From the NCBI RefSeq assembly GCF_950295315.1, contig NC_080170.1, forward strand, positions 99,738,632-99,802,631: 64,000 nucleotides of DNA, given 5' to 3'. Both the position numbers and the translations under genes were made by a program. Shown here one piece after another: positions 1-64,000 of the stretch. Position 1 is the first letter of the stretch; each line of letters begins with the position of its first letter. The notes below the pieces were generated by a model. The model searched no databases and was not told the DNA's origin. It saw nothing but the letters and a program-made list of their open reading frames with translations. The stretch is from Erinaceus europaeus. Lineage: Eukaryota > Chordata > Mammalia > Eulipotyphla > Erinaceidae.

Positions 1-1227
1 CTTCCCATCTTAGCAGGCTGCATTTCTAGTTCAGCCAGATATTAATATCTTTTTATATTCTAACAGGGAGTGATAATTATATTTTTTGTGTCTCAGCCTT
101 CACTGATCAAAATTCTGACTGTGATCTATCACTACAAGTTGAAGATGTCCTCAGAGTTTTCTCACATTTGCGTTCAGTCATTATTGTCGTGTTCTTACAC
201 TTAAAATCTGCCAGTTCTTGAACTTCATATGCTATTTCATATGAATCTGTTCATTGAAGTTTTCTGATGTTCTTTGTAGCCACTGCTATGGACCACTTTC
301 ACTGTGATCTATTGATGAAATGAATAATTTAACCCACTCTTCTACATGTCACTGACATGTGCTATTTGTGACCTGTTATCTTTTAGAGATTGTAGTATTT
401 TAGATACTTCAAGAATCTCTGAAAGTCTCTGAGAGACTCTGAGAAGAAGAGAACAACGTAAGCAAAAGATGCATGAGTAATCCTGACATACTGCTGCTAA
501 TAATGGAAAGTACCACAGTTTTGGAAAGCTAGCTGGTAATTTTTCTCTCCTTTGAAAACTCAGAAAACTACTTTTAGGAACTTGCAAGAGAAATGGGAGA
601 AAGAATGCTTACCAAAAAAAGCCTGGAAATAATATACGGAAAGGAATTATTCACAATAGCTAAATGATCTTCAAATACCCATTTGAAGAGATTGGATTTT
701 AAAACTTTGGACTACTCATATGACATAAATACACAACTATAAAAAGGAGTTAACTAAAGATATGGAAAACATAAATCTCAAAAAAAATTGAGAAAAAGAA
801 GACCAACACAAAATAATACGAAGTATATGAGTCCAAGCATGTAAATGTCAGATAGATTCAAAACTTGTCTGTGGTGGTGTTAAGAGCCAAAATAATGGGA
901 TGTATTTGAAGGTTGAAGGAGTGACTAAAATTATGAAGACTTAGTTTTGAAATGAGAGAATATTCTAAACCTTTCAGTGGTGATGTAAGTGTAATGTGAA
1001 AATTATTATTTAATTGAAAAAAGAATGGTATGTGCATTATATTATATATGAATCATCTGTTAGTAATCACATGCACAACCATACCACTCTACTATAATAA
1101 AAAACAAAACTTTTCCAGTCCCATATAACAAGAGTCTCATTATCTGCGTTTGAGCTAGACTTATCTTTATCCGCTCTCATTTTGGAGATAATTTCTTATT
1201 GTGTGCTTCCCAATGTAAGTTCTGAAT
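1..1227. other. No gene seen; unique-looking AT-rich DNA
   Basis: I find no exon, RNA gene or recognisable repeat here. The 81-codon minus-strand frame at 342-587 has no domain and no compositional support, so I treat it as chance. Confidence 0.5.
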
Positions 1228-1228
1228 T

Positions 1229-1345
1229 AAAAATTTTTTTTGAGAGGTTAATGGTTTATAGTACAATCGTTGGCACATAAGTACAGTTTCTTATCTTACA
1301 CTCAAATTAGGTCCATCATCATGTACTGGATACTGCCCATGAATT
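1229..1345 (-). mobile_element. L1 3' end, type B, remnant
   Basis: A T-run (the reversed poly-A) is followed by GGTTAATGGTTTATAGTAC and GGCACATAAGTACAGTTTCT. This matches the reverse complement of the type B L1 3' UTR seen again at 12805, 31096 and 42800. The copy is short and diverged. Confidence 0.6.
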
Positions 1346-1828
1346 TCCATGTGTAGAATGTAAGGACTATCCTAGTTCCCATTGTAATTGGGAAATTGCA
1401 AAAAATCTACAAGTCATATGCTTCCAATCTGAAAGATAATGTTGATGTAAGCAACCTACGAGCAACCAAAAAATTTGTGTCACTATAATACAGCTACCTT
1501 GCTGTGAACTAAATGAATAATACAGATGACTACTTGACAATGAAGTTCTTATTACTACTCAAAAAAGAAAAAATAGAACTTCTTTCCCATAGTGTGAAAG
1601 TATACTGCTCAATATTTTTACAATGACTTTCTAATACTAATGTCTAGTGGCATTAGTATTTTGAAATTTAAAAAAATACTGACATTCAATACTTGAACAG
1701 CATAAATACTATGGCAAACAACTGCATAGTTCTATGTTTTCTCCTTATGTAGTTTACTTTAACCTTTACAAAGTTCACTAGCTAAATAGTTTGTAATTGT
1801 ATTTTATTAAAATGTCACTCTGAGGTGT
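1346..1828. other. No gene seen
   Basis: AT-rich sequence with many stops in all frames. I recognise no repeat family. Confidence 0.4.
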
Positions 1829-1924
1829 AACTAGGGAGATACCCATCTCTTTACCAGTTTTGGTTTCATGCCTGAAGTTTTCAATTTGAGTACTAGAATC
1901 TCATGTACCAGAGTGGTGCTCTGA

Positions 1925-1978
<54 letters not shown>

Positions 1979-2030
1979 GTGAAACCATCTATTTAATAAG
2001 AATTTTAAAAATAAAACTTAAAAAGAATAT
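1829..2030 (+). mobile_element. Group D SINE, diverged
   Basis: The head is related to CTAGGGAGATA. It is followed by CATGTACCAGAGTGGTGCTCTG, a CT tract, and an A-rich tail with TTTAATAAG and AATAAAACTT. This is the usual order in group D copies such as 9281-9464. Confidence 0.6.
1928..1975 (+). repeat. (TC)n microsatellite
   Basis: An uninterrupted TC dinucleotide run of 48 bases. It probably grew from the CT-rich segment of the surrounding group D SINE. Confidence 0.95.
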
Positions 2031-2629
2031 AGCTCTGAGGTATCTCTTACAATCAGATGAGAACTCCCCATAGTCACCTATTGAAGAGAAAGCCTCTGAA
2101 ATGCTCATATGTTTGGGAGACAGGAAGCATCTTTATTTTCCCCAATGTGTATTATAATTGGAATTAAGTAACTTCATATCTAAATTATATTATCTCACCC
2201 TGCAGTAGGGGAAATAAAAAGCAATATTGTGTCTAAATTTAGAAACACATCTCAGAGTTAATTCTATGTCTATTATTCTTTTCCTTTTAATTGAGTGGCC
2301 TAAACTTCAGTAAAATTTTCTGGTCACCAGATTTCATTAGCATGTGTATAAATTCTCAGCTGCATGTTTCTGCAATTCATCTATATTAGCAATTTCTAAT
2401 TTCTGATAGCTCAAGAGAGTACAGCATGGTTGTTTTCTTCTTTTTGTTCTAGTTATCATAGAATAAGCCTCATTCTTCAATCAATGGATTTGAGATGAGA
2501 ACTAATATCAACTGCTTCCAATCTTTAGTTCCTTGAGCACAAAGACTCAGTCAGATATGCATTTTTCCACATTGCCTAACATGATGCATTATACTTGGGC
2601 AACAAAGGGACTTTCAAGCCTTGAACTGA
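2031..2629. other. No gene seen
   Basis: No coding frame or repeat family is recognised in this interval. Confidence 0.4.
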
Positions 2630-3690
2630 ATAGTCCACAGCCACATGAAACAAATACTCAACACTTCTTTTTATAAGGGAATGCAAATTAAGACCATAAT
2701 GAGATATTACCTCACATGTGCAAGAATGGCTGATATCATAAAGGGCTAGAAACAAGTATTGAAGAGGCTACAGAACAAATAAAAATGAACTGGTATGAAC
2801 TGATGGTAGGAGTGTAATATGGTTCAGCTTCTTTGGAAAGTGATGTGGAATTTTATTTTTTAAAAGCTAGAAAATGCAAATGTATATTTGCCTCCAGGTT
2901 TATCACTAGGGCTCAGTGCCTGCATTATGAATCCACTGCTCCTGGAGGCCATTTTTCCCATTTTTTTGCCCTTGTAGTTATTGTTGTTATAGCGGTTGTT
3001 ACTGTTGGATAGGACACAGATACATCAAGAGAGGAGGGGAATACAGAGAGGAGGAGAGAAAGACACCTGCAGACCTGCTTCATCACTTGCGAAGTAACCC
3101 ACTTGCAGATTGGGAGCTGGGGGCTTGAACCAGGATCCTTAAGGCAGCCCTTGCGTTTTATGCCATGTGAGCTTAACCCACTGCAGTAATTCCCAGCATC
3201 CCCCAAAGTGCATATGTTATATGATCTTGTAATGACATTCCTTGGTATTTAACCAAAGAACATGAAATACTAACTCAAAAGCACATATGTACCTCTTTGT
3301 TTATTTTGACATTATTAACAGTAATAAAAAATATGGACTCAAATGTTCATCAATGACTGAGTGGATAAAGTTGCAGTGGCATGTATAATCACTGAGATAC
3401 TACACAGCACTTAAATACTGCCCTGGTGTCAACATGAAGACTTTGACGTGTTCATACTATGTGAAATAAGTCAGAATGACAATTAACAAATTATTTTACT
3501 CTTAGGCAGAATAAAAGTAACCAAAGCAAATGAACTGAAAATAGAGCTCAGGTTCTGTGAATAATTGTGTGGTTGTCAGGGAGAAGAGCATGAGAAGACT
3601 GAACAGATAGTATGATGACGGCACACACTTAGGTGATAGGTGTGTGAAGCTATGTACTTGAATTTAGATAGCTTCTATAACCAATGAGAA
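2630..3690 (+). mobile_element. Old L1, ORF2 3' part and 3' UTR, split by a SINE
   Basis: The sense strand reads in L1 ORF2 order. It has AATGCAAATTAAGACCATAA, ATGAGATATTACCTCACA, then after the SINE ATGGACTCAAATGTTCATCA and GTGAAATAAGTCAGA. These follow the conserved 3' end of mammalian L1 ORF2. A group A SINE (2890-3203) interrupts it. Divergence is heavy and no frame survives. It is older than the type A and B L1 ends nearby. Confidence 0.8.
2890..3203 (-). mobile_element. Group A SINE inside old L1
   Basis: Read on the minus strand it has the tRNA-like head with GGTTCAAGCC, the CT-rich part, the CAACAA-type spacer and the GCCTCCAGGAGCAG block. The flanks AAATGCAAATGTATAT and AAAGTGCATATGTTATAT look like a decayed target duplication, so the insertion is old. 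Confidence 0.85.
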
Positions 3691-3874
3691 ATCAAAATCA
3701 GGTGCTTGACAGAGTCAAAGTAGACTCAAACACACGAAGAGAAAATACTGTTGACCCTCAGTATGTCACTTTAACTATGTTACAGTCTCAACAGAGGTGA
3801 CTCAGCTATATTCAAGAAGGACCAAGGCTGATAGTCTGTCTCAGTCAGACACTCTATTGCTAGACAAACAAGTC
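3691..3874. other. No gene seen
   Basis: Short interval between the old L1 and a young SINE. Nothing is recognised. Confidence 0.4.
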
Positions 3875-3891
3875 TTTAAAAGTCCCACTTT

Positions 3892-4181
3892 GGGAGTCAG
3901 GTGGTAGCACAGCGGGTTAAGTGCACGTGGCGCAAAGTGCAAGGATTGGCATAAGGATCCTGGTTCGAGCCCCCGGGGCCCCACCTGCAGGGGAGTCTCT
4001 TTACTGGCGGTGAAGTAGGTCTGCAGGTGTCTATCTTTCTCTCCCCCTCTCTGTCTTCCCCTCCTTTCTCCATTTCTCTCTGTCCTGTCTAACAACGATG
4101 GCATCAATAATAACAACAATAATAACTACAACAACAATAAAAAACAACAAGGGCAACAAAAGGGGAAATAAATAAATATTT
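3892..4181 (+). mobile_element. Group A SINE, complete, with target duplication
   Basis: The full element has box A-like TAGCACAGCGGGTTAAG and box B GGTTCGAGCCC, then the CT-rich body, CAATAATAACTACAACAAC and a TAAATAAATATT tail. A perfect 17-bp duplication (TTTAAAAGTCCCACTTT) flanks it at 3875-3891 and 4182-4198, which marks a fairly recent L1-type insertion. The head resembles a tRNA but has been co-opted as an internal Pol III promoter; it is not a tRNA gene. Confidence 0.95.
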
Positions 4182-4214
4182 TTTAAAAGTCCCACTTTAT
4201 GTCCTGCCATGTTT

Positions 4215-4800
4215 CATATACCATGTTGCTACCATGATTCCATCCTGACTTCTACGGGCAGACAACCCAGAGAAGTGTGTCCTGGAACCTCTCTTCTCCA
4301 GAGCTCTACCTGACTAAAGAAAGATAGAAACAGGCTGGGGGTATGGGTTAACTTGCCAACACCAAATACCAGCAGAGAAGCAATTATAGAAGCCGGAACT
4401 CCTACTTTCTGCTCCCCAAAACCAAATTTTATCCATACTCCCAGTGGGGGGAAGGTGATAGGTGGAAAAGGATAAGAGGGCTCTGAACACCAGCTCCATC
4501 AGGACCCTCAGAGAGAATAGGAAAAAAGGAGGAGCACTTAGATGTAGTAATAGAGTCATAAGTGACTTGGAGGGGAAGAGAGGACTGAACCTGGAAGAAA
4601 AAGAGGGAAATTATGTACAAATCTAGACAGATAATTGTAGAGATGATAGTTAACCTATGGCTGCAACCTTGGGAGAACTGCAGCGGTTTGCAATAGAGAG
4701 ATTAAGGATTCAGAACTCTGGTGTGGGAACAGTGTGGAATTATACTCCTGTTGACATGTAATTTTGTAAATCAGTATTAAATAACTCATAAAAATAAAAA
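4215..4800 (+). mobile_element. L1 3' UTR, type A relative
   Basis: It contains GCTGGGGGTATGGGTTAACT, CAGAGAAGCAATTATAGAAG and ATCCATACTCCCAG, all shared with other type A 3' ends here (7355, 55170). It ends in an A-rich TAAAAATAAAA tail. A middle section at about 4450-4700 is not shared with the others, so this is a separate subfamily. Confidence 0.65.
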
Positions 4801-4829
4801 ATACAAAAATAAAATAAAAGTAAGAGTAC

Positions 4830-4972
4830 TCATGTGAAAATTTCAGTTGATAAGAGTACAGGACTTAACATGCCTGAAGCCCCTGGTTAAATAAACATCA
4901 CTGTTTACACCAGAGTATTATCTTTCTCTCATACACACACAACTCTTCATCTGATAGAAGTGAAACAATTTT
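4830..4972 (+). mobile_element. Group D SINE, diverged
   Basis: GTACAGGACTTAACATGCCTG, CCCTGGTTAAAT and CACCAGAGTATTATCTTTCTC follow group D order. The tail is a short CA run. Confidence 0.45.
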
Positions 4973-5006
4973 TTAGTAAAACCACTTTATAAAAATAATG
5001 TGAGTA

Positions 5007-5346
5007 GGGATCGGGCGGTAGCTCAGCAGGTTAAGCACATAAGGCTCAAAGCACAAGGACCAGCTTAAGGATCCGGGTTGGAGGCCCCCAGACTCCCCAC
5101 CTGCAGGGGGTCGCTTCACAAGTGGTGAAGCAGGTCTGCAGGTGTCTGTCTTTCTCTTCCACTCTTCTCTCAATTTCTCTTTGTCCTATCCAACAACAAT
5201 GACATCAATAACAACAATAATAATAGCCACAACAGTGGTAAAACAAGGGCAACAAAAAGGAAAAAAGTAGCCTCCAGGAGCAGTGTATTCATGGTGCAGG
5301 CACCAAGCCCCAGCAATAACCCTGGAGGCAATAATAATAATATAAT
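5007..5346 (+). mobile_element. Group A SINE with 3' extension
   Basis: The tRNA-like head (GGCGGTAGCTCAGCAGGTTA), CT body, CAACAATGACATC spacer, GCCTCCAGGAGCAG block and ATAATAATA tail are all present. Similar flanks (AATAATGTGAGTA and AATAATATGAGTA) look like the target duplication. Confidence 0.9.
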
Positions 5347-5561
5347 AATAATATGAGTATTAAATAAAGCAATGTTGTGTTTTTCTTGTAAAGTAATGAA
5401 GTCTACATATTTTTAAGTGGAAATTAAGACTTGTAAACATAAGACCACCAGTAGTGGGTTTGTTTTACTGGTATCACACCCCAAAACACTGGTGGAGAAA
5501 AAAAACAAACAAAAACTCAAGTTAATAGCAGTTTACTACCATGTGGTTATTAAATATCAGA

Positions 5562-5757
5562 GACCATGGCCAGGATCTACATCAGTTGGCAGAGCACTCA
5601 CTTTGCCATGGCGTGTACCTCGGCTTGAGCCCCAGGTACTATATAGGAGTACCATGCACAGAACCAGAGAAGGCTGTTCGAAAATGCTGTAGTGTCTCTT
5701 CTTTTATTTCCCTCTCTTCCAGTCTGTCTCTATCTGAAATGAAAAGGGAAAAAAAAT
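5562..5757 (+). mobile_element. Group E SINE
   Basis: GGCAGAGCACTCACTTTGCC is followed by a box B-like GGCTTGAGCCCC, then TAGTGTCTCTTC and an A-rich tail. Chance frames at 5417-5692 and 5541-5759 cross it and are not genes. Confidence 0.7.
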
Positions 5758-5857
5758 AAGGTGTCCTGGGAACAGTGGAATAACTCATGTATAAGGCCTC
5801 TACACAAATATAGAGTGGGGAAAGGAAAAGAAAAACAGTTTGGACCAGAGATATGGC

Positions 5858-5889
5858 TTATTGTTATTATTATTATTATTATTTATTAT
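5858..5889 (+). repeat. (ATT)n microsatellite
   Basis: A run of ATT triplets, likely the reversed A-rich tail of the adjoining minus-strand SINE. Confidence 0.85.
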
Positions 5890-5909
5890 ATTTCTTCACT
5901 AAGTTTTCA

Positions 5910-6058
5910 CTGCTGTGATTTTTTTCTCATGTACAGAGAGATAAGAGTGAGAGATACCACGTCACCAAAGCTTCTTCCAGTGTCCTGGGGCAGGGTTCAA
6001 ACCCGAGTTGATGGCATGACAAAGCAGGCATATCATCCATGAGAGCTATTTTGCTGGC
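5910..6058 (-). mobile_element. Group E SINE
   Basis: On the plus strand it reads GAGAGATACCACGTCACC, GCTTCTTCCAGTGTCC, GGTTCAAACCCGAG, then ATGGCATGACAAAGCAGGC and GAGCTATTTTGCTGGC. That is the reverse complement of a group E tRNA-like head. Confidence 0.7.
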
Positions 6059-6124
6059 TGGGTTTTTTGACAGTTTGCTTTTTTGACACCCTAAACCTGA
6101 CTACTATGACATTTCACAAGATCA

Positions 6125-6246
6125 ATTATTTAATCAGAGAAAATTAGCAAACCAGAGCATCACCCGAACATAGGTAGCACTGGGGTCAAACTCGGGACCT
6201 CATGTCTGTAAGTTCTCTGTTCTAACAATGACCCACCACCTCAGTG
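6125..6246 (-). mobile_element. Group C SINE, old
   Basis: ACCAGAGCATCACCCGAACA, GTCAAACTCGGGACCTCATG and CCACCACCTCAGTGAC follow reversed group C order, with many substitutions. Confidence 0.55.
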
Positions 6247-7149
6247 ACTGAGTATTATGACATCTGAGAACATGAAGGCAAAAAGGAAAAGATTAGAAAG
6301 CGGTGGCACCAGGTCACTAGTCTTATTTATGAGTCCTTGGTAGATCTTCTGGAAAGCAATTATTATCAATGTTCATTTGGAGCTGAATGGAAGACAAATA
6401 TTACATTTTGAAATACTAATGTAAGTATATAAAAATACACATCTAAATATACTACAATTAGTTTTTGACACACACCTAGCATTGCTACTACTATTTTATA
6501 AAGATGTGAATAAATTGTAACTGAGTATTCTATAGTTGTGAATTTAACACTAAAGTAGTTACAAATTGGTGAGATCATGTGTCCCAGTATAGTGCCTTTG
6601 TATTTTTCTTCCTTTTCCAATGCTACTCATGATAATGACAAACCCTGCTGACTCTAGTCACCGATGATAGAAAGGCACAGCCAACAAATAATGGTAAGAA
6701 CATAGGAAATATTACATTTTCAAAAAATGCTAAATGAAATAGTCAAGCCTTTCTCATTGAGAACAATGGGCAGGGTATTCTCAGAACCTAATGCAGTCTC
6801 TAAGTATAAACCAAAATTTTTAGCTTTTCATGAAAATTACTTGCAGCAATTCTAATTTTAAGACCTTTAAAATGTAGATACCCCCTATTGGGACTCCTTT
6901 TCTACTTCAGTTTTCAATGTTGTCATTTCATTTAATGTGGTTCCTGGTATTTTATATTCCCTTTTCAAGTTACTTGTATATTATATACCCTTATTGTGGA
7001 TCTGTGAAGAAAACACTGACAAAAGTACATCTTTTATATTTTTCCTCACCATTATGTTGAGCACCTTTCTTTGATGAGTTCACAATAATGAAAAATACAA
7101 AAAAAAGATTAAATTATATATTAAACTTGATTCTAACTTTTTTGTTTGT
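6247..7149. other. No gene seen
   Basis: AT-rich DNA with no recognised repeat or coding region. The 84-codon frame at 6366-6620 has no protein-like features beyond being hydrophobic by composition. Confidence 0.4.
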
Positions 7150-7180
7150 TCTTTTTTCTTTCTTTCTTTTTTTTTTCTTT

Positions 7181-7212
<32 letters not shown>

Positions 7213-7348
7213 TTTTTTTTTTTTTTTTTGCTTCCAGGGTTATTGCTGGGGCTTGGGGCCTGCACAATGAATATGAATCCACTGCTCCTGTGACTATTTT
7301 TTTTTTCTAGGACACAGAGAAAGACACCTGCAGACCTACCTCACTAGA
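7150..7348 (-). mobile_element. Group A SINE, 5'-truncated, with expanded T/TTTC tail
   Basis: The reversed tail is a poly-T and (TTTC)n run up to 7229. It is followed by CCAGGGTTATTGCTGGGGCT, AATCCACTGCTCCTG and GACACCTGCAGACCTACC. The tRNA-like head is missing. The poly-Lys and poly-Phe frames over it are artefacts of the tail. Confidence 0.8.
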
Positions 7349-7354
7349 CGAATA

Positions 7355-8098
7355 TTCCATTGCTATTTGTTTTTTTATAAAATGGAAGTATTGACAAAAC
7401 CATAGGATAAAAGGGGTACAATTCCATATAATTCCTACCACCAGAACTCCCTATTTAATCCTCTCCCTGGAAAGCTTTCCTGTTCTTTGTCCCTCTGGGA
7501 GTGTGGACTGAGGGTCATTATAGGGTGCAGAAGGTGGAGTTCTGGCTTCTGTAATTGCTTCCCCACTGAACATGGGCATTATCAGATTGATCCATACTCC
7601 CAGCCTGTCTCTCTCTTTCCCCAGTGGGACAGGGATCTGGGAAGGTGGGGATCCAGGACACCATGGTGGGGACATCTGCCCAGAGAAGTCAGGCTGGCAT
7701 CATGATAGCATCTAGAACCTGGTGGCTGAAAAAGAGTTAAGATATAAAGCAGAGTGGTCCGGGAGGTGGCGCAGTGATAAAGCTTTGGTCTCTCAAGCAT
7801 GAGGTCCCAAGTTCGATCCCTGGCAGCACATGTGCCAGAGTGATGTCTGGTTTCTTTCTCTCTCCTCCTATCTTTCTCAAAAATAAATAAAATCTTAAAA
7901 AAAAAAGATATAAGGCAGAACAAGTTGTTGACTAATCATGAACCTAAAGGCAAGAATATTGTAGATGAAGATTTGGGTTTCTCCATGTTGGAAAAAGCTA
8001 ATAGGTCTATTTTATTCCAAGGGGCCATGACCTTACTAGTTGTTGTCTGAGCTTGCTATTTTAATGGTAATGTGTCCTGCTGTCAAGTATATAAGAAA
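7355..8098 (-). mobile_element. L1 3' end, type A, split by a SINE
   Basis: It starts with TTATAAAATGGAAGTATTG and CATAGGATAAAAGGGGTAC, then CTCTGGGAGTGTGGAC, ATCCATACTCCCAGCC and GAACCTGGTGGCTGAAAAAG. After the SINE it resumes with GTTGTTGACTAATCATGAAC. It is one of the longest type A 3' UTR copies in the window. A group C SINE sits inside it. Confidence 0.75.
7754..7904 (+). mobile_element. Group C SINE, young, nested in L1 3' UTR
   Basis: A complete copy: TCCGGGAGGTGGCGCAGTG, box B-like AGTTCGATCCC, CCAGAGTGATGTCTGG and the AAATAAATAAAATC tail. A 15-bp target duplication (AAGATATAAAGCAGA at 7739-7753, AAGATATAAGGCAGA at 7905-7919) has one mismatch, so it is younger than the L1 that hosts it. 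Confidence 0.93.
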
Positions 8099-8783
8099 GA
8101 ACTGATGGGGGGAAAGAGAGATGCATTTTTACATGATGTAAAGGATACCAAGACATTTCTATTCATTTTGGCAGGAAATCCATATCAGTTAGTATTGCCA
8201 AGATATATACAGAATGCTCAGTAGAATTCAAATTTCAGGTAAACAATGAGAACATTTTTTATAAAAATGTGTCTCAAATATAGTATTAAACATGCTTAGA
8301 GTAAAATATTATTCATTGTTTATCTACAATTCAATTTTAGCATGTTAGCTTATACATTTCTGTTGGCGACTCTAATATAGGTTCTTGCTTCCTAAAGGGA
8401 AAATTGGCTAGAAGTCAAGTATTCCGTAGAAAGGAATCCTAAAGAAATAATATCAGAAATTCCAACAAATGCCTTTACAAAGGCAAACATACCACATAAT
8501 GCACTGAATTTTACACTTTTTCTATGTGTGAGGAATAAAACAGAGACTACAATAAAATCTTTGCATTCATGGATATCATATTCTCCTAGAAGTAAAAACT
8601 TAGTAGAAGAAAAGATCAATTTCCATGATATTAAACTAAATAACATGATGGAGAGACTGAGGAACTGCATTTTATTGGGTCATAAGAAAATGCTTTAGTA
8701 AAAATTAACATTTAAAGTTTTCCATTCTACAAAATCCAAACTGCTCCTTGTCTACTGAGTTGAGCTGGGGTTATGCCAAAGTG
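8099..8783. other. No gene seen
   Basis: No recognisable repeat or gene. The 92-codon minus frame at 8392-8670 is unsupported. Confidence 0.4.
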
Positions 8784-8784
8784 T

Positions 8785-8835
8785 TTTGTTGTTGTTGTTG
8801 TTGTTGTGGTGGTGGTGGTGGTGGTGGTGGTGGTG
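8785..8835 (+). repeat. Compound (TTG)n(GGT)n microsatellite
   Basis: TTG triplets change to GGT triplets near 8806. The GGT half is G-rich in pairs only, so it is a weak G-quadruplex candidate at best. Confidence 0.9.
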
Positions 8836-9280
8836 ATTTTTACCCTACACTGCATGAATCATGATTCTTTCATTTTCAAATTTTAGAATGAAGGAAAGCA
8901 GAGAGTTTCTTAGAATATTATTCAGGGAGGGAGATAGAGATTTCTACCAAGCAGTCAATGCCAAGTGGGGGGAGCTACAAGGTGGTCCAGGAGAGCACTG
9001 ACCAACTGACCATTGCAGCTTAAGCTCAGCTTGCCATGAAGTATCTGGACCCTCCCCACCCTCTATACCTGTTCACGGGGAGTAGGGGAGAGGTCATTGT
9101 GACTCTCAATAGCACAGAGAGAGAGAGTTGCTTCAATCCATATTCAGTTTCTTTTCCACTGCAAGCCTAGTCCAATCAAATATCCTCCAGAAAGCAAACA
9201 TATTAAGGTAGTAGTTTTCAGCTTTCTACAATGTTGTGAGGAAAAGGTATTTAGACAGTAAATTAAAAAAAAAAATACAG
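8836..9280. other. No gene seen
   Basis: Unclassified. The part near 8980-9130 is less AT-rich than its surroundings and may be a worn repeat, but I cannot name a family. Confidence 0.4.
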
Positions 9281-9464
9281 GCTGGAGAGGCAACATAGTA
9301 GTTATTCGAAAACCTTTCATGTCTGAGGTTTGTAGGTTTCAGGGCTCAGTCTCTGGCACTACCATATGCCAGAGCTGAGCAGTGCTCTGGTCTCTTTCTT
9401 CTATTTATCTCTCTGTCTCTTCTCTCTCTCTCTCTCTCATTAAAATAATTTTTTTTAAAAAAGA
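9281..9464 (+). mobile_element. Group D SINE
   Basis: A clear reference copy: GCTGGAGAGGCAACATAG, GTCTCTGGCACTACCATA, CCAGAGCTGAGCAGTGCTCT, a CT-rich part and an ATTAAAATAATT tail. Confidence 0.8.
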
Positions 9465-9475
9465 CTGACTGACTG

Positions 9476-9727
9476 AGAGGTCTAGGTGGCAACACACTCG
9501 GTTAAGCATACATGGTAAGAAGCGGATTCGAGTCCCTGACTCCCCACATACATGTGGGACATTTCACAAGCAGTGATGCAGGTCTGCAGGCGTCTGTCTT
9601 TCTCTCTCCCTATCTTCCCCTCCTCTCTCAATCTCTCTAATAAAATGGAAAATATGGCAACCAGGAGCAGTGGATTTGTAGTGTCATCACCGAGCCCCAG
9701 CAATAACCCTGGAGGAAAAAAAAAAAA
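9476..9727 (+). mobile_element. Group A SINE with 3' extension
   Basis: It has GGTGGCAACACACTCGGTTA, box B-like ATTCGAGTCCC, a CT body, ACCAGGAGCAGTGGATT and CAATAACCCTGGAGG before the A-tail. The CAACAA spacer is shortened to ATAAAATGG. Repeats of GACTGA at the left and one at the right edge are compatible with a target duplication. Confidence 0.85.
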
Positions 9728-10351
9728 CAGACTGATTATAAAAACTGCAATGCTGAAAAGATGAGAATACTGATCAGCAAGAACTGGAAACCCTAGAACA
9801 TCAAGAGTTCAGGCTTTCTTTTTTGCCCATAGCCTCCAGTGAACCTTCCTGTGTCTGCAATGGAGGATGACAACAGTGCAGCTCCCATAATAAAGGGGAA
9901 GGTGCCCATTCATAGTTCAGTCATTCCAAAACACTATTTCAAAGTGACACTGAGAACATACATTTGATAGAAGTACTTGTTCTGAAAGTTCAAAGGGAAT
10001 AATGACATGGAACAATTAAAGGAAATCATGATGTTTGTTCAAAGGAATAAAGCATTAAGACTGGGAAAAAATAACATTTCAGGTAAAAATAATTATAAAG
10101 TAGTACCCAGAAAAAAAAAGACATGCTAAATGTAGGAAACAAGCATAAAGGTTTTATAACATAAAGGTTATAAAACTTAACATATTCAAGGAAAAGAAAA
10201 TGGCTGTGTGTCTGGAAACAGTAAAGATAAGGATTTGTATGACACAAAGTCACAACAATATGCACGATCAGATTAATTTTGTATTCAAATGCCAGGGTAA
10301 TGAACTGTGTTTTCTTTGTTTTCTGTTCTGGGAACTTCACTGTTCCAAACT
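9728..10351. other. No gene seen
   Basis: AT-rich DNA without recognised repeats. The 104-codon minus frame at 10026-10340 is a hydrophobic chance frame. Confidence 0.4.
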
Positions 10352-10490
10352 GACAGGAAGCAGAAGAGGAGAAGAGAAAAGAAGAAAATCATAGCACTGG
10401 AGCCTCTCAGTGCAGTGCAGATCTGACTTGAACCTGGGCCATGTGCACAACTAGACAGTTGTACTGTCCAGGTGACCTATCTTGCAGATC
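10352..10490 (-). mobile_element. Group E SINE
   Basis: GCACTGGAGCCTCTCAGTGC, GACTTGAACCTGGGCCATG, TGTACTGTCCAGGTGACCTA and CTTGCAGATC are a reversed group E head. Confidence 0.6.
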
Positions 10491-12580
10491 TGTTATTATT
10501 TTAGTAAATGGAACAGAAAGCAAATTAAAAAATGAGTTGGAAGATAACAAAATGCTATGTTATTTTACAAGATTTCAATAACTGGGTTACATGCAGTGAG
10601 GTATATAAATTACACAGCCATTGAGGAGTGTCTTATAACATGAGACTAAAGTTATGGTAGAGGAAGAAGAATGAAACATACCCACAAAGTTCTCAATCCC
10701 TAGAAGTATTTTCAGGAGATGCAACTTTGAGCGAAAGGCCTTGTTAAGAAATGACCTTATTCAAGGATGTACTGGTGACATAATAAATTATTTATGACAG
10801 AAGTTCATGACTACTTGAATTTGTCATGTGGTGATTAAAATAAAAATGAATCAATAATGTTTAGAACTTTTATTTTCACTTGTACACATGTCAACATAAC
10901 AAAGGTACATAAACCAAAGGAATGTATGAAATGAAAGTTCCATTTAGGGCATGCTATATCAAGGGACCCCTTAGATGTTTAAGTGGAGGTGTAACATAGC
11001 AGGTGGTTATGTGCTTAAAGCTCATGGACTATATCAAAGCTGAAAATGTTAAATCAATATTTAGGTATTAAAGGCATGGCAGTTAATGACTTTATTTTTG
11101 AAGAGATGGAACAAAGAAAGAAACAGAAACACATTTTTTTTAAGAACTGATGTTGAAGAAAAGTTAGTGAATCGGAAAAAAAAAAAAACACAATGATGTA
11201 AAATACACATAAAAAAAGAATAATAGTTGTTTTCAGAAAGTGGAATTGGCCAAACCAGACAGAATATGTCTAGAAATGAGGTAATTTGAGATCTGAGAAA
11301 GGATTATTTAGTGCTCAATGACATGGTGTTCACTGGTGATTACATTAGAATGAATTCAGTAGAATGGTCAGGAAGCACTTGATGAAATTGATCAAAGAGA
11401 AAATACTGCTGAGAAATAACAAGAAACTACTGATAACTGATTCAAGAAGCTGTACTATGAAAGGGAGGAAACTAAGGTGAATATATTTTAAAAGAAAATA
11501 AAGAAATTAATAGATGGAAGACTCTACAGACTAAGTTGATGAAGGTAATTAATACACTAGTGAGGAGGGTAACTGATGGTGCAGAAGAGAGAAATCTCAG
11601 TATTAATAACTTGATAGATGAGACAGGATATAATCTGGAGTGTCTGTGGGAGGACTGACCTTTGGTAAAATAATGTGCTTTCTTAATTGTACAAATGATA
11701 GTAGTAGGAGAGGGAAATATAGAAATTTTGAGATAATCAAAAATACCTCATACAACAAAAAATATGAAATCAACTTTGAAGTTAAAAGTTCTGGGAAATG
11801 AACCACATTTTATAATGTAAGGCAAATACTAAATATGAAATTTTAATAGCATGGGGAATTAATGTCAGCTTAGGAAGGAGGATTTGTATGTCTGAAACAT
11901 AACACCAGAAGACCTTTGCTAAAACACTAATAGTAGTTAAATACAGGTACTGCTGTTATGAGTTTGAATTATTTCATATTTTATATGCTTGCATATTTTA
12001 TAGTAATAGAATATAGCTTGAAATGTAATATCTTTCCCACTTCACAAATCCCTGCATGTAAGTAGACTAATCCAAATAATAATTTCTTTAGAAATGTCTA
12101 GTGGAAGTCCAAGTAATAAATAAATAATGTATAATCAGGGACTTCTTTTAAAAATATTTAAGTTTTCTATGGAAAAACTCCATAGAAGAAAAACAGCTTG
12201 TGCCTAACTTTTTATAATACTATAATAGTCATGACATATTTTTGACCATAAGAATTAAGATAATTGTTAATCAGTATACAAACTAGTATCAACATACACT
12301 GTAGAACTAAATATATATCCCAAAACATTTAATTTCCCACAAGAATAAGTATAGAGGTGAAACTGAAGAAGGAACTTGATTTGTTTCAGATTCAGTTTTC
12401 TGTAATGTCAATTGTTTTTATATCCTGAAATATACCCTATTCTTATAGTTTTAAATTCAGAGAAGAGAGATCTTTAGACTTTGCTGATTTTTAATAAAAT
12501 ATACATCACAATATTGAACATGTTATTAAAATCTAATATTGTTAATTAATCTAATTGTTAATTAATCCTTTCTTAAATAA
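10491..12580. other. No gene seen; 2 kb of unique-looking AT-rich DNA
   Basis: This is one of the longest intervals without a recognised repeat. No frame is longer than 67 codons and I see no splice-bounded coding pattern. It would be a reasonable place to test for conserved non-coding sequence. Confidence 0.45.
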
Positions 12581-12581
12581 A

Positions 12582-12680
12582 AAAGAAAGAAAGAAAGAAA
12601 GAAAGAAAAAAATGCACACACACACCAGAATAGGACATGTATTATTTTAGTGTTTCACACACACACCAAAAAAAAAAAAA
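12582..12680 (+). repeat. (GAAA)n and CA-rich simple sequence
   Basis: GAAA repeats (12582-12608) are followed by two short CACACACA runs and an A-run. It may be the remains of one or two SINE tails. Confidence 0.75.
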
Positions 12681-12804
12681 AAAATCTAATATTCAATTAT
12701 AGTTAGAGATTTTCTTTTATTTTAAGCAATAAAAGAAAAGCAAAGTGGTGAATTTCTTTTCTAAAATCTATTCTATAATCTTTCAATATTTTTCCCCATT
12801 TGAC

Positions 12805-12905
12805 TAGGGGTTAATGGCTAAAAGTAAAGTTGTTGACACATAAGTACACCAATAACCCAAGAAACTTTTACCCCTTTCTTCTCTAGAATCCTTAAACATT
12901 TTAAT
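12805..12905 (-). mobile_element. L1 3' end, type B, remnant
   Basis: GGGGTTAATGGCTAAAAGTA and GTTGTTGACACATAAGTACA match the reversed type B 3' terminus. It then fades out. Confidence 0.6.
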
Positions 12906-14681
12906 ATAAGCTATGTCTTTGTTAGAGTCAGTGAAGTGTTTTGTTACTAGCTTTTAATAACAATCTCAAAACGTGCCAGTGAGCATGTGATATTCTGCTG
13001 AGGATTGTCTTGTCTCCTCACTAGATAAATAACATAATCTTAAAGGGAAAGAACTGCATGTTTTTCACAGGTGAATTCATAGAATGCAACATGGTGCCTT
13101 GAATATAACAGATGTTTAAGATACTTAATTAAGAAAATAACATAAGGCTGAGGGAGAAAGGTCATCATGAGACCGCATCACTTACAGGCTACAAGTCCCG
13201 TAGGCCCTACAGGCCTCAGATTCAAAACACACACACACCCTCAACACTTATTATATGTCAAAGGTAAGCAAAACTCTAGCCTCTCTTTCTTGGGATAGAT
13301 AGATATGACATAATATATAAAAAAAAGGAGAGAAAGAAGAGCATACATCCTCCAGAAAGTCCATACTCTCACAGAATGCTAGGTATTTAATAAATGTAGC
13401 ACTGCTTTTTATGACTATCATAGAACTTACTCTCCAAAACAGAATTGGAAATTCAAGAAGCAATCATCCTTATTGGCTATAATGTAGGGAGTTGAGAGGC
13501 CATCAGTCTTTAAAGTTATTTGTCAATTTAGAATATTTCACCTGAAGTTTTTAATTTAGATTTAAATTTAAATTTAGAATATTTCACCTGAAGTTTGTTT
13601 TAAAAATTAGAAATTAAAAAAAAATCTTCTATGCTACCTTAAAGGAGAATTATTTACAATCAGTTGAATGTGGCTGGATCCATTCATGTCTTCAAAGAAA
13701 TATTAAAACAATGACTAATATGTACGAGCATAATAGACTGCACCATTGTGAATACGTCAATAGAACAGCATATGTAAATATAATGGATATATCCAAAGCA
13801 GCAACTGGGTTATGTTCTGAATGATTTGTCTCACCTCATAGCAATAGCACTCCGTAAAATTACTCAGATCAAAAGAGAAATAGTGACTTAATCTAAGTGC
13901 TTATCAATTATCTTTTTTATGTCCTCAATACATAGTGTTGTAATTCAGGATGAAAAATAGGTGAATAAAACAATAAGAATTGAAATTGGAGTTCTCTTTG
14001 TGACTTTTACATGATAAATCACAAGCCTCCTGAATATTTTGAAAGTTCTTTTTAAAATCATGATTTTAGCATCATACTATAGTGAAGAGGAGTGAATAGT
14101 ATTCTAAATTACTATTTTCCCTTTATTATGATGTAAAAACATATTACTATGTCAACGTATTTTATTTACTAACATAGTATATATAAGTTGAAAATAGTTG
14201 TGGTCATAAAATATTTGAATCATTTGTTAGACCATTCATTCTGTATTATCAAATATTTTGCATAAGGCATAACACCCTAAAAGCCTTAGTAATTATTTTA
14301 TTGATTTACCTATATCTTGTTAAAAGCTTTCCCCATAACATAACCTGTGCAAAATTCTAGGGATGTATAGTTCATGAAGATTCTAGTGTGTGAGGGGAGA
14401 TAGCTATAGATAACATTACTGGAAATGAAAGAGGGAAACAACATTATTTTTCTTCTGTTACACAAATTCAAATAAAGAAATTGATGTGAGACACTACTGG
14501 TTTGACTGCTTTACTCAAGAAATGTATATAGTTATTACTGGTTTTTTTATTTCCCTAAGCATTATACTGGAGAAAAGCACGTTTTCTTAATTAGAAATTT
14601 ACACAAGTAACTTAGTCATCTGCAGTGTATGCTCTGTTAATCGTTGAAGGTTGGTGGTGGTTTTGGTTTAGTTGATGTAGC
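12906..14681. other. No gene seen
   Basis: Mostly unclassified AT-rich DNA. A short direct repeat (TTTAGAATATTTCACCTGAAG) appears at about 13528 and again at about 13573, a local duplication of about 45 bases. The stretch 13140-13235 has a SINE-like texture but I cannot assign it. Confidence 0.4.
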
Positions 14682-14797
14682 TTTTTTTTTTTATTTATTT
14701 AAGAAAGGAGACATTAACAAAACCGTAGGATATGAGGGGTACAACCCCCCACAATTCCCACCATCCGATCTCCATATCCCATCGCCTCCTTTTAAGG
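14682..14797 (-). mobile_element. L1 3' end, type A, short
   Basis: A T-run and TTTATTTAAG are followed by CATTAACAAAACCGTAGGAT, GAGGGGTACAA, CACAATTCCCACCATC and CTCCATATCCC. This is the reversed type A terminus, truncated after about 110 bases. Confidence 0.75.
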
Positions 14798-15335
14798 TTA
14801 TAACTTCACTCTTCTTCCTGACTGGTGGTGCTCTGTGTAAGTAGAATGGAAGAAATCATGTTTAGAATTGGTCAACAATGGTAGTGCTAAGTCTGCTTAC
14901 TTGCCTTCAAAAATTGAATAGAGGCTCTGTAGTTAGATTGCCTGAGTTTAAATCTATCACTCTCTTAAATCTATCCACTAACAGCTTCCTGAACTATGGG
15001 ACATCAGTTTTCTCTAAAGCACTTTTTCTTTCTTCAGCTGCAGTTTATTCTGAGATGAAATGAGTTAAAGTATGCAATGGTTTGTAACAGTATATATTAC
15101 ACTGTAGAAATTTAGAAAATGTCAGTTTATTATAGGAGCTACATTATAGGAAAAGCTATAGGGCAAAATGACAGGACTTGAGTCTTGAATCTTAAATCTT
15201 GTTCCATCGTGCTCTTTTTAAGCTAGACCCACCCATTTTAATACCATAAAGTTTATATCAACCTGAAATTTACTTACAAAACATGCTTATCCTATAAAGA
15301 TATTACAAGTATTTTACCACCCTAAAAGCTTAACT
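14798..15335. other. No gene seen
   Basis: No recognised repeat or gene. Confidence 0.4.
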
Positions 15336-15680
15336 TTGGACCAGCAAAATAACTCTGAAATGATTTTAATATATTTATTTATTTATAAAATGGAAATATT
15401 GACAAGAACATAGGATAAGAGGGATACATTTCCACACAATTCCCATCACCAGAACTCCATATTCCATCCCCTCCCTTGGAAGCTTTCCTATTCTTATAAG
15501 CTCTTCTGAATTATGTACTTGCTCCTTGTGTATGAAACCAAGGTTTAATCCCCACTAAAATGGAGGAAGTCTTGGTGTTCTAGCAGCTTTCTCTCTATCT
15601 GTTTTTATCTAAAAATACTGGCCAAGAGTGGTTAAGCCCCAGCAACAACAGAAAAGGTTATCTATTCATTAATTGACATA
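15336..15680 (+). mobile_element. Group E-like SINE split by an L1 3' end
   Basis: GGACCAGCAAAATAACTCTG at the left and GGTTTAATCCCCACT, GTCTTGGTGTTC, TTTCTCTCTATC at the right look like one worn SINE. The piece between (about 15371-15496) is a minus-strand type A L1 end. Confidence 0.45.
15371..15496 (-). mobile_element. L1 3' end, type A, nested
   Basis: TTATAAAATGGAAATATTGA, CATAGGATAAGAGGGATAC, CACAATTCCCATCACCAGA and CCCTCCCTTGGAAGC are the reversed type A terminus. Confidence 0.75.
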
Positions 15681-16099
15681 GTAATTATATATTTATTAGT
15701 TATGACTAAGATGAGATTTGTCTAGTCATTGATCTAGTGTGTGTTAGATACCAAATTTACCTAAACAAAGAGTTGCTTTATAGCATATCTTTATTATTGT
15801 TTAACTATCTTGACCAACTGTTAATACTTCCCTTTCATTTCTGATAGTATTTTATGTATTATTTTCTTCTTGGTTTATCTGCATTCCTTTGTTGACTATA
15901 CAACCAGATTAATCATTCATCTATTGTTGGATATATAAATTGTTTACAAATTATGTTGAAGCAAACATAGTCATGTACATGTCTTTTCAGATAAGTATTT
16001 TTGTATTGCCAGAGAGTAATTTTAAAAAATCAAGCCTCTTGTTTCCTGGAATTTGTGTGGTTTGTAGCATTTAACTCAGCTTGTCAATTAGAGATTTTA
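15681..16099. other. No gene seen
   Basis: No recognised element. AT-rich. Confidence 0.4.
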
Positions 16100-16346
16100 A
16101 AGGTTTGTTTATGAGAGGTCAAGAGAAGACAAACAGAACCAATATATCTCTCTGGTCCACTTCATTCTAGGGACCAAATGAGGGACTTCAAGCTTGAGAG
16201 ACTAACCCTCTTTTATCTCCCAAGACTGAGATTTCTTTTATTGGATTTATGTTTTAGAGAAAGTGTGTGTCTGGGCCAAGAATCAAACTAGGAACCTTGT
16301 TCTGGCAAGCCTTGTGTTCTGTAACAGTGCCACCTCTCCAGTTGCA
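16100..16346 (-). mobile_element. Two adjacent old group C/D-type SINEs
   Basis: Two reversed tRNA-like heads lie head to tail. The first (16100-16228) has ACCAAATGAGGGACTTCAAG and GAGAGACTAACCC. The second (16235-16346) has GAATCAAACTAGGAACCTTG and CAGTGCCACCTCTCCAG. Both are strongly diverged. Confidence 0.5.
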
Positions 16347-16780
16347 AGAAATTCCTTAATTTAGTTTCTTATATGAGGCTTTGAATTCTGAGCTCTTTTT
16401 TAAAATTATTATTATTATTACTAAAACATTCAGGCACTTTTCTGAACCTAAAATGAAGGTTCCATAGGTACAAATCCTTCAGTTTTATTATCACTTTATT
16501 GCCAAAGTCTAGAACAACACTGTAGTTATTGGGCACTTAACAGATATTTATAACATAATGTTGGATGGAAATTTAGAGTAATTTGGGGAGAAGAAACTGA
16601 CCACATTAAATCTATGACTCCAACTCTTCTAGGTCAGTGATATATATACCCAACACAAACACTGACACTAAGAAACTCTGCAATTATCATTCTCTTATAA
16701 TCTCCTATGACCTATACTTCTAACCCCCTGAAGTCTGTTGTCATTAGAAAATAAGATAAATGTTTATGAAAAATGTATGG
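16347..16780. other. No gene seen
   Basis: Contains a short (ATT)n at about 16407-16420. Otherwise nothing is recognised. Confidence 0.4.
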
Positions 16781-17062
16781 TTGCCAGGCCGCGGCACATC
16801 CAGTTAAGTGCATATAGCGCTAAGCACCAAGACCCACACAAGGATCCAGGTGAGAGCCCCCGGCTCCCTACCTTCAGTGGAGATTCTTCACAAGCTGTGA
16901 AGCAGGTCTGAAGGTGTCTAACTTTCTCTCTCACTTTCTATTTCCCCCCTTCCTTCTCAATTTTGCTCTGTACTATCCAATAAAAATATGGCCATCAGGA
17001 GCAGCATATTTGTAGTGCCAATACCCAGCCCCAGATATAACCATGAAGGCAAAAAAAAAAAG
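16781..17062 (+). mobile_element. Group A SINE with 3' extension
   Basis: GCGGCACATCCAGTTAAGTG, AAGGATCCAGGTGAGAGCCC, GAAGCAGGTCTGAAGGTGTC and ATCAGGAGCAGCATATTTGT precede an A-tail. Box B has decayed to GGTGAGAGCCC. Confidence 0.85.
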
Positions 17063-18547
17063 AAGGAAATATATAACAAATCACAATATACATGACGTTC
17101 TAGATAAATGGTGCAGAAATAAATTTTGAAGATTTTGGAGCAAGGATACTTCACTAAGGGATAAGGAAGAAAGCAGTTCACTTAATAAAAACTGGCCCCT
17201 GGAAATGGAAGAGAAAATATTTAAGTAAAAGAAAAGACGGTGCCTGGCAGAAATTCCAAATATAAAAAGCAGGATGAGCCAAAACACAGATTCAGGGTGG
17301 TTCATGGAGTGACAGAAAGAAATAGTGAGAGTAATTTGTTGAGGATTTAGGGTGAAATACAGCAATAAATCGACTTAGAATGATAAGAAAGTGCCAAGTG
17401 ATAACTTAAACCTTAGTGATAAGACTGGATAGTGGAATTAAAATGTACTTTCTGCAGAAATACCAGAGTAGTCCAAGGACATTTTCTTAGTGATGGTGAA
17501 TCATAGGAGCACTAGGTATTTGGCATGAAAATGATTCACCTAGTTGTAAGCACAATCCAATTAAGTTGCAGTCAATACCAAAGGAATCTTTGCTGTAAAA
17601 ATTTATATGAAATCATATCATCAACCTTAAGTGTAGTGAAAGTGGAAATCGCAGGTTCCTTTAACTATTGAAAAGTTATCTCACCTGAAACACATCATCA
17701 CTCTAAAATATAAAGAAGCACTGAAGAAACTAATCTGATAAATGGAATGTTTTTATATCTAGAGAACATGTTAATGTTTAAAAATCAAATGACAATAATT
17801 GGGAAATAATGAAAACTACATCCAAGCATATAGATATTAATCAACATAATGTATTATGTAGTTTTTAAATTCCAATAAAACCAAACACTCTCAATGTGCA
17901 TTATTAAAGAGGTGTTAACTTTGTAGAGAATTAAATCCACTTGATTCATGAATCACATACATTTATGTAATCAAAAACATATTTTTGGAGTATTGTACTG
18001 TCATTATCTTCTAAGGAAAATCCATTGAAACTGCAGGTCTGATTTCCCACTAAGTATTCTTACCTATCCCCCTTTTTTTTTACTAATACTCAGTAAAAAG
18101 TCTGACTATAAAGAAATCAATTTTTCTCTTTAAGTCTGCATAATTTATAACCAAGTAAAAACATTTAAAATAACACATCTCCATTCATCTCCTTAGTAAC
18201 AGGTCCCCATTACAATTCTGTTTTTATACATTTGCTATCAAATTCTATCAATACACAACCATATCTGATCAATAAAAATGCATGTTCATTTATACCAGCT
18301 AAGCTACAGTGCTATCTGTTTTACTGGGGATGTTACTGAAAGATCATACTGTTTGTTCCAGAAAGTTCCAACTGCTATTGTTGTTTGTTTTTTTTATAAT
18401 GCCATATTATTTCCCCTTGAACTTCTGTTAGCAGTGGTACATGAGTACCGCCATGTAGAATAGCTTAAAAGCAAATAATGGACTGTATCTGTATACATCA
18501 AATTTATGATAAGAGAATCATCTGTGCACTTTAGAAATATTGAGGTC
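17063..18547. other. No gene seen
   Basis: A 1.5-kb unique-looking interval. The minus frame 17081-17365 and the plus frame 18278-18463 have no domain and no codon-bias support. Confidence 0.4.
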
Positions 18548-18753
18548 TAGGGGTCAGGCAGTGGCGCACCTGTTTGAGTGTATACATTACAGTGCACAAG
18601 GACCCAGGATCAAGGCCCTGGTCCCCACCTGCAGGGGGGAAGCTTCACAAGTGGTGAAAAATGGCTGCAGGTGTCTCTCTGTCTCTTCTCCTCTCTATCT
18701 CCCACTACTCTCTTGATTTCTTTTGTCTCTAATAGTAAATAAATAAATAACTG
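18548..18753 (+). mobile_element. Group B SINE
   Basis: GGGGTCAGGCAGTGGCGCAC, TACAGTGCACAAGGACCCAG, CCCCACCTGCAGGGGGGAAG, a CT body and a TAAATAAATAAATAA tail. Box B has degraded to GGATCAAGGCCC. Confidence 0.88.
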
Positions 18754-19559
18754 TATTTGAAATTCCTACAAGAAAAGATCTAACTTTCCTTGGTAAGGAG
18801 AAATGAATAACAAAAGAAAAAGGAAAATATTGAAGTCTAAAAACAATTGATCCTTGATATTCTCAAAATATTGGTTAAAAGTGAGTTATTATTAATGAAG
18901 TCAAACCACTATCAAAACTGATTTCTTAAGACTTTTAGTCACAATATTAGTTCTGTATTAATGCAGCTCTTATATGTCTGACAAATCTATGGATTTTATA
19001 CTTACAAAAATATGTCTCACATGCAAAATAAAATTTAAATATGAAAGTCAGCAGCCCAGAAAATCCAAAATTCAGTTACTGGAAATTTTATTAGTTTTCC
19101 ACAACTCAATTTTCTACCATTCCATAAAATTATGTTACTGATAGTCATAAATGTCCATATGATACCAAATAAATGTACTCACAACTATGAGAAAAAGAAA
19201 AGAAAAGCTACATTCAATGGATGTCTTATTACAAATATTTTATAAAAATTTACTAAGTATATACAGTCACCTTAATAGGCACATTTTGTTATATTATGCA
19301 AAATTATGCCATATATTATGTGTTATGAAATAGTTATTTTTACTAAGTATTTTCAATTGATCTTGCTACAAGCACTGTGCCTCTAAGTACTGTTGGGTTG
19401 TTAAAAAAGTCAAGACACACATTTTAGCAAAGATACATACATATATATGTCATGACTTATAAGGCAACTCACTAGTTGTATGACTACAGAAAAATTGTAG
19501 CATTGCATTCAGCACTGCTTGTCTCTTAAGAGGAAAATCTGTTTCATGTTCTTTATGAT
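18754..19559. other. No gene seen
   Basis: AT-rich flank to the Vingi/L1 cluster, with no recognised repeat. Confidence 0.4.
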
Positions 19560-19604
19560 TTTTTTCTTTTTTTACTGAGGAGGTTAAACCTTTACAATGC
19601 AATC

Positions 19605-19614
19605 ATTGATGTAT
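19605..19614. repeat. Target-site duplication, left, of full-length Vingi
   Basis: ATTGATGTAT here is repeated exactly at 22709-22718. The pair encloses the inverted and direct halves together, so both halves came in as one insertion. Confidence 0.9.
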
Positions 19615-20389
19615 CACTGAACAGACGCCAGTTTGCTTTCCGAAAGTTCCATCTTAGTTTCTCCGAGCACAGAATCAGTGGGAGCTGGAGACCAATGTGG
19701 ATGATAGCTGGGCGGTGATGACTGTGCGGGAAGATCTTGAGAACTTGTCTCGTAGCAGGAAAGGCTTGGCCGTTGACTGTGCTAATCCAGCACAAGTCGG
19801 GTGACGAGTCTTTATTCCATCTAGCACTGTGAAAAGAGCCTGGCTGTTTGGGATCGTATAATAGGGAGAGGTCATTCGCTGAAGCCCAGTCGGCTAAGAC
19901 AGAGCCATCAGCATGAGTGGAGGAATATCCCCAGTCTTGGTGATGACTATTAAAGTCTCCAACGTAAACGGCTGGGTGATTCGGGCTAGGCAGGACCTCA
20001 TTATCCCATGAAGCACTGGGAGGCTTATATATGTTGACGAGCTGAATAGTTCCAATAGTAATGGAGTCGTAGAAGGTCGAAGAGGCCATATGGTAAATGT
20101 CCGCAAGATACAATTTAGCGTAGATGGCTCGGCCGTGTTTAGGATGGAGATTATAGCATATTAAATCGAATCCACTGATGGTGAATCGAGCAGCTTCATC
20201 GACTGCTATATGTGTTTCTTGTAGGCAGATAACATCTGCCTGATGCTGTATCGCCAATTGACCAATAAGAACGCATTTGGCAAAGGACAGCCCCTCAACA
20301 TTAAGTTGGAGGACTCGAAGAGCAGGACCAACAGCTTGAAAGCTGTCAGGAGCTGCTTGTTGCTGACTTTGAAAGTGACTGGGATCCAT
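19615..20389 (-). pseudogene. Vingi endonuclease domain, detached by inversion
   Basis: The frame opens at the ATG at 20389 and gives about 258 element residues before running into flank (the frame itself ends at 19592). It is an exonuclease/endonuclease/phosphatase-fold (APE-like) nuclease that nicks target DNA to start reverse transcription. Key residues visible: N30 in LQLNVEG, E58 in CLQETH, D145 and N147 in VGDFNSHH, D198 in SPDLCW and H225 in SHHRP. The last motif is normally S-D-H, so residue 224 (H for D) may be a damaging change. There is no stop or frameshift in the domain. The start is the same ATG used by both short Vingi copies, about 90 bases from the element's 5' end. The protein can no longer be made joined to its RT, which lies on the opposite strand. 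Confidence 0.92.
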
Positions 20390-20478
20390 GTGGATTCAGT
20401 CGGCTAGGAAGGATCGTCAGTTTCCCCAATGAATGGGTACTCACGGGATGCACCACAGGAAGGTCGATCCAATGCATC
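20390..20478 (-). promoter_or_regulatory. Vingi 5' UTR, likely internal promoter region
   Basis: About 89 bases between the element's 5' terminus (20478) and the ATG. The same block heads both short Vingi copies, so it is the part kept under selection for transcription or mobilisation. An internal promoter is inferred by analogy with other non-LTR elements. I recognise no specific promoter motif. Confidence 0.6.
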
Positions 20479-22695
20479 TGTTCAGTGATCTTACCAACAA
20501 ATCTATTCCTGTAATTCCAATTAACTTTATCCCCTCTGAAGAGTCCTACAGGCGCTTCCACCAAGCCATCTTCAAAGCAGCTTCCCAAGCTATTCCTCGT
20601 GGGAGACGTGCTAACTATACGCCTTGTCTTGATGCTGAATGCGAGCAACTACTAAAGCAGTATGATGAGTCTGGCGACCCAGATGTGGCCAACCATCTCA
20701 TTGCCTCCCTGGATGCAGGACGCCAAGCCTGCTGGCAACAACTTACGGAAAGTCTGAACTTCACCCACTCAAGTAGGAAGGCTTGGAAGCTTCTTCATAG
20801 TCTGGGTGCCGGTAGCCAACCCTCTCCCGTCTCCCATCCTCCCGTATCTCCAAACTCAGTGGCCAGTCACCTAACTCAAGTTGGACGTGCTAACATCAAC
20901 CCAGTCTGGAAAAGAGAAATTTCCCATGAGTGATCATCCCACTTCCGTTTATCTTGTCCATTTCCAAAACTCTCTCCCTTTACACTGTGTGAACTGGAAG
21001 ACGATTTGAAGAGGGTTAAACCGTGAACGGCTGCTGGCTATGATAACATCACCCCAGAACTCATTCTTAACTTGGGCCCCGTGGCAAAGAAGTGGCTCAC
21101 TACATTCCTGTCCCACATCTTGGAATCTGAATCTATGCCCAAAATTTGGCGTCATGCGAAGATAATAGCAGTTTTGAAACCAAAGAAAGACCCAACACTG
21201 GCCGCCAGCTATAGAACAATTTCTCTCCTCTCCGTGTGTTACAAACTCCTTGAGAGGCTGTTTCTGTCACGTATTTCTCCTCTTAGAGAGAAATTCCTAT
21301 CACCCGCCCAAGCTGGTTTCCGCCCAGGAAGATCTACCTGCGAACAAGCCCTGGCCCTCTCAACTTACATTGAAAATGGATTCCAGAAGAATTTAAAGAC
21401 GGGTACTGTCCCTGTTGATCTCACAGCAGCCTATGACATGGTATGGCACCAAGGTCTCCTAGTCAAGATCTCAAGATGCCTGTGTCCATGGGTGTCCAAT
21501 ACTATATCGTTTCTTCTCCAAAACAGAAGATTCCGGGTGCATCTGGGTGACAAGTCTAGCAGATGGAGACTTGTCTTAAGTGGCCTCCCCCAGGGCTCTG
21601 TTCTGGCTCCTACGCTATTTAATATTTACATCAATGACCTTCCAGAAACTTCTTCAAGGAAGTTCATCTACGCCGATGACATCTGCTGTGCAACTCAGGC
21701 ATTCAAGTTTGACATCCTCGAGGAAACACTCACAAAAGACATTGTCTCTGATATCTGATTACTGTAAAAAATAGCAACTAATCCCTAGCACTGCAAAAAC
21801 GGTATCATCTGTTTTCCATCTACACTATGCCTCGGCCTCACGTGAGCTTAATGTGCAGCTTGACGATACGAGAATCCGGCATGAAGCCCAGCCAGTCTAT
21901 CTTGGCATTACTCTCGATCGCACCCTGTCATTTCACGAACATCTCATAAAAACTGCAGCAAAGGTGGGCGCGAGGAATAACATCATTGCAAGACTGGCCA
22001 GCTCCTCATGGGGCGCGAGCGCTTCCACACTACAATCATCATCTCTGGCATTATGCTATTCCACTGCAGAATACTGTGCCCCAGTATGGTTCCGTATCCC
22101 CCATGTCCACTTGGTCGATTGCAAATTATACTCCTCCATGAGGATAATTTCTGGAACCATCCATTCCACCCCGGTTCCATGGCTGCCAGTTCTTAGCAAC
22201 ATCGCCCCGCCAGATATTCGTCGGGATGCAGCATCATCTAAGTTCATTTCCCACATCTACGCTCGACCGGACCTGCCAATATACGCGTATATCTTCGCCC
22301 ACCCTGTCCAACGCTTGACGTCTCATCATCCAATCTGGTCTCCTACGCCTACACTAAACTTCTCTGTTCCAGACTCTTGGAAACAGAGTTGGCAGTCAGC
22401 TGAGGTAAAGAACAAACACCTCTTCACAGACCCCTGCAAGCGTCAAGCCAGCTTTGACCTAGCACGTTATGATTGGGCCCTCCTCAATCGCTATCGAACA
22501 GGCCTTGGCCGGTGCGCTGCTATGTTCCATCACTGGGGAGCCAGAGATGACCCAAACTGCCCCTGCGGCTACAGACAGACTATGACCCACATAGTCAACG
22601 ACTGCCACCTCTCCAGATTCAAAGGAGGTCTCGAAACTTTACATCAGGCTCAACCTGACGCTGTTGACTGGCTATGGAAGAAGGGCAAACGCTAG
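20478..22695 (+). pseudogene. Vingi linker, reverse transcriptase and C-terminal zinc-finger region, broken
   Basis: Three open blocks belong to one former frame: to 20933, 21072-21758 and 21853-22695. The RT block has SYRTISLL, AGFRPGRST, DLTAAYD (motif A), GLPQGSVLAP (motif B) and FIYADDI (motif C, catalytic D-D). It copies element RNA into DNA at the nicked target. The last block has the thumb-like region (LGITLDRTLSFHEHL) and a C-terminal CPCG...H...C motif near residues 236-251 of that block, probably nucleic-acid binding. No RNase H follows, as expected for Vingi. Defects: TGA at 20931 (a former Trp codon), TGA at 21024, a one-step frameshift within about 21741-21752 and TAG at 21772 (a former Trp codon). 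The final stop TAG is at 22693-22695 and merges directly into the GAA tail. Confidence 0.93.
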
Positions 22696-22708
22696 AAGAA
22701 GAAGAAGA
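22696..22708 (+). repeat. Vingi 3' tail, (GAA)n
   Basis: AAGAAGAAGAAGAA begins at the last base of the stop codon, so the element has essentially no 3' UTR. The same tail ends both short copies. The microsatellite tail differs from the poly-A of L1 and the local SINEs. Confidence 0.9.
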
Positions 22709-22718
22709 ATTGATGTAT
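22709..22718. repeat. Target-site duplication, right, of full-length Vingi
   Basis: ATTGATGTAT, identical to 19605-19614. L1 type B sequence resumes straight after it. Confidence 0.9.
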
Positions 22719-22876
22719 GAGTATAAATTCATTATGTACTAAGACCCCACAGTTCTCTTCTACCTCTCCCTCATCCACTTTCCCCCAAGTCCTTTTTTTT
22801 TTGATGCAATCCACCATGCCCAGTCCACGTTTCATTGTGTCTACTCCCTTCCTGTTCCTATTTGTCAAGCCTCACT

Positions 22877-23067
22877 TCTTCTAGCGTTTGCCCTTCTTCT
22901 GTAGCCAGTCAACAGGTCAGGTTGAAAGCTGTCAGGAGCTGCTTGTTGCTGGCTTTGAAAGTGACTGGGATCCATGTGGATTCAGTCGGCTAGGAAGGAT
23001 CGTCAGTTTCCCCAATGAATGGGTACTCATGGGATGCACCATGAGAAGGTCGATCCAATGCATCCCA
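22877..23067 (-). mobile_element. Non-autonomous Vingi derivative, 191 bp
   Basis: It joins about the first 145 bases of Vingi (5' UTR plus 18 codons) to its last 35-45 bases. Exact 11-bp target duplications (CAAGCCTCACT) lie at 22866-22876 and 23068-23078. One base is missing in the 3' part relative to the full-length element, which shifts the fused frame. Like the full-length copy it has CAATGAATGGGTA in the 5' UTR. The tail is short (AGAAG). Confidence 0.93.
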
Positions 23068-23272
23068 CAAGCCTCACTAATCAGTGAGATCATTTGGTCC
23101 TTCTCTTTTTGGCTTATCTCACTTAACATGAAATCCTCTAGTTCCATCCAAGATGACTCAATAATGACAACTTCATTGTTTTTAACAGCTGAGTGATATT
23201 CCATCTTGTGATATTCCGTCTTGTGTATGTGCCAAAAGTATTTTTAGCCATTCATCTTTGTTGGACATGTTT

Positions 23273-23605
23273 TCTTATTTATTTAAAATGGAAATATTGA
23301 CAAGAACACCACCAGAACTCCATATACCATCCTCTCCATTGGAAGCTTTCCTATTCTTTACCCCTCTGGGAGCATGGACCCAGAATCATTATGGAGTGCA
23401 GAGGGTGGAAAGTCTGGCTTATGTAATTGCTTCTCTGCTGAATATGGGTGTTGGTGGGTCAATCCATACTCCCAGCCTGTTTCTATCTGTCCCTAATGAG
23501 GCAGGGCTCTGGAGAGGTTGGGTTCCAGAACACATTGGTGAGGTCGTCTGATCAGGGAAATCAGGTTGGCGTCATGGTGGCAGTTGCAGCAGAGGATGAA
23601 TGAGG
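23273..23605 (-). mobile_element. L1 3' end, type A
   Basis: TTATTTAAAATGGAAATATT, CACCACCAGAACTCCATATA, CTCTGGGAGCATGGACCC and AATCCATACTCCCAGCC are reversed type A. It abuts the type B L1 and probably inserted at its edge. An internal gap removes the GGATAAGAGGGGTAC part. Confidence 0.75.
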
Positions 23606-23643
23606 GCATGTGCCCTTCTTACAGTCCTATTTTCTCTGTGTGT

Positions 23644-23783
23644 TTTATTTATTTATTAATGAGAAACATAGGATGACAGAGAAAGAGCCAGACATCACTC
23701 TGGTACATGTGCTGCTGGGGACTGAACTCAGGACCTCATGCTTGAGAGTCCGATGCTTTATCCACTGCGCCACCTCCCGGACC
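23644..23783 (-). mobile_element. Group C SINE (first of three)
   Basis: A reversed, nearly complete copy: TTATTTATTAATGAGAAA, CCAGACATCACTCTGGTAC, GGGACTGAACTCAGGACC and CCACCTCCCGGACCAC. Confidence 0.9.
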
Positions 23784-23820
23784 ACAACACTCCTCAGTTT
23801 TTTTTGTTTTGTTTTGTTTT

Positions 23821-23967
23821 TAGATTTTTTAAATTTTATTAATGAGAAAGATAAGAGGAAAGAGAGAAAGAGCCAGACATCAATCTGGTACATGTGCTGC
23901 CGGGGACTGAACTCAGGACCTCATGCTTGAGAGCCTAGTTCCTTAACCACTGCGCCACCTCCTGGAG
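23821..23967 (-). mobile_element. Group C SINE (second of three)
   Basis: Same family and strand. It has TTTATTAATGAGAAAGATAA, GCCAGACATCAATCTGG, GGGGACTGAACTCAGG and GCGCCACCTCCTGGA. A TTTTG-rich run precedes it. Confidence 0.9.
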
Positions 23968-23984
23968 TGTTTTGTATACTTAAG

Positions 23985-24302
23985 ACATAGAAGAGAAAAT
24001 GAGACACAAACTGAGTGACAGACACCAAAATTGCTCCAGCATGTGTATGCTTGATGATGCCAAGTGGTGCTGGTGTGGGACAAAGTATCTTTTTTCTTTA
24101 TAAAGATTTTATTTATTTATTAATGAGAGAGATAGGAGGAGAGAGAAGGAACCAGACATCACTGTGGCACATGTGCTGCCAGGGATTGAACTCAGGACCT
24201 CCTGCTTGAGAGTCCAAAGCTTTATCACTGAGCCACCTCCCGGACCAGGTGGAACAAAGTATCTTAAGGGATATGTTTTACCCACTGAACCATCTCATGG
24301 TC
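23985..24302 (-). mobile_element. Old group D-type SINE split by a group C SINE
   Basis: GACAGACACCAAAATTGCTC and GGTGCTGGTGTGGGACAAAG on the left, and TTTTACCCACTGAACCATCT on the right, are halves of a worn reversed SINE. The third group C copy sits between them. Confidence 0.5.
24092..24253 (-). mobile_element. Group C SINE (third of three), nested
   Basis: A complete reversed copy ending CCACCTCCCGGACCAGG. The flanking 12-bp duplication ACAAAGTATCTT is at 24080-24091 and 24254-24265. Confidence 0.92.
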
Positions 24303-24589
24303 CTATACTAGTTCTTAAACATAGATAAGTTATTCATCGTAAGGATTTTAAAGTGAAAACTTGATTCACAGTCATTTTGATACTAAGAATCACTTCATAG
24401 ACAAGCATTTTAAATTCTAATGAGAACTAACTTGCTGTTTTGTTTTTAACTTGTTTTTAAATTTCTTGAAAACAATAAATTCACTTTTCTCATATGGCTA
24501 TAATTCAGTTAAAGTGCAGTAGCCTTCACAAATACATAAATACATAATAATATTCATGTCATATTCAATTTAATAACTATTTGTTATTG

Positions 24590-24833
24590 CCATAAGAGTT
24601 AGTGCTGGGGGTTGGTGCAGGCACTATGAATCTGCTATTCCCAGGTGACTTTCTTTCCTATTTTATTTGTTGGGACAGAGAGAAACAATTGAGAGAGGGA
24701 GAGAAAGACAGATACCTGAAGACCTGCTTCACTGCTATTGAAGCATCTCCTGTACAGGTAGAAAGCAGGGATTGAACTCAGGTACTTCCACATGGTAATG
24801 TGTGTGCTCAACCAAGTGTGCCACTGCTTGGCC
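24590..24833 (-). mobile_element. Group A/B-type SINE, old
   Basis: GGCACTATGAATCTGCTATT, GAGGGAGAGAAAGACAGATA, GACCTGCTTCACTGC, GATTGAACTCAGG and GTGTGCCACTGCTTGGCC. It has the 3' block of group A with a group B-like head. Confidence 0.7.
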
Positions 24834-25974
24834 TTCTACTTCATGTTTTTTAAACATCACATTAATAATGCCAGTTTTAGATCCTGAGTATCATTCATCC
24901 TTTGGTCCTTTTAATATGTATGACATTATCTTATGCTTTTTATTCCCCTCAGAAATTCATCTTGTGTTTTTATTATTATGTTATTTTATTTTGATCTTTA
25001 ATTATCTTATAGGGTCTATTTTTTGATGCTTGATGTAAATTATTTTAGGAAATTAAATTACTTGGTACTTTATATAATAATTGACAGTCATTATTAAAAT
25101 TGACTCTCATAAGTCCCAGCACATGGTCTAGAATCTTGTCTGGTATATTTGTATTCATGTAATTCAGCACAGGAGTTTACTCTAAAACTATATTCATTTC
25201 TATAAAATCCATAACCAGATTGTAACTCCTAGCTATTATGACACTTTCCTCTATTACTGACATAATTATGTGGATGGTAAGCACTCATGGTCACCATACC
25301 AGCTGAGCATGTGTTACTTATTCTTGTTCCAGTATTGTCCTACATAATGTTCTGTGCATGAATGTAGTCCTATGGACAGTTAGAATCCAATTTTAATATA
25401 AAAATTAAATAACTAGTCCTTTATTGTATGATTTATCAAATTCAATACTTCCCAATTCCTGTTGCATATTAGAATATCTAGATACATTGAAAGTAATTAT
25501 AGATGCCTACTGATCACCTCCTCTCTCTCCTCCTACCTCCACCACTTTATTGTCTGGTATATGAGTTGGACATCATATTGAAAATTACTGGTTCAAATTT
25601 ATACATTATATTTTTCTGTTAGGTAACAGATAATACCTATAATACAGTGTATTTTCACAAAATGACCAAAAATGAATCTCTCTCTCTCTTTTTTTTTTTC
25701 TTAAGATGACAGATTATAACCATGGTGAAAAGAAAAAAAATAAAGCTGCATTACTGCACTCAGTAAATGACCATTAAGCATGTTAATTACATGATGTGAA
25801 AACTACCTCTGTGCTTCAAATGCATAAACATATAAATTGTTCTTTCACTTAGTCTTACAAATAAAATTGGGAAGCCTAACCAGTGGCAATGTCAGAATTT
25901 ATACAATCATAATCAAAGTTGATCTTTGATTAACGTGTACTTGTATGACTCCTCTGCTCCCTTGGACTAATATT
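24834..25974. other. No gene seen
   Basis: Unique-looking AT-rich DNA. A small CT and T run lies at about 25678-25700. Confidence 0.4.
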
Positions 25975-26122
25975 TTTTAAAGTTAGTGACAAAGAGAAAA
26001 AGGGACAGAAAGTTACCACAGCATCTATTTGGCATGGTTCTCCTATGAATGCCAGGGACTTGAACCTGGGTTCTTTAGAATAACAAAATGTGCTGCTCTA
26101 CCAGGTGTGTTATTTCCTGGAA
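25975..26122 (-). mobile_element. Group E SINE, old
   Basis: AGTTACCACAGCATC, GGGACTTGAACCTGGGTTC and GCTGCTCTACCAGGTGTG follow reversed group E order. Confidence 0.5.
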
Positions 26123-26890
26123 TCAAAGTTGACTGCCTTAATTTAGTCCCTTTAATTTTTAAGCTTTGCTAATATGTTATTTTGTAAAAGTGTTTGTAGT
26201 AATTGTACGTCCCCTTGATATGCATCGTGAAATGTGAAACATCTGTATAGCAAATGATTATTTGTGAAATACTACTAAGTTTCTAAATTTAGTAGCTCAC
26301 TCAAAATGTAGGAGCCTTGTTCTTACTATTGGTCATCAAATTTGCAAAGCTTTGGGAATATTACATCAAATATTAGAAATGGAATTTAGCCTTAAGGAAC
26401 ACTATCTAGATGGAGAGATAGGGCTTAGATAATTAACTATACTTTTCTTTATATTTAATGTAATAATCAAATATTCAAAGTATGTTAAAACATAGAAAAT
26501 GATTCTTAAAGGCAATCCTTACTAACACTCCATAATTAAATAATTTTGTTGAAGTTTGTGGGTTCCACAAATGATTGCTGCATTTTAGTATTAATTTATT
26601 AAAGAAGTTCTGAACCTGGACTCAGAACACTTTAGTTTATTATTTGAAATTATCTAAGAATAAAAACTAATCTTTTTTTTTTCCCCTGCAACTTCAGTGT
26701 TCTGGGTCAACTTTTTCAAAAAAAAGGTGACCAACAGGGAAAGGAGGAAATGATACTATCACAGTGAAGTTTCTTCTAGTAGAGTGAGTGCTAACTAGAC
26801 ACAAATCACAAAATCAAGCAAATTGCAAAGCTGGCGTATTATCCAGGTAAGCTATACTGTTGACACGAAGAATAGATTTAAAAAAAAAAT
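26123..26890. other. No gene seen
   Basis: No recognised gene or repeat. Confidence 0.4.
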
Positions 26891-26900
26891 ACTTTTAACA

Positions 26901-27181
26901 TGGGAGTCGGGCGGCAGCACAGCGGGTTAAGGGCACTTGGTGCAAGGACTGGCATAAGGATCCCGCTTTGAGCCTCTGGTTCCCCACCTGCAGGGGGGTC
27001 ACTTCACAAGTGGTGAAGCAAGTCTGCAGGTGTCTCTCTCTCCCCTCTTCTCCCCCTTCTCTCTCCATTTCTCTTTGACATATCTAACAAAGACAACATC
27101 AGTAACAACAACAATAATAACTACAACACTGAAAAACAACAAGGGCACAAAAGGAAAAAATAAATATATATATATATATAA
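26901..27181 (+). mobile_element. Group A SINE, complete
   Basis: GGGAGTCGGGCGGCAGCACA, GGATCCCGCTTTGAGCC, CCCCACCTGCAGGGGGGTC, a CT body and a CAACAACAATAATAAC spacer, ending in an ATATAT tail. The duplication ACTTTTAAC is at 26891-26899 and 27182-27190. Confidence 0.92.
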
Positions 27182-27195
27182 ACTTTTAACTGAAG

Positions 27196-27392
27196 GGGCT
27201 GGCTGAGGGGACACCTGGTAAAGCTAACATGTGACAATAGTTACAATACTTAAGGATTTGGGCTTAAGCCCCAGGTCCTCACCTGCCAAGGGAAAGCATC
27301 ATGATCTGTGAAGCTGTACTGTGTGTGTGTGTTTGCCTTCTCTTTCAATTTATCTCTGTCTCTATACAAAATTAGTTAATTAAAATATTTGA
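27196..27392 (+). mobile_element. Group B SINE, diverged
   Basis: GGACACCTGGTAAAGCTAAC, GGGCTTAAGCCCCAGGTCC, TCACCTGCCAAGGGAAAG and TTATCTCTGTCTCTATAC. It lies immediately after a group A SINE. Confidence 0.65.
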
Positions 27393-27783
27393 TATGTAAA
27401 ACTCATTTGAAACTCAAATACTTCTGTTGACAAATAAAATGTCATAGTAACACAAGGCAATATAAATATAATGTTTTGCCATGACAATTTATCTATGGGC
27501 AGTGGTATTTGATTGGTTTATGTTTTATTATAGTGAAAGGTTGACTAGTTGCAAGTAACCAGTTTGACTTGTAAAGACTGAAAACTATCTGACCCTTTAC
27601 AGAATGAAGTTGCCAATGCTTGTTCTATGTCAATACTGTTGAATAGAGTTTCTAAGATGAAGGAAAATTTCTATCTCAGAACAATCAATACATTACCCAC
27701 TAGTTCCATGTAGTTATTGAGATCTTGAAATGTGTCTGGTGTGAAGGAAAAATGGGCTCTCCGTTTTTTATGTATTTACTTAT

Positions 27784-27807
27784 TTTGTTGTTGTTGTTGT
27801 TGTTGTT
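27784..27807 (+). repeat. (TTG)n microsatellite
   Basis: Eight TTG units at the reversed tail of the following SINE. Confidence 0.85.
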
Positions 27808-27982
27808 ACTAACAGGGCTTCACAACTCCCAACTGACATTTCAGTCAAAAAGAGAAACAGTGAGTAAAGAAAAATATTCTACAGTATGGAAGCTTCCTCC
27901 AACGTGGTATGGGCCTAACTTGAACCTGGGTGGCAGCTGTGACTGAGTAGGCACACTATCCAAGTAAGCTGTCTTGTCAACC
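27808..27982 (-). mobile_element. Group E SINE
   Basis: ACAGTATGGAAGCTTCCTCC, ACTTGAACCTGGGTGGC, GCACACTATCCAAGTAAGCT and GTCTTGTCAACC are a reversed group E copy. Confidence 0.65.
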
Positions 27983-28530
27983 TTAAATTTGCCTGTAACT
28001 AATTTAAATTTGGCTCATTATTTCATATTAATTATTTTGCATGACAATTCAGCATTAAGAGTTTACCTGTTCAGTCAGGCTGAATTAATTTTAATTTTAA
28101 CATTGACATACTGGTTCTGAATCATGGAAAATTTACCAAATTTCTTAGAGGTACAGCTAATCTCTTGGATAGTTAATATAAATATTAAGTGAGCTAATTA
28201 TCTTGCAACACATACAAATCTGCCTGGCATGCTCAAAAAATAGCAGTGAGCTGAGCATTTACATTTATATTGTTAAGCTTTAACTTCAAAATGTGTTCAA
28301 ATTAATGTACCAAATTTTGTATTTCTGGCATTTATTTAAATTACTGATCACTATTGCCTGGATTGACAAGTGTCAATCCAGGTAAGGTAATTAAAGTGTT
28401 CACAGTTGTGGAAGTTAATGGTTGTTTCAATAGTATTTTAATCCCTGATTTGGAGCTCAGTGGCTTAAAAGTTTCTTTTGTGCTTTTTCTTCCCTGTAGG
28501 GTATGGGAGCCTGAGGGCTTTTTAAAAAAA
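27983..28530. other. No gene seen
   Basis: AT-rich, unclassified. Confidence 0.4.
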
Positions 28531-29105
28531 ATTATTTTTTATTTTTTATTTAAGAAAGGATTAATTAACAAAACCATAGGGCTTTTAAACTATAAGTAGG
28601 CTTCTTAGTTTAATCACTGACTCCTGACCAAGAGATAAGGCAGGGTGTGGCAGAGATAATTCAGTGGTTATGCAAAGAGACTTTCACAGCCCCACTGCTA
28701 TGCCACCGAAGTATAGGTCTTCTCCTGAGTTTCCTGGTTAGTTCTTTGTCCCCAGGTGTCAGTACAGGGCTTCCCCTCAGCTGCTCCAGATTCTGAGGAC
28801 AGTAGCAATGGAGACTCAGTGTTGCACTTGGTGAGTCTCAGGGGAGTCCTCTCCTCCTTCAGCTGGTGAAACAGATTGGAGGTGGTGTCTCAACTGATAA
28901 ACTGCTGGACTGTTACCAGCCAATTAATTTCTCCCCAGGCTCCTCTCTGTCCACCAGCCACACGTGTTTGCAGTCACTGGTGATTTGGTGGGTTTCTGAA
29001 GTCATTCTAATCCTGTCTTGTTTCTGTCCCAGGTGGTCTCCTCTGGTATTCCTAGTTGATCTGGGAGAGAAGAGGAGAGAAACACATCACTCTGGCATTT
29101 ATTTA
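28531..29105 (-). mobile_element. L1 3' terminus joined to an L1 5'-UTR-like segment
   Basis: 28531-28590 is a reversed type A terminus (TTATTTAAGAAAGGATTAAT, AACAAAACCATAGG). From about 28640 to 29075 lies a less AT-rich segment with no coding frame. Reversed, it reads GAGGAGACCACCTGGGACAG and TCAGGAGAAGACC, which resembles mammalian L1 5' UTR text. A final scrap, AACACATCACTCTGGCAT, resembles a group C SINE. The 5'-UTR assignment is by texture and memory only. Confidence 0.4.
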
Positions 29106-30430
29106 GATGCCAAAAATAAATAACTTAAGAGACAAAGTACTGCTATTGTAAGAGGTATATATGGCAAGCCATAATAAAAAAATAAATATAAAAAATGTGT
29201 TAGAGAAATAATTTGATTATAAAATCTGTTATGTGCCTATATCATTTATAGTTTTTAATTTTTGCTTTATTTTATTTTACAAAGAAATGCTGCTGAGAAT
29301 TGGCTTATGATGGTGCTGGGAAGTGAAAGCAAAACCTCTGGTGCTTCAGATATCAATGTCTATTAGTATGTCCTTAGTCCCAATTTTTAAATCTTATTAA
29401 AATTGTAGTGCATCAAATAGTCCTATTGATTGATTTTTTACAGAAGAAAATCAGAATTTTGAAAAAAATTAAATTGTTAAGGCAAAAAGTTACTCAATAG
29501 ATTTCTTAAAGTGCTTATGTCAGTGTTTATGTGTAAGATATTATCATTGCTGAGCCTAGAGAATATGGAAATCACATACTTTGCATAAAATAGTTAATAT
29601 TGCTAGAGTTTAGGTAAGAGTCCAAATAAGCAGCAAAGTTTTGATGAAAAGTGGCTCATTGAACACATGAGACTGCAGCTGATACTGAAATTACATTCTA
29701 CCTACCTAGAGAACCTAGTAATGTATTTCTAAAGGTAAATCTTATATTATCGATCATTGACTTTCCGAAAGAATTCAATATATTGAAAAAATATTTAACA
29801 TCCAACCAATTTTTGCTACCACTACCAGAACTTTTTTGCAGAATATATTATTATACTGGGTAAAAGTCTGTCCATTGTAATGAAGTATCTCCCTGAGACT
29901 TTGCCTCATGAGCAACACAAGACTGTTCTTAAGTGGATATCAAAGAAGAACCAACACGTAAGATACCCGGCTTATACTACAATTGACAGAGAAGCATATC
30001 AATTAGGTCACTTCTGGCAAAGGGGATCATCACAATGCAACACTGAATAGAATGAAGTAGGAAGGCCTTCAAAACTCATCCCAGGCAAGAAAAATTGGCC
30101 TTCAAAAATCTGGCTCCTTTACTAGACAATTAATGCCAAATCTTTTATTATAGCTGTAGTCCTAAATCATCCTGGGATTTACTGCATAAAGGATGAATTA
30201 CAGTGGGAATCATAATCAAATGCTGGGTTATTTCAGTCAAAGAATACGGTGAATTAAGTTTTTGATTCAAAACTAATTAAAATTATATTTATGAAAATAA
30301 ACATTGTAAATATCTGTAAGAAAATTTAGAGGTTAGTAGATGATAAAAAACAACCTACAATTATTCTTACAAAAATTCACAATACAAATCGTTATTAAAT
30401 TCATGAAAATTTACATTTTAAAAATTAAAT
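29106..30430. other. No gene seen
   Basis: AT-rich. The 29870-30200 part is more complex in sequence and might be an old repeat, but no family is recognised. Confidence 0.4.
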
Positions 30431-30740
30431 AGGGGATCAGATGGCAGTGGGTTAAGCACACATGGCGTGAAGGGCAAGGACTGGTATAAGGATCTGGATT
30501 CAGCCCGCGGCTCACCACCTGCAGGGGCGTCGCTTCACAGGTGGTGAAGCAGGTCTTCAAGTGTCTTTCTCTCCCCCTCTCTGTCTTTCTGTCCTCTCTT
30601 GATTTCTCTCTGTCCTATCCAACAACAATGATAAACAAGAAGGGTACCAAAAGGGGAAAAAAATAGCCTCCAGGAGCAGTGGATTGGCACCAAGCCCCAG
30701 CAGTAACCCTGAAGACAAAAAAAAAAAAAAAAAAAAAAGG
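30431..30740 (+). mobile_element. Group A SINE with 3' extension
   Basis: GGATCAGATGGCAGTGGGTT (with a small head deletion), GGATCTGGATTCAGCC, GTGAAGCAGGTCTTCAAGTG, CCAACAACAATGATAAAC, GCCTCCAGGAGCAGTGGATT and a long A-tail. AATTAAATAGG and GGTTAAATAAAAGG flank it. Confidence 0.88.
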
Positions 30741-30816
30741 TTAAATAAAAGGCAACTGAATATAGCAGATGAAGGTAAAATTTTACAAAGTATCTTAAGA
30801 AAAATATAAAATCTAA

Positions 30817-30963
30817 GTGGCCTGAGAAATAGAGCAGTGGTGTTGGACCTAGAACCATGAGGCCCTGAGGCTGACTTCCAGCACTGCATGTGCCAGAGTC
30901 ATGCTCTGGTGTCCTTTCTTTCTTTCTCTCTGTCTCTCTCTCTCACACACAAATAAATTTTAT
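30817..30963 (+). mobile_element. Group C/D SINE
   Basis: GTGGCCTGAGAAATAGAGCA, CATGAGGCCCTGAGG, GCATGTGCCAGAGTCATG, a CT run and a CACACACAAATAAATT tail. Confidence 0.7.
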
Positions 30964-31095
30964 AGTATATATAATTTAAATATCTAGACATTATCCATAA
31001 AATGAGGAAATGATTTATTACAAAGAATTTGTCAAAAGACAATTATTTTTATAGTAATGTCTAACATACAACTTTGTTTTTAAATCATTTGTATT

Positions 31096-31345
31096 GGGAG
31101 TTTAATAATTTACAGTGCAGTTATTGACACATGGGTACAAGTTCTCATCTCCCTGGGAAAGTTCTCTGCAGAACAGTCACATCCACAACCTAGGTCCTTT
31201 TCATATCATGATGCACCAGGTCCCCAAGGCTCTCTTCACCCCCTCCTTCCACAGAGTCTTTTTCTTTGATGCAATACATCATCCCCGGTCCAAGTTTTAC
31301 TTTGTGTTCTCTATCACTGTCCATGTTTATTAAGTCCCCCCATAA
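31096..31345 (-). mobile_element. L1 3' UTR, type B
   Basis: GGGAGTTTAATAATTTACAG, TTGACACATGGGTACAAG, CACCTAGGTCC-like text and TTTGATGCAATACATCATCC form the best-preserved reversed type B 3' UTR in the window. It gives the reference order for the weaker copies. Confidence 0.8.
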
Positions 31346-31497
31346 GTAGATCACATGGCTTTTTTTTTTATAGAAACATAAAAATTCATCACCATCTAGT
31401 CCCTGTAAGGAAATACTAATTTTTAGTAAAGAAAAAAACTCAATAGCTAAAGTAAGGATATCCTCATCTTGGGGACCAGAGGCTGATATATCTGGTT

Positions 31498-31503
31498 GAG
31501 TGC
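31498..31503. repeat. LTR target-site duplication, left
   Basis: GAGTGC, repeated at 31871-31876. A six-base duplication is usual for class II (betaretrovirus-like) endogenous elements. Confidence 0.88.
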
Positions 31504-31870
31504 TGTTGTATGCTTTACATTGGGTAGTTCTCCCCCGCCAAGAGAATTGGATTAGTCCAGTTAGTTTCGCGGGCCTGCTTGGCCCCACCCCGAAGGAACC
31601 CCACGAGAGTTCCAGAGTCGCAGAGTTCCAGGGTTCCAGAGTTCCAGAGTTCCAGAGTTGGAGAGTTCCTGAGTTCGAGAGTAAGAGAGAGTGCTTGTGC
31701 CGCCACAAAGAGACAGCAGAGTTCTGTTTGATGATTAGTTTGGTTTAGTTTATGAATCGTTGTTCCTGAATAAAGAAATACAGCTTCCCTGCCCAGCCGT
31801 TGTCTCCAAGTCTCTGTTACCCGCCCGTGAAGCTAGCCCGGCCAGCAAGAGACTCGGAATTTTAACAACA
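31504..31870 (+). mobile_element. Solo LTR of an endogenous retrovirus, class II-like, 367 bp
   Basis: It begins TGTTGTATGC and ends TTTTAACAACA, so the ends are TG...CA with a five-base inverted repeat (TGTTG/CAACA). A polyadenylation signal AATAAA at 31769-31774 gives plus orientation. GC content is clearly above the surroundings. No gag, pol or env lies beside it, so the internal region was lost by LTR-LTR recombination. An array of 8-bp repeats lies in the middle (31607-31686). The 172-codon minus frame at 31190-31708 crosses L1 and LTR and is not a gene. Confidence 0.9.
31607..31686 (+). repeat. Ten tandem 8-bp units in the LTR
   Basis: Units are variants of GAGTTCCA (four exact; others GAGTCGCA, GGGTTCCA, GAGTTGGA, GAGTTCCT, GAGTTCGA, GAGTAAGA). 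The position, about 80 bases before the polyadenylation signal, is in the U3 part, where retroviral enhancers usually are. Enhancer function is inference. Confidence 0.92.
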
Positions 31871-31876
31871 GAGTGC
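31871..31876. repeat. LTR target-site duplication, right
   Basis: GAGTGC, matching 31498-31503. Confidence 0.88.
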
Positions 31877-32201
31877 ACATATTACAGTGCATGAAGATCC
31901 AGGTTCAAGTCACTGTCCCCACCTATAGAGAAGAAGCTTCATGACTGGTAGTGAAATAGGGTTATAGGCATCTCTCTTTCTCTCCATCTATCTCCCATTT
32001 CCCTTTCAATTTCACTGTTTCTATCCAAAGTAAATAATGAAAATATTTTTTAAAAACAAACTGTTCAAATTATGTTTCCTTAGGGAAATATTTCTAGAAA
32101 TATTAGCAGACAATTATGGAGTGTACTATAGATTCTAACAGGATGAAGTTCATTATGAACATTTGCATACTCCCCAAATATTACCATCTGTGAGAACATT
32201 G

Positions 32202-32427
32202 GCATGCAGGGAGATCACTTCACAAGCAGTGAAGCAGGTCTGCAAGTGTCCTCCTGTGTCTCCTCCTCTCTGTCTCCCTTTGCCCCTCTCAACTTCTCTT
32301 TATGCTATCCAGTAAAAATGATAATAAAAAAGCCAATAATAAAAAAAGCCTCTCGGGGCAGTGGATTCATAGTTGCAGACACAGAGCCCCAGTGATAACC
32401 TTGAAGGCAAAAAGTAAATAAATAATT
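32202..32427 (+). mobile_element. Group A SINE, 5'-truncated
   Basis: It starts inside the element at GCAGGGAGATCACTTCACA. GAAGCAGGTCTGCAAGTGTC, GGGGCAGTGGATTCATAG and CCCCAGTGATAACCTTGAAG follow. The tRNA-like head is absent. Confidence 0.8.
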
Positions 32428-32598
32428 GCAAGATTACGGGGGTACAATTCTGCACTGTTCCCACTACCAGAGTTCTGAATCCCCAGTCCTTCCATTGTAA
32501 GGTATAAGTTTTCCCAAGATTCTAGATATGGGTTAACTATTATTTCTACAACTGTTTGTCTATATTTGTATAAATAAATCACTAATAAAAACATATCA
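32428..32598 (-). mobile_element. L1 3' end, type A relative
   Basis: CAAGATTACGGGGGTACAAT, GTTCCCACTACCAGAGTTCT, CAGTCCTTCCATTG and AGATATGGGTTAACTATT. It shares its later part with 43915-44100, a separate 3'-UTR subfamily. Confidence 0.65.
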
Positions 32599-32957
32599 AG
32601 CTTTTTTTAAAAGTATTACTACTAATACCTAGCTACACATGAGCTATGAAATATGGCTCCTTTGTTTAATTTCATATTTATTATCTTGTTTGAATCCTTT
32701 AATAGCAAATGTTGACATTTGGTTTCTCGAATGGAATGTAATTCAAAGTAGAGATGTTATTACCAACCAAATCAAAAAGAGAAGGGAGAGGAGAAGTACT
32801 TATCATATCTCATTATCTAACTTCTAATCGTACGATGCAAAATGTGTAAGTCACTAAAACCACTGATACACTATGACCAAAGAAAGTCTTATTTTCCAAA
32901 TGCATTTCAGTTAATATTGCTTTTTCCATTTTAAAATTAAGAAACTATAAACATGAA
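32599..32957. other. No gene seen
   Basis: AT-rich, unclassified. Confidence 0.4.
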
Positions 32958-33215
32958 ATTATTATTATTATTATTATACTTTTTCTTTGGTGGAAATAGG
33001 CCCTTCCTTGAATGATTTCACTGTTCCCAGACCAACTTTTCCATCAGGTAGAGCGACCAAAAAAAGAGAGAGACAAGAGGGAGAGATACCACAGTACTAG
33101 AACATCCCCCTGTGTCATGAACTCCTCTGTGGTGTGCAGACTGGAAACTAAGCCAGAACCTGACTCTGTATATGACAAGGCACATGCTGTAACCACTGAG
33201 CAAGCCCTTATGCCA
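32958..33215 (-). mobile_element. Group E-like SINE with (ATT)n tail
   Basis: ATT repeats at the left edge are followed by GAGAGATACCACAGTACTAG, ACCTGACTCTGTATATGAC and GCACATGCTGTAACCACTGA. It is a worn, reversed tRNA-like SINE. Confidence 0.5.
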
Positions 33216-33649
33216 CTTAATTCACTATTACTAGATCAGAGAAATGGTTACAATGCCCCATAATTGCAATAAAGGCAAGTGTATCCCAGAATATATACAT
33301 TAAGAAACTGTTGTGAATATCCACATCCATTGAAGCACTACTTTGAACAATAAGATGAAATGGTCTTGCTAACTTCAGGTTTATGCTAATTCTAAGGTCA
33401 ACTTGCTTTTGGATGTATATTGTTTTCCAATATGCTAACAATTGAGTTCAGCTTTCAAAAACAACACAGATGTCATTGTATTTCCAGGGCCACCTAGAGT
33501 GGGCCATATTTGGCCTAAAGCATAATTTTATCTATGATTTGGTTGAATTAAAGCCTTTCTGTATAAGAAAGAGAGAGAGGAAGGAAGAGAAGGCAGGTGA
33601 TGTTACCAAATGGCACAGTTAATCACTTTGACTTCAGTCTCTCTCTAGA
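33216..33649. other. No gene seen
   Basis: No recognised element. Confidence 0.4.
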
Positions 33650-35090
33650 AATCTAACTAGCAGATAGATATCTATATAAGCAAACCACCACTGTGACAAT
33701 CCCAAAGCTGGGACTGAGTGTGAAATTAGACCAAAAAATACGGCATTAGAAGGATAGGAGGAGCAGTTTCAATTTTACCATATCACTCACTCCCCAGACC
33801 CACACAGTGATGAACCAAAAGGGCTTCCCCCAGTGTGAAGAAAGCTAAAATATATATATCTATCTCCACTCACATTGCAGAACACTTCCTGGGAGAATAT
33901 GATAGGTATCACTTCACAGGAGTCCATGGGTTCTCTTCAGATCTCAATTACTGGGAATCAAATAGAGGAAAAGGACAGACTTTACAGTAATTCATGCTCA
34001 AACATGGGCTTGCAAAGTCACCCATTCAGTATCTCTTCTCATTTGACCAAAAAGCTCAGTTAGCATTTCTGTCCGATTTGATTCACAGTCAATAGATTCT
34101 ACTATAGTCACAAAATCCATTCTAGGGTCCTATCAGGTCAAGGAACAAATTCATGGCCCCACCCACTCCAGTCCTTCTAGATAAGGAAGCCTGACAAGAA
34201 AATCAAGATAGAGCATACCAACTCAAGCAGGAAATTAAACCAGCATCCCTGCCTAATTATTGAGCATAACCTCTAGTCTTGTATTACCAACCCACTTGAG
34301 AAGCCATAGCAGGAAACCTCAGAGCCCAGAGAGATAACTGAACACAGCCTGCAGCCTAGACCAGAGAGGGACCCCAGACACAGGACACAGTATCCAGTCT
34401 AATTCAACAGCAGGGTATAATGGAAAACCCAGTTTACTAGAGGGTCAGGATGGTGACCTCACCCAATAGTAGTGCACGGGTTCTACATTTCTCTATATAA
34501 ATGTAGAACACATGCACGTCTTATATTCACTTCTGCAGGAATATATAATCATCAATAAAATCAGATTCAAATGGTGGATGTGTCAGATACTGGTGTCTGT
34601 AGGCAAGCAATAATTGCTTTCACTTGGGCAAAAACACTGCCTCTGTTCCTATATGTCAGAGGGTCTGGCCCTGCTCTCAATATTCAAGTGGAACCACTGA
34701 GTAGGCTCGCCTATCAGATAAGGTTGCTAAGTATGCTACGTGGGCACCTGGGATCGCTATGTAGGTTCTGCAATTACCTCAGATAAGGTAGGTCCATCGA
34801 CTATTTATTCCCTGGATAGATCTGTACCACTTGCAGGACTGCTTGTTTAGAGAGGATTGTGAACTAGTTGTCTCTGCTTGAGTGTGACCTTTAGCTATGC
34901 TCTACCACTGCACTGTACTTCCAACTGAACTCTGTCTTCGAGCAGGGTCATAGACAGGGCTTTGCCACCAGAGATTATGACTGTGCTCTGTGATATGACT
35001 GAGTCATAGGCTATGCCCTAAAGTTTGGTAAAACTAAGGCTTGGTATCCTAATGAGGTAAGCTGCTATCTGTATTTTTCCTTTATTTTTT
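33650..35090. other. Unclassified 1.4-kb block, repeat-like, with TATA and poly-A signals
   Basis: This block is richer in GC and in complex sequence than its surroundings and has no long frame. CTCTATATAAATG near 34491 lies some 60 bases before CAATAAAATC near 34551, an order seen in retroviral LTRs. The part near 34320-34450 has the look of an L1 5' UTR instead. I could not find TG...CA ends with a target duplication, so neither reading is secure. Confidence 0.3.
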
Positions 35091-35097
35091 TTTCTTT

Positions 35098-35228
35098 TTG
35101 CCACCAGTTATTATTGGAGATTGATCCTTGCACAGCTTTATCATTCCAGGTGGTTTTTTTTTTTTTTTACATTATTTTTTGAAAGGGTGGGGGAGAGAAA
35201 GAGGAGAAATACCTACAACACTGTGCAT
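35098..35228 (-). mobile_element. Group A SINE, truncated
   Basis: GCCACCAGTTATTATTGGAG, TTGCACAGC, a T-run, GGGGGAGAGAAAGAGGAGAA and ATACCTACAACACTGTG are the reversed 3' half of a group A-type element. Confidence 0.5.
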
Positions 35229-35504
35229 TTGTTTTTTATACATATATAAATGTCACTCTTTGACATTTGTTTTGTAGCAACTTTTTCACTTCATATAAAC
35301 CAAAAAATCACAAGCAATAAAGGCAAAAAAAAAAAAAAGTAAAGCTACATCTAACTAAAAATCGTATGTACCACACAGAAAATAATAAAATGAGAAGTTA
35401 CCTTACAGAATTAATATATATATATTTGAAATCCCTTGGTGGCTAATATCCAAAACTTCAAGAATTTATATAAAAAGATAAAAAACTAATAATGCAAATT
35501 TTAA
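35229..35504. other. No gene seen
   Basis: AT-rich, with short ATATAT and A runs. Confidence 0.4.
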
Positions 35505-35662
35505 ATAGTTAGGAGGATATAAGCATATAAGGCAGCTTATCAGGTGGTTTGTCTGCTTGTCATATGTGTGAGCCAGATCTGAGCTCCACCACCACATAGG
35601 AGTTACTATGATCTCTCTCTGCTTGTCTTTCATTCCAAATCTAAATGGCAAAGCAACCCACA
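35505..35662 (+). mobile_element. Group E-like SINE
   Basis: GCAGCTTATCAGGTGG, CTGCTTGTCATATGTGTGAG, GAGCTCCACCACCACATAGG and ATGATCTCTCTCTGC follow group E order with many changes. Confidence 0.5.
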
Positions 35663-36986
35663 GCAAAGAAAAATCAGAAAATGTGTTTCACATAGGAAAA
35701 ATAAATAAAAAATACTATACAATGTCCTTGATACAATAAAATTATCTAGTAGTATTTCTTTTCTATGATAAGGTAATTTAGCACTTTGGGCATGTCGTGA
35801 AAGATGGGAATACTAAAGTTAGCTATATATACCGATTACTCCGAAAAGTTAAGGAAATTAACAAAATGTTTGCTTAAATGTCATTGATTTTAGAGAGATA
35901 TAGATAGGGTACATGACTTGCCATAGGCATGGCCTACACTAAAACTCTCAGCATCATAAGAGTGGTGCTAAGACACTGGTGAAAGTTAGATGGTATAAAT
36001 CTTTTCCTTATCTTTCTCTCTCTGAATAAAATTTGGCCCTTAAGAAACGAAATTATGCATGTACCAAGCCCCACCTTGACAGAAAGGATAAAAAGAAACA
36101 AACTATAGAAAAGTCTTTTCTAAACTATACAAAAACAATTCTAAAGAAATTATATTGTTCTAAGTGGGAAAAAAACCATATAAAGATGTAGTCTTGAAAT
36201 CACTGTACAAAGAAAGAAACTTAATTTGTGGCTTGCTTTTAATTCTCTAGTTTTCATTAGAATACACTCATTAAAATTTGCTAAGTTCTTTTATTTGTAT
36301 TCAGTCCCCAACCCATTCAGATTCAAATTAAGTTCAAACGATTTTGAAAACATCATTTCATTTTTTTCTATTTGATTTTATTTCTTCCTGAAGATAATGT
36401 TTTTGTTCATAAAGATAAACTATTTTAAGTAAACTTTAATATACAAATAAAATGTTAAATAACATTAGGACAACTGTAAAGGGAAAATGAAAACAGAATT
36501 CTAACTCAACTGTCCAATATTGACTATGACCTAAACACCATAAAAATGACACTTTGCCACATAAGAGATAATTAGCCCTTAAAATAAAAAAAACTCTTTT
36601 TTACCAGGGTCAGTCCCTTATAGTGCCTCCCATTTGAAAAGATTAAAAAAAAATAAAGATAATTGGTCTTTCAAAACTATTTTCCAAAGTTGATCCTTTG
36701 TAGGGACTATTATTTAAAAGGAAAAAATTATATGAAGTATAATCTCTGACCATAAAACAATTAATCTAGACAGTTTTAATAAAATATTAATAAGAAAATG
36801 CTTGTATTTTGAAATTTAGCAGTATAATTCTAATAACTGAAGAATGAATCACAATCAAATGTATAAAATAATTTGAATTAAATATTAATGTAAATATTAC
36901 ATAATATATCTTGAAAGCTCCACCTGTAAATTGACTTAGTGGAGCATTTATAAACTTAAACATGTGTGCAAGAAATAATATTTCTG
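35663..36986. other. No gene seen
   Basis: Mostly unclassified. About 35892-36045 could be a very old SINE (it ends in TTTCTCTCTCTGAATAAAA). Confidence 0.4.
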
Positions 36987-37360
36987 GGGGGCTGGGCGGT
37001 AGCCCAGTGGGTTAAGCTCACATGGTGGGCATGAAAGCACAAGGCTTAAGAATCCTGGTTCCAGTCCCTGGCTCCCCACCTGCAGGGGGTTCGCTTCCAA
37101 GCAGTGAGGCAGGTCTGCAGGTGTCTATTTTTCTCTCCCCCTCTCTGTCTTCCCTTCCTCTCTCGATTTCTCTCTGTCCTATCCAACAACAACAAAGGCA
37201 ATGAAAACAACAAGAGCAACAACGAGGAAAACAAAATGGGAAAAATAGCCTCCAGGAGCAGTGGATTCATGGCGCAGGTACCAAGTCCCAGAAATAATCC
37301 TTGAAGTGAAAGAAAGAAAGAAAGAAAGAAAGGAAGGAAGAATGGAAGAAGGGAAGAAAG
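36987..37360 (+). mobile_element. Group A SINE with 3' extension, young
   Basis: GGGCTGGGCGGTAGCCCAGT, CCCCACCTGCAGGGGGTTC, a CT body, CCAACAACAACAAAGGC, GCCTCCAGGAGCAGTGGATT and a GAAA/GGAA-rich tail. A perfect 16-bp duplication (AGAAATAATATTTCTG) lies at 36971-36986 and 37361-37376. Confidence 0.95.
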
Positions 37361-37544
37361 AGAAATAATATTTCTGAAAAAAAAAAGTTTTCTGATCCCT
37401 GATACCATGTGAAAGCATCAATGAAACAAAAAAGGTAGGGTACCTCTGATGGTAATATATCCCTCTCTCATCAAAAAAAAAAAGAAAATATTCACTCAGA
37501 CAGTTATAGAATATATGCAGAATATATGCAGTATAGAATGTGCA

Positions 37545-37690
37545 TGGGATGGCAGAGGGGGCAGTGGCTCATCCTGTCTGCAATGAGGATACTTCATGAG
37601 CAGTGAAACAATGCTGCAAGTTTCTCTCTTTGGTTCTCTATCTCCCACTCACCTCTCAATTTCTCTCTGTCCTTTCAAATATATATATAT
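37545..37690 (+). mobile_element. Group B SINE, head shortened
   Basis: GGCAGTGGCTCATCCTG, ATACTTCATGAGCAGTGAAA, CAATGCTGCAAG and CAATTTCTCTCTGTCC, ending in ATATATATAT. Much of the box B region is deleted. Confidence 0.65.
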
Positions 37691-37770
37691 AAAATAAGTT
37701 TAATTAAAAAATAGAATGTCTGAAAGAAGTCATGGGTTCATACTCAGCAACACATTAAAAAATAAAAACA

Positions 37771-37984
37771 GGGGCCGGGGTGGTGGTGCACCGGGTTGAG
37801 CGCAAATGTTACAATGGGCAAAGACCCAGATTCGAGCCCCCTGTCCACACCTGCAGCGGGAAAGCTTTGCAGGTGGTGAGGCAGGGCTGTAGGTGTCTCT
37901 CTGTCTCTCCTCCTCTCTATCACCCTTCCCTCTCGACTTCTGGCTGTCTCTATCTAATAAATAAATAAATAATAAAAAAGAACT
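37771..37984 (+). mobile_element. Group B SINE, well preserved
   Basis: GGGGCCGGGGTGGTGGTGCA, CCGGGTTGAGCGCAAATG, GATTCGAGCCCCCTG, GTGGTGAGGCAGGGCTG, a CT body and TAAATAAATAAATAA. Confidence 0.92.
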
Positions 37985-38245
37985 TTAAAAATGTAATGAT
38001 TTTTTAAATAAAAATAAATAAAATTAAAAAATGAAAGAACAGAAAATATTGCAGGAGAAAAATTAATAAAGTAAAAGAAAAAGAAAAGAAGATGCACTAA
38101 ATATAACTGATACTGGCAGAAAGAAGATAAAAGAAAGCAGAGGTCACAGAAATCAACATCAGGAATTAGCAAAAGACATTAGTAAAGTAGGTCATAAAAT
38201 GAAAATAACTACTATTTTAAAACTTCATTTAAAATGTCCTGATTT

Positions 38246-38595
38246 GGGTGTCGGGCGGTGGTGCAGTGGGTTAAGCGTATGTGGCGCAAAGCGCAAGGAC
38301 TGGATTAAGGATCCCGGTTTGAACCCTGGCTCCCCACCTGCAGGGGAGTCCCTTCACAGGCGGTGGAGAAGGTCTGCAGGTGTCTATCTTTCTCTCCCCT
38401 TCTCTGTATTCCCCTTCTCTCTGCATTTGTCTCTGTCCCATCCAACAACGAACGACATCAACAATGGCAATAATAATAACCACAACAAGGCAACAACAAC
38501 AAGGGCAACAAAAAGGGGGAAAAAATGGCCTCCAGGAGCTGTGGATTCATGATGCAGGCACGGAGCCCAGCAATAACCCTGGAGGAAAAAAAAAA
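38246..38595 (+). mobile_element. Group A SINE with 3' extension, young
   Basis: GGGTGTCGGGCGGTGGTGCA, GCGCAAAGCGCAAGGACTG, GGTTTGAACCCTGG, CCAACAACGAACGACATC and GCCTCCAGGAGCTGTGG. The duplication GTCCTGATTT is at 38236-38245 and 38596-38605. It retains several CpGs. Confidence 0.95.
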
Positions 38596-38605
38596 GTCCT
38601 GATTT

Positions 38606-38927
38606 TTTTCATTAATTTCCTTATATGCATAATTGGGACAACTTCGAGAAGGGAACTATTTTTATTTAAATTGAGTTGGGAAAATATGTATATGTTATTA
38701 TATATCAATACTTTGGCTGAGGCTGTGCAACACAAAGATGGAATTATCATTGCCACAATATCACAAATTAATGGAATAAAAATTTCTGAATAATCTCAAT
38801 ACAATTTTCAATGCTGTCAGAATAATCAAAGCAGAATGATAGAAAGCATCTATAGGAGTAGTCATTCCAGACTCAGAATGCCAAAGAAAGGTTTCAAGAG
38901 GAGATAACAATTAAAATGCACATGGAG
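38606..38927. other. No gene seen
   Basis: No recognised gene or repeat. Confidence 0.4.
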
Positions 38928-39140
38928 TATGAAATAGTGGAACACCTGTTTAAGTGCATATATTAAAATGCTCAAGAAACTGGCTTCAAGGCCCTATCAT
39001 CACCTGCAGGGGTCAACTTCCTGAGAGGTGAAACAGTGCTAAAGTTGTCACTCTTTCTCTCTTGCTGTCTATCTCCCCCTTCCTTCTCAATTTCTCTCTG
39101 TCTCATCCAATAAATAAATAAATAAATAAATACCAATAAA
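38928..39140 (+). mobile_element. Group B SINE
   Basis: GTGGAACACCTGTTTAAGTG, CTGGCTTCAAGGCCC, CACCTGCAGGGGTCAAC, a CT body and a long TAAATAAATAAA tail. Confidence 0.85.
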
Positions 39141-39176
39141 TAAAAGGCAAATGTAAAGACAATATAAAATATCTAT

Positions 39177-39420
39177 GGGGACCAGGTGGTGGCACACCTG
39201 GTTGAGTGCACATATTACAAAATGCACAAGAACTCAGGTTCAAGCCCCCAGGGGAAAGTTTTACGAGGGATGAAGCAGTGCTGTAGGCCTGTCTGTCTTT
39301 CTCTCTCTCTCTCTCTCATTCTCTCCCTATCACCCTCTTGATTTCTGGCTGTCTCTATACAATAAATAAAGACAATAGTAGTAATAATAATAACAAGAAT
39401 AAAAAGCTTAAATAGTGAAA
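39177..39420 (+). mobile_element. Group B SINE
   Basis: GGGGACCAGGTGGTGGCACA, CCTGGTTGAGTGCACATATT, GGTTCAAGCCCC, GATTTCTGGCTGTCTCTATA and a TAAATAAAG tail extended by TAATAA units. A 12-base piece after box B is deleted. Confidence 0.9.
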
Positions 39421-39447
39421 GTTTAAAAAAATCTAAAAAATAGATGT

Positions 39448-39662
39448 GAAATAATACTAGGCATGAATTAGAATATTAATGAACATGGATTTGAATATCA
39501 ATAAATAATTATAATTAATAATTAATGCTATTTGTTAATTATAAATAATACTAGGCATGAATCATAAATAAATAATATTATAAATTATAAATAATACTAG
39601 GCATAAATAATACTAGGCATGAATTAGAATATTAATAAACATGAATTAGAATATTAATAAGC
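39448..39662 (+). repeat. Irregular local repeats around AATAATACTAGGCAT
   Basis: AATAATACTAGGCAT occurs four times. Twice it is followed by GAATTAGAATATTAAT, which also recurs alone near 39643. The spacing is uneven. It looks like a small expanding satellite or several rounds of replication slippage. Confidence 0.8.
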
Positions 39663-39672
39663 ATATATAGAC

Positions 39673-39858
39673 TTGTAGCTGGATGTCAGCACACCTGGTT
39701 GAGCTCACACATCATAGTACTTAAGGACCCTGGTTCAAACCCAGTCCCCACCTGCAAGAGGGAAGCTTTGCAAGCAGTGAAGCAGTGCTTCAAGTGTGTC
39801 TCTCCGTATCTTGCCCTTCCCCTACAATTGATCTGTCTCTACTAAGTAAATAAATAAA
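39673..39858 (+). mobile_element. Group B SINE
   Basis: GCTGGATGTCAGCACACCTG, GGTTCAAACCCAGTCCCCAC, GAAGCAGTGCTTCAAG and a TAAATAAATAAA tail. AAGCATATATAGACTT and AAGCACATATAAACTT flank it as a decayed duplication. Confidence 0.88.
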
Positions 39859-39894
39859 AAGCACATATAAACTTGGTGTACCTTCTGCATAGGG

Positions 39895-40455
39895 TGATAT
39901 ACAGAAGGGTAGAAGGTTGGTTCTATATATTGTAATAAATAAATATGATCCATCACAAAAAAAGAATAAAAAAGTACGTGATTATCACAATAGATGCATA
40001 AAAGGCTTTAACAAATTCTAATATCCTTTCATGATCAAGCACTACAAAAAATGGGAATATATAGCAAACCTACAGCAAACATCATACTGAGTGACAAGAA
40101 ACCGAAAGCATTCCCACCTAGATCAAGTACTAGACAGGACTGTCCACTATCACCATTACTATTCAACATAGTGTTGGAAGTTATTGCCATAGAATTTAGG
40201 CAAGAGAAAAAATTACATAGATAGAAATTGGTAGAAAAAAATTAAACTGTCACTACTTCCAGACACTGTAATAGTATACATACACAGACTCAAAGAACCC
40301 AACAGAAAACTCCTGAAAATTATCAAGCAATATAATAAGATGTCAGGCTATAAAATTAATATACAAAAGTCAGAAGCATTCCTTTATGCAAACATTGTCA
40401 GAAAAAGAAGAAATCCAGAAATCAGTCCTATTCACATAGTAGCAATACATAAGAA
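39895..40455 (+). mobile_element. L1 ORF2 relic, reverse-transcriptase region
   Basis: TTATCACAATAGATGCAT, GGAATATATAGCAAACCTAC, CAGGACTGTCCACTATCACC, GTTGGAAGTTATTGCCATAG and GGCTATAAAATTAATATACA follow L1 ORF2 order across the RT core. Where the catalytic F-A-D-D motif is expected, this copy reads F-P-D-T-V, so it is inactive. Both ends are truncated. Confidence 0.85.
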
Positions 40456-40547
40456 TATATATATGAATAAACCTATATATATAATAAAATATTTAAATTA
40501 TCAAAATAAACCATTTTAAGTGGAATTTTTTTCTTTAAAAAGATGTT

Positions 40548-40655
40548 ATACTTCATGAGTGGTGAAGCAATGTTGCAAGTGTCTCTCTCCCTCTCTATCA
40601 CCCTTTCCCTCTTGATATCTGGCTTTATTTACCCAAAAAATAAATAAAGATAATT
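40548..40655 (+). mobile_element. Group B SINE, 5'-truncated
   Basis: It begins at CTTCATGAGTGGTGAAGCAA and runs through the CT body to AATAAATAAAGATAAT. Confidence 0.8.
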
Positions 40656-40665
40656 TAAAAAGTAG

Positions 40666-40838
40666 GGGTCGGGTGGTGACACACTGGTTGAGTGCACATT
40701 GAGACAATGCACAAGAACCCTGGAAAGCTTCATGAGCGGTGAAGCAGAGCTGCAAGTGTCTCTCTGTCTCTCTCTTTCTCTATCCCCCCTCCCTTCTCTA
40801 TTTCTGGCTGTCTCTATCCAATAAATAAAGATAATAAA
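40666..40838 (+). mobile_element. Group B SINE with internal deletion
   Basis: GGGGTCGGGTGGTGACACAC and GGTTGAGTGCACATTGAG are complete, but the box B/CCCCACCTGCAG part is deleted (AACCCTGGAAAGCTTCATG). It ends AATAAATAAAGATAAT. Confidence 0.85.
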
Positions 40839-42428
40839 ATTTTTAGAATGGTATTTTCTTAAAAATAATAATTTCTTTAAAAAATAAAATAAGAAGATGT
40901 TATAAATGTCAAGGAAAATGCTAATGATCCCAAATAGCATTGCATATTATACTAAATAGGTTAATCCCATTGCAACAATGCTGAGATATTGTGATGAATT
41001 GATAGGGAATAAAATTTGTATAGATTTTACTGAGATATTTACTTCAAAAGCATGACTGAAAAGTATGATTAGGGTTTATCATTAGCAACATATACAAGCT
41101 TGTCAATGAGAATCACTGGTTCCATTCCAGAGATATTCTATTCAATTTTCGCATTTTAAAAAGATCCCTAGTTGACTTTTATACACATTTAATTTTGAGA
41201 AATTCTGAATCAGATAACTCAAAAGAGAGTATTTTATCTGTGGTTGGAGACAAGATTCAACCAAAAACCATTAGAAAAATAACTATAACAATGTAGATAC
41301 AAGTTGGAAAGGATTTGACAAATTTGATATCTTGGGAAGATAAATAAAAACAACTGAGAAAATTTAAGAGGAGAACAAGATCTATTTTTTTTGTTCAATG
41401 TGGAGATTAAGAGAAAGGAGAAGCAAAAACATTTTGCTAATCTAATAGTGTGGATAACAAAGACCATATGGACTGAAACAGGAAACCCTAACAGAAGGAA
41501 TAAAATTGAGTCATAATGTGTTAAAAGAAGACATTAACCAATGATAATGTAAAAATTCTGTATAAATTCTTTCACTGATTGTGTTGTGCTTATTTGCAGT
41601 CTGTAAAGTTTTCTTTTCTACTTTGTACATTTTTCATCTATTGAAGCATAATACTAACTTGAATTTACTTCAAGAAAGATTTTAAATTTATAAGATAGTA
41701 ATTTAGTCTCAATTTCACAGGAAGATAACTATCTACTCATGAGTTTAGGGTCAGGGTAATGAAACTTATTTTCACAGATTCTTGAATTTGTTCTCACATG
41801 CCCTGCACTTGTGACCACTGTACAAGAAATATCTAACAAATGTCAGAATTTTTTCATCAGCTTTAAAGCATTTATAAGAGAAATAGCCTGAGTTTCCATG
41901 ATTTAAAATATTACTCTTAGGAGATATTCTGCAAGCTATGCCCATATAAGCTATCCTTCAGAAACTCTTCATTTTAGTATTGTCTAATATATTAACATTA
42001 CTCTGTTGGTAATAATTTTGTTTGTTTTTAACAAAGGCAGTTTGAAAAATCTTACTGAAAACTGTTCCTATAGTGTTGACTATAGAAAGTACAACATAGT
42101 CACTTATTATAGTCTTTGTTCAGTAAGTTTTAATTGTGAATCTTGCCACCAAAACACAAATAAATATAAGACAGTTTTATAGAACTGTAGGGTCAAATAC
42201 ATACTGAGACACAAAAAAATCAGTTACTTCCTATCAATATCGTCTTAATTATTTATCAACAATGAATAACAGAATAGAGATATTTTGCTAAATCTGAAAG
42301 CATGCTAATATTTTTGTTTCTATGTCAGTGACTGTCCTTGATAAATTTCTCTTCTTACTGTATAAACCCCTGAAGTTGTTTTAATTTGGTATTAAACGGT
42401 ATTTGATAATATCTTCATCATGCATTTT
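40839..42428. other. No gene seen
   Basis: A 1.6-kb unique-looking AT-rich interval with no frame over 77 codons. Confidence 0.45.
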
Positions 42429-42440
42429 TCTGTAGCTCTT

Positions 42441-42712
42441 CATTAAATTTTTTAAAAATATTTATTTATTCCCTTTTGTTGTCCTTGTTGTTTTATTATT
42501 ATAGTTATTATTGTTGTTGGTTAGTACAGAGAGAAATGGAGAGAGAAGGGGAAGACAGAGAGGGGGAGAGAAAGACACCTGCAGACCTGCTTCACCTCTT
42601 GCAAAGTGACTCCCTGCAAGTAGGAAGCCAGAGACTCAAACCGGGATCTTTTTGCTGGTCCTTGCACTTTGCGCCGCCTGCGCTTAACCCTCTCCACTAC
42701 CGCCCTACTCCC
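42441..42712 (-). mobile_element. Group A SINE, complete, without 3' extension
   Basis: The reversed element reads TTATTTATTCCCTTTTGTTG, AGAGAAAGACACCTGCAGAC, CTCAAACCGGGATC and GCGCCGCCTGCGCTTAACCC. The 12-bp duplication TCTGTAGCTCTT is at 42429-42440 and 42713-42724. Confidence 0.95.
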
Positions 42713-42799
42713 TCTGTAGCTCTTTTTAATAAGGCTATGTTACAAAGAAAATTATTTTTTCTTTATTGGGCAGTCAAGGTGTTTTCTATCATTTTATGA

Positions 42800-42958
42800 G
42801 GGATTAACGATTTACGGAACAGATGTTGACACTTGGATATGATTTCTCATCTTCCCACGATATAGGTGTCTGCAAAGCACTCTCACCCCCAACTTAGGCC
42901 CTTTTCAGCCATCAATACCATGACGCTAACCCCCCAGCCCTTTTTGAGGGGGATCAGA
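42800..42958 (-). mobile_element. L1 3' end, type B
   Basis: GGGATTAACGATTTACGGAA, TTGACACTTGGATATG, AGGTGTCTGCAAAGCACTCT and CCAACTTAGGCCCTTTTC are the reversed type B 3' UTR. Confidence 0.8.
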
Positions 42959-43231
42959 ATATGTACGTGTCCTTTTGAAATGTTTTACATTACTTGAATC
43001 TGGAAGGCTACATACAGTTAAGTGAGGCAAAGAGTGACTCTTGTATTTGGAATCACTACGTTTGGGTACTGTCTAGATACCTGGATTTCAAGCCGATTAA
43101 AGGAAACCAAAGAACCTTCTGACTCTCAGGTGGGAAGGACTATTCTGGTGATAGAGCTTAGAATATTAAAAGCAGATGAGTATTCAACTTTAAATAATCT
43201 AGTGTGATTTTGGTTTCCTTGGCCTGTTTCC
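42959..43231. other. No gene seen
   Basis: The 61-codon frame at 43022-43207 has no support. Confidence 0.4.
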
Positions 43232-43241
43232 GTTTTCTTTT

Positions 43242-43603
43242 CTTTCTTTTTTTTTTTTAATTTTATCATGTATTTATTTATTTTGCCTCCAGGGTTATCA
43301 CTGTGGCTTGGTGCCTGCACTATGAATCCACTACTCCTGGAGGCCATTTTTTCCATTTTGTTGTAGCGCTTGTTGTAGTTGTCATAGCTGTTGTTGTTGG
43401 ACAGGACAGAGAGAAATTGAGAGAGGACCGGAAGACAGAGAGGGGGAGAGAAAGACACCTGCAGACCTGCTTCACCACTTGCGAAGCGACCCTCTGCAGG
43501 TGGGGAGCTGAGAGCTCTAACCAGGATCCTGCCACCAGCCCTGCACTTTGCATCATGTGCTCTTAACCCGCTGAGCTACTGCCCAGCCCCACCCTCACCC
43601 CCA
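43242..43603 (-). mobile_element. Group A SINE with 3' extension
   Basis: The reversed copy has GCCTCCAGGGTTATCACTGT, CCATTTTGTTGTAGCG, GAGAGAAAGACACCTGCAGA, CTCTAACCAGGATCC and ACCCGCTGAGCTACTGCCC. GTTTTCTTTT and GTTTTCTTTA flank it. Confidence 0.9.
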
Positions 43604-43914
43604 GTTTTCTTTATTATTATTTTCTCTTTCTCTGTAAATATGGGATGCTGATCTGCTTTATTAATAGCTTTAGTATTTAATTCCCATATTTCCTTTATTT
43701 TTCTGTAATCAACCGCTTTGTTGCAGTGAATTATCTTTAAACATACAGAAGTATCAGTACCTTTTCATTCTTATCTTGACAAACTGTTATTCTTTTGGCG
43801 AATTTTATGTGTAATAAATAGCCAATACATTACTGCTCTGCTGCTTGGTGTTACTAGCATATTTATTTGGGGTTGGGAAGTAGATAGAAGTCCAGTGCCA
43901 GTAATTTTTTTCAT
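43604..43914. other. No gene seen
   Basis: No recognised gene or repeat. Confidence 0.4.
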
Positions 43915-44100
43915 TAGTGATTTAATATTGATTTACAAAATTACAAGATAACAGGGGTATAATTCAAAACCCTTGCTACCACCAGAGTTGTGTGTTCCCA
44001 TCCCCTCCCTTGGAAACTGCAATAGTTTTCCCCAGGTCACAGGTATGGGTTGACTTATTATTTTTTATCTGTGCTTACATATATTTGCTCATTTTTTTCA
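43915..44100 (-). mobile_element. L1 3' end, type A relative
   Basis: TTTACAAAATTACAAGATAA, CAGGGGTATAATTC, TACCACCAGAGTTG, CCATCCCCTCCCTTGGAA and TCACAGGTATGGGTTGAC. Same subfamily as 32428-32598. Confidence 0.65.
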
Positions 44101-45428
44101 AAGGTAATTTTTTAAAAAGACTAGATTTTGATGTCTTCATTTAAGTATAAATTAACCTCTAAGTAATATACATTGATTGGAGACCTACAATACCTAAGGA
44201 AATTTGTTAGGTATGTTATTTACTCATGAAATCTAGAATATAATGATGAATACAATACAAATTCTGCTTTACAATGCAGTCTAATATGGGCAAGGAATAT
44301 TAATAATAGTCAATCAACAATAAAATATTCTGAAAAAACATATCACCACGAAATATATTTGGAAGCTGTTTTACTAGGAATTAGGCATTATATGTAAGAA
44401 TATTACTGTTTTAGCCTAATATATTGATTATTAATAAGATGTCTTAAATATTTTAAATATGCCTATTAAGGTAAATAAAATAATGAATTCTAACTAGTTT
44501 ATAATGTAATCTGAAGCCTAAATTCATTGATAAGTTCATTGAAAAGGTAAGGATAAAGAAAGATAACCTCAGAATATTTCTTTTCTCTTTTCTGATACTC
44601 TTGCAAAGGAAACTGAACAGCAAACTTTCAAATTATTTTCATTGAAACAAAAGATTATAGTTTATAAGACTACTGAGTAATCTGCCTATTTAGCACAGAC
44701 ACACATGCACCTTAAGCTTGCTAATTTATATTTCATGAAATATTTAATAATACATTTATTCACCCAAGTTATTTTCTGTTGTTTGCCTTTTACAACTGAG
44801 AAAATGGATAGAAATTGGATTTGCCAATCAAGGAATTTGAAGGTGGAATAAATCAACGTTGTTTTTCTGGGGGTTATTATTTCTTAAAAATATTCATGTG
44901 AATGATTTCTTTTCTGCTTTATCATAAAGACCGAGTGTTTATGTATCTAAACTAAATCAAAGGAGACTTTTGTCTGTGATACTATGTATTATTTATGGCT
45001 TAAAACTGTATCCCTCTTCACATAAGAAATAACCTTCAATTTAAAACCCATGCAGATTCTATTACCAAAGGAAATTCATAGGCTATATCTATATATGACA
45101 AAATTGGTTGAAAAGTAGTCTGTCATGAAGCTACCTGACAACCTGAAGGTAAAACAACAATAACTGTTTGTCCAACTAAATCTCCAACTATCTCCATAGA
45201 TTACTTTTCTCATTTTGTATAAAATAGAACAGGGGTAAATAAAATAAATGTTTGAAATAATATCATTTGAAAAATCACATTGTGCTGCAGGCTACCTATT
45301 TAAATTTTACATTGGTTTCCAAAAGGCATTAAATTACATATAACTTTGCCTCAAGAAGGAAGTTTTCTTGGTTTTCCTAAAACAATGAAATTTTATTTAT
45401 TCAAGAATAAGGAAAAAATTTGATTATA
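44101..45428. other. No gene seen
   Basis: A 1.3-kb AT-rich interval without recognised repeats. Confidence 0.45.
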
Positions 45429-45437
45429 TAAATGCTG
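45429..45437. repeat. L1 target-site duplication, left
   Basis: TAAATGCTG, repeated exactly at 45855-45863. Confidence 0.75.
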
Positions 45438-45854
45438 GTATTTTTATTTTTATTTATAAAAAGGAAACACTGACAAAAACCATAGGATAGGAGGGGTATA
45501 ACTCCACACAATTCCCACTTCCAGAACTCCCACCCCCTCCCTTGATAGCTTTCCTAATCTTTAACCCTCTGGGAGTATGGACCCAGTGTCTTTATGAAAA
45601 ATTAATATAATCAAAATTAATATTCTCCCCAGAGCCATATACAAATTTAATGTAATACCCATCAAAGTTCCACCAAATTTCTTCAAGAGAATAGAACAAA
45701 AATTACAATCATTTATCTGGAACCAGAAAACACCTAGAATCACCGAACAATCTTGAGGAAAAGAAACAGAAATGGAGGCATCACACTCCCAGATCTCAAA
45801 CTCTATTATAAAGCCATCATCATCAAAACAGCATGGTACTGGAACAAAAATAGG
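45438..45854 (-). mobile_element. Short L1 with 5' inversion (twin-primed), type A
   Basis: 45438-45594 is the reversed 3' terminus (ATTTATAAAAAGGAAACACT, CATAGGATAGGAGGGGTAT, CTCTGGGAGTATGGACCC). At about 45595 it switches to plus-sense L1 ORF2 (TAATATTCTCCCCAGAGCCA, ATCAAAGTTCCACCAAATTT, TCAAAACAGCATGGTACTGG). The 9-bp duplication encloses both halves, so they arrived together. This ties the type A 3' UTR to L1 ORF2 directly. Confidence 0.88.
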
Positions 45855-45863
45855 TAAATGCTG

Positions 45864-46298
45864 TAAATTTTATGCCTTTACCTTTCAAATAGTTATTTAA
45901 TGGAGCAATATTTAGGTGAATTATCAAAAGTTATATATTGATGTTTATTATATAATTATTTCAATCTCCTGACTTTTTGTGAAACTGGGATCAAAGTAGC
46001 CAGCTAGGTATCTAGTTGGAAAAAAGTGATACAAAAATCAAAATAAAAATACCAAATCTCTCGTTAAAGAAAAAACATTCCATGATACAGAAAAAGGTAA
46101 GCAAGGTTTTGTTTTTCCCTTTGCGAATTTTTCACTTTAACTCATTAGTTTAATTTAAGATCTTAAACATATTTGAGCGCGGAAGAGAAATACTTACTTG
46201 TGAGTTTTACACATTTTTGGTTTAAACATTACATTGGGACTTGATTCTATTCTTTATGGCAAGTATTTTGGCTAATATTATAATTTATGCAATATAAA
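45864..46298. other. No gene seen
   Basis: AT-rich, unclassified. Confidence 0.4.
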
Positions 46299-46313
46299 AT
46301 ATCCATTGGTGGA

Positions 46314-46532
46314 GGAGCCAGGCAGTGGTTCACCTAGTTAAGCACATACACTACAGTGTGCAAGGTCCCAAGTTCAAGCCCCTGGTCCCTACCTGCAGGG
46401 GAAAAGCTTCATGAGTGGTTAAGTAGGGCTGCAGGTATCTCTCTGTCTCCATTTCTACCTCCCCTCCCCTCAATTTCTCTCTGTCTCTATCCAATAATAA
46501 ATAAAGTTTTAAAAAAAAGACTTTAAAAATAT
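46314..46532 (+). mobile_element. Group B SINE, young
   Basis: GGAGCCAGGCAGTGGTTCAC, AAGTTCAAGCCCCTGGTCC, CTACCTGCAGGGGAAAAGC, a CT body and an AATAATAAATAAAG tail. The 15-bp duplication ATATCCATTGGTGGA is at 46299-46313 and 46533-46547. Confidence 0.95.
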
Positions 46533-46547
46533 ATATCCATTGGTGGA

Positions 46548-47463
46548 AGAAGAATGAGCATACTTGTTTACTCTATAGTGTGAAACAAAGAATTACTGGG
46601 GGAAAAACGTGATTATGAAAGAAAGTCAGTCAGTAGGACCAACAGATCCCTTCCTCAGATAAATATTGATTCAACAATTTAGTTAATTATTCACTCTGTC
46701 AGAATTATGTGCCCCAAATATTACAAATTTTCATAGAAGATGATTCAACACTTATCTAAGTAACTAGTTTGGTTACAGGATGCTATTCTGGTTAATTCCA
46801 TCTGTGATACATTTTAATTGAGAAACCTTACAATGTTGCTAAAATTTAATTACTACTATTTTAATTGATTTACACACTTTTAGATTTACTATATAAAAAT
46901 GGACTTACGGTCTTTGTTTAGTGTATGTGAATGTAACCTAGGTGATAGAAAATGATGCCTTCATTTATACATTGAATAGTCATTTTCCTTTGCATCAAAT
47001 TCCTCCTAGCTCATATAACTGTTAGAAAAAGACCAACTAGAATATTGTTTCAGTAGTAATATGAGTTAAAAGGATACTTTGTCTGATGTATAATTATAGA
47101 CCTTATTTTAATTAGATTTTTACTATTTTAAGGAAATAGTAACAAAATGAAATGTACAGGTTCTGAGATAAGTTAGATCTAATACCAAATAATCTTACAT
47201 CTTTTCTAGCCCTGCAAAAATTGAATTTGGTTTTATTTTTAATTACTACTAAAACTATCTATACAATTATCTAGAATCAATCATTTATAAAATTAGAACT
47301 ACAGGCAGCATTATTGTGAAAATTAAATATTAAGTTATGTAGATGTCATAGCTTCTAAGTAGATGCTACATAACATTGGGATTTTTACTGAAATATGTTT
47401 TAATGAAAGGTATAAAGGTGAATTACAAATGTATTCCAAATAAGCTTAAAAAATATTTTGGGT
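46548..47463. other. No gene seen
   Basis: AT-rich, unclassified. Confidence 0.4.
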
Positions 47464-47481
47464 CAGTTTTGTTTTGTTTTC

Positions 47482-47768
47482 AATTTTTTATACTTCTTTA
47501 TTTATTTTCCCTTTTGTTGCCCTTGTTTTTTATCGTTGTTGTAGTTATTGTTGTTGATGTCATCATTGTTAGATAGGACACAGAGAAATGGAAAGAGGAG
47601 GGTAAGACAGAGAGGGGGAGAGAAAGATAGACACCTGCAGACCTGCTTCACTGCTTGTGAAGGGACTCCTCTGCAGGTGGAGAGCCGGGGGCTCGAACCC
47701 GGATTCTTACACCGGTCCTAGAGCTTCGCGCCACATGCACTTAACCCACTGTGCTACCGCTGGACTCC
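47482..47768 (-). mobile_element. Group A SINE without 3' extension
   Basis: Reversed: TTTATTTTCCCTTTTGTTGC, GTTGTTGATGTCATCATTG, GATAGACACCTGCAGACCTG, GGGGGCTCGAACCCGGATTC and GCGCCACATGCACTTAACCC. CAGTTTTG sequences at 47464 and 47769 suggest the duplication. Confidence 0.93.
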
Positions 47769-47784
47769 CAGTTTTGCTTTCTTT

Positions 47785-48929
47785 TATGTTTGTTCTTCTA
47801 TTTTTCTATATCCATCCTCCCCAGTTTCAATGGTAGAGTTTGTATAGCATCTACCAGCTGAATTAATGAATGCTGTCAAGTGGTAAACGACTGGCAGGAC
47901 CGAGAAGAAATGACAGCAATGGCACCTCTGTAAGCACAATGTTTTGTGATCAACTCCACAGAATAACTTCAAAGTGATATTTTTCCAAGATAAATATTAT
48001 ATGACACATTGGTTATTTTAAGAAAGATTTGGGTTTGAAGATGTTATAATTCCTTTGTTGGAAATCATATCTTTGAAGCATTAAATTAGTTATATTACTG
48101 AAGTTATCTCTAGAAATATATTAAAATGTTAATTTAAACATCCATTAGAAAAAAATATGTAGCTAAGACATCTGAAAAACTATTAAGCGTCTGGCATGAA
48201 ATAGAAAAAAACAGCTTTTACTCCTTTTTAAAAGAGATTTACATGAAATGCTCAGATTAGTGGTCAACACAGTGTTTTAAACTGTAACCATAAAAAAGGC
48301 ATGTTAGAATTTACTTTCTTGCAAAATGAGAATCCTGTGGCTTAATAAGATGGGAGGATATCACCTATATGTCAACATGACCCAAGCACCAGACAGATTT
48401 TTATAAGACTAGCTATGCACAAACTGTAGGTGCACTGTGTGTGCTAATATATGGTTACTTGTGGCAGATCTTTGAAACAGAGGCAATACTGTATTACTCT
48501 GATGATCTTCACCTCTTCACATAAACTGTCATTTTTATAAAAATCAAATGAAATATCAAAAAGCAGCTCAAAACGTTTCATAGACCTAAGCCTAAATGAA
48601 AAATAAAAATCTATAAACAATAAGAACATATAGATAAATCTAGATGTATTTGCATATGCCAATGACTTTTAGCTATAATATCAAAAGCACGATCCTCAAA
48701 AAGAAAAAAATTATAATCTTCATCTCCCTAAAAATGAAAAATGTTCTCTGCAAAATGTCACTGTCAAGAAAATTAAAAGATGAATCAAAGACTAACAATT
48801 TTTTTCAAAAGATATATATCATATAGGAATGTTATACAAACTAGGGAAGGAAATCTTAAAACTATAACAGATAAAAAACAATCCAACTAAAAAAAACTGA
48901 ACAGAAACCCCACAAATATGCACAGATGT
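47785..48929. other. No gene seen
   Basis: No recognised repeat or exon. Confidence 0.4.
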
Positions 48930-49012
48930 CAGGTAAATTGTACCCCTCTTATCCTGTAGTCTTGTCAATGTTTCCTTTTTATAAACAAAATATCTTAAAA
49001 AATTAAAAACAA
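48930..49012 (+). mobile_element. L1 3' terminus, type A, very short
   Basis: AAATTGTACCCCTCTTATCC, GTAGTCTTGTCAATGTTTCC and TTTTTATAAACAAAATAT end in an A-rich tail. Only about 80 bases. Confidence 0.75.
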
Positions 49013-49015
49013 AAC

Positions 49016-49950
49016 TGCCTGGCACTATAATCAAAATAGACATATAGAACAGTGGAATAATATTCAAGACCTATAAATAACCCCCCCCCACACACATCTA
49101 TAGCCAACTAATTTTTGACAAGGGGACCCAAATCACTAAATAGTGAAAGGAGAGTTTATTCAGCAAATGGTGCTGGGAAAGTTGGATTGAAACATGTAAG
49201 CAGATGAAGTTGAACCATCACTTCTCACCATTCAGAAAAGTCAACTCCAAGTGGATCAAGGACATGGACATTAGGGCAGAAACTATCAAATACATAGACG
49301 AAACATAGGTGGGACACTTCATGACTTGTGCTTCAAAAAAGCCTTCAAGAATTCAAATAAAACAGCAAAGAAAATAAAGGCAAAAATAAACTAATAAGGC
49401 TATATCAAACTGAAGACCTTCTGCACAGCAAAGGGTATCATCAACCAAAGAGAAAGATACCCAACAGCATATGAGAATATCTTTACACAGCACACATCAA
49501 AGGACTAATAACCAAAATACATAAAGAGCTCAGTAAACTAAGCACCAAGGAAACAACCTTATTAGAAAATGGGGGCAGGACATGGACAGAAATTTCACTG
49601 AGGAAGAGATACAGAGAGCCAACTATTAAAAATGGTGAAGTTATATCATTTGCATCCTCTTGGATGAAACTTGAGAACATCATGTTGAGTGAGATATGCC
49701 AAAAAGAGAAGGACAGAGACCAGATGATCTTCTTTATTAGCTGGACTTAATAAAGTAGGAATGGGGAGGGAGAGCACACAATGAAACATGGACTGGACAT
49801 AGTGTATTTCACCAAAGCAAAGGACTCTGGGGAGGGAGGGGGAAGGAGGAGAGGGAGAAAATATATTGGGGGGGGGTGCTACATAATGACTGTATGTATA
49901 TGTTAGTGAATCCAAGGTAAAGCACTAACCTCAGTAAAAAAAAATTTTTT
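49016..49950 (+). mobile_element. L1 ORF2 3' part and 3' UTR, type B
   Basis: ACATATAGAACAGTGGAATA, AACTAATTTTTGACAAGGGG, CAAATGGTGCTGGGAAAGTT, TCAACTCCAAGTGGATCAAG and GAAGACCTTCTGCACAGCAA are L1 ORF2 in order. At about 49622 the sequence jumps from GAGAGCCAAC to ATTAAAAATGGTGAAGTTAT, an internal deletion. The 3' UTR contains ACATGGACTGGACATAG and ends in a poly-A. No frame is open. Confidence 0.9.
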
Positions 49951-50002
49951 TAATTAGGGTATGTCCCTAAAATAAAATAATTCTGTGCTAAAAAGCAATG
50001 AG

Positions 50003-50285
50003 TGGGGCCAGGTAGTATTACACCTGGTTAAGGGTACATATTATTATATGCAAGGACCTGGGTTAGAGTCCCTACTCCCTACCTATATGGGGGAAGCTTC
50101 ATGAGTGCTAAAACAGGTCTGCAAGTGTCTATCACTCTCTTTTCTTCTCTATGTCCCCTTACATTTCAATTTCTTTCTGTCCTATCAAGCATAATAGAAA
50201 GTAAAAGATGGTGCTAGGGAGCTGTGGACTTGTATGGTGCTGGCACCAAACTTCAGTGAATACTCTGATGGCAATAATAAACACA
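50003..50285 (+). mobile_element. Group A/B SINE, diverged
   Basis: GGCCAGGTAGTATTACACCT, GGACCTGGGTTAGAGTCCC, GTGCTAAAACAGGTCTGCAA, TGGTGCTAGGGAGCTGTGGA and CACCAAACTTCAGTGAATAC. AATGAGT flanks both ends. Confidence 0.75.
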
Positions 50286-50375
50286 AAATAAAAATAATAA
50301 TGAGTTATCAAGCTGTGAAAAGATCTAGAATAAATTTAAATGCTCCTATTAAGTGAAAAAAAAAGTGTGAATAGG

Positions 50376-50628
50376 GAGTTGGGTGGTAGTGCAGCGGGTT
50401 AAGTGCAGGTGGTGCACAAAGACCGACATAAGGATCTCAGTTCAAGCTCCCAGCTCCCCACCTGCAGGGGTGTCCCTTCACAGGCAGTGAAGCAGGTCTA
50501 CAGGTGTCTGTCTTTTTCTCCTCCTTTCTGTCTTCCCCTCTGCTCTCCATTTCTCTCTGTCCTGTCTAAGAATGTCGACATCAATAACAACAATAATAAT
50601 AACTACAACAATAAAAAATAAATGAAAC
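50376..50628 (+). mobile_element. Group A SINE without 3' extension
   Basis: GGGAGTTGGGTGGTAGTGCA, GCGGGTTAAGTGCAGG, AGTTCAAGCTCCCAGC, a CT body, GTCGACATCAATAACAACAA and an AATAAAAAATAAAT tail. Confidence 0.9.
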
Positions 50629-50649
50629 TGTAAATAGTTTTGTATCATG

Positions 50650-51057
50650 AGAGAGAAAAACCAATCTTCTTGAAAGAAAGTAGCCCTGAATGAGTCTGCC
50701 ACCCCAAGATAGCTGATATCAGCCTGCCTGCACTACCACTGGGAAGGGCCTCACCATACCCCCTAAAATCAGCCAGAAGGCCACAGAACCAGACTTGGGT
50801 CCTGGTACAGATTCCACAACTTTTTGGCAAGTAGCAGTCCCAACTCACCCACATTGTATGCTTATGTGTAAGTTCAGGGAAACCAGATGCTTCACTGCAC
50901 CAGAGTGAGTGAGTGGGGTCTCCAACTCCCTGCACAGCTAGTGGGGTCTCTACCTCCTCAGGGATGGGATACAGCGTTCTGGTGGTGAGAACTGTGTGGA
51001 GTTGCACCCCTTTTATCCTATGGTTTTGTCAGTGTTTCCTTTTTATAAATAAAATTT
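50650..51057 (+). mobile_element. L1 3' UTR, type A
   Basis: The end is certain: GTGGAGTTGCACCCCTTTTA, CCTATGGTTTTGTCAGTG, TTTCCTTTTTATAAATAAAA. The part before it (50650-50950), with CACTACCACTGGGAAGGGCC and ACTTGGGTCCTGGTACAG, is not shared with other copies here. It may be upstream L1 sequence or other DNA. Confidence 0.65.
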
Positions 51058-51077
51058 AAAAATAAAGAAAAGAGTGC

Positions 51078-51081
<4 letters not shown>

Positions 51082-51111
<30 letters not shown>

Positions 51112-51146
51112 GAGAGAGAGAGAAAGAGAGAGAGAGGAGAGAGAGT
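51082..51146 (+). repeat. Compound (AC)n(GA)n microsatellite
   Basis: A CA/AC run passes through AGTG into a GA run at about 51111. Confidence 0.95.
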
Positions 51147-51207
51147 CCACTCCAAGTCAGATTTCTCCTATAAAATAATTCACAAACTTAGTGTTAGTGA
51201 ATTCAGA

Positions 51208-51245
51208 AAACAAAAGGAAGAAGAAGAAAGAGGAGGAGGAGGAGG

Positions 51246-51278
<33 letters not shown>

Positions 51279-51286
51279 AGAAGAAG

Positions 51287-51318
<32 letters not shown>

Positions 51319-51406
51319 GAAGAAGAAGAAGAAGAAGAAGAAGAAGAAGAAGAAGAAGAAGAAGAAGAAGAAGAAGAAGAAGAAGAAGAAGAAGAAGAAG
51401 AAGAAA
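51208..51406 (+). repeat. Long (GAA)n tract
   Basis: Nearly 200 bases of pure purine on the plus strand. GAA units run from about 51245 to 51404, broken only by a GGA cluster at the left and one GTA at about 51317. Pure GAA/TTC tracts of this length can form triplex (H-DNA) structures. Confidence 0.97.
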
Positions 51407-51429
51407 GAGCAGTGAAAGGAAAAAAAAAT

Positions 51430-52197
51430 TTTTTAATTAGCTAGGAGAGAAAAATGAGGGTGGAGGGAGGAGGGAGAGAGAAACAAGTTCCTCCCACAAT
51501 GGATAGGACACCCAGTCACCTAACAATGGAAAAAGCAACAACAGTTAATTTTGGTCAACCTGAAGAGGAGGGAGATGGGACACATGTATATAATAATAGT
51601 AATAATAAATAAAATAGAGTAAAAAACCCTAACAGTCAGTCTATAGCTTGGACCACACCAGATTGGCTGCATGCAGCTGGTCCCCTTCCTAAACCAAGCA
51701 AAGACATCCAATTAAAAGAAATATAAAAAAACAAAAAATCCTCCAGCTATTCTTTCCCATGCAGGGCTGAGGCCCTGATTGGTCAGTTATTCTGTCACTC
51801 AAACAGAGCTCCAGCCCCCTTCATAAAGAAAAGAAAAAGCAAAAGGCTTGGAATGACACCCCTGCTGAGCCAGGAATCTTTGTAAAGAAAATAGCTCTAC
51901 AGGAAGCCTGCTAGGAGTGGCCAGCCTGTGAGGGCTAGTTCTGGGGTTGGGGAGTAAGGTCAGTTCAGAAATAGTAAAGCCAAAGATTTTCCTTTCTTTC
52001 TCCTTTTGATCTCTGTCTGCCAGCCCAAGAGTGAGTTATAGGACTCTTTTTTGGTGTCACCCTGAAGTCCCCTTATTCAACCTTTCAGGGACGTGCCAGA
52101 TATAATACCCTCTCCAGAGAATCCCAGGTTGTAAGCTGCTTCTTTCTGGAGCTCACACCAGGTGTTGTCTCCAAATTGCCATCTTGGCTCTGCCTCA
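51430..52197 (-). mobile_element. L1 5' end, probable
   Basis: At the right edge the reversed strand begins CCTGAGGCAGAGCCAAGATG. GCCAAGATGGC is the hallmark of many mammalian L1 5' termini. The next several hundred bases (reading leftwards) are relatively GC-rich, with CCCTGCATGGGAAAGAATAG and TGTGGTCCAAGCTATAG. How far left the 5' UTR extends is unclear. Confidence 0.5.
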
Positions 52198-52612
52198 GGA
52201 ATACTCTCTACCACCTTCCTCAAAGGCAGTATTACCCTTATACCAAAAGTAGATAGAGATGAAAAAAAACTATATCTTTCATATATCTTTCATGAACATA
52301 GATGTTAAGATATTCAACAACACCCTGGCCAACTGGATACAGCAGCAGTACATAAAGAAGATTGTATACCATGACCAAGTAGGCTTATCTCAGAGATGTA
52401 AGGCTGGTTCAACATACATAACTCAATAAATGGGATTTACCATATCAACAAAAGTAAAACCAAATACCATATGATGATTTCAATAGATGCAGTAAATGTT
52501 TTGACAAGATCCAACACCTATTTATGATCAAAACATTAAAAAAATGGGAATAAATGAGAATTTCCTCAAACGTGTTGAGTTTACATATAGCAAACCTACA
52601 GTCAACATCTTT
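52198..52612 (+). mobile_element. L1 ORF2 fragment, RT region, head to head with the 5' end
   Basis: CTTCCTCAAAGGCAGTATTA, CATGAACATAGATGTTAAGA, TATACCATGACCAAGTAGGC, GTAAGGCTGGTTCAACATAC and TTTCAATAGATGCAGTAAAT are plus-sense ORF2. It stops abruptly near 52612 without a tail. It meets the antisense 5' end at about 52197. Confidence 0.85.
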
Positions 52613-53179
52613 TTCTTTTTCAACAGAACAGCTTAATTTTCATTCCTGTTTCTAGAAGTTTCATCCTTGCTTCTGTTTCATTGTAGTCTTTAGAAAATTC
52701 CATTCTTCATCCATGAGAAAAAAAAGTTAGACGTAATTGACATCTTAGTGATGTAGTTAGTTTTTTATTTTTATTCTTTCATTCATTCATTCATATTCAT
52801 ATTCCCTGAAAGGGTCTCAAGGGAGCCCAAATGCTCCCTGGACATTGCTATCCTATCACTAATGGATATGTGCTCTCGGGACTCAGAATATGAATCATTT
52901 ACAGTGGCACCTGACCCACACTCAACTGCCACAGCATGAGGCTTAATAATTTTGAAAGAATATGAAAGCTCACTCTCAGAAAAATGTGTCAGAAAAAAAA
53001 ACACATTCATGGTTTGACTATAAATGACAGATAAATTTTCCAGAGAAATGAGGTAAATCTTTCAAAGTTTAGTTGTCATCTTTATTAATGCTTCAAAAGT
53101 CTAGATAAAGTAGAAAATCTTTTATAAGGACACTGATCTAAAATGCTTATCAGAAGAGGATATAAGAAGTTAAAGATGA

Positions 53180-53182
<3 letters not shown>
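52613..53182. other. No gene seen
   Basis: A short (CATT)n lies at about 52776-52795. Nothing else is recognised. Confidence 0.4.

Positions 53183-53212
<30 letters not shown>
53183..53212. repeat. (TA)n microsatellite
   Basis: Fifteen TA units. Confidence 0.95.
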
Positions 53213-53215
<3 letters not shown>

Positions 53216-53716
53216 GAATGGATATTTATGAAAACACATATAATAAATGATAGGAGTAATGGGGGGTGTAGTTGATCATAAAGAATTACATTTTATTAAA
53301 TCTTTTTATTAAAAAACACAAAATGCTCTCAGAAGCTATTTTTGTACAAACAGTAGTTAATTTAGGACAGCCTTTGTAATCAGTATTTTTTTTTCCTGGA
53401 GAAGATAGATTATACATTGTGATTTGATCATGAGATAACATGAATCAAACAAAATAAAATTTAAAAAGCAATGTTCAACCAAAACTATCAATAGCTCTTC
53501 CATAAGTCTCAACTTGCATATTTTAGATACAGAATATATGATTATAAATAATATGTTAATCAGTTTATTAGGGAAAATGATGGCTTACAAGTTTGTTATC
53601 ACATTGCAAGTTACTTATCTCTTGATGCATGATAAGTATTTGCACACTCTCCCAACCTGTCATCTCCCTCCACCAGAAAACATGAGAACCACAAAGAAAA
53701 AAGTCATTATCTATGC
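53213..53716. other. No gene seen
   Basis: AT-rich, unclassified. Confidence 0.4.
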
Positions 53717-53721
53717 TCTAT
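53717..53721. repeat. LTR target-site duplication, left
   Basis: TCTAT, repeated at 54343-54347. Confidence 0.65.
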
Positions 53722-54342
53722 TGTAGCAGACCAGGGGGAGTCAAAGGGGGCAAAGGATATGTTAATGACTCATCAAACCTATTAGATCTGAATATTCCAG
53801 GTAAAATGGTCACCTGGTAAGCTGGCCAGAAACTCAGGCTGATGACCTGCTGGGCTGAGGGACCAATAATAGAAAAAAAGTAACTAGGGTCCAGACATAA
53901 AGGAAGAGAGAGATAGAGAGATATGGATCTTAGAGAACCAAGGCAGTTTTATTCAAATTAAACCTGAGAAAGGCCAACAGACAATGGAGTCAAACTGGTA
54001 TTCTCTTTTACAGAATAGGAAGCCTTATCCCTGGGTGAAAATGGTGGTGGTTGGGGTGTGGTGATTAGGAGAGGAGGGTTGTATGTAGGAAGAGTGGGTG
54101 GTCAGGTGTTGTAATTTGGGTAGAATATGAAGCATACCTGAAGGGGATCCAATACATCTAGATAGGTCACTTTGCCTCTAGCCACATCCTGTTTTTGTTT
54201 TGAGACCCCAGGGCTATCTTCCCCTGGTTACATATTGTTTTTGTAGCATTTGCTAGTTCTGGGAAGGTCTCTGCCAGTTTTCACACATTCCTGAAGGAAT
54301 AGTGTACAATAAAGTTTGCATTAAATTTAAGTACTTTCCTCA
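53722..54342 (-). mobile_element. Solo LTR of an endogenous retrovirus, 621 bp
   Basis: On the plus strand it runs TGTAGCAGACC...TTTCCTCA, so in its own orientation it begins TGAGGAAAG and ends GGTCTGCTACA (TG...CA). A reversed polyadenylation signal (TTTATT, 53948-53953) sits about 225 bases before its 3' end and is followed by CTGCCTTGGTTCTC, an R/U5-like order. The five-base duplication would fit a class III element. A class I element with a four-base duplication and a chance fifth match is also possible. No retroviral genes lie beside it. Confidence 0.75.
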
Positions 54343-54347
54343 TCTAT

Positions 54348-55169
54348 ACTAGATTGTATATCAGTTGTCCCATTTATTGCCATTCTGTCTCAGATCAATA
54401 CAACACATTAAAACCTGTGATAAATTCACTGCAAATAGAAACAAACAAAAAAATGCAACTCCAACTCCCAACATGTTTGTCAGCATCACCTCTTCTGAAG
54501 AGCAGTCTCTTTGTGACTGGGAGTTGTAGTCATCCAGGGCCTTTATGTCAAATACATAATTTTCTTTTTGTTGACTACACCTCAGTAAACAAATAATCTA
54601 CTTAAAGAGATAACCTGATACATAAAAAAACTAGGAAACAGATGCAAGTCTAGTTTGAGACAATAAATATAGATGGTTTTGGGAACTGAGAGAAAAGAAA
54701 AATCATAAAAGTGATTGATTGGATGAGATTTTAAGGAGGAGATCTGTACAAAGTGAAACATAAAGACAACATTTAGCTTATCCAAACAATATCATGAGCA
54801 GAATTACTCTCATCAGTGTATTGGTGGTTAACCCCCTCTCCCCCCCAAAAAAATAAGTAAATAAGTTGGCTTTACGAGAATGTGTTGGAGAGGGAACAGT
54901 CAAGGAATAAGACTGAGTGGGAGCTCAAAGATAATTTTAATCAGGAACAGCCACTTGAACTTTTTTTAATTATCATTTGTAATGTCCACCTGGAAGTAAT
55001 TTAAAAGTAGCAAGAGTTTAGCAAATGCAAGTAGCATTATAAGTTTATTAAGGTAACATAAACATGTAATTATCAGTCTGATAATGTTAAAATATGCCTA
55101 CTAGCTATGTACAGAACGGAGACCCCCCCCCCCAACCAACGGACACGCCTTCATCTGCATTACTCCAGC
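54348..55169. other. No gene seen
   Basis: No recognised family. A C-rich run occurs at about 55122-55132. Confidence 0.4.
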
Positions 55170-55590
55170 CTTTAGGTTTATGATTAGCCAACAACTTATT
55201 TGGCTTTATATGTTAACTCTCTTTTCAGCCACCAGGGTCCAGATGCTAGCATGATGCCAACCAGACTTTCCTGGACAGAGGACCCACCAATGTGTCCTGG
55301 ATCTCTGATTCCCCAGAACCCTGCCCCTCTAGGGAAAGAGAGAGGCAGGCTGGCAGTATGGATCGACCTGTCAATGCCCATGTTCATCGGGGAAGCAATT
55401 ACAGAAGCCAGACCTTCCACCTTCTGCACCCTACAATGACCTTGGGTCCATACTCCCAGAGGGATAAAGAATAGGAAAGCTATTAAGGGAGGGGATGGGA
55501 TACGGAGTTCTGATGGTGGGAATTGTGTGGAGTTGCACCCCTCTTATCCTATGGTTTTGTCAGTGTTTCCTTTTTATAAATGAAAAAAAA
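55170..55590 (+). mobile_element. L1 3' UTR, type A, well preserved
   Basis: TTAGGTTTATGATTAGCCAA, CCAGATGCTAGCATGATGCC, CCTGTCAATGCCCATGTTCA, AGCAATTACAGAAGCCAGAC, GTGGAGTTGCACCCCTCTTA and CCTATGGTTTTGTCAGTG, then an A-tail. It is the clearest plus-strand type A copy and the sense counterpart of 7355-8098. Confidence 0.82.
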
Positions 55591-55837
55591 TGTAAAGGAA
55601 AATAATATATGAAAGACTGAGAACTTATTGCATAGAATCCAATTGCCTTCCAAATAGGATGGTTTATTCTGAGCACTGTTCTGAATACTTATCTTCTTTT
55701 TACTTGGTTTCTCAATTCAAAATTAACTTCATGAGATAAAAAAAACTACATATATGAAAGTATTTTCCTTTTAACTATTATTTCTCCATACCTAGACTAT
55801 TGATGTCAAATTCAAATGTTTGAATAAAATGATAAAG

Positions 55838-56085
55838 GGTCTGGTAGTGGCTCAACCAGTAAAGCAGACACTCCATCACACATGATGACTTGGGTTCAAG
55901 TCTCTCTCTCTGTCACTCTTTTTCTCTCTCTCTTCCTTGATATCACCTTCTTTATTTCTCTGTCTCTCACCTCCATCATAAAATAAGGTGAAATAAAAAG
56001 GAAAACAAGTTAAAAGTCTCCTAGTGATGGTAAATCCAAGCAAGTGCCAAGCACTAGCGATAATATTGGTAGCAAAAGGGGGGGG
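55838..56085 (+). mobile_element. Group A/B SINE, shortened
   Basis: GGTCTGGTAGTGGCTCAACC, ATGACTTGGGTTCAAG, a CT body, and CTAGTGATGGTAAATCCAAG as the worn 3' extension, ending in a G-run. Confidence 0.6.
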
Positions 56086-58950
56086 GAGTAAAACTAGTAA
56101 TTATACACATGTTGTAAGAAATAGTTTTCTAAGTTTAAATATTTAACTGTTCCTGTAGTATTAATCCTTAAACTTTTCCTAACATGATTTTCTCAGATTG
56201 TTTTTTATTTTAGATTCCCAATGTAACATAAAAATGAATATGACACCTTAAATTTTGCAAAAACTTTGTCAACTAAATTAATATTCTTATATAACATATT
56301 ATATTCAATTCAGTGGGAAAATTTATTTTATGAAGAGAGAAACTAACAGACTTATAGTTTCTGTAAAAACTATAAGGCCAAGCATGAAAAATTGTCTAAT
56401 TTTATCAAATAAAACCCTTTACGCAAAATGAAATCGTTAAATTAAATGCTGTAACATTCAGAAACAGATGCTAGAAGTGATGGATAGAAAAATGTTAAGA
56501 AACAGGACAAAATCTCAGAAATGTAATTGCTTTATATCAACAGTGAAAAACTATCATTGACTTTACTAAAGTTTCCATTTGCTTTCCAGCTATTGCATTT
56601 TAAGTAATTAATTTTCCAGTATCATTTTTGGAAAGTGTAATTTTTGAGCCAAGAAGGAGAGAAATAGGTAAAAATCATCTTTTAACAAGCATATTGCTGT
56701 ATCTTGACATACACATCTGGAAACATATATCTTCCTGTAGGAGAGGCCTTCCTGTTTCTGATTTAGGAGACAAGGTTTATGATCTGAAAAAACTCAAGCC
56801 CTATTGCAGTGATTTTAATGAAAATAGAACTTGAAGCTATAAGGGAACATATGACATACACTTCTGTTTGAGGATTATGATTATAGCTATAACCAAAAAT
56901 AGTTACCCTGAAGCACCAATGAATGTAAGCACTAAAGCCATGTGTCCAGGGCCTTAAAGAAATCAACAAGTATCTAATGATGACCTTGTCTAGGCATCAT
57001 AATATTTTCCTTTATAAGTAGACAGTACCTTTTCTTTAACTATTAGTATAGAGAATTTCAAAAGGAGATAAATATGTGAATTCTTGGAAAACAGATCATC
57101 TGGCATTTATAAATTAGTAAACTTGGAATCTGTTCTAAGATTATAAGAGAATCATAAAAATACAAAATTTTAAGTAGTTTGGCTTCTCTGTGCCACTGCA
57201 ACTTATGATATAAGCTTAAAAATAATATTAAACAAACTTTATGTTTCACATATAGAGATAAGGGCATCAACAATAATAAGAAATGTTTCTATGAGGGTTA
57301 AATATAAATATTTAGGACTTTCATAAAAGAATTCATTCCTGGGGAGAGTACTAATTATTGTTATTATTATCATTTACATATTTATATTTCCACACAGGGA
57401 GGCATGAATTTACTATCTGGAGCAGAACAAGATGTCTACTAAAAGTTCACATGTAAAGCTAAATCTGCCCATTGAAATAGAAAAATGACTGAGGGGATGA
57501 ACCCAGAACAAAAGAAAATTCAGTCGTGCACTTGGTAGGGAAAGGCAATTGAATGAGTATTTGATAGTTCCAGGATCTTTATTCAGAGAGTAGTGTCCTG
57601 AAAGTAGGCCAAGCAGAGGCAAATTAAGAGGGAATCTGAGTAAAGGCAGCAGTTTGGAGGAGTAGTTTATCTTACTCTGGTGGAAAACCTATCATTTTAA
57701 TTCATGTAGCTAGGCATTGCTTTACATATCATCTCCCCAAATAGTTCAGTCCTATGCATACAATTTCTTGTCCACATTTGAGCATATGACAAAGTGGTTC
57801 AGTGGCAACTGAAACCAATACTGCAATGTACATGTAAAATTAAAACCAAACTCTGTGGTTAGTAGCCAAAAAAATACATTGTAATTGAAACCAACCCAGG
57901 ATTGGATATGAATAATTTAAATGATACCTTTTTTAAAAAGTATCTCTCTTTCTCTCTCTATTTCTTAAATATACTACACACACACACTACATATGTTACA
58001 ACAGCAGAGTAAATTTAGAAAATTACGAACACTTACCTTCAGAATGTTGTTTGAGCAGAGCTATGAACTACAGTGCTCTCATATATTCATTCTCATGTCT
58101 ACCTTAGATTCTATGTTTTCTCCTAATTTGCTTGGTTATGCTTTGAGTTATTTATTTATTTTTAGTAATTCATGTTAACCTGGCAGTCCACATATCTGTA
58201 TAAATATCTCATGGCATTTTTTTCCCTCAAATATATTAGAGTAGCTAATCAAGTCTGGACTAAGACATTCAACTTGTTCTATGTGTCAGTCAAGGAAAGA
58301 CCCAGCTTAGCTGTCCTGTCAAGGGAAATTTGAGTGGAAAGCTGACTGAAAACATTCTAGTACCTCTAGATTCTCTAGCATGCCTTTCCCAAAACTCAAC
58401 TCCTCCTAGGATGTTCTTACCCAATAACAAATTATAACAATACTGTTAACGGCTGAACTATGCCTGGCCAAATGTGGGAGTCTGCTAAGACTGAGCCTTT
58501 GCTGAAAATTTCACATTGGTCTGATCAAGATATTCTTAAATCTACATTACAGTTCACAGTTCTCCTCCCTAGTTTCCCTATATTTTTCTCTTATTTCAAC
58601 AAGGATCAAACCTGCATTACTAAAGACTAATCTCACTTTTGCCTAACTTTCCTTTACTCTTTGCAAATATTTCTACCCAACCAATCTCTTTTATGTATAA
58701 TATCAGCTTGGCATCTCATTCTTTAAGGATCTGAACTGACTCACTGAATCTAAATTCTAAATTGAAGAAGAATCCCTGTTCTTCATGTCAATCCTACTAG
58801 GGTTTATGTTTTGTTTTTGTTTGTTTGTGTCAGTTCAGTAACTCAACCACCTAGATAGATAATATATCCTTGTTCTTTCCTCAAATTAGCAAACATCTCT
58901 GCCCCACTATTCCTCACTATCAGATATGCACCTTGTGCTTCACTTGCAAA
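56086..58950. other. No gene seen; longest repeat-poor stretch
   Basis: About 2.9 kb with no recognised SINE, L1 or LTR, apart from small CT and CA runs at 57945-57987. No frame exceeds 71 codons. If the window lies in an intron or holds a conserved element, this is the best place to look. Confidence 0.5.
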
Positions 58951-58961
58951 AGAGAACCAAT
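58951..58961. repeat. Target-site duplication, left, of short Vingi
   Basis: AGAGAACCAAT, repeated exactly at 59158-59168. Confidence 0.92.
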
Positions 58962-59157
58962 TCTTCTTCTTCTTCTAGCGTTTGCCCTTCTTCCATAGCC
59001 AGTCAACAGCTTCAGGTTGAAAGCTGTCAGCAGCTGCTTGTTGCTGGCTTTGAAAGTGACTGGGATCCATGTGGATTCAGTCGGCTAGGAAGGATCGTCA
59101 GTTTCCCCAATGGGTACTCACGGGATGCACCACGAGAAGGTCGATCCAATGCATCCC
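58962..59157 (-). mobile_element. Non-autonomous Vingi derivative, 196 bp, intact
   Basis: Same structure as 22877-23067: Vingi 5' UTR and first 18 codons joined to its last 13 codons and a GAA tail (TTC repeats at 58962-58974). The join lies at a short shared TCAA. Exact 11-bp target duplications flank it. The 5' terminus is complete (TGGGATGCATTGG). It lacks four bases (GAAT) that the other two Vingi copies have in the 5' UTR. Confidence 0.95.
58975..59070 (-). CDS. 31-codon fused frame of the short Vingi
   Basis: The frame begins at the Vingi ATG (59070) and ends at the Vingi stop (58975). The 5' 18 codons (MDPSHFQSQQQ...) and the last 13 (...VDWLWKKGKR) are joined in the original frame, so the deletion removed whole codons. 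It holds neither endonuclease nor RT residues. Whether it is translated or useful is unknown. It may just be a by-product of how the family arose. It is broken by a one-base loss in the 22877 copy. Confidence 0.6.
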   Translation of the reverse strand: MDPSHFQSQQQAAADSFQPEAVDWLWKKGKR

Positions 59158-59168
59158 AGAGAACCAAT

Positions 59169-59490
59169 AAGAACTGTTTAATTTGTGTTTTCTCTTCTGA
59201 TTTTGTTTTTCAACTTCTGCCTGAGAGTGAGATCATCTCATATTCATCCTTCTGTTTCTGACTTACTCCACTTATTGAGTAAACACAAGTAGAACCTGAA
59301 CTGGAGATGGTTTATTGGACCAAAGTAAAAGACTCTGGGGTGGGTGGGGGGAGAGTACAGGTCCAAAAAGGATGACAGAGGACCTAGTAGGGGTTCTATT
59401 GTTATGTGAAAAACTGAGAAATGTTATGCATGTACAAACTATTGTATCTACTGTCAAATATAAAACATTAATCCCCCAATAAAGAAATTT
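59169..59490 (+). mobile_element. L1 3' end, type B, with 5' inversion
   Basis: 59169-59284 is antisense L1 (TCAACTTCTGCCTGAGAGTG, GAGATCATCTCATATTC). From about 59285 the sense 3' UTR follows (GGAGATGGTTTATTGGACCA, AAAGTAAAAGACTCTGGGGT, CATTAATCCCCCAATAAAG) with its AATAAA and A-rich end. The switch looks like twin priming. I did not find a convincing target duplication. Confidence 0.78.
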
Positions 59491-60381
59491 TTAAAAATTG
59501 GCAATGACTAATAAAATTCTCAAAAGACAAACTATTAAAGATCATTTTAAAATGAAGTATATAAGACCACATCTACCAAATCACTGCTTTTGTTACATAC
59601 ACTCTGCTTTCTCTCCTACAGTTCCTGTATTACCAGAATCTATTCACACAAGGCCAGTCCCTCCAGCTATGCATTTGAGCTCATCCTCTCTACTATTCTA
59701 TTTTCATCCTACATTCTCATGTCTTTTTCTCTTGAATACTGATATCATAACATGCCGTAACAATACTTATTAAAATATATTTGACCTTCAAGTCTCTCTC
59801 CAGTTACCTTCTTTACTCATAGCCTATCACTGCATTCTTCCAATTCTTTCCTGAACCCACACTGACTTACATACTGTCGCTATGATATAATTTAAATAAT
59901 TTGTTCTTGACAATATCACAGAGAATGTCCTCTAACTTGCCTACTGCAAATAGCAAATCAACAGCATTTGATGTTGACCAACTCTTCCTTTTTACAAGAC
60001 TTTTTAAATATTATCTCTCTGTTACTTTTTTCTTGATTCTTCATGCCATCAATTACTACTATAAGCTTTCACAGATTCGTAACTTAACTTTGTGATAATT
60101 TTCCCATAGCTTTAAATTTCATCCTTAATTTGGTAACTCCCAAGTTTTGATATCTAGTCCTTACTTCTTCCTTATCTGCAGCCTTTGCCCTAATTGTCTA
60201 GTCAATATATCTACGTAAATACCAAGTATATGTCAGAAATATAATATGTCCAAATATAAATTATTGATTTTCCAAATTTTGCTTCTTTGTCAAGTGTCCT
60301 TGTTTCAATTTGTATCACCAATGTGTTCTAGTTTATTGAACCAGCAGTATTAAAATACCTTGAAAATAATCACCCAGCAAT
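59491..60381. other. No gene seen
   Basis: AT-rich. The 91-codon frame at 59498-59773 has no recognisable domain. Confidence 0.4.
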
Positions 60382-60473
60382 CAGTAAAGTAGTTCAATAG
60401 GTAGAGTACAGAATTTGCATATATGAGGTTTTGGGATCTATCCTCAGCACTACATATACCAGAGTCATTGTAC
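60382..60473 (+). mobile_element. Group D SINE head
   Basis: GTTCAATAGGTAGAGTACAG, ATATGAGGTTTTGGGATC, CCTCAGCACTACATATACCA and GAGTCATTGT. Its CT-rich part has expanded into the microsatellite that follows. Confidence 0.65.
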
Positions 60474-60610
60474 CCTTCCTTCCTTCCTTCCTTCCTTCCT
60501 TCCTTCCTTCCTTCCTTCCTTCCTTCCTCCCTCCCTCCCTCCCTCCCTCCCTCCCTTCCTTCCGACCTTTCTTTCTTTCTTTCTTTCTTTTTCTTTTCTT
60601 TCTCTCTTTT
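60474..60610 (+). repeat. (TTCC)n(CTCC)n(TTTC)n pyrimidine tract
   Basis: Three tetranucleotide blocks, almost pure pyrimidine on the plus strand. The Pro/Ser/Leu and Lys/Glu/Gly frames over it, up to 163 codons, are low-complexity artefacts. Confidence 0.97.
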
Positions 60611-60818
60611 TTATCTTTGTTTATTTGTGGGCTATAGACAGCCAGAAATAGAGAGGGAAGGGGGTGAAAGAGAGGGGGAGAGAAAGAGAGAGACGTGCAG
60701 CACTGTTTAACCACTCGCAAAACTTTCCACCTGCAGGTGGGGACCAGGGGTTCAAACGTGGGTCCTTGCGCATTGTAATATGTGTGCTCAATAAGGTGTG
60801 CCAACACCTGGCCTCTCC
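60611..60818 (-). mobile_element. Group B SINE, nested
   Basis: Reversed: GACAGCCAGAAATAGAGAGG, GTGCAGCACTGTTTAACCAC, CACCTGCAGGTGGGGACC, GGGGTTCAAACGTGGG and GTGCCAACACCTGGCC. It lies between two pyrimidine tracts. Confidence 0.88.
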
Positions 60819-60825
60819 CATCCTC

Positions 60826-60880
60826 TTTTCCTTTCTTTTCTTTTCTTTTCTTTTCTTTTCTCTTCTTTCTCTCTTTCATG
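60826..60880 (+). repeat. (TTTTC)n tract
   Basis: A TTTTC pentamer run, probably the far half of the CT-rich part of the split group D SINE. Confidence 0.9.
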
Positions 60881-61565
60881 CACAAAACAAATATATTTGA
60901 AAAAGAAAATATTCAAAAAGAATATTTACTTGTTCTACTTTTTCTTACTAGCTCTGATATCAAATATGTATCTAGACAGAATATTTTTCACTTCTACTAA
61001 CAGCTACTAGTCTGCTCCTCGAGAACTATCCCTTCCTGTTTATTTTTGAATAACTATAAGAACTCTTGTAATCTCTTCGCTTCCATCCTTCATCATTTTA
61101 AACTGTCATTTGTCTATAGTTTATAATGTTAGCAATGTTATATCACTCTATTTTCTAAAAACCCCTCTAAGACATTCTCCTTCAGATAAATTTAAAAGCT
61201 GTTAGTACAAACTATTAATCTTTAATTTGGCAGCTTCCCAACCTTCCCCCTACATCTCTGATGCCATCTGCCAGCTAACACTCTGCCTTGGTTATTGTAT
61301 ATCAGCTGCATTGACCTCGTTGGACATCTTCCATAAATTCCTACCTGTTTTGCATGAAATTCTGTTTGGGAGAAACTCCCTAAATATATTTGTATAATTT
61401 ACTTCTTTACTTATTCTTTCTTCTTTATTCAAATGTTTCCCTAGCAGAGAAATTTTCCTTAAAAACAATATATAATATAGCTGTCATATAATTTTCACTC
61501 TGTCACACTCTATCCTCCCCTAGATGTGATTTTTCATAGTATTTAAGTACAAGTTTTCTATTTAT
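60881..61565. other. No gene seen
   Basis: AT-rich, unclassified. Confidence 0.4.
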
Positions 61566-61884
61566 TTATATATATATTTTTTACCTCCAGGGTTATTGCT
61601 GAGGCTTGGTGCTTGCACCATGAATCCACTGCTCCTGGTGACCATTTTTTCCCTTTTTTGTTGCCTTTGTTGTTTTGTCGTGGTTGTGGTTATTATTGTT
61701 GTTGGATAGGACAGAGGAAGAAGACAGAGAGGGAGAGAGAAAGATAGATACCTGCAGACCTGTTTCACGCTTGTGAAGTGACCCCACTCAGGTGGGGACC
61801 CGGGGGTTCGAACCGGGATCCTTAAGCCAGTCCTAGCACTTCGCGCCATGTGCACTTAACCCGTTGTGCTACCACCAGATCCCC
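61566..61884 (-). mobile_element. Group A SINE with 3' extension
   Basis: Reversed: TACCTCCAGGGTTATTGCTG, ATGAATCCACTGCTCCTGG, GATAGATACCTGCAGACCTG, GGGGGTTCGAACCGGGATCC and GCGCCATGTGCACTTAACCC. Box B is perfect (GGTTCGAACCC on the element strand). Confidence 0.93.
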
Positions 61885-63002
61885 CATGTTGCCAATTTCT
61901 TATTCATACACACAGGTAAGTTCATTCATAGGATGAATTTTGTACTCTCCTGTATTATGTATTTGGGAATGCATTACAAGTCTGCAGAACAATGGATGTT
62001 TATTCTGGTTGCAGATGCATAAAATAAGTAAACAAACAAAGGGGAAGAGTCAGGGAGTCCCAGTTATCAGATGTAAAGTAGCAAGTAAAATAACCTGGCA
62101 AACTGTCTCTGACTAATAATTCAAATCTGGTCATCCTAATTAAGGTATACAATAATAATGCTGGTTATTATAAGTAGTCTATAGACCTTTTGCAATTAAA
62201 TTACTAGAAGCAAAGAACACTGTGCAGAAAAGGATTGGTACACATGGTCATAAAGAAATATTTCTAAAGCAGGACTTTCTAGGCCAAATTTTCAAATTGA
62301 TCCTTAATTGGTAGTTGGAACTTGGATTCTGAGAGCCTTTCTACTATTTTCTAAATTATAAAGTTTTTAAATTCTGTGTAGGACATTTGTGTAGTGTGGT
62401 CTAAAGCATCTACTTTCTTTCTAAGAGGTGAAATTTAGATATGTTTTAGACAGACCGTAATTATGTGATTAGCCCCCAACCCCCTTACTTAATACGTCTT
62501 CAATATCTCTTCTAGACAAAACCGTGCTCATACTGTTGCATTTTCATAGCTGCAGGAGAATTTGCTTGTCACAGTTCATCAGAAGGAAAGAGAGTGTGAA
62601 AGCCTACAGAAATACTGTTTCACATTCCACTTGTCTTTTTTTCTTTGTGATTCAGCTGTAAAAAATATTTTTAATCTATATAGTAAATCTTAGGAGAAAA
62701 ACTATATCTTAAGTTATATAAGTCACTCTAGGAAATCTTTGATGTGGGTACAGTGTTAGAGGCTCCAAAGCACTATGATCAAGTATCAGGCTAAAATTTA
62801 CCATGTAATAGAAGAATTATATGTAATTCAGTCATATTTAATACTACAAATGGGGATATATTGGGGAGTGAAAAATATAAGTAAGGTAAACTTGTATTAC
62901 TTCCAGTTAGTTCCTCTCTGAGGGCAGATGTCTTCCCTTTGTATGGAAGGGAGGAAAATAATAAAGAAATGACCATCGTAGAGAGCAAAAAATTAAAATT
63001 TT
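61885..63002. other. No gene seen
   Basis: 1.1 kb of unique-looking AT-rich DNA. Confidence 0.45.
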
Positions 63003-63203
63003 TAATAAAATTTTATTTATTTACTTATTAGATAGAGACAAAGAGAAACTGAGGGGTTAGGGATAGAAAAGAAAGGAGACAGACAGCAGACACCTGATGC
63101 CTGGCCTCACCACTTGTAAAGCTTCTCCCTGCAGGTGGGGACTGGGGGCTGGAACCCAGGTCCTTGTGCTCAATCAGGTGCATCACCACCTGACCCCAAC
63201 AAC
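63003..63203 (-). mobile_element. Group B SINE
   Basis: Reversed: ATTTTATTTATTTACTTATT, GCCTCACCACTTGTAAAGC, CCTGCAGGTGGGGACTGG, GGCTGGAACCCAGGTCC and TGCATCACCACCTGACCCC. Confidence 0.88.
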
Positions 63204-63448
63204 AGTGTTTTTTGTAGGGATTTATGACCTCAAGCTAGGGTCTCAAAGAAAAATATAATAATAAAGCCCTTCAACACCTTTCCACTGGACAAAATTTTAG
63301 ATGGACAGAATCTTTATGGAACATCATGCTAAAATTCTGTGGTCGATGGATAAATGCTATCACAGTACTCTCCTGATGGAGGGGGTATCCTACTTAGTAA
63401 CATTTGTGAAGTTTTATGATGTAATACTCTCCTGTGTTCATTTATTGA
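63204..63448. other. No gene seen
   Basis: Short unclassified interval. Confidence 0.4.
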
Positions 63449-63459
63449 AGCATTTATTT

Positions 63460-63753
63460 ATTTTTATTTTTTTTAAATATTTATTTTATTTATTTATTCC
63501 CTTTTGTTGCCCTTGTTGTTTTATTGTTGTAGTTATTATTGTTGTTGTCATTGTTGGATAGGACAGAGAGAAATGGAGAGAGGAGGGGAAGACAGAGAGG
63601 AGGAGAGAAAGATAGACACCTGCAGACCTGCTTCACCGCCTGTGAAGCGACTCCCCTGCCGGTGGGGAGCCGGGGTTCGAACCTGGATCCTTATGCCGGT
63701 CCTTGTGCTTTGCGCCACCTGCGCTTAACCCGCTGCGCTACAGCCCGACTCCT
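63460..63753 (-). mobile_element. Group A SINE, young, nested in a group D SINE
   Basis: A nearly consensus-like reversed copy: TTCCCTTTTGTTGCCCTTGT, GATAGACACCTGCAGACCTG, GGGGTTCGAACCTGGATCC, GCGCCACCTGCGCTTAACCC and GCTGCGCTACAGCCCGACTC. It retains many CpGs. The duplication AGCATTTATTT is at 63449-63459 and 63754-63764. Confidence 0.95.
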
Positions 63754-63765
63754 AGCATTTATTTT

Positions 63766-63897
63766 TAATGAGAGAGAGAAAGTGAATTAGTGACTGGAGC
63801 ACAACGTCTCTCTGACATATGCAATGCCAGGGATCAAGGCTGGGAACTCACGCATGCAAGTCTTATGCTCTACTGTTTAGCAACCTGCCCATCCCAG
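63766..63897 (-). mobile_element. Group D-type SINE
   Basis: AATGAGAGAGAGAAAGTGAA, GGAGCACAACGTCTCTCTGA, CAATGCCAGGGATCAAGGC and TATGCTCTACTGTTTAGCAA form a reversed tRNA-like SINE whose tail took the group A insertion. Confidence 0.55.
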
Positions 63898-63954
63898 TGT
63901 GACATATTTTAAGAGACCAGTTGTTAGACATTCGGAAAAAATAGTAATTAAACG

Positions 63955-64000
63955 GGAGTTGGGCAGTAGTGTAGCGGGTTAAGTACAGGTAGCACAAAGC
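63955..64000 (+). mobile_element. Group A SINE, cut by the window end
   Basis: GGGAGTTGGGCAGTAGTGTA, GCGGGTTAAGTACAGG and AGCACAAAGC are the first 46 bases of the head. Confidence 0.88.

What the first reader, a model, noticed from the sequence alone, without database searches (positions are those of the whole stretch)
19605..22718. A practically complete Vingi retrotransposon whose 5' quarter is inverted
Endonuclease (minus, 19615-20389) and RT (plus, 20478-22695) look like two divergent genes, but exact 10-bp duplications enclose both. The endonuclease breaks off at the point where the RT part begins, and the 5' UTR lies at the inversion joint. That is the geometry of twin priming. It is well known for L1. 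I am not aware of it being described for Vingi. The unusual part is that nothing is lost: both the 5' terminus (minus three bases) and the interior survive.
Basis: partly seen in the sequence, partly recalled or inferred. Interest (0 to 1): 0.85.

Follow-up and report, generated by a model that had tools for sequence, protein, structure and literature searches.

The report
Retrotransposon copy with inverted front end
A jumping element landed here in one event but its front quarter went in backwards, a known accident of this copying process that is mostly documented for the L1 element and here affects a different element type.

Summary
One 10-bp duplication (ATTGATGTAT, 19605-19614 and 22709-22718) encloses two blocks of one non-LTR retrotransposon: 5' UTR plus endonuclease on minus (19613-20478), RT part and (AAG)n tail on plus (20477-22708). 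Placed separately on relatives, both blocks hit 71 of 72, RT part directly after endonuclease. The join is an overlap: 13 nt stand in both blocks. Two-bp microhomologies lie at the left junction and at the inversion joint. The terminal 3 nt are missing. Best explanation: a single twin-primed insertion.

The focal joint is unique there (2 or fewer mismatches), so this copy did not multiply as such. Three further, independent 5'-inverted copies were found, each inside its own 10-12 bp duplication and with 2-bp microhomology at the left junction. Among 29 copies chosen by their 3' end alone, 2 are inverted, 2 full length, 25 truncated. Twin priming thus recurs in this family. Retention of everything is not general: the three others lost an internal or a 5' part.

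Twin priming is standard for L1; one non-L1 case (Nimb-2_DR) is in print. I found no Vingi case in the library searched; the founding papers are not held. The Vingi name rests partly on recall; the species was not identified.

The parts
19605..19614 (+). left target-site duplication ATTGATGTAT; its last two bases (AT) are also element sequence (microhomology)
   Evidence: sequence
19613..20478 (-). inverted 5' block: 5' UTR, start codon at 20389-20387, endonuclease frame of 258 codons without a stop
20332..20478 (-). 5' end of the element (147 nt shared with two short copies); terminal 3 nt (TGG) absent
19613..19625 (-). overlap copy 1: TCTGTTCAGTGAT at the interior end of the inverted block
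20477..20489 (+). overlap copy 2: TCTGTTCAGTGAT at the start of the forward block; its first two bases TC are shared with the 5' end (joint microhomology)
20477..22708 (+). forward block: linker, RT domain (frame 21027-21755), C-terminal part, stop at 22693-22695; broken by three stops and one frameshift
22696..22708 (+). short (AAG)n tail at the 3' end
   Evidence: sequence
22709..22718 (+). right target-site duplication ATTGATGTAT

Best explanation
A single retrotransposition event of a Vingi-type LINE with twin priming. The bottom strand was nicked and the RNA reverse transcribed from its 3' tail up to about position 855 (shown: forward block; inferred: polarity). The top strand, nicked 10 nt away and ending in ...ATTGATGTAT-3', primed a second cDNA inside the RNA near the place where the first cDNA stopped (inferred from the AT microhomology and the overlap). 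That cDNA ran to within 3 nt of the RNA's 5' end, and the two cDNA ends were joined through TC (inferred). The first cDNA overshot the second priming site by about 10 nt, hence a short duplication instead of a loss. The copy is dead: its halves face apart and the RT half is broken.
For: Duplication as long as those of two other copies in the window (10-11 bp). Colinear coverage: both blocks match 71 of the 72 relatives of 940 aa or more among the 120 proteins listed; the one without an endonuclease match is P0054. RT start overlaps endonuclease end by 3 residues in 38, 5 in 1, 7 in 21, 8 in 11. Equal divergence: focal endonuclease/RT identity ratio 0.965, five relatives 0.936-0.982, against 40 of the 67 others. 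Microhomology of 2 bp at both new joints. Recurrence: L011 (duplication of up to 12 bp, AGAAAAGAAAAC), L049 (up to 12, AACCATTATGTT) and L037 (up to 12, GGTAAAGTTAGA) are inverted copies with other joints. Left-junction microhomologies AC, TT, GA and joint microhomologies AA, A, TAT are read by eye from the printed sequences. The L1 pattern agrees: about 70% of 5'-inverted L1 show 2-5 bp at the 5' junction (PMC2912911, passages); joints often carry small insertions, deletions or duplications (PMC5668948, passages); most have TSDs of 10-20 bp (PMC4245944, passages).
Against: The 10-nt overhang pairs with the RNA at the inferred priming site at only 4 of 10 positions; 26% of all positions do as well or better, and a 2-nt terminal match occurs at 6.8% of positions, so the priming step is weakly supported at this locus. 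A passage describes twin-primed L1 as containing an internal deletion (PMC2837659), which this copy lacks. Reads were not seen.
Confidence: 0.92

Rival explanations
1. Dual priming: the second cDNA was made on a different RNA molecule of the same family.
For: Gives the same geometry; proposed as a speculative variant for L1 (PMC2837659, passages).
Against: Two unrelated stopping points on a roughly 3.08-kb RNA would lie within 13 nt of each other in about 27 of 3,080 cases (own arithmetic). L037 has an 18-nt overlap too. L011 and L049, which have internal losses, give no such argument. The focal blocks are equally diverged.
Confidence: 0.04
2. An ordinary full-length insertion whose 5' quarter was later inverted by two chromosomal breaks.
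For: Inversion alone gives opposite orientations inside one duplication.
Against: One break would have to fall exactly at the duplication/element boundary. The missing 3 nt are not left beside the left duplication, the overlap needs a staggered break, and the same geometry recurs at three other loci.
Confidence: 0.02
3. Two separate insertions, endonuclease fragment and RT fragment.
For: They look like two divergent genes.
Against: The endonuclease block has no 3' end or tail, which target-primed reverse transcription requires; one duplication surrounds both; the blocks meet at one point of the ORF.
Confidence: 0.005
4. Assembly artefact at 20478.
For: Reads were not available.
Against: A misjoin would not be expected to leave matching duplications at the far ends and microhomology at both joints; three more loci share the geometry.
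Confidence: 0.015

Closest known systems
Twin-primed (5'-inverted) human L1
   Same: Inverted 5' part and forward 3' part inside one duplication; short microhomologies; duplication of at least 10 bp; small overlaps or losses at the joint. 639 of 2,068 human- and chimpanzee-specific L1 insertions with 5-30 bp duplications in PMC2912911 (passages), 298 of 1,634 in PMC5668948 (passages).
   Different: Another LINE clade; (AAG)n tail instead of poly(A); in the small sample here 2 of 29 copies are inverted, fewer than for L1.
5'-inverted Nimb-2_DR insert in DT40 cells (PMC4245944, passages)
   Same: 5' inversion by a LINE outside L1; duplications peak around 12 bp.
   Different: One cell-culture event of a zebrafish element; its joint is not described in the passages seen.
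Vingi-1_EE and Vingi-1_AAl of hedgehogs (recalled; founding paper not held)
   Same: By recall: a single ORF with endonuclease and RT, no RNase H, and internally deleted derivatives.
   Different: Not compared by sequence here.

Membership tests
twin-primed LINE insertion | one target-site duplication around both blocks | tested here: met
   10 bp exact
twin-primed LINE insertion | 5' part inverted, 3' part forward, from one colinear element | tested here: met
   71 of 72 relatives; divergence ratio; ordinary forward copies in the genome, e.g. L010, L062
twin-primed LINE insertion | microhomology at the left junction and at the inversion joint | tested here: met
   2 bp each; short, so weak at one locus
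twin-primed LINE insertion | overhang complementary to the RNA at the internal priming site | tested here: inconclusive
   4 of 10 matches, reached or exceeded at 26% of positions
twin-primed LINE insertion | both cDNAs from one RNA molecule | tested here: inconclusive
   overlap and equal divergence favour it
Vingi clade | AP-type endonuclease plus RT in one ORF of about 1,000 aa | tested here: met
   PF14529, PF03372, PF00078 in the pieces; long relatives of 948-1093 aa, 71 of 72 with an endonuclease match
Vingi clade | no RNase H domain (definition recalled) | tested here: met
   306-aa C-terminal frame has no Pfam match up to E 0.1. Of the 120 listed relatives one, P0054, carries PF17917, by recall an RNase H-like RT domain; it has no endonuclease match
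Vingi clade | RT falls in the Vingi clade of a tree with named references | not tested
   no named Vingi or Ingi reference was fetched
Vingi clade | nearly identical to Repbase Vingi-1_EE | not testable with these tools
   Repbase not available; closest protein P0001 is 92% identical over 76% of the RT block and unnamed

The most novel reading that the evidence does not exclude
Vingi elements twin-prime as a regular route in their host, the second cDNA often running to or near the RNA's 5' end (focal, L049 and nearly L011) and the first able to displace the second primer (overlaps of 13 and 18 nt), so that complete elements can be split into two facing halves without loss. A LINE with duplications of about 10 nt or more, not L1 alone, would then be prone to 5' inversion in a suitable host.
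Probability: 0.5. Interest if true: 0.5.

Novelty: new member of a known kind. Interest (0 to 1): 0.4.

Why it matters
In cell assays 5' inversion was seen with human L1 in human cells and otherwise once, with Nimb-2_DR; overhangs of about 5 nt were suggested to be too short, while inverted L1 mostly have 10-20 bp duplications (PMC4245944, passages). Four natural copies of another LINE with duplications of 10-12 bp fit that idea. In annotation such copies can pass as two divergent genes.

Tried and rejected
Descent of an already inverted copy: considered because a query across the focal joint also matched C1 across it. Rejected: the C1 copy (L011) keeps element bases that the focal copy lacks at the joint and the reverse, and it has another left end and another duplication. 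The focal joint with up to 2 mismatches occurs twice in the genome, at the focal copy and in L010, which is an ordinary forward copy. A hotspot for the joint near position 850 was not claimed: L011 was found by a query that favours such joints. Duplication lengths: with one crude script 9 of 25 forward copies (one, L057, wrongly anchored) show an exact repeat of 10 or more nt, against 3 of 3 other inverted copies; suggestive only. Different age of the blocks: 0 disruptions in 258 endonuclease codons, three stops and one frameshift in about 737 RT codons; too few to tell, and the divergence ratio does not support it. No result: 5' 18-mer in viral contigs (records near the window's genome may be left out there), Rfam at gathering threshold, NCBIfam above cut-off. 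PMC13295347 and PMC12026660 have no occurrence of 'inversion' or 'inverted'. PMC4476161 (passages) reports that LINEs of the L2 and RTE clades form U6 chimeras only by template switching, which speaks against a fully general twin priming.

Full report
What is there. Between 19605 and 22718 lies one broken non-LTR retrotransposon in two blocks of opposite orientation inside one 10-bp duplication, ATTGATGTAT. The left block is read on minus: 5' UTR, start codon at 20389-20387, 258 open codons with endonuclease matches PF14529 (E 2.2e-12) and PF03372 (E 1e-9). The right block is read on plus: a linker, RT (PF00078, E 3.3e-29), a C-terminal frame without a Pfam match, a stop at 22693-22695 and an (AAG)n tail ending at 22708, where the right duplication begins.

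More than chance? Random pairs of 25-nt stretches of the window share 10 or more identical bases in 17 of 20,000 draws, draws under 100 bases apart being skipped. Here the repeat sits at both outer ends of the element. Two short copies in the window have duplications of 10-11 bp.

Halves of one element. I searched with the forward block alone: 680 proteins at E 1e-10 or better among the 7,990 candidates scored, a capped set; 120 are listed. Of the 120, 72 have 940 aa or more (948-1093). Placed separately on these 72, both blocks matched 71, endonuclease at the N-terminus and RT part directly after it; P0054 lacks the endonuclease match. The overlap is 3 residues in 38, 5 in one, 7 in 21 and 8 in 11. 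In the four relatives of the 7-8 type that I looked at, the RT alignment begins 13-17 residues in, so the start is extrapolated; I infer that these relatives are a few residues shorter there. Because the search used only the RT block, the endonuclease placement is independent. Mean identity to 40 of the 67 other relatives is 0.477 (endonuclease) and 0.494 (RT), ratio 0.965; the five relatives compared give 0.936-0.982.

The joint and the 5' terminus. TCTGTTCAGTGAT stands at the interior end of the inverted block and again at the start of the forward block. Two of its bases (AT) may belong to the duplication and two (TC) to the 5' terminus, so 9-13 nt are duplicated. Two short copies, minus strand 22876-23066 and 58962-59157, join the same 5' 147 nt to the same 3' end (52 and 59 nt aligned) and begin GGGATGC or TGGGATGC. 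L049 shows a complete TGGGATGC. The focal end begins GATGC, three bases short.

The genome. It answered at the tenth request: 2,720,570,532 bases in 1,172 contigs, unnamed. A query across the focal joint (20400-20900) gave 40 scored hits: the focal copy and one on C1 cross the joint, the other 38 begin at it, at query 75-78. The joint pattern with up to 2 mismatches occurs at the focal copy and in L010, an ordinary forward copy. So the inverted form did not spread.

Other inverted copies. L011 (C1): 5' positions 3-218 inverted, forward from about 840, so 219-839 are lost; duplication AGAAAAGAAAAC. L049 (C2): 5' positions 1-122 inverted with the complete 5' end, then RT block 1594 to the end; duplication AACCATTATGTT. 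L037 (C90): RT-block 567-751 inverted, then 734 to the end, an 18-nt overlap with the 5' part missing; duplication GGTAAAGTTAGA. Part of the 12-bp repeats may belong to the tail, so 10-12 bp. Left-junction microhomologies are AC, TT, GA, and joint ones AA, A, TAT, read by eye from the printed sequences. The joints all differ, so these are independent events.

How often? From the 3'-end query (40 scored hits including the focal copy) I examined 29 others: 20 as 6-kb stretches (L043-L062) and nine as the loci returned (L034-L042), two of these completed with L063 and L064. Two are inverted (L049, L037), two full length (L062, L038 with L064), 25 forward and truncated. The sample favours copies similar to the focal 3' end and is small. 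For L1 the share is 639 of 2,068 (PMC2912911) or 298 of 1,634 (PMC5668948).

Mechanism. Twin priming predicts what is seen: inverted block at the left duplication, cDNA ends meeting at the joint, short microhomologies at both new joints, one duplication. The overlap means that the first cDNA ran about 10 nt past the second priming site, and two unrelated stopping points would lie so close in about 27 of 3,080 cases (own arithmetic). The weak spot is the overhang, which pairs with the RNA at only 4 of 10 positions.

Known ground. About 70% of 5'-inverted L1 have 2-5 bp microhomology at the 5' junction (PMC2912911, passages). Small duplications at L1 joints are usual and no joint fell in the first 590 bp (PMC5668948, passages); here the joint is at about 855-870. 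Outside L1 I found one case in print, a Nimb-2_DR insert (PMC4245944, passages). Seven paper searches were made: Vingi (20 papers, all listed); twin priming with inversion and non-LTR (40 of 45 listed); hedgehog LINEs (19); clade names (25 of 851 listed); L2 clade (2); BovB, Nimb, Ingi, ZfL2, RTE (30 of 188 listed); twin priming with hedgehog (2). None of the 20 Vingi papers is among the 40 listed. I saw passages of 11 papers, no hits in a twelfth, and listings of the rest. The founding Vingi and twin-priming papers are not held. 'Not described' is a statement about this library only.

What the name rests on. Endonuclease plus RT in one ORF and no RNase H match in the C-terminal frame fit Vingi as I recall its definition; of 120 listed relatives P0054 carries PF17917, by recall an RNase H-like domain. 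No tree with named sequences was made and the host was not identified. PMC12026660 (passage) lists 4,476 'I-Jockey' copies in the African hedgehog; that Vingi is filed there is recall.

Verdict. Real and correctly read: one twin-primed, nearly complete Vingi-type insertion, one of at least four independent 5'-inverted copies in this genome. After the genome answered I raised the confidence (0.88 to 0.92), the novel case (0.3 to 0.5) and the interest (0.33 to 0.4).

Noticed in passing
22876-23066 and 58962-59157, minus strand: Two short internally deleted copies (5' 147 nt joined to 52-59 nt of the 3' end) with the same deletion joint and their own duplications ((A)GTGAGGCTTG; ATTGGTTCTC(T)): a non-autonomous derivative that was itself mobile. 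By recall, such Vingi derivatives in hedgehog are already described.
   Followed up: partly
22719-22875: One of these short copies lies only about 157 bp from the focal element.
   Followed up: no
L004:2-651: An inverted RT piece (RT-block 1251-1899, cut by the locus edge) directly abuts the 5' end of a full-length forward 5' part; nested insertion or another complex inversion, not resolved.
   Followed up: no
2887-3185, 3875-4173, 5007-5345, 26901-27182, 30444-30740, 36988-37319, 38251-38594, 42443-42730, 43254-43590, 47473-47787, 50356-50624, 61554-61883, 63457-63767: A dispersed repeat of about 300 bp, roughly 68-84% alike between copies, at no fewer than 13 places in both orientations, with a shorter match at 32205-32425 (top 80 pairs); probably a SINE family.
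   Followed up: no
7352-7750, 55203-55603, 23307-23582, 4227-4449: A second repeat family, about 70-83% alike, in both orientations.
   Followed up: no
51049-51444: Open frame with 62 Glu among its 132 codons (stop included), from a GA-rich simple repeat; not a gene by appearance.
   Followed up: no
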